A DNA stretch of 64,000 nucleotides. Origin: Xanthobacter sp. YC-JY1. Its GTDB lineage: Bacteria; Pseudomonadota; Alphaproteobacteria; Rhizobiales; Xanthobacteraceae. Made by a program: the position numbers and the translations under genes. The notes beneath the pieces were generated by a model, which was not told the origin of the DNA, did not search any database, and saw only the letters and a list, made by a program, of their open reading frames with translations. This document shows, in pieces, positions 1 to 64,000 of this stretch (position 1 is its first letter; each line of letters starts with the position of its first letter). Location of the stretch: the NCBI RefSeq assembly GCF_021730305.1, contig NZ_CP032674.1:5212001-5276000 (forward strand), in the 5' to 3' direction.

Positions 1-507
1 CCTGTTGCGCAGCTTGCCGAGATCGACGCGGACATTGACGTCGCGGTGGAGGCCGAAGGCTGGTCCGTCATCGCGGATGCCGAAGCCGTCGCCATCCGGG
101 CCTGCCGGGCGGCGCTGGCCGCCTGCGCCGAGGATGTGCCGGAGCCGTGCGAGGTAGCCATCACCCTCACCGACGACGCGCGCATCCGCGTGCTCAACCG
201 CGACTGGCGGGACATGGACAAGGCGACCAACGTCCTGTCCTTCCCCCAGCCGGACCTACCCGACGACATCGACGCCCCCCAGCCGCTCGGCGACATCATC
301 GTCGCGCTGGAGACGCTCAGCCGCGAAGCCGAGACTGAGGGCAAGGCGCCGGCCGATCATCTCGCCCATCTGGTGGTGCACGGAACGTTGCACCTCATGG
401 GCTACGACCATCTCGAAGATAACGAAGCAGAGGAAATGGAGGCGCTCGAGCGCGACATCCTCGCGGGCCTGGGGATCGCTGATCCCTATGGCCTGCCCCA
501 GGACTGA
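1..507 (+). CDS. ybeY: Endoribonuclease YbeY, 5' end outside window
   Basis: YbeY is a zinc-dependent endoribonuclease needed for 16S rRNA 3' maturation and ribosome quality control. The family signature HGTLHLMGYDH, with its three metal-binding histidines, is present near residues 120-130 of the readable frame, and the protein ends with the usual short acidic tail. The frame is open from base 1, and the residues before the first possible start (GTG at 46) still resemble the YbeY N-terminus. I therefore read the gene as truncated by the window edge rather than starting at 46. It is followed after 24 bases by corC, and ybeY-corC-lnt is a standard alphaproteobacterial order, usually preceded by phoH. 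Confidence 0.95.
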   Translation, partial: PVAQLAEIDADIDVAVEAEGWSVIADAEAVAIRACRAALAACAEDVPEPCEVAITLTDDARIRVLNRDWRDMDKATNVLSFPQPDLPDDIDAPQPLGDIIVALETLSREAETEGKAPADHLAHLVVHGTLHLMGYDHLEDNEAEEMEALERDILAGLGIADPYGLPQD

Positions 508-531
508 CGTGCAGGCGGCTTGATAACGAAC

Positions 532-1500
532 ATGTCCAACATTGACCAACCGACCGAGACCAGCTCTTCGGAGCCCCAAAGTTTTCTCGATCGATTGCGT
601 GCCCTCCTCGGCACGTTCCGCCCGCACGGCTCCCTGCGCACCGACCTCGTGGAGGTGCTCGCCGCGGCGGAGACACCCGAGGAGGAGGGGGAGTTCACCC
701 CATCCGAGCGCAAGATGCTGCGCAACATCCTGCACCTGCGGGAAGTGGGCATCGGCGACATCATGGTGCCCCGCGCCGAGATCGTCGCCGTTCGCAAGGA
801 CGCGCCGCTGGGCGAACTGCTGAAGCTGTTCGTCACCGTCGGCCATTCCCGGCTCGTCGTCTATGACGACACGCTGGATGACCCCGTGGGCATGGTCCAC
901 ATCCGGGATCTCATCGCCTTCCTCGCCGGCGACCTCGCCTCCGCGTCCGGCAAAATCGACCTCGGCAAGGTCAATCTCGACGCGACGCTGGAGACCGCCG
1001 GCCTCATCCGCCGCATCCTCTACGTGCCGCCGTCCATGCCGGCGGTGGACCTGCTCGTCTCCATGCAGGCGGCACGGACCCATCTCGCCCTCGTCATCGA
1101 CGAATATGGCGGCACGGACGGCCTCGTCTCCATCGAGGACGTGGTGGAGGAGATCGTCGGCGAGATCGAGGACGAGCACGACGAGGCGGCCGAGACGCTG
1201 CTCACCCGCCAGCCCGACGGCAGCTATCTCGCCGACGCGCGCACGCCGCTTGAAGCGGCGGTCGAGGTGCTCGGCACCGGATTCGCTTCGGAAGAAGCTA
1301 TGGAGGAAGTCGACAGCGTCGGCGGCCTCGTGGTGCGTATCGCCTCGCGGGTGCCCAAGTCCGGCGAGGTGATTTCCCTGCCGGGCGGCTTCGATGTGGA
1401 CGTGGTGGAGGCCGATCCGCGCCGGCTGAAGAAGCTGCGCATCATCCCGCCCCGGGATCTCGACGGCAACGCCGCCGGTCACACCCTTCCAGACGCCTGA
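532..1500 (+). CDS. corC: CorC/TlyC-type CBS-domain protein
   Basis: About 322 residues. Two CBS domains lie at roughly residues 70-190 (starting at the IMVPR motif), followed by a CorC_HlyC transporter-associated domain near the C-terminus. The linker [19 protein letters not shown] is the family hallmark. There is no DUF21 membrane domain, so this is the short soluble CorC form, classically linked to magnesium/cobalt efflux; in vivo role in this organism is not shown by sequence. I chose ATG 532; an upstream TTG at 520 is possible but adds only four residues. It sits between ybeY and lnt on the same strand. Confidence 0.9.
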
Positions 1501-1583
1501 CCTTCCGCGTGGCTTTCCCCTCCAAGGTCGCCCCCCGGCGCGGCGCACCCGTGTCAGGCCTGTCGTGGCGCGGGCGCATCCTG

Positions 1584-3158
1584 ATGCTGCGCTTCCTCAC
1601 CGGCTGGCGCCGGCGCTTCGTCGCCTGGACGGCGGGGGCGGTCGGCGCCCTCGCCATGCCGCCGTTCGATCTCTGGCCGGTGCTGGCGCTGAGTTTCCCG
1701 GTCCTCGTGCTGCTGCTCGACGGCTGCCGGGGCGATCTCAAGACCCGTCTCCTTGGGGCCGCGGGAGTCGGCTGGTGGTTCGGCTTCGGCTATTTCCTCG
1801 CGTCCCTCTGGTGGATCGGCGCCGCCTTCCTGGTGGAGGCGGACGTGTTCGGCTGGCTGCTGCCCGTCGCGGTGGTCGCCATGCCCGCCGGGCTGGCCCT
1901 GTTCACAGCGTTCGGAACGGCGGTCGCGCGGCTCCTGTGGTCCAAGGGGGGCCTCAGGCTGTTCGCGTTCACCTTCGGCCTGACGCTGGCGGAGTGGCTG
2001 CGCGGCCATGTGCTCACCGGCTTTCCCTGGAACACCTACGGTTATGCGGTCTCCGACGATCTGCTGCTGATGCAGGCCGCATCTGTGATCGGCGTGTGGG
2101 GCCTCACCTTCTTCTGCGTGCTCCTGCTGTCCACGCCGGTGCTGCTGCTCAACCCCAATCGCCGCAGTTTCGCGGCCGTGGGCGCCGCGGCCGTGGTCAT
2201 CGCGGGGACGGCGCTATGGGGCGGCTACCGGCTCTCGGTGACGCCGCTCGAGACGGTGCCCGGCGTCGCGCTCCGGGTGATGCAGCCGAACCTCTCGCAG
2301 GACAAGAAGTTCGCTTACGACCGGCGCGAGCAGATCCTCAAAGACTATCTCGCGCTGAGTGCGAAGAAGAGCGAGACCTATCCTGGCGGGCTCGCCGACG
2401 TCACCGTTCTGATCTGGCCGGAATCGTCCTTTCCTTTCATCTATGAGCGCGAACCTTGGGCGGCCGAGGCCATTGCCGCTGTTCTGCCGCCCAATGTCAC
2501 GCTGGTGACGGGCGCGGTGCGCTACGACTTCCCCCCGTCCGGCCAAAGATCGCCTTTCTTCAATTCCATCAGGGTGATGGATCATCGCGGACGGGTCCTT
2601 GAGAACACCGACAAGGTGCATCTCGTCCCGTTCGGCGAGTACCTGCCGTTCCAGGCGGAGCTGGAGGCGCTGGGCATCGAACAACTTACGCGTGTGCGGG
2701 GTGGTTTCTCCTCCGGTGCGGCATTCCGCGCGCTCCAGATCCCCGGACTGCCGCTCGCCTCTCCGCTTGTATGTTACGAAATTATCTTTCCTGGAAAGGT
2801 AGTTCCCCAGGGTCCACGCCCGGCCTGGTTGCTCAATCTCACGAACGACGCGTGGTTTGGCCTGACCCCCGGTCCCTACCAGCATTTCGCGCAGGCCCGT
2901 ATGCGCGCTGTGGAAGAAGGACTTCCGCTGGTGCGCGCAGCGAACACAGGGATCTCTGCCATCGTTGATCCCTTGGGACGTATTGTCGCATCACACGGCC
3001 TCGGACTCGAGGGTCTGGTGGACGGCCCCCTTCCAAAGCCGCTGCAAACGGTTTCCGTTGCAGCCAAGCTTGGCGGTACCGTCATCTTCGCGCTTCTGGC
3101 GACGGCCCTTGCCCTTGCTTCCGTACCGCTTTGCGGTTGCATTACACGCAAAGGTTGA
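1584..3158 (+). CDS. lnt: Apolipoprotein N-acyltransferase
   Basis: Lnt transfers the third acyl chain to the N-terminal cysteine of lipoproteins in the inner membrane. From ATG 1584 the protein is 524 residues: about six N-terminal hydrophobic segments, then a nitrilase-type domain. The catalytic triad is visible as Glu in WPESSFPF, Lys in NTDKVHLVPFGEY and Cys in SPLVCYEIIFPG. A GTG at 1509 would add 25 arginine-rich residues that do not look like Lnt, so the ATG before LRFLTGWRRRF is preferred. A stretch around 2770-2830 is less GC-rich than its surroundings but keeps the frame. Confidence 0.95.
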   Translation: MLRFLTGWRRRFVAWTAGAVGALAMPPFDLWPVLALSFPVLVLLLDGCRGDLKTRLLGAAGVGWWFGFGYFLASLWWIGAAFLVEADVFGWLLPVAVVAMPAGLALFTAFGTAVARLLWSKGGLRLFAFTFGLTLAEWLRGHVLTGFPWNTYGYAVSDDLLLMQAASVIGVWGLTFFCVLLLSTPVLLLNPNRRSFAAVGAAAVVIAGTALWGGYRLSVTPLETVPGVALRVMQPNLSQDKKFAYDRREQILKDYLALSAKKSETYPGGLADVTVLIWPESSFPFIYEREPWAAEAIAAVLPPNVTLVTGAVRYDFPPSGQRSPFFNSIRVMDHRGRVLENTDKVHLVPFGEYLPFQAELEALGIEQLTRVRGGFSSGAAFRALQIPGLPLASPLVCYEIIFPGKVVPQGPRPAWLLNLTNDAWFGLTPGPYQHFAQARMRAVEEGLPLVRAANTGISAIVDPLGRIVASHGLGLEGLVDGPLPKPLQTVSVAAKLGGTVIFALLATALALASVPLCGCITRKG

Positions 3159-3206
3159 TCGACGCATTCCGATTGTATGCCTATGTTCGCCGGCAATCAG
3201 GGCAGC

Positions 3207-3221
3207 CTTCGCGATGCGAAG
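3207..3221. promoter_or_regulatory. Perfect 6-bp inverted repeat upstream of the XRE gene
   Basis: CTTCGC-GAT-GCGAAG lies 36 bases before the start of the XRE regulator at 3258. It could be an operator for that regulator or a short leader hairpin. Nothing in the sequence distinguishes the two. Confidence 0.3.
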
Positions 3222-3257
3222 TATCGAGTAATCTTTTCCGACATAGCCGGAGAGACC

Positions 3258-3665
3258 ATGGTCAAGAAGGCGCCGAACCCTATTGATAAGCACGTTGGCT
3301 CACGTGTCCGCATGCGGCGGATGATGGTGGGAATGAGCCAGGAGAAGCTGGGCGAGCATCTCGGTATCACCTTCCAGCAGATCCAGAAGTACGAAAAGGG
3401 CACGAATCGCATCGGAGCGAGCCGGCTCCAGCAGATCTCGACGGTGCTGGGTGTTCCCGTCGCCTTCTTCTTCGAAGGCGCTCCCACCGTTGGCCCCGAA
3501 GGCGAAGGCTTCTCCGAGGAACAGTCCCCGGCCTACGTCTCCGACTTCCTCGCCACCTCCGACGGACTGACGCTCACCCGGAACTTCATGCGCATTACCG
3601 ACGCCCGCGTGCGCCGGCGCATCGTCGATCTGGTGATCGCCATCGCCGGCGAGACCGAGGCGTGA
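3258..3665 (+). CDS. XRE-family HTH regulator upstream of metK
   Basis: 135 residues from ATG 3258 (VKKAPNPIDKHVGSRV). A Cro/C1-type HTH spans about residues 12-66: MSQEKLGEHLGITFQQIQKY, then EKGTNRIGASRLQQIS. This class of regulator is common immediately upstream of metK in Hyphomicrobiales, and its target is not known to me. An in-frame ATG at 3177 would add 27 residues unlike the family and would swallow the palindrome at 3207-3221, so I reject it. It is followed by a terminator-like hairpin, suggesting metK is separately expressed. Confidence 0.9.
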   Translation: MVKKAPNPIDKHVGSRVRMRRMMVGMSQEKLGEHLGITFQQIQKYEKGTNRIGASRLQQISTVLGVPVAFFFEGAPTVGPEGEGFSEEQSPAYVSDFLATSDGLTLTRNFMRITDARVRRRIVDLVIAIAGETEA

Positions 3666-3690
3666 AGCGTTCGTTTTGGCGAACGTTTTC
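3665..3690 (+). terminator. Terminator-like hairpin between the XRE gene and metK
   Basis: CGTTCG (3668-3673) pairs with CGAACG (3680-3685) over a six-base loop. The stem can be extended by A-T and G-T pairs, and a TTTT run follows at 3686. It starts at the XRE stop codon. It could also act as a metK leader attenuator. Confidence 0.55.
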
Positions 3691-3772
3691 GCACTGACGA
3701 CCTTGACCGCCCGCCGCTGCGTTGCCACAAAGGGCGGCCGCACCGCGGCGCGGGCGTAACAGGGGCCGTCAT

Positions 3773-4966
3773 ATGGCGCGTCAATCGTATCTTTTCACGA
3801 GCGAGTCTGTTTCCGAAGGTCATCCGGACAAGGTCTGTGACCGGATTTCTGACGAGGTGGTCGACACCTTCTTCCGCACCTCGGAAGCCGAAGGCTGGGA
3901 CCCGAGCCAGGTTCGCGTCGCGTGCGAGACGCTCGCCACGACCAACAAGGTGGTGATCGCCGGCGAGACCCGTGGTCCGTCGTCCATCACCAAGGACCTC
4001 CTCTCTCACGCTGCGCGTCTCGCCATCCGGGACATCGGCTACGAGCAGGCCGGCTTCCACTGGGAAAACGCCGACATCGACGTGCTGCTGCACGCGCAGT
4101 CGGCGGACATCGCCCAGGGCGTGGACATCGCCGGCAACAAGGATGAGGGCGCCGGCGACCAGGGCATCATGTTCGGCTATGCCGTGCGCGAGACCCCGGA
4201 GCTGATGCCCGCTCCCATCTATTACGCCCACAAGATTCTGAAGGTGCTGGCGGAAGCCCGTCACTCCGGTGATACCCGCGCGCTCGGCCCCGACGCCAAG
4301 AGCCAGGTCACCGTCCAGTACGAGAACGGCAAGCCGGTGGGCGTCACCCAGATCGTGCTGTCCACCCAGCACCTGGACGAGAACCTCACGTCCCACGACG
4401 TGAAGTCCATCGTCGAGCCCTATATCAAGAAGACCTTGCCGGACGGCTGGGTGACGGACGCCACGGTGTGGCACGTCAACCCCACCGGCAAGTTCGTCAT
4501 CGGCGGCCCCGATGGTGACTGCGGCCTCACCGGCCGCAAGATAATCGTGGACACCTACGGCGGTGCCGCGCCCCATGGCGGCGGCGCCTTTTCCGGCAAG
4601 GATCCGACCAAGGTGGACCGTTCGGCCGCCTATGCCGCGCGCTACCTCGCGAAGAACGTGGTCGCCGCCGATCTCGCCGACCGTGCCACCATCCAGCTTG
4701 CCTACGCCATCGGCGTGTCCGATCCGCTGGCGGTCTATGTGGACCTGCACGGCACCGGCAAGGTGGACGAGGCGAAGCTTGAAAAGGTGCTGCGCGAGGT
4801 GATGAACCTGCGTCCCCGCGGCATCCGCGAGCATCTCGGCCTCACCAAGCCCATCTATGCCCGCACCGCCGCCTACGGCCATTTCGGACGCGCGCCGGAA
4901 GCGGACGGCGGCTTCTCTTGGGAGAAGACCGACCTCGTGGGCGCGCTCAAGGCTGCGGTGGCCTGA
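3773..4966 (+). CDS. metK: S-adenosylmethionine synthetase
   Basis: MetK makes S-adenosylmethionine from methionine and ATP. The 397-residue protein starts at ATG 3773 with [19 protein letters not shown], the canonical MetK N-terminus. Other signatures are GYAVRET (near the GxGDQG loop, seen here as [11 protein letters not shown]), [20 protein letters not shown] and [19 protein letters not shown]. The product feeds the SAM-dependent methyltransferase encoded next door (trmB). A frame extension to 3722 exists but adds only Arg/Pro-rich leader. A strong terminator follows. Confidence 0.98.
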
Positions 4967-5015
4967 GCCCTCAGGGGCTGCCACCTTCGTACCTTGACCC
5001 ATCTGTGTTGACCCG

Positions 5016-5054
5016 CCGGCCGGATTGCCCTGCAGTCCGGCCGGTGCCTTTTTC
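5016..5054 (+). terminator. Rho-independent terminator after metK
   Basis: A perfect 9-bp stem CCGGCCGGA (5016-5024) / TCCGGCCGG (5036-5044) with an 11-base loop, followed by TGCC and a TTTTT run. It ends metK just before the trmB start. Confidence 0.85.
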
Positions 5055-5057
5055 AGC

Positions 5058-5804
5058 ATGACCCCCATGAGCCAGCAGCCGAGCGAACACCAAAGCCAGT
5101 CCGCGAGCCTCCCCTCCGCCGCCACGGAGTTCGAGGCGCGGGGCGCCTTCTATGGCCGGCGCATCGGCAAAACGCTGCGGGGGCTGCAGCAAGACGCCCT
5201 CACGCATCTGCTGCCGCGCTACAAGCTCGATCTGGACGCGGCCTCCGTCCCGGCGAACCTGTTTCCCGAACCGAGAGCGGGATATTGGCTGGAGATCGGC
5301 TGCGGCTGCGGCGAGCACCTGATTGACCACGCAGCCCGACGTCCCGACATGGGCTTCATCGGTGCGGAGCCCTTTCTCAACGGCCTCGCCCGGATGCTGG
5401 TGGATCTCGACGCCCGCAGCCTCGCCAATGTGCGCGTGTTCGATCTGGACGCGGCACTGCTGCTGGACCGGCTGCCCACCGCAAGTTTTGAGGGCGTGGA
5501 TCTTTTTTATCCCGATCCCTGGCCCAAGAAGCGGCATTGGAAGCGGCGCTTCGTGCGTCCCGACAATCTAGATCGGCTGGCCCGCGTCATCCGCCCCGGC
5601 GGCGTGTTCCGCTTCGCCTCCGACGTCCCGCATTATGTGGGCTGGACCCTTGCCCACGTGCGCGCGCACGGCGCTTTCACGTGGACGGCGCAGCGGGCCG
5701 ACGACTGGCGCAAGCCCTATCCGTTCTGGCCGGGGACGCGATACGAGGCCAAGGCGATCGCGCAGGGTCGCGTGCCGACCTACCTCACCTTCGTGCGGCG
5801 CTAA
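5058..5804 (+). CDS. trmB: tRNA (guanine-N7-)-methyltransferase
   Basis: TrmB methylates G46 of tRNAs. The SAM-binding motif LEIGCGCGEHL follows the lead-in of about 75 residues, and the family hallmark DLFYPDPWPKKRHWKRRFV contains the PDPWPKxRH substrate motif. Length about 248 residues. Start ATG 5058 is used; ATG 5067 (SQQPSEHQ) is an equally good alternative, and both lie after the metK terminator. The C-terminal TRYEAKAIAQGRVPTYL is typical. Confidence 0.95.
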   Translation: MTPMSQQPSEHQSQSASLPSAATEFEARGAFYGRRIGKTLRGLQQDALTHLLPRYKLDLDAASVPANLFPEPRAGYWLEIGCGCGEHLIDHAARRPDMGFIGAEPFLNGLARMLVDLDARSLANVRVFDLDAALLLDRLPTASFEGVDLFYPDPWPKKRHWKRRFVRPDNLDRLARVIRPGGVFRFASDVPHYVGWTLAHVRAHGAFTWTAQRADDWRKPYPFWPGTRYEAKAIAQGRVPTYLTFVRR

Positions 5805-5813
5805 AACCGGCGT

Positions 5814-6680
5814 TCATTCGCCCGCCGCGTAGAGCGCAGACAGCCCCTCGCGATAGGTGGGGTGGCGCAGCGTCACCCCGAGCTCTTCCTTGAGCCGGGC
5901 ATTGCCGACGCGCTTGTTGCCGGACCAGAAGGAGAGCGCCATGGGGCTCATCTCCCGCGCAGCCTCATCGAAGGGAATCGCCGGCGGCGGCTCCATCCCC
6001 AGCAATTCTGCGGCGTAGGCGATGGGATCGCCGGGCGGGGCGGGCAGGTCGTCGGTGACGTTGATGATGCCGTCATAACGGTGCGCGATCGCCGCCCGGA
6101 TGGTGCAGACGATATCGTCCACATGGATGCGGTTGAACACCTGCCCCGGCTTGTCGATGCGCCGGGCCTCGCCCGCGCGCAGCTGAACCAGGGCGTTGCG
6201 CCCGGGACCGTAGATACCGGCAAGGCGCAAGACCGCCACGCGGACGCCGTGCGCGCGGCCGAACGCCTGCCAGTCCGCTTCCGCCTTCAGCCGCCGTTCA
6301 AGGCGCGCGCTGCCCGCGCGCGGCGGGGTCGCCTCGTCCACCCAACCACCGTCATGGTTGCCATAAACCCCAAGCGTGGTGAGATAGATCACCTGCCGGA
6401 GGCGGCCGCCAGCCAGCGTTTCCGCAGCGCAGCACAGGATGGGCTCGCCCCGATCGTCCGGTGGAGCGGACGCGAGCAGGATCTGGACCTCGCCCAGAGC
6501 CGCGGCGAGACCATCCCCCAGCGTCCTGCCATCGAAGGCGAACGCCTCCACGTCGGGCGGAAAGGTGGAGAGGCGCGCCGGTTCCCGCGACGTACCGATG
6601 ACGCGGCCGAACGCGGCGCGGTCCTCGGCCAAGAGGTGCCGGGCGCAATAGCCGAAGCCGATGGCGGCAAGCGAGATCAT
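5814..6680 (-). CDS. NAD-dependent epimerase/dehydratase-type SDR protein
   Basis: 288 residues of the extended short-chain dehydrogenase fold. The N-terminus AAIGFGYCARHLL is a Rossmann G-x-G-x-x-A variant, and YLTTLGVYGNHDGGWVDE matches the YeeZ-like group. The Tyr of the usual YxxxK is replaced by the VYG... pattern, so dehydrogenase activity is uncertain. The substrate is unknown. Its start overlaps the stop of plsC (ATGA), so it is translated with that gene; it converges with trmB. Confidence 0.8.
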   Translation of the reverse strand: MISLAAIGFGYCARHLLAEDRAAFGRVIGTSREPARLSTFPPDVEAFAFDGRTLGDGLAAALGEVQILLASAPPDDRGEPILCCAAETLAGGRLRQVIYLTTLGVYGNHDGGWVDEATPPRAGSARLERRLKAEADWQAFGRAHGVRVAVLRLAGIYGPGRNALVQLRAGEARRIDKPGQVFNRIHVDDIVCTIRAAIAHRYDGIINVTDDLPAPPGDPIAYAAELLGMEPPPAIPFDEAAREMSPMALSFWSGNKRVGNARLKEELGVTLRHPTYREGLSALYAAGE

Positions 6681-7615
6681 GACCGTTTGATGCCGGAGGT
6701 GCCGGCGTCCGGCAAGGGCTTCGGTCGGTCCTCATCCTGCGATCGGCCGGCGAGGGCGCAGGCGCAGAGCCGACGCACCGTCGCTTCGCTTTCGCGCGTC
6801 ACGCTCTTGCGGTCGTGGGCGGCATCGAGCCGCACCGGCGCGCCGAAGGTGACTTCCACATCGATGGCGCCATGGCGCAGCACGTCCATCAGGTGCGGCG
6901 CCAGCTCCATGTCGCCGAACCACGCCGCCACGGGCCGGTGGCTGCGGCCCATGGGCAGGCCCTGCAAGCGCACATAGGACACGGCGAGGGGCTGGACCAC
7001 CACCTCCGCCCCGGCGGCAAAGGCCTCGCGCGCGGCGCCCACCAGGGCTGTGCGGAACGGCAGCACGCGGTTGCCGTCGCTCGACGTGCCCTCGGCGAAC
7101 AGCACCACGGGGTCGCCGTCGGCGAGGCGATCGGCGATCTCCCGGTTCACCGCGCCGGTGGCATGGCGGCGCTGGCGATCGACGAAGACGGTGCGCTGGA
7201 ATTTGGCGAGAAGGCCGATGAGGGGCCAGCCGGACACCTCGCTCTTCGCCACGAAAAATAGAGGCGTGAGCGAGCCGACCACCGGGATGTCGAGCCAGGA
7301 GGCGTGATTGGCGAGGATCAGCAGGGGGCGGTCCGCAGCCGGCGCGCCGCGCACATGGACCCGCACGCCGATGAGCCGCAGCAGGATACGGTGATAGAGC
7401 CGGGGGATGTGGCGACGGGCATCAAGGCCGAGCTTGAGCGAGATCCACTGAAGGGGAATGCCAACCAGCGTCACCGCGCCGACCATGCTGAGCACGCCGG
7501 CGAGCCGCAGGCGGTCCATCAGGCGCGACAAAGCCGGCTGCTCCGGCCCGAGGGGCGGCAACAACTGACCGTCGCTGGAAGCAGGCGCCGACGGTCGCCC
7601 GCCGGGAGGCGTCAC
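6677..7615 (-). CDS. plsC: 1-acyl-sn-glycerol-3-phosphate acyltransferase family protein
   Basis: PlsC-type enzymes transfer an acyl chain to lysophosphatidic acid in the inner membrane. The HX4D block NHASWLD and the glycerophosphate-binding block LFAEGTSSDGNRVLPFR are present, with a hydrophobic segment before them (residues about 35-58). 312 residues from ATG 7615, which overlaps the stop of the fur gene. An internal Met (DRLRLAGVLS) about 33 residues in could be the true start. Paralogues acting on other lysolipids exist, so the exact acceptor is inferred. Confidence 0.85.
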   Translation of the reverse strand: MTPPGGRPSAPASSDGQLLPPLGPEQPALSRLMDRLRLAGVLSMVGAVTLVGIPLQWISLKLGLDARRHIPRLYHRILLRLIGVRVHVRGAPAADRPLLILANHASWLDIPVVGSLTPLFFVAKSEVSGWPLIGLLAKFQRTVFVDRQRRHATGAVNREIADRLADGDPVVLFAEGTSSDGNRVLPFRTALVGAAREAFAAGAEVVVQPLAVSYVRLQGLPMGRSHRPVAAWFGDMELAPHLMDVLRHGAIDVEVTFGAPVRLDAAHDRKSVTRESEATVRRLCACALAGRSQDEDRPKPLPDAGTSGIKRS

Positions 7616-8043
7616 TGCTTCTCGTCCTCGTCGAGCGGCACAGCATAGAGCTCGAGGCGGTGGCCACGGAGCTTGAAGCCGAGCTGGCGGGCGATCTGCT
7701 CCTGCAGCGCCTCGATCTCCTCGGAACGGAATTCGATGACCTGGCCGGACCTGAGATCGATCAGGTGGTCGTGGTGCTCGTCGGGCATCTGCTCATAGCG
7801 GGCCCGGCCATCGCCGAAATCATGGCGCTCGATGATGCCGGCATCTTCCAGCATCTTCACGGTGCGATAGACCGTGGAGATGGATATGTTGTCGTCGATG
7901 GCCACGGCCCGGCGGTGCAGCTCTTCCACGTCGGGATGATCCTGCGCGCCGGACAGCACGCGGGCGATGACCCGGCGCTGCTCGGTCATCCGCATGCCCT
8001 TGGCGAGGCAGGCTTCCTCAATGAGGCTGATCTTTCCGCTCAA
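7612..8043 (-). CDS. Fur-family metal regulator (Mur-like)
   Basis: 143 residues. Winged-helix DNA-binding part (MRMTEQRRVIARVL; ISISTVYRTVKMLEDAGII) followed by the metal-binding HHDHLIDLRSGQVIEF. The CxxC structural zinc motifs of E. coli Fur are absent, as in the rhizobial Mur manganese regulators, so manganese-responsive repression is the best inference. The start is decided by the ribosome site: a TTG at 8043 has GGAGG six bases upstream, while the next ATG would cut into the conserved N-terminal helix. Regulator and plsC overlap by four bases. Confidence 0.88.
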   Translation of the reverse strand: MSGKISLIEEACLAKGMRMTEQRRVIARVLSGAQDHPDVEELHRRAVAIDDNISISTVYRTVKMLEDAGIIERHDFGDGRARYEQMPDEHHDHLIDLRSGQVIEFRSEEIEALQEQIARQLGFKLRGHRLELYAVPLDEDEKQ

Positions 8044-8135
8044 GCGGGACCTCCGCGACGACCCAGGGACATTCCCCTGCCTTATCGCGCCGCCGCTTCC
8101 GCGCCGCAAGGGGGCGGACAAAGGCTTGCCGAAGC

Positions 8136-8612
8136 TCAAAAGTCGCGGCGCAGCAGCAGCGCGTCGGCGCCGCCCGCATAATAGCCCCGGCGACGACCCA
8201 CCTCGCCATAGCCCAGGCGCGCATAAAGCGTGCGGGCGGCGGCGTTGCCTTCCTCCACCTCCAGGAAAGAGGTGGAGACGCCTTCCGCCGCGAGGCGGGC
8301 CAGGTGGAAAGCCACCAGCGCCCGGCCGATGCCCCTGCGGCGACGGTCGGTGACGACAGCGACAGTCAGGATTTCCGATTCGGGAGTCACGCAGTGGGAC
8401 AGGACGAAGCCCACCGGCGGCTTGCGCGGCCCGTGCGTGGCCACATGGGCACGGACGGCACGGTCGGCGAGGAGCCGCTCGAACTCGTCGGCCCCCCAGC
8501 CCCGGGCAAATGCGCGGGCGTGGATGGCGGCGAGATGGGGGATGTCCGCCGCCGTGGCAGCCCGCAGCAACGGCGGGCGGGGCGGAAACAGGCGATCGAG
8601 CAGGCGCTTCAT
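8136..8612 (-). CDS. rimI: Ribosomal protein S18 alanine N-acetyltransferase
   Basis: 158-residue GNAT acetyltransferase. The acetyl-CoA loop is RRRGIGRALV, and FLEVEEGNAAARTLYARLGY is the typical RimI C-terminal block. It overlaps the tsaB stop codon (ATGA), the usual tsaB-rimI coupling. RimI acetylates the N-terminal alanine of S18; in some bacteria the same protein interacts with the t6A machinery. Confidence 0.9.
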   Translation of the reverse strand: MKRLLDRLFPPRPPLLRAATAADIPHLAAIHARAFARGWGADEFERLLADRAVRAHVATHGPRKPPVGFVLSHCVTPESEILTVAVVTDRRRRGIGRALVAFHLARLAAEGVSTSFLEVEEGNAAARTLYARLGYGEVGRRRGYYAGGADALLLRRDF

Positions 8613-9292
8613 CGGCGGGCGATGCGGGCCTTGTCCTGCGGCTTGGCATCGGGGGGCCGCAGGTAGAGCGGGCGCGGCTCGGCCGCTTCGGGATCGGCGA
8701 CCGAACCGAGCCGGGCGACCCAGGCGACATCGGGGGCCGGCGTATCATCGATCAGCTCCGGCAGTTTTTCCGCCGGCGGCCACGCATCGGCCACGAGATT
8801 GGCCCCGGAGCCGACGATCCGCACCGCACCGATGGCCACCGAGCGCGCCGCCTCCCGCACGCTGGTGATGCGCGGGGCGATCAAGGTGCGCCCGCCAACG
8901 CCAAACATCTGGAGGAACACGTGACCATGGCGGGCATCGATGGCCGACACCACCGGAACCGCGTCGTCATGGGCGAGATAGGGCGCCGCAAGGGCAGCCA
9001 GCGTTGTCACGCCCACCACCGGCCGATTGGCTGTCAGCCCGAAGCCGCGGGCGGCGGAAAGACCCACCCGAAGCCCGGTGAAACTGCCCGGTCCGACCGT
9101 GACGGCAATGCGGGCGAGGTGCTCGAAATCGATCCCCGCGGAGCTCATCACCTGCTCCACCAAGGGGATCAGCGTCTCCGCATGTCCCCGCTCCATGAGC
9201 AGCGAATCGCCCGAGACGATGCTGTCCGTCTCGGTGTCGAGCACCGCGGCGGAGCAGGCGGCAAGCGCCGTGTCTATGGCGAGGACATACAT
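8609..9292 (-). CDS. tsaB: tRNA threonylcarbamoyladenosine biosynthesis protein TsaB
   Basis: TsaB (YeaZ) is the non-catalytic partner of TsaD in t6A37 tRNA modification. From ATG 9292 the protein is 227 residues and begins YVLAIDTALAACSAA, the ASKHA-fold phosphate-1 strand. VGPGSFTGLRVGLSAARG is the family signature. An in-frame extension to 9364 has no match to TsaB and is not used. First gene of the tsaB-rimI pair; tsaC and tsaD are not in the window. Confidence 0.93.
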   Translation of the reverse strand: MYVLAIDTALAACSAAVLDTETDSIVSGDSLLMERGHAETLIPLVEQVMSSAGIDFEHLARIAVTVGPGSFTGLRVGLSAARGFGLTANRPVVGVTTLAALAAPYLAHDDAVPVVSAIDARHGHVFLQMFGVGGRTLIAPRITSVREAARSVAIGAVRIVGSGANLVADAWPPAEKLPELIDDTPAPDVAWVARLGSVADPEAAEPRPLYLRPPDAKPQDKARIARR

Positions 9293-9420
9293 GAACGCGG
9301 GCACCCCGATCGCCGCCACGATCAACCGAAACCGTGGCGGGGGGAAGCGGCCCGGCACGCTCACTTTCGGGAAAGGTTAATGGGACCGTTCCCGAATACC
9401 GCCAAACCGGACCCGCGTCG

Positions 9421-9987
9421 TCAGACGGCCCGGACTTCCGCCACTTCCGGCACGAAATGCTTCAACAGATTCTCGATGCCGTTCTTGAGCGTGGCGGTCG
9501 AAGAGGGGCAGCCCGAGCAGGAGCCCTTCATGTTGAGGAACACCACGCCATCCTCGAAGCCGCGGAAGGTGATGTCGCCGCCGTCATTGGCGACCGCCGG
9601 GCGCACGCGGGTCTCCAGCAGCTCCTTGATGGTGGCGACGATCTCGCCGTCCTTGGCATCGAAGAACTCGTCGCCGTCGCTGACATCGGGCTTCACGCCC
9701 TCGGACAGCACCGGGGCGCCGGACATGAAATGCTCCATGATGGCGCCGAGGATGGCCGGCTTGATCTGCGGCCACTCGCTGTCGGCCTTGGTCACGGTCA
9801 CGAAGTCCGAGCCGAGCATCACCGCCGACACGCCGCGCACGTCGAACAGGCGCTGGGCAAGTGGGGAGAGATCGGCGTCCTCGGCCGAGCGCAGGTCGAG
9901 CGTGCCCTCGCCCAGCACCGAACGGCCGGGCAGGAACTTCAGGGTCGCCGGGTTCGGCGTGGTTTCCGTCTGGATGAACATGGCCAA
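9421..9987 (-). CDS. NfuA/NifU-family iron-sulfur scaffold protein
   Basis: 188 residues with an N-terminal Nfu domain (FIQTETTPNPATLKFLPG) and a C-terminal NifU-like domain carrying the cluster-binding motif GSCSGCPSS. This arrangement is the bacterial/mitochondrial Nfu1 type that delivers 4Fe-4S clusters to client enzymes; IspG in this window is one possible client (inference). Start may be ATG 9987 or the in-frame ATG two codons later. It follows rho on the same strand but a 248-base gap with hairpins separates them. Confidence 0.9.
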   Translation of the reverse strand: MAMFIQTETTPNPATLKFLPGRSVLGEGTLDLRSAEDADLSPLAQRLFDVRGVSAVMLGSDFVTVTKADSEWPQIKPAILGAIMEHFMSGAPVLSEGVKPDVSDGDEFFDAKDGEIVATIKELLETRVRPAVANDGGDITFRGFEDGVVFLNMKGSCSGCPSSTATLKNGIENLLKHFVPEVAEVRAV

Positions 9988-10182
9988 TCCTCAAAAGAAA
10001 CGGCGCGGGGAAAACCCGCCGGTTTCTCTCAAGATAGGGAGGACGCCGCGAAACGGGAAGGGAGCTATCCGGGATCGTCCCGAATTGACACGCCCCGCTC
10101 CAGCTTCACCGAACGGGAACGGAACGAAAGGCGCGCGAATCACGAGCCGGGCGCTGTTGGCCATTCGTTCCCGGGAGAACCC

Positions 10183-10234
10183 GGCCGGGGCACGCCCGGC
10201 CAGGCTAAGGGGTATGCACGCTCGCGGGCGAGCG
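10183..10234 (-). terminator. Paired hairpins downstream of rho
   Basis: On the minus strand the rho stop is followed at once by CGCTCG/CGAGCG (10219-10234) and then by GGCCGGG/CCCGGCC (10183-10201, five-base loop). Neither has a long T run, so they may stall or stabilise the message end rather than act as classic terminators. Confidence 0.35.
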
Positions 10235-10235
10235 C

Positions 10236-11507
10236 TCAGGTGTTCATGGAATCGAAGAAGTCCTGGTTGGTCTTCGTCTGACGCAGCTTGTCGAGCAGGA
10301 ACTCGATGGCGTCGACCGTGCCCATCGGATTCAGGATGCGGCGCAGGACGTACATCTTCTTGAGCGTGTCGGCGGGAACCAGCAGCTCTTCCTTGCGGGT
10401 GCCGGACCGGGTGATGTCGATGGCCGGGAACACGCGCTTGTCGGAGACCTTGCGGTCGAGGATGACCTCCGAATTGCCGGTGCCCTTGAACTCCTCGAAG
10501 ATCACCTCGTCCATGCGCGAGCCGGTCTCGATGAGGGCGGTCGCGATGATGGTGAGGGAGCCACCTTCCTCGATGTTGCGCGCCGCGCCGAAGAAGCGCT
10601 TGGGCCGCTGGAGGGCGTTGGCGTCCACACCGCCGGTCAGCACCTTGCCGGAGGACGGCACCACGGTGTTGTAGGCGCGGCCGAGGCGGGTGATGGAATC
10701 CAGCAGGATCACCACGTCACGGCCATGTTCGACCAGGCGCTTGGCCTTCTCGATGACCATCTCGGCCACCTGGACGTGGCGCACGGCTGGCTCGTCGAAG
10801 GTGGAGGAGACCACCTCGCCCTTCACCGAGCGCTGCATGTCGGTCACTTCCTCGGGCCGCTCGTCGATGAGCAGCACGATCAGGAAGCACTCCGGATGGT
10901 TGGCGGTGATGGACTTGGCGATGTTCTGCAACAGCACCGTCTTGCCGGTGCGGGGCGGCGCCACGATCAGGCCACGCTGGCCTTTGCCGATGGGCGCCAC
11001 GATGTCGATGATGCGCGGCGAGAAGTCTTTCTTGCTGCCGGTCGGCTCATCGTGCTCGAGCTTCAGCCGCTCGTCGGGATAGAGCGGCGTCAGATTGTCG
11101 AAATTGATCTTGTGCCGCGACTTCTCGGGGTCCTCGAAATTGATCGTGTTGACCTTGAGCAGCGCGAAATACCGTTCGCCCTCCTTGGGAGAACGGATCT
11201 GTCCCTCGACCGTGTCGCCGGTGCGCAGGCCGAAGCGGCGGATCTGGGAGGGGGAGACGTAAATGTCGTCCGGACCGGGGAGATAATTGGCCTCAGGAGA
11301 GCGCAGGAAGGCAAATCCATCCTGCAGGACCTCGACGACACCCTCGCCAATGATCTCCGTCTCGGTGGCGGCCAGCTGCTTGAGGATCGCGAACATCAGC
11401 TCCTGCTTGCGGAGCGTGCTTGCGTTTTCCACCTCATTCTCCTCGGCGAAGGCGAGGAGCTCGACGGGGGTCTTGGACTTGAGGTCTTGAAGTTTCACTT
11501 CCCGCAT
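10236..11507 (-). CDS. rho: Transcription termination factor Rho
   Basis: 423 residues from ATG 11507 ([20 protein letters not shown]). Domains in order: N-terminal Rho helical bundle, cold-shock-like RNA-binding OB fold ([19 protein letters not shown]), and RecA-type hexameric ATPase with Walker A ([17 protein letters not shown]) and Walker B ([14 protein letters not shown]). The C-terminus [13 protein letters not shown] is typical. A reading-frame extension upstream to 11651 is rejected because it is Pro/Arg-rich leader sequence. Rho next to hemJ and hemE is a common alphaproteobacterial arrangement. Confidence 0.97.
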
Positions 11508-11799
11508 AAGGGAAAGCCTCGATGGGTATTGGGGGGCCGGGTGCCGATCGGTCAGGATCGGGATCGGCTGGTGGAGGGAAGGACGGGATCGCAGGTCTTC
11601 AGGGGAAGCCGGGGGCACGCAGCTCGCCGCCTGACGCGCCGGCCGGACCAAGACGGCTCCACCAGGACAGCGTCTTCAAGACGACGCCATGAGCGGACGC
11701 CGGACCGAAAGGAAGCGCGTTCGCCTGCGTTTGGGAAAGCACCGGCAAGATAGGCGTGCCTTCAGGGGTGCGCAAGTCCCCCTAAAGGCGTGGGTCGGA
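11508..11799. other. 292-base hemJ-rho intergenic region (rho leader)
   Basis: No convincing gene. It would form the 5' leader of rho on the minus strand. It contains the odd palindrome CGTCTTCAAGACG at 11671-11683. Long leaders with autoregulation by Rho are known for this gene in other bacteria; here that is inference. Confidence 0.5.
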
Positions 11800-12225
11800 T
11801 CAAAACGGTTTGACCACCACCAGAATGACGATGCCGATCATCAGCAGCGTCGGGACCTCGTTGGCGATGCGGTAGAAGCGTGCCGGCCGTTTGTTGCGGT
11901 CCTCGGCGAATTCGCGCACCCAGCGCACGAGGAATCCGTGCATCGCGGACATGGCCAGAACCAGCGCGAACTTGGCGTGAAACCAGCCGGCCTTGTACCA
12001 GCCGCCCTCATAGACCAGCCACAGGCCGGCGAGCCAGGTGACGATCATCGCCGGGTTGATGATGGCCTTGAGCAGCCGCCGTTCCATGACCTTGAAGGTC
12101 TCCGACTGCACCGAACCCACCTCGGCCGCGCAGTGATAGACCATCAGGCGCGGCAGGTAGAGCATCCCCGCCATCCACGCGATGACGGCGATGATGTGCA
12201 GCGCCTTGATCCACTCATAGAGCAT
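11800..12225 (-). CDS. hemJ: Protoporphyrinogen oxidase HemJ
   Basis: 141-residue integral membrane protein with four hydrophobic segments. It starts LYEWIKALHIIAVIAWMAGM, and the conserved His (residue 10) and the LPRLMVYH and LLKAIINPAMI blocks match the HemJ (formerly UPF0093) family. It oxidises protoporphyrinogen IX in bacteria without HemG or HemY. It lies 26 bases downstream of hemE on the same strand, so two late heme-pathway steps are co-encoded. Confidence 0.93.
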   Translation of the reverse strand: MLYEWIKALHIIAVIAWMAGMLYLPRLMVYHCAAEVGSVQSETFKVMERRLLKAIINPAMIVTWLAGLWLVYEGGWYKAGWFHAKFALVLAMSAMHGFLVRWVREFAEDRNKRPARFYRIANEVPTLLMIGIVILVVVKPF

Positions 12226-12251
12226 TGAAACAAAAGCCTCATCTGTCCTGG

Positions 12252-13298
12252 TCAGCGGGCGCGGCGCACCGCCTCGACGAACTTTTCCACATGCTCCAGC
12301 GGCGTTTCCGGCCGGATGCCGTGGCCGAGGTTGAAGATGTGGCGCACGCCGTCGAAATCGGCGCGGATGCGGTCCACCTCCTCCTCCAGCGCCGCCCCGC
12401 CGGCGATCAGCCGCAGCGGGTCGAGATTGCCCTGAAGCGCCACGGTGTCGGAGAGCCGCTGCCGCGCCGCGCGGCGGTCGGCGGACCAGTCCAGGCCAAT
12501 GGCGTCGATGCCGGCGTCCGAGATCGCTTCCAGCGCCTCGAGGGTCGCACCCTTCGGGAAGGCGATGATCCGGACATAGGGATGCTTCGCCTTGAGCCCC
12601 GCGACGATGCGGCGCAGGGGTTCGGCGCACCAGCGCTCGAACGAGGCCGGGTCCAGAACCCCCGCCCAGGTGTCGAAGATCTGCACCGCGTCGGCGCCGG
12701 CTTCCACCTGCCCCGACAGATGGGTGATGGAAGCTTCCACCAGCCGGTCGATCAGCTCCTGGAACAGCTCCGGCTCGCGCAAGGCGAGGAGGCGCGCCGG
12801 CGCCTGATCGTCCGTTCCCTGCCCCGCCACCATGTAGGTCGCCACCGTCCACGGCGCGCCGCAGAAACCGATCAGCGCCGTCTCGGCGGGGAGCTGCGCC
12901 CGCACGTCGGCGATCGCCTCGTAGACCGGACCGACCTTGGCGGGATCGAGCGTGTGCGACAGGGCAGACAACGCAGCGCGATCCGCCACCGGGGTCAGGC
13001 GCGGACCTTCGCCGGCCTCGAACCTCAGGCCCGTGCCGAGCGCATGGGGAATGACGAGGATGTCCGAGAAGATGATGGCCGCGTCAAAACCGTAGCGGCG
13101 GATGGGCTGGAGTGTCACCTCGGCGGCAAGGCTTGGCGTGTAGCACAGGGTCAGGAAGTCGCCGGCCTGCGCCCGGACGGCGCGGTACTCCGGCAGATAG
13201 CGTCCGGCCTGACGCATCATCCAGAGCGGAGGTGGGTCCTGGACCGTGCCGTCGAGAACCGAGAGGAAGCGCGATCGCGTGGCTGGAGAGCGGTCCAT
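12252..13298 (-). CDS. hemE: Uroporphyrinogen decarboxylase
   Basis: HemE converts uroporphyrinogen III to coproporphyrinogen III in heme synthesis. 348 residues. The N-terminal signature [17 protein letters not shown] carries the active-site arginines, and FSDILV and [13 protein letters not shown] follow at normal positions. Start ATG 13298 faces the intergenic region that I read as the replication origin. hemE next to the origin is the arrangement known from Caulobacter and Sinorhizobium. Confidence 0.97.
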
Positions 13299-13351
13299 CC
13301 CGTCCCTTCAATCAAAGAGAGATATTTTTAAATGAGAGAGTCTTTGTTGTC

Positions 13352-13367
13352 TTAACGGTTGATTAAC
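13352..13367 (+). promoter_or_regulatory. CtrA box 1 (TTAA-N7-TTAAC)
   Basis: TTAACGGTTGATTAAC is an exact match to the CtrA consensus. CtrA blocks origin firing by binding such sites in the Caulobacter origin. Confidence 0.75.
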
Positions 13368-13455
13368 CAGTTGCCGGCTCGTCGACAACCGATCCACAGC
13401 CGAACCCATAGCCGACATGCGACTTGCCGCGAATGCGAAGCCGGCGAAAGGCCGG

Positions 13456-13471
13456 TTAACAAAGGATTAAC
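13456..13471 (+). promoter_or_regulatory. CtrA box 2 (TTAA-N7-TTAAC)
   Basis: TTAACAAAGGATTAAC is a second exact CtrA consensus, 104 bases from the first and in the same orientation. Confidence 0.75.
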
Positions 13472-13559
13472 GCACCCCCTGCGGAAACCCGTCCACATCG
13501 ACGCACAGGGCGGGACTGGAATCTCTCCCGTAGGGTGATCGTGTGGATGGATTTTGGAC

Positions 13560-13568
13560 TTATCCAGA
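13560..13568 (+). promoter_or_regulatory. DnaA-box-like 9-mer TTATCCAGA
   Basis: One mismatch from TTATCCACA. It lies 75 bases before the GTG start of the PPDK-regulator gene and next to a minus-strand 7/9 box. Confidence 0.5.
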
Positions 13569-13634
13569 GGCCGCCCTTGCAAGGGGCCAAAGCGCGTGCC
13601 TTCCTCAACAGCCTTCCACAGGAGCGGTGGACAA

Positions 13635-14489
13635 GTGACTCAGTCGAAGCCGAGCGAGGCCTATTTCCACCTCCACCTCGTGTCGGACGCCACGGGCGAA
13701 ACCCTGATCAACGTTGGCCGGGCGGCCAGTGCGCAATATGCGAACGTGCTGCCCATCGAACACGTCTATCCGCTGGTTCGTTCCATGAAGCAGCTGGAGC
13801 GGGTGCTGATCGAGGTGGAGGCCAATCCCGGCATCGTCCTGTTCACCCTGGTGGACAAGGACATCCGCGGCCGCTTGCGCTCGCGTTGCGAAGAGCTGGG
13901 TCTGCCGCATCTCTCGGTGATGGCGCCGGTGGTGCGGCTGTTCCAGTCCTATCTCGGTGGGGAGCCGACGCCGCGCGTGGGTGGCCAGCACGCGCTGGAT
14001 GCGAGCTATTTCAAGCGCATCGACGCCCTCAACTTCACTGTCATGCATGACGACGGGCATCTCACCGAAGACCTCGAGCATGCCGACGTGGTGCTGCTCG
14101 GCGTGTCGCGCACGTCCAAGACGCCGACCTCCATCTATCTCGCAAATCGCGGGATCAAGGCGGCGAACATTCCCCTCGTGCCCAACGTCCCGCTGCCGCC
14201 GAACATCGAGAAACTGAAGAAGCCGCTGGTGGTGGGCCTTGTCGCCAGCCCGGAGCGCATCGTCGAGATCCGCCAGAACCGGCTGCTGGGGCTCAATGCC
14301 GTGGAGACGGGATCATCCACCTATACGGACCGTGAGGCGGTTTCCGAGGAGCTGGCCTTCTCCCGCCGGCTGTGCGCGCGCAACGGATGGCCGCTCATCG
14401 ATGTCACGCGCCGCTCCATTGAGGAAACAGCGGCCAACATCCTCAGCCTCTACAGCGACCACCGCCGCCGCTCCATCGCTGAAACCTGA
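13635..14489 (+). CDS. Pyruvate,phosphate dikinase regulatory protein (DUF299 kinase/phosphorylase)
   Basis: This bifunctional family phosphorylates, with ADP, and dephosphorylates PPDK or PEP synthetase. 284 residues from GTG 13635, beginning [20 protein letters not shown], the family N-terminus; the ADP-binding P-loop is [11 protein letters not shown]. An ATG at 13554 would add 27 residues unlike the family and would overlap the origin motifs. A GGAG lies 11 bases before the GTG. It corresponds to Rickettsia RP001, the gene flanking the Caulobacter origin. The dikinase itself is not in the window. Confidence 0.92.
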
Positions 14490-14612
14490 GACCGCCTGAA
14501 CCTGAGGCGTGGCGCCTGATTGGGCTGCGCTTCGGTTTGCATCGCGGGCGAAGGCATGAGATCAGCGCAGTGCGTCATTTTCTGACGGCAGCGCAACAGA
14601 GGAGAGACGATC

Positions 14613-15212
14613 GTGTGGCGTGGCGAACAGCCGCTCGTGCTCGCGTCCAAGAGCGCGACCCGATTGACCCTTCTCGTGCATGCGGGCGTGCCCGTGGAAA
14701 CCGTGGCCGCCGATGTGGACGAGCGCGCCCTTCAGGAGGCCGCCGGTGACACGGACCCGGCCGGCATTGCCCTCATGCTCGCGCGGGCCAAGGCGCTGTC
14801 GGGATCGAAGGCCGCCCCGGGACGCCTGGTGCTGGGGGCCGACCAGACCTTGGCGCTGGGGCCGAAGATCTACCACAAGCCCGCCTCGGTGGAGGCTGCC
14901 CGCAACCAGCTGTTCGAGCTTGCGGGCCAGACGCACGCGCTCCATTCCGCCGTTGCGGTGGCGAGCGATGGCGTGGTGCTGTTCGACACGGTGGTGAGCG
15001 CCTTCCTCACCATGCGCCCGCTCACCGAGGAGACGCTGGCGTCCTATCTCGCCGCTGCCGGTCCCCGTGTGCTGACCTCGGTTGGCGCCTATCAGCTGGA
15101 ATCGGTGGGGGTGCATCTCTTCACCCGCGTGGATGGAGACCACTTCACCATTCTCGGCCTGCCGCTGCTGCAGCTTCTGCCCTTCTTCCGCGAACAGGGG
15201 CTGCTGCCATGA
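14613..15212 (+). CDS. maf: Maf-family nucleotide pyrophosphatase
   Basis: 199 residues. Starts at GTG 14613 with a GGAG nearby. The Maf signatures are LVLASKSATRLTLL at the N-terminus, VLGADQTLALG with the catalytic Asp, and TSVGAYQLE near residue 150. Maf proteins hydrolyse non-canonical or modified nucleoside triphosphates and can slow septation. The maf stop overlaps the aroE start (ATGA), so the two are translationally coupled. Confidence 0.92.
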   Translation: MWRGEQPLVLASKSATRLTLLVHAGVPVETVAADVDERALQEAAGDTDPAGIALMLARAKALSGSKAAPGRLVLGADQTLALGPKIYHKPASVEAARNQLFELAGQTHALHSAVAVASDGVVLFDTVVSAFLTMRPLTEETLASYLAAAGPRVLTSVGAYQLESVGVHLFTRVDGDHFTILGLPLLQLLPFFREQGLLP

Positions 15213-16057
15213 CGGTTCGGGCCTGTGTCACCGGCCAGCCCGTCACCTATTCCCGCTCGCCGCTGCTGCACGGCTATTGGCTGAAGGCCTATGGCATCGA
15301 CGGCGCCTATGAACGCGAGGAGGTGCCGCCCGAGATGGCGGCGGATTTCTACCGGAGCCTTGCCGCGCGGGGCTATGCCGGTTGCAATGTCACCCTGCCC
15401 AACAAGGAGATCGCCTTCTCCGTCCTCGACGAGGCGGACGAAAGCGCCGCCGCCTTGGGCGCGGCCAACACCCTCTGGCTGGACGGCGGCAAGCTCCATG
15501 GGGCGAGCACCGACGGCTATGGCTTCATCGCCAATCTTGATGCCTCCGCTCCCGGCTGGGACGGCGCGCGCAATTGCGCTCTGGTGGTGGGCGCCGGCGG
15601 TGCCTCGCGCGCCGTGGTTCATGCGCTGGTGGGGCGAGGCTTCGACCGGGTGGTGCTGGCCAATCGCACGCTGGAGCGGGCCGAGACGGTGGCATCGCTC
15701 TTCGGGCCGCGCGTGCGCCCCCTCGCCTTCGACCGCATCGCCGAGGTGATGGGCGAGGCGGATATCCTCGTGAACTGCACCTCGCTGGGCATGAAGGGAT
15801 CGGACCCGCTGACCCTCGATCTCACGCGGCTGCGCCAGGAGGCGGTGGTGAGCGACATCGTCTATGTGCCGCTGATGACCCCGCTCCTGAAGGCGGCCTC
15901 CGCGGCCGGCTTCCGCATTGTGGATGGGCTTGGCATGCTGCTGCACCAGGGCGTGCCCGGTTTCCGCCGCTGGTTCGGCGTGACGCCCGAAGTGACGCCG
16001 GAGCTGCGGGCGGTTCTGGTGGAAGACCTTCGCGCCAAGGGGCAGCTGGAGGCCTGA
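15209..16057 (+). CDS. aroE: Shikimate 5-dehydrogenase
   Basis: AroE reduces 3-dehydroshikimate with NADPH. 282 residues. Substrate-binding SRSPLLHGYWL, catalytic lysine in NVTLPNKE, NADP loop GAGGASRAVV and the NRT motif (NRTLERAE) are in place. The C-terminal GLGMLLHQGVPGFRRWFG is typical. It overlaps maf by four bases and is three bases from coaE, so it sits in the middle of a compact + strand operon leading away from the origin. Confidence 0.96.
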   Translation: MTVRACVTGQPVTYSRSPLLHGYWLKAYGIDGAYEREEVPPEMAADFYRSLAARGYAGCNVTLPNKEIAFSVLDEADESAAALGAANTLWLDGGKLHGASTDGYGFIANLDASAPGWDGARNCALVVGAGGASRAVVHALVGRGFDRVVLANRTLERAETVASLFGPRVRPLAFDRIAEVMGEADILVNCTSLGMKGSDPLTLDLTRLRQEAVVSDIVYVPLMTPLLKAASAAGFRIVDGLGMLLHQGVPGFRRWFGVTPEVTPELRAVLVEDLRAKGQLEA

Positions 16058-16060
16058 GAG

Positions 16061-16663
16061 ATGTGGGTGCTCGGCCTCACCGGATCCATCGGCATGGGCA
16101 AGTCAGCCACGGCTCGGATGTTCCGGGCGCTGGGCGTGCCGGTGCATGATGCCGATGCATCGGTCCACGCGCTCTACCGTGGCACGGCCGTGGCACCGGT
16201 GGAGGCGGCCTTTCCGGGCGTGACCCGTGACGGCGTCATTGATCGTTCGGCGCTGGGCGCCCGCGTGCTCGGCGATGCGGAGGCGATGAAGCGGCTGGAA
16301 GCCATCGTTCATCCCCTCGTCCGCGAGGCTGAAACTGCCTTCCTCGCGAAGGCGCGCGAGAGCGGAGCACGGCTGGCGGTTCTGGACATTCCGCTTCTGT
16401 TCGAGACGGGCGGCGACAGGCGCGTCCATGCGGTGGCTGTGGTCAGCGCGTCGAAACCTGTGCAGCGCGAACGCGTGCTCGGCCGCGAGGGCATGACGGA
16501 AGAGAAATTCGAGACCATTCTCGCCAAGCAGATGCCGGACGCCGAGAAGCGCCGCCGCGCTCACTTCGTCATCGATACCGGGCGCGGCTTTGCCGCCGCC
16601 GAACATCAGGTGGCCGGGATCGTGCGCGCATTGGCGGGGCCGGGCCGCGGCCGGAAGGGTTGA
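16061..16663 (+). CDS. coaE: Dephospho-CoA kinase
   Basis: CoaE performs the last step of coenzyme A synthesis. 200 residues with the P-loop [17 protein letters not shown] at the N-terminus and the acceptor motif [11 protein letters not shown]. The [12 protein letters not shown]-type block appears as [14 protein letters not shown]. It starts three bases after the aroE stop. Confidence 0.95.
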
Positions 16664-16672
16664 GGGGACACC

Positions 16673-17395
16673 ATGCGCGAGATCGTGCTCGACACCGAGA
16701 CCACGGGCCTCGAGGCCTATGGCGGCGACCGGCTGGTGGAAATCGGCTGCGTCGAGATGGTCAACCGCATCCTCACCGGCAACGTCTTCCACGTCTATAT
16801 CAACCCCCAGCGGGACATGCCGCAGGAGGCGTTCAACGTGCACGGTCTGTCGGCGGAATTTCTGTCCGACAAGCCGATTTTTTCTCAAGTTGCTGACGAA
16901 TTCCTGGAATTCATTCAGGAAGATACTTTGGTCATCCACAATGCGGCCTTCGACATCGGCTTCCTGAATGCCGAGCTGGAGCGCCTCGGCCGCCCGACCA
17001 TCGCGCGCGACCGGGTGGTGGACACGCTGGCGCTCGCGCGCCGCAAACATCCCGGCGGCGGAAATCGTCTCGACGACCTGATGAACCGCTACGGCATCGA
17101 TTCGTCGCGCCGGGTGAAGCATGGGGCGTTGCTCGACGCCGAACTTCTGGCCGAGGTCTATAGCGAGCTGCTCGGCGGGCGACAGGCGAGCCTCATCGGT
17201 CTCGTGGAGGAGACCACCGAGGCGCCCCGCCTCGTGGTCGAGGCGCGCGCGGCGCATCCGCGTCCCGTTCCCCTGCCCCCGCGAATCAGCGCCGCCGAAT
17301 CAGAGGCCCATGCCGCCTTCGTCGCGGCTCTCGGTGAGAAGGCGATCTGGCTGAAATATGCCGAAGCGCCCGCGGCGGAGAAGACGGCGAGCTGA
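16673..17395 (+). CDS. dnaQ: DNA polymerase III epsilon subunit (proofreading exonuclease)
   Basis: 240 residues. Exo I motif REIVLDTETTGLEA with the metal-binding Asp and Glu, Exo II HNAAFDIGFLNAEL, and Exo III RRVKHGALLDAELLAEVY. A likely clamp-binding motif QASLIGL follows the exonuclease domain. Position after coaE is the usual alphaproteobacterial order, where secB normally comes next on the opposite strand; here secB is not present and a 201-base gap follows. Confidence 0.96.
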   Translation: MREIVLDTETTGLEAYGGDRLVEIGCVEMVNRILTGNVFHVYINPQRDMPQEAFNVHGLSAEFLSDKPIFSQVADEFLEFIQEDTLVIHNAAFDIGFLNAELERLGRPTIARDRVVDTLALARRKHPGGGNRLDDLMNRYGIDSSRRVKHGALLDAELLAEVYSELLGGRQASLIGLVEETTEAPRLVVEARAAHPRPVPLPPRISAAESEAHAAFVAALGEKAIWLKYAEAPAAEKTAS

Positions 17396-17596
17396 CCGCC
17401 AGCCCGCATCCTCTTGCACCCAGAGATTCGCATTACAATCGAAATTCAATCAAAAGTTGATCGATTGGGAAGGCCTCTGGCGGCGAAACGCCCGCTCCCC
17501 CGGTTCATCGGTCATCCGTTTTCTGTCGGCCTCTGGCGACTCTCTGAAGCGATTTCAGAGGGGGTCATTTCCCGCCGCCGGGTCATAAAGCCGATT
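17396..17596. other. Gap between convergent dnaQ and the DUF255 gene
   Basis: No gene seen. Contains an 11-base direct repeat GGCCTCTGGCG (17472 and 17528) and an inverted repeat CTCTGAA/TTCAGAG (17542-17560, five-base loop) without a T run. More AT-rich than its flanks around 17420-17465. secB usually sits here in relatives. Confidence 0.4.
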
Positions 17597-19609
<2,013 letters not shown>

Positions 19610-19746
19610 GTCGGAAATCCTTCGGCTTTGGCCGGCTTTGAAGGCAACGTGATCGCAGGATAAAGGTTCAGGCGAAGAAACGGGGTGCGGGCGTCTGGTC
19701 CGGGGCGCCGTGCAAATCCGCAGCCACTCGCCTGGAGGATCAGCGC

Positions 19747-21057
19747 ATGTCCGGTGAAACCGCCAGCGACACCATCTTCGCCCTGTCGTCCGGGCGTCTG
19801 CCGGCCGGCGTCGCCGTGGTCCGCCTCTCCGGGCCGGAGGCAGGCGTTGCGGCGCTGGCGCTCTCGGGCACCCTGCCCCCGCCGCGCATGGCCCGCTATG
19901 CGGCCCTTCATCATCCCGCAACGGGCGAGGAGCTGGATCGCGGACTGCTGCTCTTCTTCCCCGGTCCGGCCAGCGCCACGGGGGAGGATGTGGTGGAGCT
20001 GCATCTCCACGGCGGGCGCGCGGTGGTGGCGGCGGTGCTGCGTGCGCTCGGCTCGCTCCCGGGTCTCCGTCCGGCAGGCGCCGGAGAATTCACCCGGCGT
20101 GCTCACGCCAACGGCAAGCTGGACCTCGCCGAGGTGGAGGGCCTCGCCGATCTCATCGCCGCCGAGACCGAGGCGCAGCGGCGGCAGGCCATGGCGCTCG
20201 CCTCGGGCACCCTGTCCCGCCGCGTGACGGGCTGGCGGGAGGGGCTGGTCTCCGCCCTTGCCCTTCTGGAAGCGGGCATCGACTTTTCCGACGAAGCGGA
20301 CGTGGCGGAGGATGTGGCTCGGCAGGCGCTGGACATCATTGGCGGCCTCCATCGGGAATTGTTTGCGGCACTGGCGGATGCGGAGCGAGGTGAGCGGGTG
20401 CGGGATGGACTTGTGGTGGCCATCGCCGGCCCGCCCAATGCGGGTAAATCCTCCCTGCTGAATCGCCTCGCCGGGCGTGATGCCGCCATCGTTTCCCCCA
20501 TCGCCGGCACCACTCGCGACGTGCTGGAGGTGCACCTGGAACTTGCCGGACAGGCGGTCACGCTGCTCGACACGGCCGGCCTGCGAGAGACGGTGGACGT
20601 CGTAGAAGCCGAAGGCGTGCGCCGCGCGCTCGCGCGGGCCGAGGCTGCGGACGCGGTGCTCTGGCTCAGTGACCTGGGCATGTCGCCGCCCGCCGCCTTC
20701 GCCGCTGCCATCTGCGTGCGGACGAAGATCGACCAGGGAGGGGCTGTGCCGGAGGGCTTCATCGGCCTCTCCACCGTGACTGGGGACGGCATCGAGGATG
20801 TGGTCGCCGCCATCGCGGCGCGGGCCGAGGCGCTCTGCGGGCGTGAGCCGGCGCTGGTGACGCGGGAGCGTCAGCGGCTCGCCCTTGAGGATGCGGCCCG
20901 CCATCTGGAGCGGGCCATGGGCGATCATGGCGGACACGAGGAGCTGCGGGCCGAGGATATCCGCCTCGCCGTGCGGGCCCTCGACCAGACCATTGGCCGG
21001 GTGGATGTGGAGGACGTACTCGATCGTCTCTTCAGCACCTTCTGCATCGGCAAATGA
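19747..21057 (+). CDS. mnmE: tRNA modification GTPase MnmE
   Basis: With MnmG it adds the carboxymethylaminomethyl group to wobble uridine of certain tRNAs. 436 residues: N-terminal tetrahydrofolate-binding domain ([26 protein letters not shown]), inserted G domain with G1 [14 protein letters not shown] and G3 DTAGLRET, and the C-terminal catalytic-cysteine motif FSTFCIGK. Next gene is mnmG, with a parS site between them. Confidence 0.97.
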
Positions 21058-21071
21058 GCGCCGGACCGGCG

Positions 21072-21087
21072 TGTTTCACGTGAAACA
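21072..21087. other. parS centromere site 1
   Basis: TGTTTCACGTGAAACA, an exact 16-bp match to the bacterial parS consensus and a perfect palindrome, between mnmE and mnmG. It is the loading site for the ParB encoded 3.6 kb away, and lies about 7.7 kb from the candidate oriC. Confidence 0.93.
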
Positions 21088-21159
21088 TTCTGCCCAGCCT
21101 TGACGGCGCCCAAGAAGGGGCGTTTCCAGAGGGGCAATATCCCTCTGTCCCGGACCACC

Positions 21160-23037
21160 ATGAACGCAACGCCCCACCCGCTCGCCTTCGATGTCATCGT
21201 CGTGGGCGGCGGACATGCCGGATGCGAAGCCGCCGCCGCCGCGGCGCGGATCGGCGCGCGCACGGCGCTCGTCACCCACGCGCAGGCCACCATCGGCGCC
21301 ATGTCCTGCAATCCCGCCATCGGCGGTCTGGGCAAGGGCCATCTGGTGCGCGAGATCGATGCGCTGGACGGATTGATGGGCCGGGTTGCGGACAAGGGCG
21401 GCATCCAGTTTCGTGTGCTCAACCGACGCAAGGGACCTGCCGTGCGAGGGCCGCGCGCGCAGGCTGACCGCAAGCTCTATGCCCGCGCCATGCAGCAGGC
21501 TCTCGCCGAGCAGCCGGGGCTGGAAGTCGTCGAGGCGGAGGCCGACGATCTCCTCGTGAAGGACGGCCGCGTGGTGGGGCTGCGCCTCGCCGACGGGCGG
21601 GAGCTCGCCTGCGGCGCGGTGGTGCTCACCACCGGCACTTTCCTGAACGGGCTGATCCATCTCGGTGAGGAGAGCTATCCCGCCGGGCGCATGGGGGAGA
21701 AGCCGGCGCTGGGCCTCTCCCCTGCCCTGTCGCGCCTCGGCTTCGCGCTGGGCCGCCTCAAGACCGGCACGCCGGCCCGGCTCGATGGCCGGACGATTGA
21801 CTGGGCCAGCCTTGAGATGCAGGCCGGCGACGATCCGCCCGAGCCCTTCTCCGCGCTCACCACGCGCCTCCCCAATCCGCAGGTGGAATGCGGCATCACC
21901 CGCACCACCGACGCGACCCATGAGCTGATCCGGCAGAACCTCTCCCGCTCAGCCATGTATTCCGGGCGCATCGGCAGCACCGGGCCGCGCTATTGCCCCT
22001 CCATCGAGGACAAGATCGTCCGCTTCGGCGATCGCGACGGCCACCAGATCTTCCTGGAGCCGGAGGGGCTGGACGATCCCACGGTCTATCCCAATGGCCT
22101 ATCCACCTCCCTGCCGGCCGACGTGCAGCTCGCCTTCCTGCGCACCATTCCCGGTCTGGAGCAGGTGGCCGTGCTGCGGCCGGGCTACGCCATCGAGTAT
22201 GACCATGTGGACCCGCGCGAGCTTGCTCCGACCCTGGAGACCAAGCGTGTGGCGGGTCTCTTCCTCGCGGGACAGATCAACGGCACCACGGGCTATGAGG
22301 AAGCCGCCGCGCAGGGACTGCTCGCCGGCCTCAATGCCGCCCGGCGCGCGGGCGGGTCGGACGGGATCGTGCTCGATCGGGCCGAGGCCTATCTGGGCGT
22401 GATGGTGGACGACCTCGTGACGCGCGGCGTCAGCGAGCCCTATCGCATGTTCACCTCCCGCGCCGAATATCGTCTGACCCTGCGGGCCGACAATGCCGAC
22501 CAGCGGCTGACGGCACGTGGTGATGCACTTGGTCTGGTCGGCGCCGAGCGGCTGGCGCATTTCCACACGCGTACGCAGGCACTGGAGAGGGCGCGCGCCC
22601 TCACCCGCGGCCTGTCCCTCACGCCGACGGAGGGGGCGCGTCACGGCCTTGCCTTGAACCGCGACGGCCAGCGCCGCAGCGCCTTCGACCTTCTCGCCTA
22701 CCCCGAGATTGACATGGCGCGGCTCGCGATGATTTGGCCGGAACTCTCCGCGCTGCCGACCGCCATTGCCGAGCAGGTCGAGATCGACGCGAAGTATGCG
22801 GTCTATCTGGAGCGGCAGGCGGCGGACATTCACACGCTCAGGAAGGACGAGGCGCTCTCCCTGCCGGAAGAGCTGTCCTATGCCGATCTGCCGGGGCTCT
22901 CGAATGAGCTGAAGCAGAAGCTGGAGCGGGTGCGCCCGCGCACCGTGGGACAGGCAGGGCGGATGGAGGGCATGACCCCCGCCGCGCTCGCGCTCATTGC
23001 CACCCATGCGCGTCGGGCGGGTGGGCGCCCGGCATGA
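21160..23037 (+). CDS. mnmG: tRNA uridine-5-carboxymethylaminomethyl enzyme MnmG
   Basis: FAD-dependent partner of MnmE. 625 residues from ATG 21160. The FAD-binding [19 protein letters not shown] is at the N-terminus, and [31 protein letters not shown]-type [19 protein letters not shown] and [19 protein letters not shown] follow in order. The two conserved cysteines needed for activity fall in expected blocks. A TTG extension to 21100 is not supported. Confidence 0.97.
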
Positions 23038-23080
23038 TCGGTTCGTTCAAGCTGTGGATCACGGGGATGGAGGCGCGCCG

Positions 23081-23737
23081 ATGAAGGGGACTGGCGCGGG
23101 AGGCGACGACGCGACGCGTGCAACGGTCGAGGGGCTGGTTTCACGTGAAACATTCCGCCGCCTCGACCTCATCGCCGAGCTGCTGCGCAAATGGCAGAAG
23201 ACCATCAATCTCGTTGCGCCCGCGACGCTGCCGGACGTTTGGAGCCGGCACATCGCTGATTCGCTGCAATTGATTAACCATGTTCCGGCGGACGTCGCGC
23301 GGTGGGTGGATCTGGGGTCCGGCGGCGGATTCCCCGGTCTGGTGATTGCCGCCGTTCTGGCGGAGCGGCCGGGCGCGGATGTCCATCTTGTGGAGAGCGA
23401 CACCCGCAAGTCCGCCTTCCTGCGCGAAGTGGCGCGGGTTGCGGAGCTGCCGGTGCGGGTCCACGCCCAGCGAATCGAGCTGGTTGCGCAGACACTTGCG
23501 CCGGGAATGCAGGTGGTGTCCGCGCGTGCGCTGGCGCCTCTCCCCAAACTTCTGGAGCTGGCCGAGCCGTTCCTCTCGGCCGGTGCGCTCGGGGTGTTTC
23601 CCAAGGGCCGCGACGCCGAACGCGAATTGACCGAAGCCCGTAAAGGCTGGACACTCGATTGCGATCTTCGCGCCAGCGTCAGCGACCGAGAGGCGCGGGT
23701 TCTTCTCGTGAGGAGCGCAAGGCGCAGCAGCAAATAG
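23081..23737 (+). CDS. rsmG: 16S rRNA (guanine(527)-N7)-methyltransferase
   Basis: 218 residues. SAM site [16 protein letters not shown], and the downstream [18 protein letters not shown] and [12 protein letters not shown] blocks identify RsmG (GidB). ATG 23081 chosen; it follows mnmG by 43 bases. The codons for VSRETF contain a second parS site, so this stretch is under double constraint: protein and ParB binding. Loss of RsmG gives low-level streptomycin resistance in other bacteria. Confidence 0.96.
23137..23152. other. parS centromere site 2, inside rsmG
   Basis: GGTTTCACGTGAAACA matches the parS consensus at 15 of 16 positions (first base differs). It encodes part of VSRETF of RsmG. Confidence 0.88.
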
Positions 23738-23843
23738 CCACCCCGCCCGGAAGGCGCGCCCCATCGGGCCGACGCCGCCGGGTGGACGTTCTCATCCGTG
23801 GGGGTCACGCCCCGCGGAACCAGATCCAAGGGGACCACGGGCC

Positions 23844-24698
23844 ATGAGCCAGGCTGATTATTCCTCGGGAGCCGATCTTTCCCTGTCGGCCGGCGCGCCG
23901 CGCGTGCTGGCGCTCGCCAACCAGAAGGGCGGCGTGGGCAAGACCACGACAGCGATCAATCTCGGCACCGCGCTGGCGGCCATCGGCGAGACCGTGTTGG
24001 TGGTGGACCTCGACCCCCAGGGCAACGCCTCCACGGGCCTCGGCATCGATCGCCGCTCCCGCAACGTTTCCACCTACGACGTGCTGGTGGGTGAAGCCAC
24101 CATGCGTGAGACGGTGATGCCGACCGGGGTTCCGCAGCTCTATGTGGCGCCCTCCACCCTCGATCTGTCCGGGCTGGAGCTGGAGATCGCCGCCGAGCGC
24201 GATCGCGCCTATCGCCTGCGCGACGCCCTCCGGGCACTCGCGGCCGATCCCGAGGCGCCGCGCTTTTCCTATGTGCTGGTGGACTGCCCCCCGTCCCTGT
24301 CGCTCCTCACCGTCAACGCCATGGCGGCGGCGGACGCGATCGTGGTGCCGCTGCAGTGCGAGTTCTTCGCGCTGGAAGGCCTCTCTCAGCTGATGAAGAC
24401 CGTGGAGCAGGTGCGGGTGGGTCTGAACCCTAGCCTCACCATCCACGGCATCGTGCTGACCATGTATGACGGGCGCAACAACCTGTCTGAGCAGGTGGTG
24501 CAGGACGTGCGGCAGTTCATGGGGGACAAGGTCTATGAGACCATCATTCCCCGGAACGTGCGCGTCTCGGAAGCACCCTCCTATGGCAAGCCGGTTCTGC
24601 TATACGATCTCAAGTGCTTGGGGTCACAGGCTTATTTGCGGCTCGCGTCGGAGGTGATCCAGCGCGAGCGTGCGGCACGGGCGGCGGCAGCGGCCTGA
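23844..24698 (+). CDS. parA: Chromosome partitioning ATPase ParA
   Basis: 284 residues. The deviant Walker A motif ALANQKGGVGKTTTAINLG with its signature lysine, VDLDPQGNASTGLGID (switch region) and YVLVDCPPSLSLLT are those of chromosomal ParA/Soj. ParA forms ATP-dependent gradients on the nucleoid that pull ParB-parS complexes. Overlaps nothing; parB starts 27 bases after its stop. Confidence 0.97.
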   Translation: MSQADYSSGADLSLSAGAPRVLALANQKGGVGKTTTAINLGTALAAIGETVLVVDLDPQGNASTGLGIDRRSRNVSTYDVLVGEATMRETVMPTGVPQLYVAPSTLDLSGLELEIAAERDRAYRLRDALRALAADPEAPRFSYVLVDCPPSLSLLTVNAMAAADAIVVPLQCEFFALEGLSQLMKTVEQVRVGLNPSLTIHGIVLTMYDGRNNLSEQVVQDVRQFMGDKVYETIIPRNVRVSEAPSYGKPVLLYDLKCLGSQAYLRLASEVIQRERAARAAAAA

Positions 24699-24724
24699 GG
24701 GACGACCAGAGGGACCGGACGAAG

Positions 24725-25618
24725 ATGGCGGATGAACAGCGCTCCCGGCTGGGGCGGGGGCTTGCCGCGCTGATCGGCGAGATGGGCGAGCCGCAGGCGG
24801 CGCCGACGCGCAGCTCGGGCACCCGCGGCGGCCCGCGACGCGTGCCCATCGAGCAGGTGAAGGCGAACCCGCGCAACCCGCGCCGCGCCTTCCTGGAGGA
24901 GGGGTTGGAGGATCTCACTGCCTCCATCCGCGAGAAGGGCATCATCCAGCCCATCGTGGTGCGGCCGCTGAAGGGGTCCGATAGCTTCGAGATCGTCGCC
25001 GGCGAACGCCGCTGGCGGGCCGCCCAGCGGGCGAGCCTGCACGAGGTGCCGGTGGTGGTGCTGGATCTCAGCGATCGCGAGGCGCTCGAAATCGCGATCA
25101 TCGAGAACGTCCAGCGCGCCGACCTCAATCCGGTGGAAGAGGCGCAGGGCTACGAAGCCCTGATGGACGAGTTCGAATACAACCAGAACGAGCTTTCCAA
25201 GGTCATCGGCAAGAGCCGCAGCCACATCGCCAACACGCTGCGGCTGCTGAAGCTGCCGGAAGCCGTGAAGGGGCATCTGGCGGAGGGGCGGCTCAGTGCC
25301 GGCCACGCGCGGGCCCTTCTCGCCGTCTCCGATCCCGAGAAGGTGGCCCGTGAGGTCATCGCCAAGGGCCTGACGGTGCGCGATGTGGAAGCCCTCTCCA
25401 AGGCAAAGACGCCCCCTGCCCCGGTCACGGGACGCGGTGCGCCCGCCCCTGCCCCTGAGCGCAAGAGCGCCGACACCCGTGCACTGGAGAAGCGGCTGGC
25501 TGATGCGCTGGGCCTGGCCGTGAGCCTCGAAGGCAAGGGCGAGGCGGGTGAGCTGCGCATCCGCTATGCGAGCCTCGACCAGCTCGACGAGATCTGCCGG
25601 AAGCTCGGCCTGGACTGA
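24725..25618 (+). CDS. parB: Chromosome partitioning protein ParB
   Basis: 297 residues from ATG 24725 (ADEQRSRLGRGLAALIGE, the region that stimulates ParA). CTP-binding motifs GERRWRAAQRAS and ENVQRADLNPVEEAQGY, then the parS-binding HTH (NELSKVIGKSRSHIANTLRL), then a C-terminal dimerisation domain. Two parS sites lie upstream in the same locus. In relatives holA commonly follows; here a terminator and mucR follow. Confidence 0.97.
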   Translation: MADEQRSRLGRGLAALIGEMGEPQAAPTRSSGTRGGPRRVPIEQVKANPRNPRRAFLEEGLEDLTASIREKGIIQPIVVRPLKGSDSFEIVAGERRWRAAQRASLHEVPVVVLDLSDREALEIAIIENVQRADLNPVEEAQGYEALMDEFEYNQNELSKVIGKSRSHIANTLRLLKLPEAVKGHLAEGRLSAGHARALLAVSDPEKVAREVIAKGLTVRDVEALSKAKTPPAPVTGRGAPAPAPERKSADTRALEKRLADALGLAVSLEGKGEAGELRIRYASLDQLDEICRKLGLD

Positions 25619-25640
25619 CGTTTACAGCATCAGGCAAAGA

Positions 25641-25670
25641 AAAAGGCCGGGCAGATGCCCGGCCTTGCTT
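25641..25670. terminator. Bidirectional terminator between parB and mucR
   Basis: GGCCGGGC (25645-25652) / GCCCGGCC (25657-25664), loop AGAT, preceded by an A run and followed by TTGCTT. Serves both convergent genes. Confidence 0.85.
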
Positions 25671-25723
25671 CGTTGAGATCCTGGCCGCGTCTTCTTGGGA
25701 GGACGCGGCCAAATCTCGAATAA

Positions 25724-26188
25724 TCAGGCAGCGGCCTTGCGACGGGTGGTCTTCTTCGCAGGGGCGGCGGGCGCCTTCTTGCGGGTCTGGCCGAGGCCCA
25801 TGTTCTTGGCGAGCTCGGAGCGGGCCGCAGCATAGGCCGGGGCGACCATGGGATAATCCTTCGGAAGACCCCACTTTTCGCGGTAAGCCTCGGGGGTCAT
25901 GCCGTAGCTGGTGCGCAGGTGCCGCTTCAGAGACTTGAACTTCTTCCCGTCTTCCAGGCAGACGATGTATTCGGGCGTCACCGACTTCTTGAGCGGGACG
26001 GCCGGCTTCTGCTCTTCCACCTGCGGCGCGGCCGGGGTGCCGAGCTGGCCGAGGGCGCGGTAGACGGACTCGATGAGACCGGGAAGCTCGGTGGCCGCGA
26101 CGCTGTTGTTGCTCACATACGCGGCAACGATGTCCGCAGTGAAGTCGATGAAGCTCGGCGACGGAGTATTGGACGCGGAGTCGCTCAC
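25724..26188 (-). CDS. MucR/Ros-family transcriptional regulator
   Basis: 154 residues from GTG 26188, which has AGGGA just upstream. Ros/MucR domain at about residues 70-112 ([20 protein letters not shown]) and an Arg/Lys/Ala-rich tail. The zinc-finger ligands read C77-x2-D80-x9-H90-x3-S94. The Asp is common in rhizobial MucR, but the last position, usually His, is Ser here. MucR proteins bind AT-rich DNA, repress their own gene and control exopolysaccharide, motility and cell-cycle genes. An upstream ATG at 26275 is not supported by the family length. Confidence 0.88.
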
Positions 26189-26325
26189 GGGAGTCCCTTT
26201 CTGTTCTTCGCTATGGCGAGCGGGCAATGCGGGGAGCGGTTGGTCTGCGACCGGGTCACGATGAGCCTCGGACACATGCTCCGCCGGGGCTGACGCCGCA
26301 TCGGCTGACTAAGTTTCACGGTTAA

Positions 26326-26353
26326 TCTATATCACCTCGTCTTATAAATACAA
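26326..26353 (-). promoter_or_regulatory. Candidate mucR promoter
   Basis: On the minus strand TTGTAT and TATAGA are separated by 16 bases, in an AT-rich island of otherwise GC-rich DNA. This would give a leader of about 130 bases to the mucR GTG. The AT-rich patch is also the kind of target MucR binds for autoregulation. Confidence 0.4.
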
Positions 26354-26756
26354 TCGGGTCTGAAAAGTTCTTCGAAAACCAGCAGTAGAGCGGGTTTGCG
26401 GCGGTCTCGGAGGTGCCGTAGCGGGTTCATCCTTGTGAGATGATCCTTGGCAGATCAGCGAATCGATGGGCCGACAGATGAAAACATCGGACCCTGGAAG
26501 TGTTCCCGGTTCGCCGGCCATCAAGGCAGTGCGTCCGTAGCCGGGGAGATACTAGGTGGAGGCCGCCGCGCTGTGTTCTTCTACGGCGGCAGCAACAAGT
26601 ACATGCTCCGATTTGTACAACTTTCGAGTGCGGCGGCGGCAGAGGTTTCCCTCACGTCGCGCCCCCTGCCTCGAGCTGCTTTGGCGAAACGAACAGCGGT
26701 CTTGAGCCTGTCGGTAGCGTGGGCCCGAGGCCCTGCCGTTTACGCTGGCGCGCCGG

Positions 26757-26823
26757 GCCGAACCGCGTTAGGTGGGGCTGATCCGCCACCCGCCCGGGGG
26801 CGGCTTCAGGTCTATGGTTCGGC
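26757..26823 (+). ncRNA. Possible structured RNA / recR leader (three-way junction)
   Basis: An outer 8-bp stem GCCGAACC (26757-26764) / GGTTCGGC (26816-26823) encloses two hairpins: GGTGG/CCACC (26771-26790) and CCGCC/GGCGG (26790-26803). It ends 60 bases before the recR ATG. I cannot match it to a named RNA family; chance pairing in GC-rich DNA is possible. Confidence 0.3.
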
Positions 26824-26883
26824 ACGTTTCTCCCGAGCGGCGCCGGACGCCCAGCGCTCCCGCCATGCGGGGACGAGGATGCC

Positions 26884-27489
26884 ATGCCACGCGCCGTCGC
26901 CGGCCCCGAAATCGAGCGTCTGATCCAGCTTCTGGCCCGGCTGCCCGGCCTCGGCCCGCGTTCGGCGCGCCGGGTGGCGCTGCATCTCATCAAGAAGCGC
27001 GAGGCACTGATGGCGCCGCTGGCGGCGGCGCTGGGCGACGCGATCGGCAAGATCGTCACCTGCCGCACGTGCGGTAATGTGGACGTCACCGACCCCTGCA
27101 CGGTCTGCACCGACCCGACGCGGGATGCGCGTACGCTGGTGGTTGTGGCGGACGTGGGCGATCTCTGGGCGCTCGAACGCGCCGGCGTCCTCAATGCCCG
27201 CTATCACGTTCTGGGAGGCGTTCTGTCGCCGCTGGACGGGGTCGGGCCCGATGATCTGAACATCGCGAGCCTCGTCACGCGGGTGCACGACCAGGAGGTC
27301 TCGGAAGTGATCCTGGCGCTCGGCGCCACGGTGGACGGGCAGACGACGGCCCATTACCTCACCGATGTCCTGCGCGACACCGGCGTCCGCGTCACCCGCC
27401 TCGCCCAGGGTGTACCCGTGGGCGGTGAACTCGATTATCTCGACGAGGGCACCCTTTCCGCCGCCATCCGCGCACGCACGCAGATGTGA
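26884..27489 (+). CDS. recR: Recombination protein RecR
   Basis: 201 residues. N-terminal HhH ([22 protein letters not shown]), a C4 zinc finger ([16 protein letters not shown]) and a Toprim domain ([28 protein letters not shown]) in the RecR order. RecR works with RecO (and RecF) to load RecA on gapped DNA. It stands alone here, without dnaX and ybaB. Confidence 0.96.
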
Positions 27490-27517
27490 TCGGCGGACGG
27501 GCAGTCGTCCCCAGATT

Positions 27518-28330
27518 TTACTGCAGCATCCGCTCGAAATTGATGACGAACAGCTTGGGGTCGGGGCGCTTGTTCACCTGGACGTTCGACAGCGACACCT
27601 GCGTGTCATAGCCCTGCGGGTCGGTAACGACCCACTGCTTCAGGGCCGAGGTCTTGGCATCGAACAGGATGAGCAGCCGGTAGGTGCCGAACATGGGCAC
27701 GGTCTCCTGCATCACCACCGTCACGAAACGGTCGTCCTGGAAGATGCCCGTCACATGCGGCTCCGCCCCAAGGTCGATGCGCTCCGCGAGCAGGAAGCGC
27801 AGCGGCGTCTGCGACAAAGGCGTGATGTCCTGCGTATTCAGATTCCGATCACGGACCGCCACCGACTGGCCGTTGGAAATCAGCTCCACCGGGCTCGGCG
27901 CATCGTATTCGAAGCGCACGCGGCCGGGCTTCTGCATGTAGAAATCGCCCGTGCGCTTGGAGCCGTCCGGGTCGATTTGGGTAAAGGTGCCGGTCATCGA
28001 CTGCACCGAATTGAAGTAGTTGGTGATGCGGTCCACCGTCGCCTTCGGCGCGCGGCCGTCCGCCGGCTGGGCCACGGCCGGGGCGGCCTGGCCGGGCTTC
28101 TGGCCTTGTATGCGCAGGAGGTCGGCGGGGGGCTGCACCGTTTGCGCGACGGCCGGGCCGGCCGCAGCCAATCCCAGCGCCAGCAGCAGACCGGCGGCGC
28201 CCACGCGGCGCACCTTCGCCGACGGGACGAGGGTCTCGCGCTGGGCGCTGCGGGCAAGGCGGGTGGCGGCGGAGCGGATGAGCATCATGAGCATCTCTGG
28301 CGCGGGGCGTGTCGCTGGCAGGAAGGTCAT
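27518..28330 (-). CDS. LolA-family outer-membrane lipoprotein carrier protein
   Basis: 270 residues if ATG 28330 is used, which has GGAG eight bases upstream; ATG 28294, 28288 and 28285 are alternatives. A signal peptide is plausible at about residues 40-63 (VRRVGAAGLLLALGLAAAG, then PAVAQ). The LolA core begins near TVDRITNYFNSVQSMTG and includes TFTQIDPDGSKRTGDFYM and GRVRFEYDAPSP. LolA ferries lipoproteins through the periplasm. Downstream of ftsK on the same strand with a 196-base gap containing an 8-bp inverted repeat (28461-28489). Confidence 0.85.
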   Translation of the reverse strand: MTFLPATRPAPEMLMMLIRSAATRLARSAQRETLVPSAKVRRVGAAGLLLALGLAAAGPAVAQTVQPPADLLRIQGQKPGQAAPAVAQPADGRAPKATVDRITNYFNSVQSMTGTFTQIDPDGSKRTGDFYMQKPGRVRFEYDAPSPVELISNGQSVAVRDRNLNTQDITPLSQTPLRFLLAERIDLGAEPHVTGIFQDDRFVTVVMQETVPMFGTYRLLILFDAKTSALKQWVVTDPQGYDTQVSLSNVQVNKRPDPKLFVINFERMLQ

Positions 28331-28526
28331 TCCCGACGCTCCGATCCCACCCCGCGCGGGCTGATCGGATGGACAGGGGTCTAATACGCAACTTGCGGCC
28401 GGGCTATGGCGAACCTGTGGCCTTGCCGATGCCCGGGAAAACCGCCCAGCGCCGCTTCTGTTCCGGTTTGGCCGAAGCTTCAACCGGAACCGGCAACCGT
28501 TCAGGCGGGACAATGACGCAGCACGC

Positions 28527-31010
28527 TCATTCGGCTGCCTGCTCGGGCAGCAGGATCTCGCGCTTGCCGGCGTGGTTGGGCGAGCCGACAAGGCCCTCCT
28601 TCTCCATGCGCTCGACCAGCGAAGCAGCGCGATTATAGCCGATCTGGAGCCGGCGCTGGATATAGGAGGTGGAGCATTTGCGGTCGCGCATCACCACCGC
28701 CACCGCCTGCGAATAGAGGTCCATTCCCTCATCGCCCATGCCGCTCTTGTCGAACACCGCGCCGTCGCCGTCCTCGTCCTCCGCATCCTCGGCGGTCACC
28801 GCCTCCACATAAGCGGGGGCGCCCTGGGCCTTGAGGTGCTTGACCACGCTCTCCACCTCCTCGTCGGAGACGAAGGGGCCGTGGACGCGGCTGATGCGGC
28901 CGCCGCCGGCCATGTAGAGCATGTCGCCCTGGCCCAGCAGCTGTTCGGCGCCCATCTCGCCGAGGATGGTGCGGCTGTCGATCTTCGAGGTCACCTGGAA
29001 GGAGATGCGGGTGGGGAAGTTCGCCTTGATGGTGCCGGTGATGACGTCCACGGACGGGCGCTGCGTCGCCATCACCAGATGGATGCCGGCGGCGCGGGCC
29101 ATCTGGGCGAGGCGCTGGATGGCCCCCTCGATGTCCTTGCCGGCGACCAGCATCAGGTCGGCCATCTCGTCGACGATGACGACGATGTAGGGCAGGGGCT
29201 CGAGGTTCATCTCCTCGCGCTCGTAGATGGCTTCGCCGGTCTCGTGGTCGAAGCCGGTCTGCACCGTGCGGGCGATGGATTCGCCCTTCTCGCTGGCGTC
29301 CTTCACCCGGGCGTTGAAGCCGTCGATGTTGCGCACGCCGAGCTTGGACATCTTCTTGTAGCGGTCTTCCATCTCCTTCACCGCCCACTTCAGCGCCACC
29401 ACCGCCTTCTTCGGATCGGTGACGACCGGGGCAAGAAGATGGGGGATGCCGTCATAGACGGAGAGCTCCAGCATCTTGGGATCGACCATGATGAGCCGGC
29501 ACTGTTCCGGCTTCAGCCGGTAAAGCAGGCTCAGGATCATGGTATTGATGGCCACCGACTTGCCGGAGCCGGTGGTGCCGGCCACCAGCAAATGCGGCAT
29601 GCGGGCGAGATCGACGATCACCGGATCACCGCCGATGGTCTTGCCCAGCGCGATGGCGAGCTTGTGCCCGGTGTCGCCGAAATCCTTGGTGGCGATCAGC
29701 TCGCGCAGCAGCACCTTGTCACGCTTCTGGTTGGGCAGCTCGATGCCGATGGCGTTGCGGCCCGGCACCACGGCGACGCGGGCGGAGATGGCGCTCATGG
29801 AGCGGGCGATGTCGTCGGCGAGGCCGATGACGCGGGACGACTTGATGCCCGGCGCCGGCTCCAGCTCGTAGAGCGTCACCACCGGGCCGGGGCGCACCTG
29901 GCCGATCTCGCCGCGCACGCCGAAGTCCTGAAGGGTCGCCTCCAGCTCGCGGGCGGTCTCGGACAAGGCCTCCGGGCTCATGGCCGGGGCCCTGGCGGGG
30001 GGCGCGGGTGTCAGCAATTCGAGGGAGGGATGCTGGTAGCCGGCGCGTCGGCCACCGCGCCGGGCCGCGCGGCGGCGGGCAGCGGGGCTCTCAGAGGCAG
30101 CATCCAGCGGGGCATCGGGGACGTCGTGGGGCGCGGGCGCGCTGGCACCCTCGAGACGCGGTTCCTGGCGTTGGCCTGCGCCTTCCGCTGGGCCGGCCGA
30201 AGCGGCGGGGGCGGGCATGGCGCGGCGGGCGAGCCCGGCACCGGAGAGGCGGGCCTTCCACGACAGGAAGGTGTGGGTGAGGGCACCGAGGGAAACGGCG
30301 GTGCCGTCGTCCTCCTCGTCCTCGTCACCCACCTCGCCCGGCAGCTCGGAGGCGGGGGCAAGCTTCAGGGGCGTGCGCCGGCCGCCGCTCAGGGCGAAGA
30401 ACAGGCCGGCGGCGCCGATGGCGAGCCCGGCCGCGCCGATCAGCATCGAATCGAGGGCGGCGAGGGCGCCGCCGCGCATCACGCCGAAGGCGCGGGGAAA
30501 CAGATCGCCCAAAGCGCCGCCGAGGCCGGTGAGGCCCGGCCAGTGGTCCGGCTGCGGGATGGCGCCGAGGAATGCGGTGGCGCCCAGCACCCCGATGAGC
30601 CAGCAGGTGATGCGCAGGCGTTCGCGTGCAAAGGGGCGATGGGTGACGAGCCGCCAGCCGGCATAGAGCGGCGGCAGCAGCACGGCGAGCGCGGCAAGTC
30701 CGAACAACTGGACCAGCAGATCGGCGATGATCGCGCCGGGCCGTCCCAGCAGGTTGGTGACCGGCGCATGGGTGGCGTTCGACAGGCTGGGGTCGGCCGC
30801 GGACCAGGTGCCGAGCGCGACGAAGGAGATCAGCGTCGCGAGGATCAGTCCTGTGCCGACAATCTCACGCCCGCGCCGGCGCACCACGAGGCGGATGCTC
30901 TCGGGGATCAGTTCGATGCGCGGCATGTGGTGGTGAGGCGCATCCATCCGGCTGTTGATGACGGCATCGGCGGTGGCGGCAGCCTTCGGGCGTCGGCGGG
31001 CCATGGGCAT
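28527..31010 (-). CDS. ftsK: DNA translocase FtsK
   Basis: 827 residues from ATG 31010, which has GGGAG eight bases upstream; an in-frame ATG two codons on is equivalent. N-terminal membrane part with four to five hydrophobic segments, a Pro/Ala/Glu-rich linker of moderate length, then the motor: Walker [17 protein letters not shown] and Walker [12 protein letters not shown], and the C-terminal gamma winged helix ([20 protein letters not shown]) that reads KOPS. FtsK pumps chromosome dimers at the septum and activates XerCD at dif. Confidence 0.96.
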
Positions 31011-31024
31011 GGGCGCGGCTCCCT

Positions 31025-32275
31025 TCAGAGGGCCGCGACGAGGCGCTTCAGCACCTCCTCGCAGGTGGGCAGATCCTGGACCAGCGCGACGCGCAGGAAT
31101 CCGGCGGAGGGGTTGGCCCCGGTGAGGTCGCGGCGGGCCAGATAGCCCCCCGGCACCGTGCGCAGGCCCTGCTCGCGCCACAGCTTCACCGCCGCCGCCT
31201 CGCCTCCGGTGAGGTGGTCGTCGGCAAGGTGGGATACGTCGAGCCAGAGGAAGAAGCCGCCGCCGGGGCGCTCATAGCCGAAGCGGCCGGCGAGCATCCG
31301 GTCAGCGAGGTCAAACTTCGCGGCATAGAGGTCACGGGAGCGGGTGACGTGGGCCTCGTCCTCCAGCGCCGCCACGGCCACCGCCTGCAAGGGCTCCGGT
31401 ACCTGCGGCGCGGCCACCCAGCGGAAGGCGAGGAAGTCCTTCAGAAAAGTGGGATCGCCGGCGCAGAAGCCGCAGCGCAGCCCCGGCAGGGACGAGCGCT
31501 TGGACAGGGAGTTGAACGCCACGACGCGGGTGAGGTCGGTGCCGGCCACCTCAAGGATGCCAGCCGGCTTTTCCGCGCCCAGATAGATTTCCGAATAGCA
31601 CTCATCCGAGAACAGGAAGGCGCCGTTGCGCCGCGCCAGCTCCAGCGCCTTGCCGAGATAGTCGGCGGAGGCGATGGCGCCCTGCGGGTTGGCGGGGGAG
31701 GCGATGTAGATGGCCACCGTCCGCTTCAACAGGTCCGGATCTAGCGCGTCGAGGTCCGGCAGCCAGCCGCTTTCCTTCGTGGTCGGCATCACCACGGCCT
31801 CGCAGCCGGCGGCTTCCGCGCCCGCGGCGTAGGCGGCATAGAAGGGGTTGGGCAGCAGCATGGCTGGCTTGCCATTGGCGCCCTTGGCCGGGTCGGCAAG
31901 GCGCTGCGCCACGATGGCGGCGGAGAACAGGCCCTCGCGGGAGCCGTTCAGCGCCAACACTTCGCGGTCCGCATCGAGCGGCTTCGCCAGCTTGTAGCGC
32001 TGCGCCAGCCAGCGGGCGGCAGCGGCGCGGAAGGTGGGCGTGCCCTCGGCGCGCGGGTAGCGGCCGAAACCGGCGAGATTATTGGTGAGAACCGGGCCGA
32101 CGAAATCCGGCATGGCGTGCTGCGGCTCGCCTACGGCGGCGCTCAGCGGCTGGCGACCCGGCTCGATCCCCGCGAGGAGGTCGGCAAGCCGGATGAAGGG
32201 CGAGCGGCGGTCTTCCGGGGGGGCGGCAGGAGCGGATGGCACGGCTTTGCGGTCTTTTCTGGCGGCTTTCGTCAT
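31025..32275 (-). CDS. Class I/II pyridoxal-phosphate aminotransferase (DapC-like)
   Basis: 416 residues. The PLP lysine is K259 in [12 protein letters not shown], with the cofactor-contacting Asn in SPANPQG (N196) and Asp in SDECYSEI (D224). The N-terminal block [13 protein letters not shown] resembles alphaproteobacterial succinyldiaminopimelate aminotransferases, which would supply diaminopimelate for the murein genes nearby, but substrate assignment from sequence alone is weak. Ends 14 bases before the ftsK start, so the two are likely cotranscribed. Confidence 0.82.
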
Positions 32276-32331
32276 CCGCTCCAGAATGGGACCAGCCGGT
32301 TAAGGTGTGGCTAACTTAACCCAGCGATCCG

Positions 32332-33285
32332 TCAGACCTCGCGTGCCAGAACCTCTCGCGCCTGCTGCGCGTCGGCCCTGATCTGCGCGACCAGCGCGTC
32401 GATGCCCTCGAACTTCAGTTCCGGCCGAATATAAGCGTGGAATTCCACCTCGATGGACTGGCCATAGAGATCGCCGGAAAAATCGAACAGGTGGACTTCA
32501 AGAAGCGCCCGGCCATTGTCGAAGGTGGGGCGCCGGCCATAGTTCGCCACGCCATCGAACCGGCCAGCGGGCGTCACGGCACGCACCGCATAGATGCCGA
32601 AGGCCAGCTCCAGATCCTGCGGCAAGGCGAGATTGGCGGTGGGAAAGCCGATGGTGCGGCCCCGCTTGTCACCGTGGATCACCTCCGCCGTCACCGCGAA
32701 GGGGCGCCCCAGCATGTGGGCGGCATGGCCCACCTGCCCCGAAGCCAGCGCCCGGCGCACGGCGGTGGAGGAAATCGCGTCGTTCTCATCGCGCATGGGC
32801 TCGACCACGGTCACCGCGAAGCCGTGCCGCTCGCCCGCCTCCTTGAGGAAGGCGGGAGACCCGGCGCGCTGACGTCCGAAATGGAAATCGAAGCCCACCG
32901 CCACGCCGGCGACTCCGTATCGATCCACCAGGACCTCGCGCACGAAGTCCTCGGCCTCCATGGCGGCGAGGGCGGCATCGAAATCGAGCACGATGGCGCC
33001 CTGAAGGCCGCTTTCGGCGATATGGCGCAGCTTTTCCATCGCCGGGGTCAGGCGGAAGGGGGCCGTGGCGGGGTTGAAGAAGGTGCGCGGGTGTGGCTCG
33101 AAGGTGAGCGCCAGCGCCGGCCCTCCCGCCTCGGCCGCCATGGCGTGGGCCGCGGCGAACACCGCCTGATGGCCGCGATGCACGCCGTCGAAATTGCCGA
33201 TGGCGATGACGGGCCGCGTCAGCGTCGGCGGCAGGGGCTCGGGGCCGCGGACCAGCACGAAATCAGGGGGAAGGGACACGGTCAT
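32332..33285 (-). CDS. ribF: Bifunctional riboflavin kinase / FAD synthetase
   Basis: 317 residues from ATG 33285 (TVSLPPDFVLVRGPEPLP). The N-terminal FAD-synthetase nucleotidyltransferase domain carries AIGNFDGVHRGHQAV, then VGFDFHFGRQRAG and SSTAVRRALASG; the C-terminal riboflavin kinase domain has GFPTANLALP and the VANYGRRPTF motif. It makes FMN and FAD. An upstream extension (RFRASRRTPRQ...) is rejected as leader. HAD phosphatase then ribF is a common alphaproteobacterial pair. Confidence 0.95.
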   Translation of the reverse strand: MTVSLPPDFVLVRGPEPLPPTLTRPVIAIGNFDGVHRGHQAVFAAAHAMAAEAGGPALALTFEPHPRTFFNPATAPFRLTPAMEKLRHIAESGLQGAIVLDFDAALAAMEAEDFVREVLVDRYGVAGVAVGFDFHFGRQRAGSPAFLKEAGERHGFAVTVVEPMRDENDAISSTAVRRALASGQVGHAAHMLGRPFAVTAEVIHGDKRGRTIGFPTANLALPQDLELAFGIYAVRAVTPAGRFDGVANYGRRPTFDNGRALLEVHLFDFSGDLYGQSIEVEFHAYIRPELKFEGIDALVAQIRADAQQAREVLAREV

Positions 33286-33418
33286 CGGCGGGCGCAAGCC
33301 TTGCCTTGGTGTTCGGCGGGATGCCCGGAACCTCGATGGCACCGGGACAGGATATTCGGCCTTCGAGATCGGTCAAACCGCGGGCAAATTCAAGGAACCG
33401 AATGTCGCCCGGTCGCCG

Positions 33419-34312
33419 CTACCAGGCGAGACGGGGCATGACGCCGCGCGGATGGGCGTGGCCGGTGAAGAGGTCGGCGAGGGATTCGGTGTCGGGAACG
33501 GCGCCGTCGATGGACTTCAGCTCCTGCGCATGGATGCCGCCGGAGATGAACAGGCTGTCGAAGCCAGCATCGTTGGCGCCGGCGATGTCGGTGCGCAGCG
33601 CATCGCCGATGCCGAGCACGCGGGCGCGCTCCACCGCCTCGCCGCGGATCACCTCGGCGCGGGCGAAGGCGGTGTCGTAGATGGGCCGGTAGGGCTTGCC
33701 GCACCAAAACGCCTTGCCGCCGATCTGCTCGTAGGCCTGGGCGATGGCGCCGGCGCAGAAGATCAGCTTGTCGCCGCGCTCCACCACGAGGTCGGGATTG
33801 GCGCAGATAAACGGCAGCTCCCGCGCCTTCATGGCCGCGAGGGCGTCGGCATAATCCTCCGGGGTCTCCACGTCATCGTCGAGGAGGCCGGTGCAGACCA
33901 CGAGGTCCGCCTCGTCAAGGCCGGTGAGGGTGAGGTCCAGCCCGTCGAACGTGCCCACGTCCCGCGCGGGGCCGAGGTGGTAGAAGCGGGCACCCGGCCG
34001 CGCCTCCAGCATGTCGCGCGTCACGTCGCCGGAGGTGACGATGGCGTCATAGGCGGTGCGCGGCACGCCGAGGCCGTCCAGCATGCCCATGATGAAGCGG
34101 TTGGGACGCGGCGCGTTGGAGACCAGCACCACCGTGGCACCGCCCGCCCGCACCTTCGTCAGCGCCTCGCAGGCGGCGGGAAAGGCGGCGACGCCGTTGT
34201 GCAGCACGCCCCAGACGTCGCAGAGGATCAGGTCGTAGTCCCCCGCGAAGGCGGAGAGGCCTTCCACCAGCGGCGGGGCGTGCAGGGGCGTACGGGTGCC
34301 GGTCTCGGCCAT
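33419..34312 (-). CDS. HAD-superfamily phosphatase (TIGR01459/NagD-like)
   Basis: 297 residues from ATG 34312. HAD motif I is LILCDVWGVLHNG (Asp nucleophile with downstream Trp as in the TIGR01459 group), and the cap IIA type region includes VLVSNAPRPNRFIM. The C-terminal IGDALRTDIAGANDAG is motif IV. The substrate is unknown. An ATG at 34324 is an alternative start. Upstream gene is murD, whose tail ends 108 bases away. Confidence 0.85.
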   Translation of the reverse strand: MAETGTRTPLHAPPLVEGLSAFAGDYDLILCDVWGVLHNGVAAFPAACEALTKVRAGGATVVLVSNAPRPNRFIMGMLDGLGVPRTAYDAIVTSGDVTRDMLEARPGARFYHLGPARDVGTFDGLDLTLTGLDEADLVVCTGLLDDDVETPEDYADALAAMKARELPFICANPDLVVERGDKLIFCAGAIAQAYEQIGGKAFWCGKPYRPIYDTAFARAEVIRGEAVERARVLGIGDALRTDIAGANDAGFDSLFISGGIHAQELKSIDGAVPDTESLADLFTGHAHPRGVMPRLAW

Positions 34313-34420
34313 CGATCTCTCCATTGTGCGGCGCACAAATGCCACGGAAGACCTTGAATCACAAGGCCGGCCGCCGGCTCCGGGCGGATTGCGGGGCGGC
34401 GGACGAAGCCGGGACGAGGG

Positions 34421-35965
34421 TCAGGGATGCCCCTTGCCGGGGTGGCCTCCGGGATGTCCGCCCATGCCATGGGGGTGTCCGCCGCCGTGGGGGTTGCCAT
34501 GGGGGTTGCCATGCGGATGGCCGCCGCCCTTGGGCGGCTCCTTCTGCGCCACCGGCGTGGTGGACCGGGTGCGGGCCTCGATGCCCGGCAGCGCCTGCAC
34601 CAGCGCGCGGAAGGCGTCGCCGCGCACCTCGAAATTGGGATACTGGTCGAAGCTGGCGCAGGCCGGCGAGAGCAGCACCACCGCGTCCGGACGCCCCGCG
34701 GCTTCGGCGTCCCGCGCGGCGGCTTCCACCGCCTTGTCGAGGGTGCCGACGATCTCGTGCGGCACCTTGTCCGCCAGCGTCGCGGCGAATTCCTGCGCCG
34801 CCTCGCCGATGAGATAGGCCTTGGCGATATGATCGAAGAAGGGGGCGAGCGGCGCGATGCCGCCGGCCTTCGGCTTGCCGCCGGCAATCCAGAAGATGTC
34901 GGTGAAGCTCGTCAGCGCCCGCTCGGCGGCATCCGCATTGGTCGCCTTGGAATCGTTGACGAACAGCACCTTGCCCTTGTTGCCCACCTCTTCCATGCGG
35001 TGGGCAAGGCCGGGGAAGCGCTTCATGGCCACCGCGATGACCTCCGGCGCGACGCCGAGCGCGCGGCAGGCGGCATAGGCGGCGGCGGCATTCTGCGCAT
35101 TGTGCGCCCCGCGCAGCGAGCCGATGCCGCCCAGCGGCAGGCGGAACACCTCGGCGCCGCCTTCGGACACCACGAGCGTCTCACCCTCGCGCCAGATGCC
35201 GTCGGGCAGGGGACGCCTGACCGAGATGCGCACCACATGCTTGCCGGCGCGCTCCGCCCGGTCGGCCATGGCGGCGGAGAAATCGTCGTCCACGCCGACC
35301 ACGGCGGTGCCGGTCTGCTCGACGCCGGTGACGAGGCGTTCCTTCACGGCGGCGTAGTTCTCGATGGTGCCGTGCCGGTCGAGATGGTCCGGAGTGATGT
35401 TGAGCATCACGCCCACGGAGGGGTCGAGGCCGGGGGCAAGGTCGATCTGGTAGGAGGAGCACTCCACCACATGCACCCGGCCGGGCTTCGGCGGGGCGAG
35501 GGAGAGGATGGCGGTGCCGATATTGCCGCCCATCTGCACGTCGCGGCCGGCGACGCGCAGGATGTGGGTGATGAGCGCCGTGGTGGTGGACTTGCCGTTG
35601 GTGCCGGTGATGGCCACGAACGGAGAGCGGCGCGCAATCGCCTGCCGCTCGCGGCAGAACAGCTCGATGTCGCCGATGATCTCGACGCCCGCCGCCCGCG
35701 CCAGCTTCACCGACCAGTGCGGCTCGGGATGGGTCAGTGGCACGCCGGGGGCGAGCACCAGCGCCTGGACGATGGTCCAGTCGATATCGTGGAGATCCTG
35801 CACGAGGATGCCGGCCTCTCCGGCCTTGCGGCGCGAGGCCTCCGAATCGTCATAGGCGACGACGGTGGCGCCGCCGGCCTTGAGCGCCTCTGCGGTGGCA
35901 AGGCCCGAGCCACCCAGCCCGAAAAGGGCGACGGTTGCATCCTTGAAGACGGTGACGGGGATCAT
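34421..35965 (-). CDS. murD: UDP-N-acetylmuramoylalanine-D-glutamate ligase with His-rich tail
   Basis: 514 residues from ATG 35965 ([18 protein letters not shown]). ATP site [13 protein letters not shown], substrate and metal motifs [12 protein letters not shown] and [16 protein letters not shown], and C-terminal [20 protein letters not shown] are those of MurD. The core ends around residue 467. The last 32 residues (483-514) are an unrelated His/Gly/Pro tail with nine histidines, reading [14 protein letters not shown] at its start. I have not met this tail in MurD. ftsW normally follows murD; here the HAD gene does. Confidence 0.95.
34424..34519 (-). repeat. Imperfect repeat coding the MurD His/Gly/Pro tail
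   Basis: Encodes residues 483-514 of MurD with repeated HPHG and GNPHG units. On the plus strand the DNA reads as near-tandem CATGGGGGTTGC blocks. Confidence 0.7.
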
Positions 35966-36102
35966 GGCGGTAAAATCGTCCGTTGCGGCAATGCAGTCCG
36001 GGTTTCCGTCTAGAGCATGATGCGAAAAAGTGCGAACCCCTTTCGCAGGCAGATTTCCCGATGAGGTCGCCTTAAGGGAAATCCCCTGCTTGCCTGATCC
36101 GA

Positions 36103-36120
36103 CATTCATATTATTGAATG
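36103..36120. promoter_or_regulatory. ATTC-N8-GAAT operator candidate (SqrR/BigR type)
   Basis: CATTCA-TATTAT-TGAATG is an AT-rich palindrome, one base pair longer on each side. Its core ATTC-N8-GAAT (36104-36119) equals the published binding rule for the persulfide-sensing ArsR repressor SqrR. It lies 88 bases before the DUF2892 gene. Confidence 0.6.
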
Positions 36121-36208
36121 TAGGAGACGGGGGCGCCGGGGCCTGCCGCGCCGGATTTGCCCCGCCGATGTCTCCGCTGCACTTGCAGGCTGGAATTGGG
36201 AGAACGAG

Positions 36209-36427
36209 ATGGTTGCGAACGTGGGTGGATTTGATCGCGTGCTGCGTTTCGTCGCCGGGATCGTGCTGATCCTGGTGCCGTTCGTGGCCCCCTCCGTGCC
36301 GGCGCTGGGCGGACTCGGCAACTGGGCCTGGCTGATCGGCGCCGTGGGCGTGGTGATGCTGCTCACCGCCGCCTTCCGCTTCTGCCCGGCCTATCCGCTG
36401 CTGGGCATCAATACGTGCGGGCGGTGA
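36209..36427 (+). CDS. DUF2892 inner-membrane protein (YgaP-like)
   Basis: 72 residues starting [19 protein letters not shown]. Two hydrophobic hairpin segments and the C-terminal [14 protein letters not shown] with two cysteines are typical of the DUF2892 family, often linked to rhodanese and persulfide handling. It is on the opposite strand from the surrounding murein genes, between murD and mraY, and has its own terminator and operator candidate, so it looks like an insertion into the dcw cluster. Confidence 0.85.
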
Positions 36428-36450
36428 CGTCTTTCGGCGTCATGTCGTGA

Positions 36451-36486
36451 AAAAGGCCCGCGGATCGCTCCAGCGGGCCTTCTTTT
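36451..36486. terminator. Bidirectional terminator, DUF2892 gene / mraY
   Basis: AAGGCCCGC (36453-36461) pairs with GCGGGCCTT (36473-36481), with an A run before and TCTTTT after. Confidence 0.85.
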
Positions 36487-36504
36487 AGTGTGAGATGGAA
36501 GCCC

Positions 36505-37590
36505 TCACCGCAGCTTGAGCGTCGCGAGGCCCGCCAGCGCCAGCACGACCGCGACGATCCAGAAGCGGATCACCACCTGCGGCTCGGTCCAGCCGAGCTG
36601 CTCGAAATGGTGGTGGATGGGCGCCATCTTGAACACCCGCTTGCCGGTGAGCTTGAACGAGGCCACCTGCACGATCACCGACACCGCCTCCAGCACGAAC
36701 AGGCCGCCGACTACCGCGAGCACGATCTCGTGCTTGGTGGCCACCGCGACCGTGCCGAGCAGGCCGCCCAGCGCCAGCGAGCCGGTGTCGCCCATGAAGA
36801 CCTGGGCGGGCGGGGCGTTGAACCACAGGAAGCCGAGGCCGGCCCCCATCACCGCGCCGCAGACCACCGCCAGCTCGCCGACGCCGGCGACGTAGTGGAT
36901 CTGCAGGTAATCGGCGAAGCGCACGTTGCCGGAGAGATATGCGATGAGGCCGAAGGTGCCGGCCGCGATCATCACCGGCACGATGGCGAGGCCGTCAAGA
37001 CCATCGGTGAGGTTCACCGCATTGCCGGCCGCGACGATGACGAACATGCCGAAGATGGCGAAGAAGACGCCGAGATTGAGCAGCAGGTCCTTGAAGAAGG
37101 GGAAAGCCACGGAGGTGGAGAGGCCCGACTTGCCCATGGTCATGATGACCACCACGGCGACGCCGGAGATCATCGCCTCGATGGCGAGGCGCGCCTTGCC
37201 GGACAGGCCATTGTGGGTCTGCTTGGTGACTTTGAGATAATCGTCATAGAAGCCGATCATGCCGAAGCCGAGCATCACCAGCAGCACCACCCAGACGTAG
37301 AAATTGAAGAGATTCGCCCACAGCAGCGTCGCCACTGTGATGCCGGCGAGGATCATCAGCCCGCCCATGGTGGGCGTGCCCTTCTTCGTGAGCAGGTGCG
37401 ATTGCGGCCCGTCGGTGCGGATGGGCTGGCCCTTGCCCTGCTTCAGCCGCAGCATGGAGATCATGGCCGGGCCGAACAGGAACACGAACAGCAGCGCCGT
37501 GATCACGGCGCCGCCGGTGCGGAAGGTGATGTAGCGGAAGACGTTAAAGGCTGTGAAGGACTGGTGGAGTTCGGTAAGCCACTGGAGCAT
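36505..37590 (-). CDS. mraY: Phospho-N-acetylmuramoyl-pentapeptide transferase
   Basis: MraY makes lipid I in the inner membrane. 361 residues from ATG 37590 ([19 protein letters not shown]). Ten hydrophobic segments. Signatures: [23 protein letters not shown] with catalytic aspartates, [12 protein letters not shown] and the HHH motif PIHHHFEQ. It follows murF after seven bases. Confidence 0.97.
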
Positions 37591-37597
37591 CTGAATT

Positions 37598-39058
37598 CTA
37601 TCCTTCGAGCAGCGCATCCTCGGCGGCGCGGAAGCGCTCGGAGAGGCTCTTGACCAGCGGTCCCATGCGGCTGCCGTTGGAACCCTTGACCATCAACGTG
37701 TCACCGCCCCGGATGGCGGAAGCCACCATGGGCTCGAGGTGGGAGGCGTGGATCGCATAGCCGCCCCGCCGCTCGGAGGGCAGGGCCTGCCAGAGCGCGT
37801 GCATCTGCGGCCCGCAGCAATAGACCTGATCGATCTTGGCCGTGCGGATCGCCTCGGCGAGCTCGGCGTGATGGGCCTCGCCGTCGGGGCCGAGCTCCAG
37901 CATGTCGCCGAGCACCGCGATGCGGCGGCCGCGCGGACCCACCGGGGTGCGGCTGAGCACGTCGAGGGCAGCGCGCATGGAGGCGGGATTGGCGTTGTAG
38001 CTCTCGTCCAGCAGCGTCGCCTGTCCGCCCTTCACCTGCAGGCGCAGGGCGACGCCGCGGCCGGGAGGCGCCTTCATGCGGGAGAGGGCGAGGCCGACGA
38101 GCGCGAGATCGGCGCCGACGAGCTTCGCCGCGGCCAGCACCGCCAGCATGTTCTGCACGATGTGGCGGCCGGGCATGCCGACCTTGAAGGTCACCGGCGT
38201 GCCCATCACGTCCGCCACCCCCACCGAGCAGTAGGATTGCAGCGCCGCCTCCTTCAGCCGCACGTCGGCCCCGGCGGTCTCGCCGAAGGTGACGATGCGG
38301 TCGATGCCCAGCGCCTCGGCGGCGGCCTTGAGCCGGGGGAAGAGGGGATTGTCGAGGTTCAGCACCACGGCGCCGCCCGGCTCCAGCCCCTGGAAGATCT
38401 CCGCCTTGGCGTCGGCGATCTCCTCGATCCCCGAGAACTGGGCGATGTGGACCGGCTCCACGGTGGTGATGATGGCGACCTGTGGGCGCACCAGCTTCAC
38501 CAGCGGCGTGATCTCGCCGGGATGGTTCATCCCGATCTCGAAAACGCCGTAGCGCGCCTCGCGCGGCAGCCGGGCGAGGGAGAGGGGCACGCCCCAGTGA
38601 TTGTTGTAGGAGGCGGCCGAGGCGTGGGTCTCGCCATCGGCGCCGAGCGCGATGCGCAGCGCCTCCTTGGTGGTGGTCTTGCCCACCGATCCCGTCACCG
38701 CGACGATACCGCCCCGGGAGCGCGCACGGCTGGCGCGGGCGAGGTCGGTGAGGGCGGCGAGGACGTCGTCCACCACGAGAAGGGGGGCGTCGGCGGGGAA
38801 TTGGTGCAGCTTGTCGCGCGCCACCACGCAGGCCGAGGCGCCGGCCTCCAGCGCCTTGCTTACATAAGCGTGGCCGTCGCTGTTCTCGCCGGCGATGGCG
38901 AAGAAGGTATCGCCGGGCGCGAGCGAGCGGCTGTCGATGGAGATGCCGGTGGCATCGCGCGGCGTGCCGCGGACCTCCGCCCCCATGGCCGCCGCCATTT
39001 CCGCGACGGTGTGGAGGACCCGGCCTTCCGTTTCGCCCATACCCGTGCCCGAATTCAT
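37598..39058 (-). CDS. murF: UDP-N-acetylmuramoyl-tripeptide-D-alanyl-D-alanine ligase
   Basis: 486 residues. ATP-binding [23 protein letters not shown] and [15 protein letters not shown] are MurF signatures, and the C-terminal domain has [11 protein letters not shown]. It attaches D-Ala-D-Ala to the stem peptide. Its start overlaps the murE stop (ATGA), so the two are coupled. A second in-frame ATG six codons in is possible. Confidence 0.96.
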
Positions 39059-40533
39059 GCCGCCACCTCCTTGAGGGCGGCGAGGACTTCCGCCGCATCC
39101 GAGAATGGATATGTCCGGTCGCCGATGATTTGGCCGGTTTCGTGACCCTTGCCGGCAACGAGCAGCGCATCCCCGCTTTCGATGAGGCCGACGCCGGTAC
39201 GGATGGCTTCCGCACGGTCGCCGATCTCGCGCACATTGCCAAAGCCGGCGCCGCTGGCACCTTCCAGTACCTCTGCGCGAATCGCCGCCGGATCCTCGCT
39301 GCGCGGGTTGTCGTCGGTAACGATCACCGTGTCCGCCTTCATCGCGGCGATGGCGCCCATGATGGGCCGCTTGCCCCGGTCGCGGTCGCCGCCGCAGCCG
39401 ACCACCACCACGAGCCGGCCGGGGATGGCCGCGCGCAGGGTATCGAGCACGGTGGCCAGAGCCTCGGGCTTGTGGGCGTAGTCCACGAACACTGGCCGCC
39501 GCGGGTCGTCGCCGATGCGCTCCAGCCGGCCCGGAACACCCTTGAGGTGGGCGAGGGCGGCGAACGCCTCGGCGCGGTCGGCACCGCAGGCGATGGCGAG
39601 GCCGGCGGCCAGCAAGGCATTGTCCAGCTGGAAGCGCCCGACCAGCGGTACCACCGCGCTGGAGCCGTCCGCGAACATCACCTTCTGCCCCGCTGGTGAA
39701 CCCGTCGCGGCGGCGATGTCGATGCCATCCGCCCGGCCCTCGCCGATGGGCAGGAGCCTGAGGCCGCGCGTGTGCGCCCAGGCCAGCGCGGTCGCGGCGA
39801 AGGGAGCGGAGGTGACGGCCACGGCGGCGGCGTCCAGCGGCATCACCTCTGTGAAGAGGCGGAGCTTGGCGCGGAAATAGGCGTCCATCGTCGGGTGATA
39901 GTCGAGATGGTCGCGGCCGAGATTGGTGAAGCCACCAGCGGAGAGGCGCACGCCGTCGAGCCGCTTCTGGTCGAGGCCGTGGGAGGAGGCTTCGAGCGCC
40001 ATGTGGGTGACGCCCTCTCCCGCGAGCGCATCGAGGGTGGCGTGCAGTTCCACCGGGTCGGGCGTGGTGAGGCTGCCATAGGTGGCGCCGTCCGGCTTCA
40101 CCAGCCCGATGGTGCCCAGATACGCGGCGCGATGGCCGAGCCGCTCCCAGATCTGCCGCAGGAAGAAGGCGACGGAGGTCTTGCCCGCGGTGCCCGTTAT
40201 GGCGGCGATGGTCTTCGGCTGGCGCGGATAGACGCGCGCGGCGGCGAGCGACAGGGAGCGCCGGGCATCCAGCGTGAAGGCGAGGGCGACCTGCGGCGGC
40301 AGGATGGGGGCCGGCGCGGTCGGCTCCATCAGCACGGCGGCGGCGCCGCGCGCGATGGCGTCGGCGATGAAGCGCGTTCCGTCCGCATGGGTGCCGGGAA
40401 TGGCGACGAACAGGTCGCCGGGCGTGATGCGGCGGCTGTCGGAGGATAGGCCGGTGATCGGCTCCCCGGCACCGTCGGGCGTCAGGATGCGGGCGTGGCC
40501 GTCGAGGAGCTGTCCGAGGGAATGCATGGTCAT
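39055..40533 (-). CDS. murE: UDP-N-acetylmuramoyl-tripeptide synthetase (meso-DAP adding)
   Basis: 492 residues from ATG 40533. P-loop GTAGKTSVAFFL, MALEASSHGLDQKRL, and VTDDNPRSEDPAAI. The DNPR motif is the meso-diaminopimelate-selecting sequence, so this is the DAP type, as expected for a Gram-negative. Start codons at 40551, 40533 and 40527 are all possible. ftsI precedes it by 90 bases. Confidence 0.96.
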   Translation of the reverse strand: MTMHSLGQLLDGHARILTPDGAGEPITGLSSDSRRITPGDLFVAIPGTHADGTRFIADAIARGAAAVLMEPTAPAPILPPQVALAFTLDARRSLSLAAARVYPRQPKTIAAITGTAGKTSVAFFLRQIWERLGHRAAYLGTIGLVKPDGATYGSLTTPDPVELHATLDALAGEGVTHMALEASSHGLDQKRLDGVRLSAGGFTNLGRDHLDYHPTMDAYFRAKLRLFTEVMPLDAAAVAVTSAPFAATALAWAHTRGLRLLPIGEGRADGIDIAAATGSPAGQKVMFADGSSAVVPLVGRFQLDNALLAAGLAIACGADRAEAFAALAHLKGVPGRLERIGDDPRRPVFVDYAHKPEALATVLDTLRAAIPGRLVVVVGCGGDRDRGKRPIMGAIAAMKADTVIVTDDNPRSEDPAAIRAEVLEGASGAGFGNVREIGDRAEAIRTGVGLIESGDALLVAGKGHETGQIIGDRTYPFSDAAEVLAALKEVAA

Positions 40534-40623
40534 CGGACCCCTTTTTGGCATTCGCCCGCCCCGGTTGTCACCCCGCGCGGGCTGTCGCTGCGGTGGCGGT
40601 AACGTGCTCCCGCAGCGGTGACA

Positions 40624-42570
40624 TCAATTGCGGTCGGCGACCTTGAGCGGCATGCGCAGCAGCTGCTCCGCATTGGGCAGGTTCTGGCGCGGCGCGATGT
40701 TGAGCATCGGGGCGATGCGCTCGACGATCTTGCCGGCGGTGGGCGCAGCGTTCCAGCCCGAGGTGGCGAAGCCGTACGTCTCGGAAGTCGCCTTTGGCTC
40801 GTCGAGCATCACCAGAACGAGGTAGCGCGGCTTGTCCATGGGGAAGACGGCGGTGAACGAGGTGAGCAGCTTGTTCTTGGCGTAGCGCCCGTTCACCACC
40901 TTCTCGGCGGTGCCCGTCTTGCCGCCGACCAGGAAGCCGGGAACCTCGGCCTTGGTGGCGGTGCCCTTCTCGGCGTTGAGGCGCATGATGTAGCGCATCT
41001 TGTCCGAGGTCTCGGGCTTCAGCACGCGCACCGCGACCTTCTGCGCTTCTTCCGGCGTCCGCTTGATGAAGGTGGGCGGGATGAGGAAGCCGCCATTGAC
41101 CATGGAATTCACCGCCATCACCGCCTGCAGCGGGGCGACGGAGAGGCCGTGGCCGAAGGCAATGGTGGCCGAGTTCAATTCGCCCCAGCGCTTCGGCACG
41201 ATGGGCTCGGAGCTTTCCGGAAGCTCGGTCTTGAGCCGGTCGAGCTGGCCCATCTTCTTCAGGAACGCCTTGTGCGCCTCCACCCCGAGGGAGAGCACCA
41301 TCTTCGCCGTGCCCACGTTGGACGAGACGAGGAAGATCTCCGGCACGGTGAGAACGCGATTCTCGGCGTGGTAGTCGTGGATGGCGAACTTGCCGAAATG
41401 CAGCGCGCCGCGGGCATCGAAGGTCGAGTTCAGGCCGATCTTGCCCGAATCGAGCGCCATGGCGAAGGACAGCGCCTTGAAGGTGGAGCCCATCTCGTAG
41501 ACGCCGGTGGTGAGTCGGTTGAGATAGGCGTCGTCCTTGGGGTTGCCGGATGTGTTGGGGTCGAAGTCGGGGATCGATACCAGCGAGATGATCTCGCCGG
41601 TGTTCACCTCGGTGACGACGGCCATGGCGTGCAGCGCCTGGAACTTGTTCTTCGCCTTCACCAGCTCGTCGCGCACGGCGTGCTGCACGCGCACGTCCAT
41701 GGAGAGCTGCACCGGCTCCTGCTGCCGGTCGGTGGCGAAGCCCGCGAGATGCAGCTCGGCGAGGCCGCGGCTGTCGATCCACTTCTCGATGCCGGAAATG
41801 CCCTGATTGTCCACGTTCACCCCGCCCATCACGTGGGAGATGATCGGGCCGTCGGGATAGATGCGGCGGTTTTCCTTCAGGAAGCCGATGCCGGGAAAGC
41901 CGAGGCGGTGGATGGCGCGCATCTGCGCCGGCGTGATCTCGCGCTTCAGCCAGGCGAAGCCCTTGCCGGAATTCAGGCGCTTGCGGGCTTCCTCGACATC
42001 GAGATCGGGCAGCACCTTGAGCAGGCCTTCCAGCGCCTCGTCGGGATCGATAAGGCGGCGCGGCTCGGCGAACAGGGAAGGGGACTTCACGTCGATGGCG
42101 ACGATGTCGCCGTTGCGGTCGATGATGTCCGGCCGCGCGGAGGCCACGGCATCCGAGCCGCGCCCGCGCCCGCCGCCGCCGTCCGCGGTCATGGCGAGGT
42201 GGGAGAGCTGCACCGCGATGGCGACGAACAGGCAGCAGAAGGCCAGCATCACCAGCCGGATGCGGCCGCGCGCCACGGTATCGGGATCTCCACGGTCGAG
42301 GCCGAACAGGCCGCGCACCACGTGGCGGACGCCGCGCCAGGCGAGATATCCGAGCCGCACCGTGAACGGCCACAGCACGTTCCAGCTTGCGAGGGCAGCC
42401 CGCGCGGAGCCGCGTGCGGTGGCACGGCCGGCGGCCTTGCTGCCGGCGCCAAGACGATCGAGCAGCACCGCGCAGGCGGCGTCGGCATCCCGGAGCACGG
42501 GGCCGACGGTGGCGACGATGCCGGCCCACAGGCGGGCGAGGCGGGCGGAGATGGAAGACAGATCAGCCAT
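40624..42570 (-). CDS. ftsI: Septal peptidoglycan transpeptidase FtsI (PBP3)
   Basis: 648 residues from ATG 42570 (ADLSSISARLARLWAG). A long N-terminal cytoplasmic segment of about 90 residues precedes the single membrane anchor (VMLAFCCLFVAIAVQLS). Transpeptidase motifs: STFK (GSTFKALSF), SSN (VSSNVGTAK) and KTG (GGKTGTAEK). The frame stays open through the upstream ftsL region, which I treat as overlap shadow. FtsI is essential for septation and is the target of some beta-lactams. Confidence 0.95.
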   Translation of the reverse strand: MADLSSISARLARLWAGIVATVGPVLRDADAACAVLLDRLGAGSKAAGRATARGSARAALASWNVLWPFTVRLGYLAWRGVRHVVRGLFGLDRGDPDTVARGRIRLVMLAFCCLFVAIAVQLSHLAMTADGGGGRGRGSDAVASARPDIIDRNGDIVAIDVKSPSLFAEPRRLIDPDEALEGLLKVLPDLDVEEARKRLNSGKGFAWLKREITPAQMRAIHRLGFPGIGFLKENRRIYPDGPIISHVMGGVNVDNQGISGIEKWIDSRGLAELHLAGFATDRQQEPVQLSMDVRVQHAVRDELVKAKNKFQALHAMAVVTEVNTGEIISLVSIPDFDPNTSGNPKDDAYLNRLTTGVYEMGSTFKALSFAMALDSGKIGLNSTFDARGALHFGKFAIHDYHAENRVLTVPEIFLVSSNVGTAKMVLSLGVEAHKAFLKKMGQLDRLKTELPESSEPIVPKRWGELNSATIAFGHGLSVAPLQAVMAVNSMVNGGFLIPPTFIKRTPEEAQKVAVRVLKPETSDKMRYIMRLNAEKGTATKAEVPGFLVGGKTGTAEKVVNGRYAKNKLLTSFTAVFPMDKPRYLVLVMLDEPKATSETYGFATSGWNAAPTAGKIVERIAPMLNIAPRQNLPNAEQLLRMPLKVADRN

Positions 42571-42581
42571 TTCGGACCTCG

Positions 42582-43190
42582 TCAGCGGAAACCGGCCAGG
42601 AATCCGGAGAGCTTTTCGAGGGGATTGGTGGGCTCCGGGGGCGGGGCGGGCGCCGGAGCGGCGGCGGCCGGTGCCGGCTGCATGGGGGGCAGGGGGCGTG
42701 CCGCCGGGGGACGGGGCGCGGCGGACGCGCTCGCGGCCGGCTTCGACACCGGCGCATTGGCCGGGCGCAGCGCCGAGGTCGCAGGCACCGTGGCGCCGCC
42801 CGAGCTGGTGGGAGCGGTGGTCGAGGCCGAGGGCTTGGAGCCGGCCGAGGAGGTGACGAGGGGGGCGTCCACCAGCGCCTCGATCATGCCGCCGATGCCG
42901 TCGCCGCCAGAGGCGGGCTTGGCGGGCAGGTCGTCGAGGCTGGAAATCGAATCGACATCGAGCCGCTTCATGTCGAGATGCCGCTCGGCAAGGCCCTGGA
43001 TGTAGATGGGCGAGGTGCGGCGCGCCCATTCCGCGCGCATCAGCGCGATCGAATCGCGCTCCTTGCGAATCTGGGTGCGCAGGGTGGCGAGCCGCTCGGC
43101 CTCGGCGGTGGACGAGACCTTGAGCTGGTAGACCACCGCGGCGGTCACCAGAAGCGCGACGATCATCACGGCATTGGCGACCCGAAACAT
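42582..43190 (-). CDS. ftsL: Cell division protein FtsL, long Pro/Ala tail
   Basis: 202 residues. N-terminal membrane segment (RVANAVMIVALLVTAAVV) and coiled coil (AEAERLATLRTQIRKERDSI), with LAERHLDMKRL before the end of the conserved part near residue 100. The remaining hundred or so residues are Pro/Ala/Ser-rich, longer than the compact FtsL of most relatives. FtsL with FtsB and FtsQ activates FtsI; ftsB and ftsQ are not here. Confidence 0.85.
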   Translation of the reverse strand: MFRVANAVMIVALLVTAAVVYQLKVSSTAEAERLATLRTQIRKERDSIALMRAEWARRTSPIYIQGLAERHLDMKRLDVDSISSLDDLPAKPASGGDGIGGMIEALVDAPLVTSSAGSKPSASTTAPTSSGGATVPATSALRPANAPVSKPAASASAAPRPPAARPLPPMQPAPAAAAPAPAPPPEPTNPLEKLSGFLAGFR

Positions 43191-43195
43191 CTCGA

Positions 43196-44233
43196 CTAGC
43201 GTCTCCGCCCGTGGCGTTGCGGTGATGGGGGCGGAAGCAGCCCCATCAAGTCACCGCCCGGATGTGCCGGGGCGTCCGTGCGCTCGGCCGCGCGAAGTTT
43301 CGCGGACCTTGAGCGCGGGTTGCCTGCCACTTCGTCGGGACCGGGCTCTACGGCTCCTTTCGCCACGAGGCGGAAGGAGGGCTCCGGCCCTTCCGCTTGC
43401 GGCTGGTGGCGCGAGGCGGACGGTGCCTTTGCCCGGTGTGACAGAAAAGTCTTAACGATCCTGTCCTCGAGGGAATGGAAGGTGACGACCACGAGGCGCC
43501 CCCCCGGCCGGAGCGCCCGCTCCGCGGCGGCAAGCGCCTCCACCAGCTCCGACAATTCCTCGTTCACGGCGATGCGCAGCGCCTGGAAGGTGCGGGTGGC
43601 GGGATGCATCTCGCCGGGCTTCGCCCACACCACGCGCGACACGATCTCGGCCAGCTGCGCCGTGCGTGTGATGGGCGCCTCCTCCCGCGCCTTCACGATG
43701 GCCTTGGCGATGGCGCGTGAATGCCGCTCCTCGCCGAAGGTCCAGATGATGTGGGCGAGGCGGACGTCGTCCAGCGTGGCGCAGAGGTCGGCCGCGGAGA
43801 GACCGTCGCCGCCCATGCGCATGTCGAGCGGCCCGTCGCGGCGGAAGGAGAAGCCGCGATCCGCCTCGTCCAGCTGCATGGAGGAGACGCCGATGTCGAG
43901 CACCACCCCGTCGAGGGGCATGAAATCCTGCTCGGCCGCGATCTCGTCGAGCCGCGAGAAGCGGTCATGCACGAGGAGGAGGCGCTGGCCGCTGGCTTCG
44001 ACCAGCGTCTGTCCGGCGGCGATGGCCGTGGGGTCGCGGTCGATGGCGAGCACCCGGCAGTCCGCCGCGCCGAGAATGGCGGAGGTGTAACCTCCCGCGC
44101 CGAAGGTGCCGTCCACATAATGGCCGGCGTCCTTCGGCGCGAGGTGCGCGAGAACCTCGCGAAGCATCACCGGCAGATGACGGGCCGGTCCGCCAGCGGC
44201 GTCGGCGGGGCCGACCCCGTGGCCCGTCGTCAT
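43196..44233 (-). CDS. rsmH: 16S rRNA (cytosine(1402)-N4)-methyltransferase
   Basis: 345 residues from ATG 44233. Signatures are [26 protein letters not shown] (SAM site), [19 protein letters not shown] and [10 protein letters not shown]. RsmH (MraW) methylates C1402 of 16S rRNA. The start overlaps the mraZ stop (ATGA). The C-terminus is extended with Arg/Pro-rich residues. Confidence 0.96.
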
Positions 44234-44703
44234 GTCCGTTCGCTCCGCGTGTTCTCCGCTCGGGAGCCGATGGCCTGGCGCAACTCGCGCACCCGTCGGG
44301 TGGCCTCCGCGAGATGTGCCTTCAGCCGCTCCGGTTCCCAGATCCGGAACTTGTGTCCTAGCCCGACGAACGCCACCTGGTCGGTGATCGCCGCATGGGC
44401 CTTCAACGTCTCCGTCAGCACCACCCGGCCCTCCGGGTCGATGCGCAGCGTCTCGCTGGTGCCATAGAGGGCGGCGGCCAGCTCCTCGCGCGCCTCGGAA
44501 TAGGGCGGGTAGCTGTCGATCAGCGTGTCGATCTCGCCGACCAGACGGTTGCCGCCGGCATCCAGCGCCGGTTCCGCAAGGCTCGGATGGCAATAGAGGC
44601 CGTCCGCGCCGTCCTTGGTCAGCACCATGCGGTAGGGCGCGGGGATGGAGACCCGGCCCTTGGCGTCGAGGCGCATCGTGTAGGTGGACACGAAGCGGTC
44701 CAT
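44230..44703 (-). CDS. mraZ: Transcriptional regulator MraZ
   Basis: 157 residues with two SpoVT/AbrB-like MraZ domains: [20 protein letters not shown] at the N-terminus and [17 protein letters not shown] in the second half. The DXXXR motifs of MraZ are both visible (DAKGR, DPEGR). MraZ is the DNA-binding first gene of the dcw cluster and autorepresses it. Directly upstream is a phased ATGGG array that fits its known binding site. Confidence 0.95.
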
Positions 44704-45027
44704 GGCGCCCGGGTGCCCTCGTGTTGCAACGGGCGCCGTTCAAGGCGGCCCGCGTGACGGAAGAAGCCGTCCATCCTGTTCATGGGTATTTATGGGTTAT
44801 CATGGGCTGACATGGGCCGTCAACGAAACGGCATGGGCGGAACTGTCCCGAAACGGGACGTCGACCCGGGGCGAACCGGAACATCACGCGAACGAATCGC
44901 GTGCGAATCGGATCGGGCCCGGTCTTCCCCTTCCGTTCCGTCTGCTTGCTGCCGTCGCCTTGCCGCCGCCCCCTTCCCCGTGGCCATATGCGCCACCGGC
45001 CGCAGGGGGCCGGCTGAGGGGCGTCCC
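44704..45027. other. 324-base gap between divergent mraZ and the SPFH gene
   Basis: No gene. Contains the mraZ operator array (44782-44836), an inverted repeat GTCCCG-AAA-CGGGAC (44845-44859), and CGCGA/TCGCG repeats near 44889-44903. rnpB, which often lies near mraZ in rhizobia, is not recognisable (no GAGGAAAGTCC core). Confidence 0.6.
44782..44836 (+). promoter_or_regulatory. MraZ operator: phased ATGGG repeats
   Basis: ATGGG occurs at 44782, 44792, 44802 and 44812, each followed by five other bases, and again in phase at 44832. This 10-bp periodic TGGG-N5/6 array is the pattern bound by MraZ upstream of dcw clusters. It begins 79 bases before the mraZ start, on the strand opposite to the gene. 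Confidence 0.75.
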
Positions 45028-46020
45028 ATGATCGAGATTGGTCCCAACCTGTTCGTGCTGGTGCTGCTGGTGCTGGCCGTGGCGGTGGTCTTCTCCGGCG
45101 TGAAGACGGTGCCGCAGGGCTACCAGTACACGGTGGAGCGCTTCCGCCGGTACACCAAGACGCTGATGCCCGGCCTCAACCTCATCGTCCCGTTCATCGA
45201 TCGCATCGGCAACCGCGTGAACGTGATGGAGCAGGTGATCGACGTCCCGAGCCAGGAGGTCATCACCAAGGACAATGCCACCGTGACGGTGGACGGCGTG
45301 GTGTTCTTCCAGGTCTTCGACGCCGCCCGCGCCTCCTACGAGGTCGCGCGGCTCGACGCCGCCATCCTCGCGCTGACCATGACCAACATCCGCACCGTCA
45401 TGGGCTCCATGGACCTCGACCAGCTCTTGTCCCACCGCGACGAGATCAACGTGCGCCTGCTGACGGTGGTGGATGCGGCCTGCTCGCCCTGGGGCATCAA
45501 GATGACCCGCATCGAGATCAAGGACATCGTGCCGCCCGCCGACCTTGTGAACGCCATGGGCCGCCAGATGAAGGCCGAACGCGAGAAGCGCGCCGTGATC
45601 CTCGAGGCCGAGGGCCTGCGCCAGTCGGAAATCCTCAAGGCGGAGGGCCAGAAGCAGGGCCAGATCCTGCAGGCCGAGGGCCGCCGCGAGGCCGCCTTCC
45701 GCGACGCCGAGGCGCGCGAGCGGCTCGCTCAGGCGGATGCCAAGGCCACCGAGATGCTGTCCGTCGCGGTGGCGAACGGCGATCCGGCCGCGCTCAACTA
45801 TTACATCGCCGAGAAGTACGTGAAGGCGTTCGAGACCATGGGCGCCGCGCCGAACCAGAAGGTGGTGCTGATGCCCTATGAGGGCACGGCGCTGCTCTCG
45901 TCCCTGGCCGGCATCGGCGAGATCGCCAAGGGCGCATTCGGCACGGAGGGCGCGCCCGCGCCCCGTTCACCCGGCCGGCGTCCCACCGGCCCCGCGACCA
46001 TGCCGCCGCGGGAGGGCTGA
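45028..46020 (+). CDS. SPFH/band-7 membrane protein (QmcA/stomatin-like)
   Basis: 330 residues from ATG 45028. N-terminal membrane anchor (IGPNLFVLVLLVLAVAVVF), then an SPFH domain (VPQGYQYTVERFRRYTKTL; NVMEQVIDVPSQEVITKDN) and a coiled coil rich in Glu/Ala/Lys (EAEGLRQSEILKAEGQKQGQ). Followed four bases later by an NfeD gene, the standard pair. Such proteins build scaffold-like microdomains and affect protease access; function is inferred. Confidence 0.92.
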   Translation: MIEIGPNLFVLVLLVLAVAVVFSGVKTVPQGYQYTVERFRRYTKTLMPGLNLIVPFIDRIGNRVNVMEQVIDVPSQEVITKDNATVTVDGVVFFQVFDAARASYEVARLDAAILALTMTNIRTVMGSMDLDQLLSHRDEINVRLLTVVDAACSPWGIKMTRIEIKDIVPPADLVNAMGRQMKAEREKRAVILEAEGLRQSEILKAEGQKQGQILQAEGRREAAFRDAEARERLAQADAKATEMLSVAVANGDPAALNYYIAEKYVKAFETMGAAPNQKVVLMPYEGTALLSSLAGIGEIAKGAFGTEGAPAPRSPGRRPTGPATMPPREG

Positions 46021-46024
46021 GCCC

Positions 46025-46471
46025 ATGCCCCTTCTCTCCCATCTCGGTCCCTGGGCGTGGTTCGTCCTCGGCGGCGTGCTGCTGGTGGCGGAGATCGCGG
46101 CGCCGGGGGCCTTCCTGCTGTGGCTCGGGCTCGCGGCGCTGGTCACCGGCGCCGTCGCCTACACGGTAGCGCTCGCGTGGCAGGTGGAAGTGCTGGTGTT
46201 CGCGGCGCTGGCGGTGGTGGCGGTGCTGGTTGGCCGCCGCGTCACCCCGGCCCCGGGCAAGGCCTCCGACCGGCCGTTCCTGAACCGCCGCCCGGAAGGC
46301 TTCGTGGGCCGGGTCTTCACGCTCGATGCGCCGATCCTCGGCGGGGTCGGGCGGGTGCGCATCGACGACACGGTGTGGCGCGTGGAAGGCCCGGATGTCG
46401 CCGCCGGCCGCGACGTGCGCGTCACCGGCGCCGACGGCGCGACACTGAAGGTGGAACCGGTCGAGGGCTGA
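46025..46471 (+). CDS. NfeD-family membrane protein
   Basis: 148 residues: two to three N-terminal hydrophobic segments and a C-terminal OB-fold NfeD domain with GFVGRVFTLDAPILGGVGRV. Short NfeD1b type without the ClpP-like protease domain. Coupled to the SPFH gene by a five-base gap. Confidence 0.9.
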   Translation: MPLLSHLGPWAWFVLGGVLLVAEIAAPGAFLLWLGLAALVTGAVAYTVALAWQVEVLVFAALAVVAVLVGRRVTPAPGKASDRPFLNRRPEGFVGRVFTLDAPILGGVGRVRIDDTVWRVEGPDVAAGRDVRVTGADGATLKVEPVEG

Positions 46472-46487
46472 CGCCTCCGACCCTGCC

Positions 46488-49139
46488 TCAGTTCAGCCCG
46501 CGCAGCAGCCGCTCCAGATAATCGAGCTCGATCTGCGGGCGCTCCGGCTGCTCCAGCCGGCGCCGCAGCTCCTCCAGCACGCGACGGGCGCGCTGGGCGT
46601 CCACCTCGTCCGGCACCTTGACGGTGAAATCGTCGCCATAATCCTGGCTGCGCAGGGGGCGGCCGAGGGGATCGGTGCGCTGGGCGCTTTCCTCGCCCGG
46701 ACCGCCGGGGCCCTGACCTTCCTGCTGGCCGCGCTGCGCCTCGGCCATGGCCTGGGCTCCCTGCCGGAGCGACTGGAGGGCGCGGCCCTCTGCGTCGAGC
46801 GCGCCCTGGCCCTCGCCGCGGCCGAGGGCTTCCTCCGCCTCGCGCATGGCCTGCTCCGCCCGGCCCATGGCCTCGCCGGCCCGGCCCATGGCATCGCCTT
46901 CCCCGCCTTCGCCGTTCTGGCCCTGCTGACCTTGGCCCTGTCCCTGCTGGCCTTCCTGCATGCGGCGCATCTGGTCGAGCATCCGGCCGAGGCGCTTGCG
47001 CAGCTCCTGCTGGCCTTGCTGCAAGTCCGAGAAGCCGTTCTCGCCGGGCTGCTGCCCCTGCCCCTGCTGTCCTTGCTGACCCTGGCCCTGCTGCCCCTGC
47101 TGGCCGCGTTGTCCTTGCTGACCCTGTTGGCCCTGTTGGCCTTCCCGGTTCTGGCGCCAGGTGCGGTCGCGCAGGCGCTGCTGCTCCTGGATCATCTTGC
47201 CGATTTCGCTCTGCTGCTGCTGGCCCTGCTGCTGGCGGCCGGCCTGACGGCTACCGGGGCGCATGTTCTCCATCATGGCCTGGAGCTGGTCGAGCAGCTC
47301 GCGGGCCGCGTCCTTGTTGCCGGAGCGGGCGAGATTCTCGATGCGGTCTAGCATCTTCTGCAGGTCCTGCGGGCGGACGATGCGGGTGTTGGGATCGAGC
47401 GGGCGGGCGTCGGTGCCACCGTCGCGGCGCGCTTGCTCCGCCAGCTGGCGCATCATCTTTTCCATGGCCGCGCGCAGATCCTGCGTGAGGCGCTTGATCT
47501 CCTCGTCGCTGGCGCCGCGCTCCAGCGCCTCGCGCAGCGCCTCCTGGGCGGCGCGCAGCTCGCGCTCGGCATCGGAGAGGGTGCCGTCCTCGATCAGCAC
47601 CGCCACTTCCCAGAGATAATCCACCAGCGCCCTGAGATCGTCGTCGTTGCGGGCATTCTTGGCGCGCGCCAAGGCGGTGCGCAGGCCGAGATATTCGCTC
47701 GCGCTCGGGGCGAACTGGGCGGGGGCGATGGTGAGGCCTTCCAGCACCGTGACCAGCCGGCGGCGGTTGCTGGCGTCGAAGGTGAGGCGGCGACGCTCGT
47801 CGATGAGCGCCTTGGCGAGGGGCTTCGAGAAGGCGCGCGCGGGCAGCCGCACCACCTTGGTGTCGCTGACGCCTTCGTTGCCGGCCTCGTCGCGGGCCTT
47901 GAGCTGGACCTCCACGCGGGCGCCGGCCCAAGGATGGGCGACGAGATCCTTGGTGGTCTGCGCCGCCCCGGTGCGCCCGCCGGCGGGTAGGGTCAGCTTG
48001 AAGTCGGGCGGCGGGATCAGCGGCTGCGCCATCTTGCGCGGCGATGCGCCGGGGCGGGGGAAGAGCGGCTGCTCGGGCGGCAGGGGCGTGAACAGCGCAT
48101 CGGCTTCCTTCACCCCGTAATCGTCCTCCATCCGGTAGGACAGCACCAGCGCGTTGCGCTGGCCGGTCTGCGGATCCTTGGCGAAGCTGATGGTGGGCTT
48201 CTGGTCCGCCAGCACCTTGAAATGCCATGCAAGGCGGCGCTGGTCGGGGCCGAGGAAGGTGACGTCGGAATCCTCGCGGATCACGTAGCGCTTTTCGCCG
48301 GCCGTCGTCGGCGCATCGGCCTCCGGCTTCGCCTCGGCGATGCCGCCGTCGAGCTTGATGGCGGCGGTGTCGATGCCGGAGCCGCGGACCACGAGCGTGC
48401 TGCCCACCGGAACCTGCAAAGCGGCGGCGTTGAGGGAGGTGGGATCGTCCGAGCGCAGGCCCGGCAGCACCACGGGCGGCCGGCCGGTATAAGCGGGCGG
48501 ATCGATCCAGGCATCGAGCCGGTAGGGCGGGGGCGGGACGATGGTCTTCCAGTCGAAGGCCGCGCCGATGCGGGAGAGATGCTGCCCGGGCGCCATGAAG
48601 ATGGTGGCCGCCAGCGCCAGCACCGCCAGCGCACGAACGGCGCGGGGATCGAGACGGGCGAGACCCGGCGAAGGCGTTCCGGCCTTCAGCGAACGGGCGG
48701 CCGCGAGTGCGCGGGCGAGGTGCGCGCGCCACAAGGCGGCGCCGACCGGATCATCCGGGCGGGTGGCGAGGCTGTCGGAAATGGCGGTGGCGGGGCGGTG
48801 GGCGAGGGCGCTCCGGGCGTCGAGGCGCGCCACCGCCTCCTCCCGGCTCGGCCAGCGCAAGGCGAGCAGCGGGCGGGCGGCGAACAGGATGGCGAGTGCG
48901 AACAGCACGACGCCGACGATCCGCGCCCACACCGGCGCAGATACCCAAACACCAGCAAACGAGACGGCGAGGAACAGCGCCACCGCAACGCCGACGCGGG
49001 CGAAGGCAGGCCACGCCCGTTCCCAGAACACGGCGTAGCGGGCGCGGCCGATGGCGCGCTCGAGCAGGTCACGCGCGGTCTCTTCCGGCGTGCGGTCCTG
49101 GGGCCTGCGCGGGAGCTTTCCGTCGCGAGATGCGCTCAC
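46488..49139 (-). CDS. TIGR02302/DUF4175 membrane protein with Gln/Gly repeats
   Basis: 883 residues. N-terminal membrane segments around residues 45-95, a large periplasmic-looking middle (pyrrolidine-like DPPAYTGRPPVVLPG block), a coiled coil, and a long Gln/Gly-rich segment at roughly residues 630-760 (GQQGQQGQ units) before a basic C-terminal part. The family is known by sequence only in alphaproteobacteria. Convergent with the NfeD gene. Confidence 0.9.
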   Translation of the reverse strand: MSASRDGKLPRRPQDRTPEETARDLLERAIGRARYAVFWERAWPAFARVGVAVALFLAVSFAGVWVSAPVWARIVGVVLFALAILFAARPLLALRWPSREEAVARLDARSALAHRPATAISDSLATRPDDPVGAALWRAHLARALAAARSLKAGTPSPGLARLDPRAVRALAVLALAATIFMAPGQHLSRIGAAFDWKTIVPPPPYRLDAWIDPPAYTGRPPVVLPGLRSDDPTSLNAAALQVPVGSTLVVRGSGIDTAAIKLDGGIAEAKPEADAPTTAGEKRYVIREDSDVTFLGPDQRRLAWHFKVLADQKPTISFAKDPQTGQRNALVLSYRMEDDYGVKEADALFTPLPPEQPLFPRPGASPRKMAQPLIPPPDFKLTLPAGGRTGAAQTTKDLVAHPWAGARVEVQLKARDEAGNEGVSDTKVVRLPARAFSKPLAKALIDERRRLTFDASNRRRLVTVLEGLTIAPAQFAPSASEYLGLRTALARAKNARNDDDLRALVDYLWEVAVLIEDGTLSDAERELRAAQEALREALERGASDEEIKRLTQDLRAAMEKMMRQLAEQARRDGGTDARPLDPNTRIVRPQDLQKMLDRIENLARSGNKDAARELLDQLQAMMENMRPGSRQAGRQQQGQQQQSEIGKMIQEQQRLRDRTWRQNREGQQGQQGQQGQRGQQGQQGQGQQGQQGQGQQPGENGFSDLQQGQQELRKRLGRMLDQMRRMQEGQQGQGQGQQGQNGEGGEGDAMGRAGEAMGRAEQAMREAEEALGRGEGQGALDAEGRALQSLRQGAQAMAEAQRGQQEGQGPGGPGEESAQRTDPLGRPLRSQDYGDDFTVKVPDEVDAQRARRVLEELRRRLEQPERPQIELDYLERLLRGLN
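46910..47250 (-). repeat. Low-complexity CTG/CAG-type repeat coding Gln/Gly run
   Basis: On the plus strand this reads as repeated CTGCTG, TTGCTG and CCCTG units encoding the Gln/Gly stretch of the DUF4175 protein. Prone to slippage. Confidence 0.7.
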
Positions 49140-49230
49140 ACCCTCTCCCTTTCCTGCCCTTCATCAGCCAGCTTAACACGCAGCAAGTTCCGGGCCAGAT
49201 TGCCCTAGCGGAACCCGCTTCACAAATGGG

Positions 49231-50025
49231 TCAGGCCTTGCTCTCAGGCGTCCCGAGCTTGGCGAAGGCGACCTGATCGGCGGCGGCGCCCACGGCAACC
49301 GGATCGAGGCCGAGGAGGGAAAGCGTCTCGCACATATGCGGCGGCAAAGGGGCGCTCACATCCACCGGCGGCGCGCCCGCCTTGAGGGGCACCACGACAC
49401 GGCGGGAGTGCAGATGCAGCTTCGGCCCGCCCGGCAGTCGCGAGGCGCCGCCATAGATAGCATCGCCGAGGATGGGCGTGCCGAGATGGGAGAGGTGCGC
49501 GCGCAACTGGTGGGTGCGGCCCGTGACCGGGGAGAGGGCGATCACGGCGAGGTCGCCCGCCCGGTGCAGCACCTGGAAATCGGTGATCGCCTCCTGTGCG
49601 CCCGGCGATCCCTTGGGCACCGCCTGCATCCACCAGCCCCGGTGCGGCGAGCGCTTGGCCAGCGGCTGGTCGATCCGCCCCGCCTCCGCCGCCGGGGCGC
49701 CGAGGGTAACGGCCACATAGGTCTTCCCCACCGCCCCGCTGGCGAAGAGTTTCCCAAGCTGTGCCAGTGCCTTGCCGTGGCGGCCGAGCACGAGGCAACC
49801 GGACGTGTCCTTGTCCAGCCGGTGCGCCAGCTCCGGCGCGCGGGGCAGGCCGAAGCGCAAAGCGTCGAGATGATCGGCCAGCGTCTCCCCGCCCTTCGGC
49901 CCGGCATGGACGGGCAGGCCACAGGGCTTGTCGATGATGAGCATCAGCCCGTCGCGGTGGAGGAGGGGGAGATCCCGCCCGGTTTCAGGGGCGGGGTTCG
50001 ATGCCGTGGGCGCGGAGGGCGTCAT
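49231..50025 (-). CDS. RluA-family pseudouridine synthase
   Basis: 264 residues. Catalytic motif [17 protein letters not shown] holds the Asp nucleophile, with [15 protein letters not shown] before it and [15 protein letters not shown] after. No S4 domain. Target RNA cannot be deduced; the RluA, RluC and RluD groups all fit. The start may be downstream of ATG 50025, since that start overlaps 41 bases of the next gene's end. Confidence 0.88.
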
Positions 50026-50485
50026 GATGGAGGTCGGCGGAGCCTTGCGAGAAGCAGCAAAAGACCACGCGGGTCACGCTGCCGGGGCCTCCAAGATGGG
50101 CGAGGACGGCGCCGACCGCCAGTGGGGCGGCCCGCTCGGGCGGAAATCCATAGATGCCCGTGGAGATGGCGGGAAAGGCAATGGAGGTGAGGCCGGCTTG
50201 GTCGGCCAGCCGCAGGCTTTCCCGGTAGCACGAGACGAGCAGGGCATCCTCGTCTGCGCCGCCGCCGCGCCAGACGGGGCCAACGGTGTGGATGACATGG
50301 CGGGCCGAGAGCCGGAAGCCGGGGGTGAGGCGCGCCTCGCCGGTGGGACAGCCGCCCAGCGTGCGGCAATGGGCGACGAGCTCCGGCCCGGCGGCCCGAT
50401 GGATGGCGCCGTCCACGCCGCCGCCCCCGAGCAGGGAGGCGTTGGCGGCGTTCACGATGGTGTCAGTGGCGAGGCCAGGGGTCAA
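49985..50485 (-). CDS. Macro-domain protein, N-terminally truncated
   Basis: 166 residues. [21 protein letters not shown] and AGPELVAHC match YmdB-like O-acetyl-ADP-ribose deacetylases, and the GIYGFP loop ([14 protein letters not shown]) is present. The family's N-terminal strand with the GDIT motif is absent: the only possible start is TTG 50485, with no ribosome site, and a stop lies just upstream in frame. This may be a decayed gene, or a start lost by a small deletion. Confidence 0.7.
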
Positions 50486-50589
50486 GGAGGGGTGTTCGGG
50501 TCATGGCTGGCAATCCTGCGGCAGTCTCACAATCCACATAATCGGCGGCGTAGCCATAAGTGTCAGAAAACAAGAAGGAGATCCGCCCC

Positions 50590-51123
50590 ATGCCCATGGC
50601 CCATCCCCGCAAGACGGAACGCCGCCTTCTCACGGATTCGGAAATGGAGCTGGTGGAGAAGTCTCGCCAGTCCGTGGTGACCGCGCTCGGCGACGGCGAG
50701 GTGAATGACCTCGTGGCCCAGCTGCGCGAGCGCCGGGACCGCGCCCTCACCATCGCCAACAACCAGCGGCGGGCCCTGCGCGGCAAGGGTGGACGCGGCG
50801 AGGTGACGTTCGAGAAGGCCGATTCCGGCAACCGCCAGAAGGCCTCCGTGCTCACCGATGCGCTCACCCGCGCGCGCCGCGAGCAGACCCGCCGCCGCAT
50901 CCAGGAGGCCCGGGCCGAGCTGGTGGAGAATGCGCACAAGGCATTGGAGCTGAAGCGCGATTCGAAGCGCGCCAAGCGCCCGGCGAACCTGCCGCGCCCG
51001 AATACCGGAATGACGGTCAAGGAGCGCACGCGCCTGCAGCGCATCGGCTCCGCATCCGGCGAGGCCGGCCGCGTCACCAAGTTCGTGGCGGTGGCGCAGG
51101 CCAAGAAGGATTCGCGCGGCTGA
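50590..51123 (+). CDS. Hypothetical basic protein
   Basis: 177 residues from ATG 50590, which has AAGGAG nine bases upstream. Very rich in Arg, Lys, Glu and Gln, predicted to be helical and coiled (ERRDRALTIANNQRRALRG), with no membrane segment or signal. Conserved-looking codon use suggests a real gene. I do not recognise the family. A GTG at 50560 would add ten residues. Confidence 0.75.
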   Translation: MPMAHPRKTERRLLTDSEMELVEKSRQSVVTALGDGEVNDLVAQLRERRDRALTIANNQRRALRGKGGRGEVTFEKADSGNRQKASVLTDALTRARREQTRRRIQEARAELVENAHKALELKRDSKRAKRPANLPRPNTGMTVKERTRLQRIGSASGEAGRVTKFVAVAQAKKDSRG

Positions 51124-51135
51124 GGATGACTTCGG

Positions 51136-51163
51136 CAGGCCCGCTCCGGCGGGCCTGTCTCAA
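51136..51163. terminator. Terminator between the basic protein and the patatin
   Basis: CAGGCCCGC (51136-51144) / GCGGGCCTG (51149-51157) with a TCCG loop, followed by TCTC. Shared by the two convergent genes. Confidence 0.75.
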
Positions 51164-52200
51164 TCCGCCAGTTCCAGCCTGAGATCCAGCGTCGAGCGGC
51201 GGCCGAGGTCGTCGAAATGCTCGGACAGGAAGCTCTCCGCCGCCGCCCGGCCGAGGTCGCGCAGGTGCTGGAGGAAGGACCATTCCGCATTGAGCTTGGA
51301 GGTGGCGTCGAGCGCCGCCAGCTGGTGCTCGCCGCCGATGCGGTGCAGCCGCACTCTCCGGAAGGGCGAGCCGCCCAAGGTCCAGCGGCTGATGAGCCCC
51401 TGCTCGATCAGCTTGGCCGCATTGTCGATGGCGCGTAGCTGGGCGAGCAGCGAGGCGTTGAAGGTGATCTCGTTGATGCGGTTCTGGATTTCGCTGGCGG
51501 TGCGGGGCGTCGTGTCGCGCACCACGGGATTGATCTGGACCAGCAGGATGTCGTCGGCGTCCGCCATCTCGTAAAGCGGGAAGAGCGGCGGGTTGCCCAT
51601 GTAGCCGCCGTCCCAATAGGGCACGCCTTCGATCTCCACCGCCTGGAACAGGAAGGGCAGGCAGGCAGAGGCCATCACCGCGTCCGCGGTCATCTCCTCA
51701 TGCCCGAAGATGCGGGCGCGGCCGGTATGGACGTTGGTGGCGGAGATGAACACCTTCACCTGCGCCTGGCGGATGGCCTCGAAGTCCACATGGGCCTCGA
51801 GAATCTCGCGCAGCGGGTTGATGTTCAGCGGATTGAAGTCGTAGGGCGACAGGAACCGCGAGGCCACCTCGAAGGCGAGATAGACCGGGTTCTTGGCGAG
51901 CGACCAGTTGCCCATGAGCCGGTCGAAGGCCGAGCGCTGGATGGGCGACATGCGCCCGTCCCGGGACACGTCCTTCCAGAACTGCGCGAGGGCGTGGCGC
52001 GCCTCCTCCGGGTCGCCCTTGGCGAGGCCGGCGGCGAGCACCACCGCGTTCATGGCGCCTGCGCTGGTTCCGGTGATGCCGGCGATGGCGATGCGCTCGT
52101 CCTGCAGCAGACGATCCAGCACACCCCAGGTGAAGGCGCCGTGGGCGCCTCCCCCCTGGAGCGCGAGGCTGATCGGCTTCACGCCGTCGCGTCGCGTCAT
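51160..52200 (-). CDS. Patatin-like phospholipase
   Basis: 346 residues. Oxyanion hole LALQGGGAHGAFTWG, nucleophile elbow GTSAG (Ser46) and the Asp of the dyad in DGGYMGNPP (Asp197). No secretion signal is obvious, unlike type III or ExoU effectors. Such proteins are lipid acyl hydrolases; the substrate is unknown. Adjacent to 3-hydroxybutyrate dehydrogenase and on the same strand, so a link to PHB granule lipids is possible but unproven. Confidence 0.88.
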   Translation of the reverse strand: MTRRDGVKPISLALQGGGAHGAFTWGVLDRLLQDERIAIAGITGTSAGAMNAVVLAAGLAKGDPEEARHALAQFWKDVSRDGRMSPIQRSAFDRLMGNWSLAKNPVYLAFEVASRFLSPYDFNPLNINPLREILEAHVDFEAIRQAQVKVFISATNVHTGRARIFGHEEMTADAVMASACLPFLFQAVEIEGVPYWDGGYMGNPPLFPLYEMADADDILLVQINPVVRDTTPRTASEIQNRINEITFNASLLAQLRAIDNAAKLIEQGLISRWTLGGSPFRRVRLHRIGGEHQLAALDATSKLNAEWSFLQHLRDLGRAAAESFLSEHFDDLGRRSTLDLRLELAD

Positions 52201-52216
52201 GGCCGGAGCCCCGGCG

Positions 52217-52999
<783 letters not shown>

Positions 53000-53062
53000 G
53001 GCTATTCCCCGAAAAGGCGGCACGGCCCCTGCGGAGCCGGCGGCACGGTGTAGCGGAACGGT

Positions 53063-53078
53063 GTGACGCTGGCGTCAC
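53063..53078. promoter_or_regulatory. Perfect palindrome GTGACGC-TG-GCGTCAC
   Basis: A 16-bp perfect inverted repeat 64 bases upstream of bdhA and 141 bases before zur. Looks like a dimer operator; it is not a Zur box. Which regulator binds is unknown. Confidence 0.4.
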
Positions 53079-53218
53079 GCGCAGGCGTCCCCGAGGGCGC
53101 CTGCCGGCGGCAGATTGCAACGCCGTCCGGTGCGGTGCAATGCGGCTGCCCGGTCTTCCCCTTCCCTTCGCGCGCCGGACCCGTGGCGAAACCGGGTGAC
53201 ATCCACTAGATTTGCAGG

Positions 53219-53758
53219 GTGACCCGCACCGACGCCCATACCAAGGACCACGACCACGGCCAATGCGTGGCAGGCGCCATGTCGCGCGTGGAGGAATGCT
53301 GCGCGCGCAAGGGCCTGCGCATGACGCCGTTGCGCCGCAACGTCATGAAGGCGCTGGCGGAGAGCCACGTTCCGCTCGGTGCCTACGAGATCGTGCAGAA
53401 GCTCTCCGAAGCGGGTGATCCGGCTCCGCCCATGTCCGTTTACCGCGTGCTCGATTTCCTGGTGGCGGAAGGGCTCGCCCACCGCATCGAAAGCCGCAAC
53501 GCCTACCTCGTCTGCGCCCACACCCACGATGATACCGACGTGGTGGTCTTCCTCATCTGCGAGCGCTGCGGCCTGACGCGGGAGGTGGGCTCCCATGCCA
53601 TCGGTCGCGATCTCGCCTGGGCGGCGCGGGCCGCAGGGTTTGAGCCGCGCCAGCGGGTGCTGGAAGTGGCAGGCACCTGCGCCCATTGCCGCGAGGCGGC
53701 ATCCGCTGCCCCTGCGCCCGTGACCAAGGGCGCGGCCAAGGAAACCGCTGGCGGTTGA
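53219..53758 (+). CDS. zur: Fur-family zinc regulator (Zur)
   Basis: 179 residues with a Zur layout: [16 protein letters not shown] and [20 protein letters not shown] for DNA binding, [20 protein letters not shown] for metal binding with a structural CxxC, and a second CxxC (CAHCREA) near the end. N-terminal His-rich [12 protein letters not shown] 53219 is used, with a weak ribosome site; ATG 53279 ([11 protein letters not shown]) is an alternative. Divergent from bdhA. Confidence 0.9.
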
Positions 53759-53873
53759 TTCTTTCCCGCCCCCGGCCTACTCGAAACCCGGCCGCATCGA
53801 CGTCTGTAATGCGGTCCACGCCTGCCCCGGCGCCGTACACCTGCGGATCGCCCGTCGTTCGAGGACCAGACCC

Positions 53874-55202
53874 ATGACCAGCGCCGAAACCCTCACCAGC
53901 GCCGCGCCCGTGGTTCCCGTCGAGCTGCTCGAGGCCGGGCCTGTCCGACGGCACGCCACGGTGGGCGTTCCGGTCGGCCGGGTGATGGTCGGCGGCGGTG
54001 CGCCGGTGGTGGTCCAGTCCATGACCAACACCGATACGGCCGACATCGCCGGCACCGTGCGTCAGGTCGCGGCGCTCGCCCGCGCCGGTTCCGAGATCGT
54101 GCGTATCACGGTGGACCGCGACGAGGCGGCGGCCGCCGTGCCGCACATCTACGAGAAGCTGCTGGCGCAGGGCATCGACGTGCCCCTCGTGGGCGATTTC
54201 CACTACATCGGCCACAAGCTCCTGGCCGATCATCCCGCCTGCGCGGAAGCTCTGGCCAAATACCGCATCAATCCCGGCAATGTGGGCTTCGGCGACAAGA
54301 AGGACCGGCAGTTCGCCGCCATCGTCGAAACCGCCATCAGGCATGACAAGCCGGTGCGCATCGGCGCCAACTGGGGTTCGCTCGACGGCGAGTTGCTGAC
54401 CCGTCTGATGGACGAGAATGCCCGCCTGCCCCGGCCCGCCGAGGCGCGGGCGGTGACGCGCGAGGCGCTGGTGCGTTCGGCGCTGCTCTCGGCGGCGCTG
54501 GCGGAAGAGATCGGCCTCGGCCGCAACCGCATCATCCTCTCCGCCAAGGTGTCGGCGGTGCAGGACCTGATCGCGGTATATTCCGAGCTGGCGCGCCGCT
54601 CGGACTATGCGCTGCACCTTGGCCTCACCGAGGCGGGCATGGGATCGAAGGGCATCGTCGCCTCCACGGCGGCCATGGGCGTGGTGCTCCAGCAGGGCAT
54701 CGGCGACACCATCCGCGTGTCGCTGACCCCCGAGCCCAATGGCGACCGCACCCGCGAGGTGCAGGTGGCGCAGGAAATCCTGCAAACCATGGGCCTGCGC
54801 ACCTTCGTGCCGCTTGTGGCCGCCTGCCCCGGCTGCGGCCGCACCACCTCCACGGTCTTCCAGGAGCTGGCCCAGTCGGTGCAGGACATGATCCGCACCC
54901 GGATGCCGGTGTGGAAGGCGCAATATCCGGGCGTCGAGACGCTGAATGTGGCGGTCATGGGCTGCATCGTGAACGGGCCGGGCGAATCCAAGCACGCCGA
55001 TATCGGCATCTCGCTGCCCGGCACCGGCGAGACGCCCTCCGCCCCCGTCTTCATCGACGGCAAGAAGGTCGCGACCCTGCGCGGCGCCAACATCCAGGAG
55101 GAGTTCCGCCAGATGGTGGAGGCCTATGTGGCGAAGCGCTTCGGCATCGGCGGCGGGGCCGACGTGGTCGAGAGCGGCACCCCGGCAGACGCGGCGGAGT
55201 GA
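53874..55202 (+). CDS. ispG: 4-hydroxy-3-methylbut-2-enyl-diphosphate synthase
   Basis: 442 residues. IspG (GcpE) is a 4Fe-4S enzyme of the non-mevalonate isoprenoid pathway. Signatures are [23 protein letters not shown] and GCIVNGPGE with the three cluster cysteines (two in CPGC and one in GCIV). The N-terminus is slightly longer than the E. coli enzyme. It starts 115 bases after zur on the same strand. Confidence 0.96.
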
Positions 55203-55305
55203 CCCTGCTCCGCTACCGCGGCGTTACAAAAATTTCATGCGGGGAGCCCTTCCCCGGCCATGCTCGTCTGCTCATATCCCTGCCATCCACTCACCGGAGG
55301 CGGAA

Positions 55306-56217
55306 ATGACCCCCGAGGAACGTGCCCTGATCGACGGCCTGTTCGATCGCATGCGCAGTGTTGCCAGCCAGCCGCGCGATGCGGAGGCCGAGGCGCTGAT
55401 CGCGCGCCGCGTCGCCGAGGCACCCCACGCCACCTATGCCCTCGCCCAGAGCGTTCTGGTGCAGGAGCATGCCCTGCAGCAGGCCTATGGCCGCGTGCAG
55501 GATCTGGAGGCCCAGCTCGCCGATGCCGAGGCCCGCGCGGCCGAAGCGCAGCAGCGTTCGTCCGGCTCGTCCGGCGGCTTCCTGGGCGGCCTGTTCGGTG
55601 GCGGGCGCTCCTCCGTTCCATCCGCTGGCGCGCGGGAGGGTGGCCAGTATTCGGGCCAGCCTTCTTCGGGCCAGCCTTCCTCCGGCCAGCCCTGGGGCCA
55701 GTCTGCGACCCAGCAGCAGCCGGGCCAGCCCATGGGCCTGCCGGCCGGCTACGGCCAGCAGGGTTACGCTCAGCAGGGCGGATATCCGCAACAGGGCTAC
55801 CCCCAGCAGGGTGGTTACGGCCAACAGGGCGGACCGTGGGCCCAGCAGGCCGCGCCCCAGCCGCAGCGTAGCGGCGGCGGCTTCCTGCAGGGTGCGCTCG
55901 CCACAGCGGCGGGTGTCGCCGGCGGCGCGCTGCTCTATGACGGCATCAAGAACATGATGACCGGCGGCGGTGGCGCGGTGGCCCACGCGGCGGCGGCCGA
56001 TCTCGGCAAGCCCGAAACCCCCGGCACCGGCAATCTCGGCCAGGACGCCCAGGCGGCTTTGGGCGGGCAGAACGCCGGCACCGACAATTTCTGGAACGGC
56101 TCGAGCCAGCAAGAAGCGGGCTATGAGGAGGCCGGCCCCGAAGACACCGGCTATGACGATGCCGGTGACGAAGCCGGGTGGGACGACGGCGGCGGCGACG
56201 ACAGCAGCTGGACCTGA
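55306..56217 (+). CDS. DUF2076 protein with prion-like Gln/Gly/Tyr segment
   Basis: 303 residues from ATG 55306 (TPEERALIDGLFDRMRS), with GGAGG six bases upstream. N-terminal DUF2076 helical part (residues 1-82), then a Gln/Gly/Tyr/Pro-rich low-complexity region at residues 113-187 (GYGQQGYAQQGGY and GYPQQGGYGQQ units), then a hydrophobic GGALLYDGI stretch and an acidic tail rich in Asp and Gly. Function unknown; family members are common in proteobacteria. Confidence 0.88.
   Translation: MTPEERALIDGLFDRMRSVASQPRDAEAEALIARRVAEAPHATYALAQSVLVQEHALQQAYGRVQDLEAQLADAEARAAEAQQRSSGSSGGFLGGLFGGGRSSVPSAGAREGGQYSGQPSSGQPSSGQPWGQSATQQQPGQPMGLPAGYGQQGYAQQGGYPQQGYPQQGGYGQQGGPWAQQAAPQPQRSGGGFLQGALATAAGVAGGALLYDGIKNMMTGGGGAVAHAAAADLGKPETPGTGNLGQDAQAALGGQNAGTDNFWNGSSQQEAGYEEAGPEDTGYDDAGDEAGWDDGGGDDSSWT
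55642..55866 (+). repeat. DNA encoding the Gln/Gly/Tyr low-complexity segment
   Basis: Imperfect tandem units encode QQGGY and GQPSS-type peptides, residues 113-187 of the DUF2076 protein. Confidence 0.7.
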
Positions 56218-56246
56218 CATCCCCACAGGATTGATGTGTGAACGAA

Positions 56247-56276
56247 CGGCGGCGCTCTGCGCCGCCGGTTTCGTTT
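56247..56276 (+). terminator. Terminator after the DUF2076 gene
   Basis: CGGCGGCGC (56247-56255) / GCGCCGCCG (56259-56267), three-base loop, then GTTTCGTTT. Confidence 0.75.
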
Positions 56277-56409
56277 GCCGGCAGGCTTTCCCCCAAGCTT
56301 GCCCATGGACTTGCCGCTTGGGATGGGGCTATCCGGTTTGATGTGCGGGGCGCGGCCTTCCGGCTCGCCGCCGCACCACGAAAATGGGTGGAACCACAAG
56401 GACCCCGGC

Positions 56410-56775
56410 ATGACGCCCTTCGGACGCCGGGTGCGCGACCTGCGCGCCCAACGCGGCGTGACCCTCACCGAGATGGCGCGGGCCATCGGCGTGACGCCCA
56501 CCTATCTGTCCGCCCTGGAGACGGGCAAGCGCGGCAAGCCCACCTGGGCGCTCACCCAGCGCATCATCGCCTATTTCAACGTGATCTGGGACGAGGCGGA
56601 AGATCTCCAGCGCCTCGCCGAGCTGTCGCAGCCGCGGGTGGTGGTGGATACCGCCGATCTGTCGCCGCAGGCCACCGAGCTGGCCAATCTTCTCGCCCGC
56701 GAGATCGGCCACCTGCCGCAGGAGGCGGTGGCCGAGCTGCTGGGGCGCCTCAAGATTCTCCGGCGCCGGGGCTGA
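56410..56775 (+). CDS. XRE-family HTH regulator
   Basis: 121 residues from ATG 56410. Cro/C1 HTH at residues 5-60: VRDLRAQRGVTLTEMARAIG, TPTYLSALETGKRGKP. The C-terminal half (LSQPRVVVDTADLSPQATEL) is a helical region found in small XRE proteins. An upstream ATG at 56275 would extend into the terminator region. It converges with the collagen-like gene; target unknown. Confidence 0.85.
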   Translation: MTPFGRRVRDLRAQRGVTLTEMARAIGVTPTYLSALETGKRGKPTWALTQRIIAYFNVIWDEAEDLQRLAELSQPRVVVDTADLSPQATELANLLAREIGHLPQEAVAELLGRLKILRRRG

Positions 56776-56793
56776 GCGGGCGGCGGCCCGCCC

Positions 56794-57240
56794 TCACGGC
56801 TTGAGGCAGACCGCCACCACCTGCTTCACCGGATGAAGGCATTCCACCTCGGTCTTGTCGCCGCGCGCCGAGAAGACGGCGATGTGCTGCATGCCGCGGT
56901 CCACGTTCACGCAATAGCCGCCGATCACGCTCTCGCCGGTCTCGCAGGAGGCGAGGCAGCCGGCCTCGGGACACGACGAAGCGCGCAGCGTGATGTTGGC
57001 CGCGCCCGCGGCACCGGCGGCACCGGCCGGGCCGACCGGACCTTGCGCGCCCTGCGGACCGGCCGGACCTGCGGGGCCAGCCGGACCAGGCGCCCCCGCC
57101 GGGCCAGCGGGACCGGCAACGCCGGCGGGCCCCTGCGCGCCCGCAGCTCCAGCGGGGCCGGCCGGGCCCGGCTTGCCCTCGAAGCAGGCGGCGAGGCTGA
57201 GGGCCAGCGCGAGACCCACCACGGCTTTCACCATTCTCAT
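56794..57240 (-). CDS. Collagen-like lipoprotein
   Basis: 148 residues from ATG 57240. A signal peptide ending in the lipobox SLAAC with lipidated Cys19, then 20 Gly-X-Y triplets (residues 22-81; GPAGPAGPA types), then a C-terminal domain with six cysteines (90, 95, 99, 110, 134 and 145). Collagen triplets without Pro hydroxylation can still form triple helices, so a trimeric cell-envelope stalk is a reasonable guess. No family match for the C-terminal domain. ATG 57234 is an alternative start. Confidence 0.85.
56998..57177 (-). repeat. Collagen Gly-X-Y triplet repeat
   Basis: Twenty uninterrupted triplets, mostly GPA and GAA. The plus-strand DNA is a low-complexity GGCCCCGC-type run. Confidence 0.9.
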
Positions 57241-57382
57241 ATGTGTACCCCCCATGGACCTTCTGATTGGGTGTTCCATGGTGGCGTCTTACCTTGCGGT
57301 ACGCAAGGGATGAGAGCGTCGGCGGGACGGGCAAAAATTGATCCGGCTCAGGGGTTTGCGAGACGCCGCCGGGGCGCGGCGG

Positions 57383-57826
57383 TCAGCCCCGCGCCTTCAC
57401 CAGCGCCCGCGTCGTCTCCTGAAGGCGCAGTGCCAGGTCGCGCAGCACGGAGCGGGCGAGGGAAGGCGTCTTGTCCAGCAGCGCGAGGAACAGGTCCGAG
57501 TCCATGCGCAGCACGCTCATGGGCGCGCCGGCACGCACCGTGGCACTGCGCGCCTCGCCCGTGAGCACGCCCATCTCGCCCACCACCGTATCCTTGGTGA
57601 GGCGGGTGATCTCATGGGTGGTGCCGCCGGCCGTCACCTCGATGACGGCGGTGCCGTCGAGGATGACATAGGCGGCGTCGGGCGCCTCGCCCTGATGGAA
57701 CAGCACGTCCCCCGGCGCCACGTCGAGCCGCGTCGCGGAGAAGGCGAGCAGCCTCAGCTGGCTCGGCTCCAGATCGCGGAACATGGGGATGCGGGAGAGG
57801 ACGCGGGCCTCGTCTTCAATGCTCAT
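57383..57826 (-). CDS. Cyclic-nucleotide-binding domain protein
   Basis: 147 residues, essentially one CNB domain. The phosphate-binding cassette reads GEMGVLTGEARSATV, with the Gly-Glu and Arg expected to hold the cyclic phosphate, and FHQGEAPDAAYVILDG precedes it. No output domain is fused. It is the last gene of the three-gene unit: cyclase, ABC protein and CNB, all minus strand. Confidence 0.9.
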   Translation of the reverse strand: MSIEDEARVLSRIPMFRDLEPSQLRLLAFSATRLDVAPGDVLFHQGEAPDAAYVILDGTAVIEVTAGGTTHEITRLTKDTVVGEMGVLTGEARSATVRAGAPMSVLRMDSDLFLALLDKTPSLARSVLRDLALRLQETTRALVKARG

Positions 57827-57847
57827 GACCTGATCCTTGTGGCCCCC

Positions 57848-60493
57848 TCATATCCCGTTGGCGGACAGCTCGGCCGCCCCCTCGATGCGCTCCACCTGCC
57901 CGTGGGCGAGCACAATGACCTGCGCGAACAGTTCGAGCGGCTCGGCGGAATCGAGCACCACCAGCGTCGTGCGCCCTTCGCGGCGGGCGAGCACCGTCTC
58001 GATCAGCCGGCTCTGCTCGGACGGCGCCAGCGGGGCCAGGGCGTCGTCGATGATGAGCAGATCGGGCTCCGCCACGAGGCAGCGGGCGAGGGTCAGCTTG
58101 CCCCGCTCGGCGGCCGAGAGGGGCAGGCCGCCCTCGCCCAGCGCCACGTCGAGGCTCAGGCGCTCCACCTGGGCGATGAAGCCGTCCCGTTTCAGGCATT
58201 CGCGCACCAGATCGTCCACCGTGGCGGCGGCGCCGGCGCGGTCGGCAGCGATGCGGCCGAACAGCAGGTTGTCGCGCACGGTCAGCGCCCGGCAGTAGCT
58301 GTCCGGCTGGTAGCGGGCGAGGGGTGTGCCGGACACCTCCTTCAGGTGGGCGAGCTGCGCGCGGGTGCCGAGCGCCCGCTGCTGCCAATCTTCATCGATA
58401 AGGCCGAAGCGGTGGCGCGGCTCGCAGTAGCGTCCGGCGACGCGCAGCAGCAGGGCACGCTCGTCCGGCGCCAACCCGACGCCGGTGCCGGCATGGGCGA
58501 GGAGGGTGCGCGCGGCGGTCATCTCCTCCCCGCGCAGCAGGCCCTTGGTGTCGATGTCCGCGATGGCGTCCTGCCCGCCGGCGAGCTCGGCGAGGGTGCG
58601 CAGGGCGCTGAGGCCGAGGGCGGTGAGATCGTCGGCGACGCCGAGCCGTTCCAGCTCGGGCATCAGGCCGGGGTCGGAGAGGAGCGAGGCGGCACCGCGT
58701 GTGTCGTTCAGCGGCGCGGCGAACAGGATGTTTTCCGCCAGCGTCATGAAGCGGTTGAAGGCGGCGAAGCGGAACGGCTCGATCAGCACCCGCCCCGTTT
58801 CCTGCTGGCGGCGGGAGATGGCATCGGTGACGGCGGCGCGGGCGGTCACGATGCGCTCCGCCAGCGCCGGGCTGGCCTCGGGATCGAGACGGCGTTCGAG
58901 GCCGAGCCGCACCACGAGATCGCCGAGCCCGGCAAGGCCCAAGGCGCCGAGGATCGCCCGGTCGAGCTGGGCCGCGTCGTCGAGGCCGGCGGGCTCGGGC
59001 TCGGTGGCGCCGGGGGCGGGCCGGCCGGGGCGGCGCTCCAGCGCACACAGCATGTTGTCGCGCAGGGACGCGTTGAGCACGATGGGATCGCCGCCGGCAT
59101 AGGCGACGTGCCGGCCGATGACGGATTCGGGCACGCTTGAAAGGTCGTGCCCGCCGATGCGCACCGATCCGCTGTAAAGCGAGATGGCACGGCCGCAGAC
59201 CCGCGCCACCGCATGCTTGCCGCCGGCATCCGGCCCCTTGAGCGCTACCGCCGTGCCGGGCGGCACCTCAAGACTCACGCCATCGAGGAGCAGGCTGCCG
59301 GCGGGGTCCACCACGCCGAGGTCGGCGATCTTCAACCCGCCGTCGAAGGGGAGGCCCTCCCAGCCCGTGTCGTCCTGCGAGCCCTTGGGCCAGACTTCCT
59401 GCGTTTCTAGGTAATAGCGGGCGAAGTCGTAGCGCACCTGGGCGACGACGCGCTTTTCGTCCCACTCGATCAGCTCTTTCAGCGGTTCGGGGATCTGGCC
59501 GTAGGCCGCGACCACGGCCACCAGCTGGCCGATATTGATGGCCCCGGTCAGTGCCAGCCAGCCGCCGACGAAATAGAACACCAGCGTCGGCACGTCCGAC
59601 ATCAGGAGGTTCAACACCCGGTCGGTGAAGTTCTGCCGCTTGAGGTCGAGGCTCGCCTCGGACACCACGGCCAGCCGCCCGTCCACCGCCGCGCGTTCCC
59701 AGGGGCTGGTGGCGAAGCCATGGACCAGCGGCAGCCGGTCGATGCCCGCCATCACCCTTTTGCCCAGAGCCACCGCCTCGCGCTGGTAGATTTGCAGCTT
59801 GGTGGCGTTGTCGCGCCGCTGGATGCCGAGCAGCACGTAGTTGAGGGCGAGGATGCCGATGGCGCAGCCGCCCAGGGTCGCGTTCTGGGTGAAGATGAGC
59901 AAAGTCGCCGAGCCGATGAGGCCGGCGGACTTCAGCGGCTGGGCGAAGGCCATGCCGGCGAAGGGGGAGATGGGTCCGACCTCGAACCGCAGCATGTTGC
60001 CCACTTCCATCGCCTTGCTCTTCATCGGCGCCTCGGGGCGCAGGCGCTGGATGATGTCGAACAGCTGGCGGCGCAGCCCGACGAGGATGCGCTCGCCGAG
60101 CCGGGCCTTCGCCATCTCGATCAGGCGGGTGATGTGCTGCTGGATCAGTTGCAGCGCAAACAGCAGCGCCGCGAGCCCGGCGAGAAGACCGAAGGCCGAG
60201 ACCTCGAAGCCGGTGAGATCGAGGATCACCCCACCGCCGAGGAAGTCCGGCCAGGTGAGGTCGAAGTCGAACAGCTTGGGCACCGTCCCGCCGATGGAGT
60301 CGGTGACGCCGTTGACGATGAGCCGTGGCAGTTCCAGCGACGCATAGTTGAACGGCAGCAGCAGGAGGACGAGGGCGAACAGCTTGATGTGGGACAGCGG
60401 CTCGGCGCGCCAGAGATAGGTGAGCACGTCGCGCGGGAGCGTCTCCCGCGTCGCCGGGATCGTTCCACCCTTGGGGGAATCCGCGCCGCTCAT
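57848..60493 (-). CDS. ABC-transporter-like protein with degenerate, interrupted nucleotide-binding domain
   Basis: 881 residues from ATG 60493. Membrane region at about residues 35-340 with five to six hydrophobic segments (HIKLFALVLLLLPFNYA; LVFYFVGGWLALTGAINIG), then an NBD from about 385. The Walker A is GPDAGGKH (420-427), with His where Ser/Thr is needed. The signature is LSAAE (792-796), not LSGGQ; Walker B ends DD (816-817), lacking the catalytic Glu; the H-loop His is missing (DSAEP at 848). About 250 residues are inserted between the Q-loop region and the signature. ATP hydrolysis is doubtful. Ends 21 bases before the CNB gene. Confidence 0.88.
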   Translation of the reverse strand: MSGADSPKGGTIPATRETLPRDVLTYLWRAEPLSHIKLFALVLLLLPFNYASLELPRLIVNGVTDSIGGTVPKLFDFDLTWPDFLGGGVILDLTGFEVSAFGLLAGLAALLFALQLIQQHITRLIEMAKARLGERILVGLRRQLFDIIQRLRPEAPMKSKAMEVGNMLRFEVGPISPFAGMAFAQPLKSAGLIGSATLLIFTQNATLGGCAIGILALNYVLLGIQRRDNATKLQIYQREAVALGKRVMAGIDRLPLVHGFATSPWERAAVDGRLAVVSEASLDLKRQNFTDRVLNLLMSDVPTLVFYFVGGWLALTGAINIGQLVAVVAAYGQIPEPLKELIEWDEKRVVAQVRYDFARYYLETQEVWPKGSQDDTGWEGLPFDGGLKIADLGVVDPAGSLLLDGVSLEVPPGTAVALKGPDAGGKHAVARVCGRAISLYSGSVRIGGHDLSSVPESVIGRHVAYAGGDPIVLNASLRDNMLCALERRPGRPAPGATEPEPAGLDDAAQLDRAILGALGLAGLGDLVVRLGLERRLDPEASPALAERIVTARAAVTDAISRRQQETGRVLIEPFRFAAFNRFMTLAENILFAAPLNDTRGAASLLSDPGLMPELERLGVADDLTALGLSALRTLAELAGGQDAIADIDTKGLLRGEEMTAARTLLAHAGTGVGLAPDERALLLRVAGRYCEPRHRFGLIDEDWQQRALGTRAQLAHLKEVSGTPLARYQPDSYCRALTVRDNLLFGRIAADRAGAAATVDDLVRECLKRDGFIAQVERLSLDVALGEGGLPLSAAERGKLTLARCLVAEPDLLIIDDALAPLAPSEQSRLIETVLARREGRTTLVVLDSAEPLELFAQVIVLAHGQVERIEGAAELSANGI

Positions 60494-60555
60494 CGCGACT
60501 TTTCTGCAGGCCCCATAGCGTGTTGGCAAGGGGCAAGGCTGTCGGGCCGGGCTCT

Positions 60556-62742
60556 TCAGGCGGAGGCGGCGTGGGTGTCCGTGGGGTTCGCCGCACCCCG
60601 GCACCTCTCCGCATAGAGGCCGTAGAAGCGGGCCAGCCGCGCCGGCGCGCTCGCCGCCAGCGCTTCGGCGAGGGCCGCCGCCTCTCCGAAGCTTCCGGCA
60701 CCGTAGGCGGCCATCAGCGCGCCGTGCCGCTCTTCCAGTCGGGAGAAGGCGTCGGACCGCGAGAAATCCGGGTCGCCGGCAAGGAGATAGAGCTGGCTCG
60801 CCTTGGATTTGCCCTTGAGCATGAGGAGGTCGGCCTCGAGGAAGGCGAGGTCGCCCGCCGCCTCGCGCGTTGCCTCGGAGACGAGGATGTCCACCCGCAT
60901 GGACTTGGTGGCACCCTCGATGCGGGAGGCGAGGTTCACGTCGTCGCCAAGGCAGGAATATTCGAGACGCTGCGCCGAGCCGAGATTGCCGACGCAGCAG
61001 GGCCCGGTGGCGAGGCCGACGCCACAGCGCACGGGGTGCCACGGCCGCCCCTCCGCCTCCGCCGCGCGGCGCCACTCCTCGTTCAGCGCTTCCAGCCGGG
61101 CGGACATGGCGAGAGCGCAGAGCGCGGCGTTGCGGGCGTGGGCGGCGTCGTCCACCGGCGCATTCCAGAAGGCCATGATGGCGTCGCCGATATATTTGTC
61201 GATGGTGCCGCCATGGGCGAGCACCACCTCCGTCATGGGCGTGAGATAGGCGTTCATGAAGCGGGTGAGGGCCTGCGCGTCCATGGTCTCGGACAAGGAG
61301 GTGAAGTCGCGCAGGTCGCAGAACAGGATGGTGATCTCGCGCGTCTCGCCGCCCAGCACGAGGCGTTCCGGGTTTTCTGCCAGACGCTCCACCACCTTGG
61401 GCGAGACGAAGCGGCCGAACACCGAGCGCACCCATTTCTTCTGCCGCTGCTCGTCGCGATAGAGGGCGAGCACGCCCATGCCGTAGACGGCGAGCACCGC
61501 CGCCCCCGGCCCCATGGGGTCGAGCAGCAGGTCGAAGCGGGTGAAGGCCAGCCAGGCGCCTGCGCCAAGCGCCGCCACGACGGCGAGGCCAAGCATTCCG
61601 GCAATGGGCGCGGACACGCGGGGCAATGCGAGCGCCAGCACGAGCCCGAGCAGGCCGGTGAGCACGATCTCGGCCCCGCGCGCCCAGTCCGGCCGCACGA
61701 GGCGGGCACCGGCGACGATGTGCTCGATGAGCTGCGCCTGGATCTCCACGCCGGGCACCGCCGCATCGAGCGGCGTCGCGCGCGTGTCCATCAGCCCCGG
61801 CGCGCTGGAGCCGACGAGGATGATGCGCCCCTCCACCTCGGCGGGCGGAACCTTGCCGTCCAGCACGTCGGCGGCGGAGAGAAAGCGTCGGGGGTCAGTG
61901 GCGGTGAAGCGCACCCGCACCTCGCCCGCGGCATCGGTCGCCACATCCAGAGCGCCGATCTTCACCGCCGTGATGCCGGACTTGGTGCCGAAGGCCTGAT
62001 CGCCGCTGGCGTTGGAGGCCCGCACCACATAGGTGGACGCGCCCTGCGCCACGCGCAGCGCTTCCGCCGACAGGCTCGGCACCAGCTTGCCGTCGAGGCC
62101 GAGGAGGATGGGGACCCGCCGCACCACCTGATCGCGGTCAGGCAGCCAGTTCAGCGCGCCGATGCCGCGGGCGGCGGCGCCCAGCTCCGGCAAGGGCGCG
62201 ACCGCGCCGGAGAAGCGCGGCACGAAGGCGCGCGGATCGTCGCCCGCGCTGGCCATGCCCCATTTCTCCGCATAGGCGCCGCCTCTGCCGTGGGTGAGGA
62301 TGGCGCCGAGGACCGAGGGGCTGGCGGCCAGCGTGGTGGCGAGCTGATGGTCGGAGCTGTCCCGGCCGGCAAGGGCGGCCTCGGCCGGGGCACGGGCCTC
62401 GGCGGGCAACAGCTTCACCACGGCGGCAGGATCGAGCCGGTCTGGCTCGGAAAATACCATGTCGAAGGCGATGGCTGCTGCGCCGAGGTCGGCCAGCTTT
62501 TGCGTCAGTTCGGCGATGGTGGTGCGGGGCCAGGGCCACTGGCCCACGCGGGCGAGGGAGGCGTCGTCCACGTCCACCACCCGCACCGGCAGATCAGGGT
62601 CGTAGGGGCGAGGGGCGGCGCGCTGGTAGAGGTCGAACAGGCCGTTGCGCAGGTCCTGCAAGGGCGCGGGATCGGCCCCCATCACCAGAAGGCCGGCAGC
62701 AAGGGGGCCGCCGACGGCGAGCCAATAGAGGCGGGACCACAT
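60556..62742 (-). CDS. CHASE2-domain class III adenylate cyclase
   Basis: 728 residues. An N-terminal anchor, a CHASE2 extracytoplasmic domain (VRVVDVDDASLARVGQWPWP; AIAFDMVFSEPD), three membrane segments around 330-410 and a class III catalytic domain. Metal aspartates are in LFCDLRDFTSLSE and DKYIGDAIMAFW; the Lys there and the Asp of SCLGDDVNLASRIE are the adenine-selective residues, so cAMP is the likely product. The transition-state Asn and Arg (VNLASRIEG) are present. It precedes the ABC-like gene by 62 bases. Confidence 0.93.
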   Translation of the reverse strand: MWSRLYWLAVGGPLAAGLLVMGADPAPLQDLRNGLFDLYQRAAPRPYDPDLPVRVVDVDDASLARVGQWPWPRTTIAELTQKLADLGAAAIAFDMVFSEPDRLDPAAVVKLLPAEARAPAEAALAGRDSSDHQLATTLAASPSVLGAILTHGRGGAYAEKWGMASAGDDPRAFVPRFSGAVAPLPELGAAARGIGALNWLPDRDQVVRRVPILLGLDGKLVPSLSAEALRVAQGASTYVVRASNASGDQAFGTKSGITAVKIGALDVATDAAGEVRVRFTATDPRRFLSAADVLDGKVPPAEVEGRIILVGSSAPGLMDTRATPLDAAVPGVEIQAQLIEHIVAGARLVRPDWARGAEIVLTGLLGLVLALALPRVSAPIAGMLGLAVVAALGAGAWLAFTRFDLLLDPMGPGAAVLAVYGMGVLALYRDEQRQKKWVRSVFGRFVSPKVVERLAENPERLVLGGETREITILFCDLRDFTSLSETMDAQALTRFMNAYLTPMTEVVLAHGGTIDKYIGDAIMAFWNAPVDDAAHARNAALCALAMSARLEALNEEWRRAAEAEGRPWHPVRCGVGLATGPCCVGNLGSAQRLEYSCLGDDVNLASRIEGATKSMRVDILVSEATREAAGDLAFLEADLLMLKGKSKASQLYLLAGDPDFSRSDAFSRLEERHGALMAAYGAGSFGEAAALAEALAASAPARLARFYGLYAERCRGAANPTDTHAASA

Positions 62743-62912
62743 GCGGCAGGCGATTTCCGTTGCGACGACGGGAGCCTAGCGCGGCAAAAGGCGAGCGGGA
62801 AGGCGGGGTGAAAGGCGGGGCCATCCGCGTCCCGGGAGGCTGGCTTGCAGGAGGCCTGCGCCGGGAGGCGGCGCAGCGCGCCTTCCGTCCGCAGCCTGAC
62901 CGGGACGGACGC

Positions 62913-64000
62913 TCAGCTCGCCAGCCGCCGCTCGGCGATATAGGCGCGCAGAGCTTCTTCCGTCATGGGACGGCCGAGATAGAAGCCCTGCACCTCGTCG
63001 CAGGAATCGGCCTTGAGGACGGCGAGCTGGCTTTCCGTCTCCACGCCTTCTGCCACCACCTGCATCCCGAGCGCCCGGCCGAGGCCGAGAATGGCCTGGA
63101 CGATGGCGAGCGCCCCCTTGCTCTGGTCGAGGTCGCCGACGAAGCGGCGGTCGATCTTGAGCGCGTCGAACGGGAAGGTGCGCAGATAGCCGAGCGAGGA
63201 ATAGCCGGTGCCGAAATCGTCCATGGACAGGCGGACGCCGAGCTTCTTCAGCCCTTCGAGGATGTCGAGGGCCTTGTCGGTGTTCTCGATCAGTACGCTC
63301 TCGGTGATCTCCAGCTCCAGCCGGTGGGCCGGCAGGCTGGTGGCCCGGAGCGCGGATTCCACCGTGCCGACGAGTTCGCCGTTGCGGAACTGGACCACCG
63401 AGACGTTCACCGAGACATTCAGCTCGGGCAGGCGGGAAATGGTGTCGCAGGCCTTGCGCAGCACCCATTCGCCGAGCGGGATCACCAGCCCGCTCTTCTC
63501 GGCGATGGGCACGAACTCGTCAGGCGCGAGGCGGCCGAGCTGGGGGTGGTCCCAGCGGATCAACGCCTCGACGCCGAGCAGTTCCAGCGTGCGCGCGTCG
63601 CAGCGCGGCTGGAACAGCAGCACGAATTCATCGGATACGATGGCGCGTCTCAGGTCGCCTTCCAGCGTCCGGCGCCCGGCCATCTCGTCGTTCATGTCGG
63701 CCGCGAAATAGCAGCAGGCGCCCGGCCCCTCCTCTTTCGCGCGGTTGAGGGCGAGTTCGGCGCAATGAATCAGGCTGTCGGGCTCGTGGGCATCCAGAGG
63801 CGCGAGCGCGATGCCCATGTCGGCCTGCGGATAGGCGACGGCGCCGGAGGGCAGCGCCACCGGCACGCTCAGCGCCGCCTGCAACCGGCGGTGGAGCCCG
63901 TCCACGGCCTTCGAATCGGCGAGGCCGGTGGCGACCAGAATGAACTCGTCGGCGCCGACGCGGGCGACGAGATCGTTGTCGCGCACACAGCGGCGCAACC
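62913..64000 (-). CDS. GGDEF-EAL protein, start outside window
   Basis: The reading frame is open to the window edge, so the N-terminus is missing. What remains is the C-terminal half of a GGDEF domain, in which the motif reads GADEF (second Gly replaced), then a full EAL domain: EALIRW, ELEITESVL, DDFGTGYSSLGY, LKIDR and AEGVETESQLAVL. The EAL metal and catalytic residues are intact, so c-di-GMP phosphodiesterase activity is likely, and cyclase activity cannot be judged from this half-site. A 170-base gap separates it from the cyclase. Confidence 0.9.
   Translation of the reverse strand, partial: LRRCVRDNDLVARVGADEFILVATGLADSKAVDGLHRRLQAALSVPVALPSGAVAYPQADMGIALAPLDAHEPDSLIHCAELALNRAKEEGPGACCYFAADMNDEMAGRRTLEGDLRRAIVSDEFVLLFQPRCDARTLELLGVEALIRWDHPQLGRLAPDEFVPIAEKSGLVIPLGEWVLRKACDTISRLPELNVSVNVSVVQFRNGELVGTVESALRATSLPAHRLELEITESVLIENTDKALDILEGLKKLGVRLSMDDFGTGYSSLGYLRTFPFDALKIDRRFVGDLDQSKGALAIVQAILGLGRALGMQVVAEGVETESQLAVLKADSCDEVQGFYLGRPMTEEALRAYIAERRLAS

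Follow-up and report, generated by a model that had tools for sequence, protein, structure and literature searches.

Does the 336-bp gap between hemE and a gene of the PF03618 family hold the chromosomal replication origin (oriC) of this bacterium, and do the CtrA boxes within the gap bear on replication? The gap lies in a 64,000-bp window, the whole stretch of DNA analysed here, which corresponds to bases 5,212,001-5,276,000 of one 5,392,410-bp contig. The gap and its borders are as follows, in window coordinates.

12252-13298, minus strand: hemE (uroporphyrinogen decarboxylase), left border; Pfam PF01208, E 5.7e-121
13299-13634, no strand: predicted oriC, the intergenic gap between the divergent hemE and PF03618 genes
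13635-14489, plus strand: Kinase-PPPase gene (PF03618, DUF299/COG1806/RP001 type), right border; Pfam E 1.9e-89

The PF01208 and PF03618 matches confirm the divergent hemE and DUF299 genes that the initial annotation had placed on either side of a 336-bp gap. The start of the Kinase-PPPase gene was taken to be GTG, and an in-frame TTG upstream at 13554 is possible. Divergent hemE and COG1806/DUF299 genes are the borders expected of an alphaproteobacterial hemE-type oriC. The hemE gap is described as the known origin in Caulobacter and a predicted one in Rickettsia in the available part of one study (PMC1914354); this location is already known for the alphaproteobacteria and is ordinary. The switch of prevailing gene direction noted earlier stands in so far as the nameable genes are mostly on the minus strand to the left and on the plus strand to the right of the gap, as judged by eye and without a count.

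Strand composition was followed through 480 kb of contiguous sequence and in twenty 20-kb samples (the one at 5.13 Mb overlaps a masked run). In the contiguous sequence, cumulative GC skew is lowest 31 kb to the left of the gap, at 5,194,701, and the minimum for GGGNAGGG, an E. coli strand-bias word, falls at 5,237,447-5,241,189, 12-16 kb right of it. The two minima bracket the gap, being off it by at most 0.6% of the chromosome and not exactly at it; a skew minimum far away had been named beforehand as evidence against an origin here. The GGGNAGGG counts are 52 plus versus 4 minus in nine samples at 0.27-2.43 Mb, 10 plus versus 32 minus in ten samples at 2.70-5.13 Mb, and 1 plus versus 3 minus in the sample at the record start. 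These counts flip between 2.43 and 2.70 Mb and an opposite switch therefore lies near there; the point opposite the gap on the chromosome is at 2.53 Mb. There is more noise in the raw GC skew, where the samples at 3.78, 4.05 and 4.32 Mb are opposite in sign to their side. A one-switch model (word bias of 0.85, set by hand) has its best point at 5,241,000, and positions from 5,234,000 to 5,247,000 fit to within 5 log units of it, which places the switch 9-22 kb to the right of the gap; the gap is 10 log units worse than this point and dnaA is 23 worse. Because the best point is off the gap and only 77 of 113 GGGNAGGG words agree with a switch at the gap, the strand signals locate a region and not a base. 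A low-G+C bin considered as an island was rejected, as 7,500 bases are masked at 5,142,501-5,150,000; these masked bases, perhaps an rRNA operon, distort composition plots.

Origins adjacent to dnaA are common in bacteria, and noisy strand signals with a best point off the gap would also fit a true origin elsewhere, for example by dnaA, which spans the record start 166 kb from the gap. However, dnaA fits the one-switch model about 12 log units worse than the gap, and its surroundings contain no DnaA-box cluster, only 4 sites of two or fewer mismatches, scattered over 5.5 kb. The gap, on the other hand, has parS and parA beside it. We take TGTTNCACGTGNAACA to be the parS consensus.

21072-21087, no strand: parS, perfect match to TGTTNCACGTGNAACA, 7.4 kb right of the gap
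23137-23152, no strand: parS with 1 mismatch, 9.5 kb right of the gap, by parA
23844-24698, plus strand: parA-type ATPase, Pfam PF13614, E 9e-56

No parS word was found in the 18 far samples, and one more parS-like word, two mismatches from the consensus, lies at 5,331,802, 106 kb from the gap. An origin elsewhere is most improbable, and the gap is very probably the chromosomal oriC. The proposal of the initial annotation is thus supported by the border genes, the bracketing strand-bias minima, parS and parA 7-10 kb away, and a dnaA region that is free of a box cluster.

The features within the gap are listed below.

13307-13356, no strand: AT-richest 50 bp (72% AT), presumed unwinding element; equally rich are 0.03% of 50-bp windows in 480 kb
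13338-13342, no strand: GANTC (CcrM-type site) within AGAGTCTTTG, in the AT-rich part by hemE
13352-13366, no strand: predicted CtrA box 1, TTAACGGTTGATTAA, exact TTAA-N7-TTAA, at the edge of the AT-rich part; 15/15 identical in the nearest relative (L021)
13390-13398, plus strand: DnaA-like box CGATCCACA, 2 mismatches
13456-13470, no strand: predicted CtrA box 2, TTAACAAAGGATTAA, exact TTAA-N7-TTAA, mid-gap; inexact in L021 (3/8 core bases aligned)
13519-13523, no strand: second GANTC site
13542-13550, minus strand: DnaA-like box CCATCCACA, 2 mismatches
13560-13568, plus strand: DnaA-like box TTATCCAGA, 1 mismatch (8/9), the best of four
13626-13634, minus strand: DnaA-like box TTGTCCACC, 2 mismatches

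The AT-rich patch reported earlier is borne out and lies beside hemE; by composition it is the AT-rich element of a hemE-type oriC, its unwinding being presumed. The DnaA-like 9-mers were scored against TTATCCACA with a threshold of two mismatches. Four of the five claimed were found, the best matching 8/9 as claimed, and the fifth was not found at that threshold. All four are weak; at least four such 9-mers occur in 0.11% of 336-bp windows (480 kb scanned), and since two other places in the 480 kb hold four and five, the DnaA-like boxes alone are not unique to the gap. A DnaA-like cluster near 5,058,500 was rejected as a candidate, as it lies in an AT-rich spacer that follows a gene resembling an efflux pump (by eye) and does not coincide with a strand-bias minimum. 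Two one-mismatch IHF sites that overlap the CtrA boxes in the gap were judged to be chance matches.

An exact-word scan recovered both of the CtrA boxes noted earlier, with starts 104 bp apart. The exact word occurs 11 times in the whole 5,392,410-bp contig (the reversed control word, 21 times), and the expectation for the gap is 0.0007 against 2 observed, with a probability of two or more of about 2e-7; TTAA-N7-TTAA sites above chance are a mark of the CtrA-controlled kind of origin. A crude ORF rule places three of the nine words outside the gap in intergenic DNA, and no known CtrA regulon was recognised among the nine. One of the exact words, at 1,455,104 (L274), is 43 bp before the ORF of a 360-aa HisKA-HATPase histidine kinase, a possible CtrA target. 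The genome encodes a ctrA ortholog (1,974,071-1,974,742) whose product shares 83% identity with a CtrA sequence of Caulobacter, and ctrA is also present in 113 of the 121 genomes of the order. At the ctrA locus (L279), the antisense frame is open and has matches at E <=1e-50 in 97 of the 121 order genomes, many of them with stops, an example of how antisense frames of conserved G+C-rich genes can look conserved. Here and in the copies from L021 and L117, box 1 is part of an element GGTTGATT; in L061, L067 and L076 this element reads ACGGTTGATTGGACTC or nearly so and lacks the outer TTAA. This comparison suggests that few substitutions could create CtrA boxes.

We compared the gap with those of relatives. 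Searches with the PF03618 gene matched 104 of 121 genomes in the order and 274 of 389 in the class. From the order, 90 of the 104 loci were read; the remaining 14 (two at contig edges, the rest the weakest or split matches) were omitted, and the order set therefore leans to closer relatives. The class set comprises 60 loci, one or two per family, hand-chosen among the matches listed, and a scan for hemE in named genomes gave at least 80 loci. Usable divergent gaps number 86 in the order set and, among the matches listed, 56 in the class set and 57 in the named set; four order and four class loci lacking hemE, and 23 named loci lacking the PF03618 gene (among the matches listed), were dropped. 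In a tree of HemE and PF03618 proteins, a split with 0.995 support separates the 86 order gaps, together with 49 of 57 named loci, from the 56 class gaps, which are joined by the other 8 named loci (class and named loci among the matches listed); the split was chosen for the best separation of order and class, and it misplaced no row. The 49 named loci are labelled as Rhizobiales groups or only as Alphaproteobacteria. The eight comprise five Sphingomonadales/Sphingomonadaceae/Sphingopyxis, one Parvibaculaceae and two assemblies labelled Rhodobiaceae, whose labels clash with their side of the tree, as NCBI places the Rhodobiaceae in the Hyphomicrobiales. The tip nearest to the window organism is Rhizobiales bacterium 24-66-13 (L021) and the third nearest is Ancylobacter (Hyphomicrobiales, Xanthobacteraceae); from these positions and its side of the tree, its order is Rhizobiales/Hyphomicrobiales.

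With spacers of 0-24 scanned, the exact box at spacer 7 is found in 32 of 86 order gaps and in 18 of 41 families, and the next best spacer, 17, in 7 of 86. Spacer 17 forms a small second peak, about one helical turn beyond spacer 7. When the 49 named relatives are added (among the matches listed), 40 of 135 gaps have the box at spacer 7 and at most 6 have the pair at any other spacer of 0-15. The order gaps contain 37 sites, compared with 0.255 expected from the word density of each genome. The signal is weaker outside the order, where 8 of 64 gaps have the exact box at spacer 7 and at most 2 at other spacers, and the excess at spacer 7 disappears with one mismatch (18 of 64, against 3-18 at other spacers; both counts among the matches listed). 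Among the matches listed, the box occurs at spacer 7 in 8 of 56 class gaps and 8 of 57 named gaps, with other spacers in at most 3, and the sites number 9 against 1.1 in shuffles for the class and 9 against 0.2 for the named set.

These boxes could instead be an artefact of AT-rich composition, with CtrA not binding them. The gaps are AT-richer than their genomes, and with one mismatch allowed a TTAA pair appears at other spacings in 17-39 of the 135 gaps; at spacer 7 it appears in 69 (named loci among the matches listed). Composition does not account for the sharpness of the exact peak at spacer 7, nor for the 41-fold excess in the order over dinucleotide shuffles (37 sites against 0.9). The core is also kept more than its surroundings: mean within-family identity is 75% for the eight core bases, 58% for the spacer, 50% for the flanks and 49% for the whole gap, a somewhat flattering figure for the core because the 62 ordered comparisons count pairs both ways, cover box-bearing families only and put L021 in its own family by choice, and because the aligner may favour matching words. 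In family f146, the core is identical at 8/8 bases and the spacer at 2-4 of 7. We consider a purely compositional origin of the boxes very unlikely.

Box presence requires 21 parsimony changes on the tree, compared with a mean of 34.4 and a minimum of 28 in 500 shuffles, a pattern that indicates that the predicted CtrA box at the origin is heritable and often gained or lost. It is absent in its exact form from 54 of 86 order gaps although 113 of the 121 order genomes have ctrA, and CtrA boxes are therefore dispensable for oriC. Among the matches listed, the box is present in 2 of 13 class gaps whose genomes lack a CtrA ortholog and in 6 of 43 whose genomes have one (status read by hand and checked), a control that offers no support for a CtrA role and is slightly against it. 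Only 1 of 23 named loci picked by label as Rhizobium-, Mesorhizobium- or Ochrobactrum-like has a box (among the matches listed), and the loci of these genera are not united in a box-free clade on the tree. The new part here is the predicted CtrA boxes at this origin and their commonness in the order; CtrA sites at origins of Rhizobiales/Hyphomicrobiales were unreported in the titles and abstract openings among the matches listed, a scope that mostly leaves aside the subscription literature.

CtrA, a protein that acts as a cell-cycle switch, is mainly a transcription factor and a gap between divergent genes must house both promoters, and the boxes could thus serve only the promoter of hemE or that of the PF03618 gene within a genuine oriC. 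The sequence of intact gaps cannot separate a promoter role from a replication role, but loci where the two genes are apart are informative. In 20 of the 23 named loci without a PF03618 gene beside hemE, the 500 bp upstream of hemE contain at most two DnaA-like sites, and none of the 20 has a box; the other three keep a DnaA cluster, and two of them have a box (all among the matches listed). The 20 loci are mostly from Bradyrhizobium and kin and are therefore not independent, so that the comparison, which draws mostly on one lineage, speaks against the boxes having hemE as their target. For the PF03618 gene, one of the eight loci without hemE has two boxes, together with 4 DnaA-like sites, whereas four others have 3-7 DnaA-like sites and no box. 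The boxes also tend to be mid-gap, with 24 of 46 located between 40% and 60% of the gap length. We regard a promoter role alone as unlikely.

Several relatives' loci are of interest in their own right. L023-L039 and L041, from Bradyrhizobium and its relatives, showed no PF03618 gene next to hemE. Within 500 bp upstream of hemE they have two DnaA-like sites at most, lack a CtrA box and contain GANTC rarely or not at all; the oriC of these bacteria probably has different borders. In L108 and L110, from the family of the window organism, there is no hemE by the PF03618 gene, yet 6-7 DnaA-like sites are present there.

The hemE-side quarter of the order gaps is rich in GANTC, with 132 sites compared with 47.6 in shuffles, the top of 16 palindromic pentamers, and 70 of 86 gaps have at least one compared with 36.7 in shuffles. 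Among the matches listed, the same quarter has 114 sites against 31.1 in the named set (46 of 57 gaps) and 56 against 27.9 in the class set (34 of 56 gaps). GANTC is also raised in the other three quarters (125 against 79.6 in the class, 105 against 73.6 in the named set), where it is the first word in these two sets and outside the top five in the order (class and named gaps among the matches listed); because of this, the order shows the clearest hemE-side concentration. AGNCT, the control palindrome, is also elevated, and over whole order gaps more so than GANTC (1.78 versus 1.59), since both words are contained in AGANTCT; a longer AT-rich motif may account for part of the GANTC signal. For Caulobacter and closely related species, the presence of several GANTC motifs in the origin has already been published, according to the available part of PMC3973325; the addition here is the concentration of these predicted CcrM sites in the AT-rich end across this order. 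In hemE-proximal parts of class gaps, for example L222 (and more loosely L211, L224 and L265), a trinucleotide-like run GTAGTTGTTGTAGTTG stands shortly before a DnaA box CTGTGGATAACGGGGAT. This run resembles the DnaA-trio unwinding module, in a G/T-rich form. Many Rhizobiales gaps have an apparent counterpart, GANTC-bearing AGANTCTT words followed by GTTGG-type runs.

How might the predicted boxes act? Only 3 of 44 boxes in the order and named Rhizobiales (among the matches listed) lie within 20 bp of a DnaA-like core, compared with 38% of random positions, and CtrA sites overlapping or abutting DnaA boxes are thus not the rule here; this avoidance is partly trivial because the two words cannot overlap. 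Simple competition between CtrA and DnaA for one site is therefore not the obvious mechanism. By analogy with known origins, DnaA would assemble on the weak boxes at 13390-13634 and open the AT-rich stretch by hemE. Phosphorylated CtrA may bind both boxes and hinder the DnaA complex, as extrapolated from Caulobacter, perhaps by separating the part with the DnaA sites from the AT-rich end instead of competing for a site, and initiation would then be withheld in some cells or conditions. Once replicated, the GANTC in the AT-rich part would be in a hemi-methylated state, which could serve to mark an origin that has just fired.

Taken together, the reading of the gap as the oriC of a Rhizobiales/Hyphomicrobiales bacterium at which CtrA is predicted to act is, on these sequence comparisons, a probable one. 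More tentatively, and with real room for doubt, predicted CtrA control of oriC may be widespread and old in the Rhizobiales/Hyphomicrobiales, with predicted CcrM sites in the unwinding element and CtrA sites lost from the lineages of the model rhizobia, on which the opposite conclusion was based; the loss in those lineages is a guess. The presence of the exact-site signal in 18 of 41 families makes a CtrA switch at the origin testable in ordinary free-living strains, and box-carrying and box-lacking sister families could tell gain from loss of the switch. The CtrA-box signal is also a sharper means of calling oriC in this order.

Sinorhizobium meliloti, like the window organism a member of the Hyphomicrobiales, and Brucella abortus reportedly have a hemE-side chromosomal origin. 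Unlike the gap described here with its two boxes, the S. meliloti origin is described as having neither CtrA motifs nor CtrA binding in the accessible portion of PMC4433202, and B. abortus CtrA is cited as not binding the origin in an excerpt of PMC2877005. A review, in the part available, states that CtrA boxes were not seen in such origins, which contrasts with their commonness in this order. The predicted origins of the Rickettsia/Wolbachia group, as given in the available text of PMC1914354, share the hemE border and predicted CtrA, DnaA and IHF sites; these are AT-rich intracellular bacteria, CtrA sites are few or absent in several of them, and the second border gene in Wolbachia, Ehrlichia and Anaplasma is other than the one here. 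In Hyphomonas neptunium, from another order (Hyphomonadales), a CtrA ChIP-seq peak by ori is reported in the portion seen of PMC7200025, so that the association is measured there and predicted here. The closest parallel in layout is the Cori of Caulobacter crescentus, which in the available parts of PMC1914354 and PMC4468827 has hemE-COG1806 borders, TTAA-N7-TTAA sites, an AT-rich part and weak DnaA sites, and in that of PMC3973325 GANTC sites, all as here. In the same partial accounts, Cori, from a different order, has five footprinted CtrA sites compared with the two exact predicted boxes here, and its CtrA sites are near or overlap DnaA sites, with competition proposed, whereas in this order the boxes keep away from them. 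When CtrA binding was removed from the Caulobacter origin, the normal cycle was mildly perturbed and the binding mattered under stress, according to the available section of PMC4468827.
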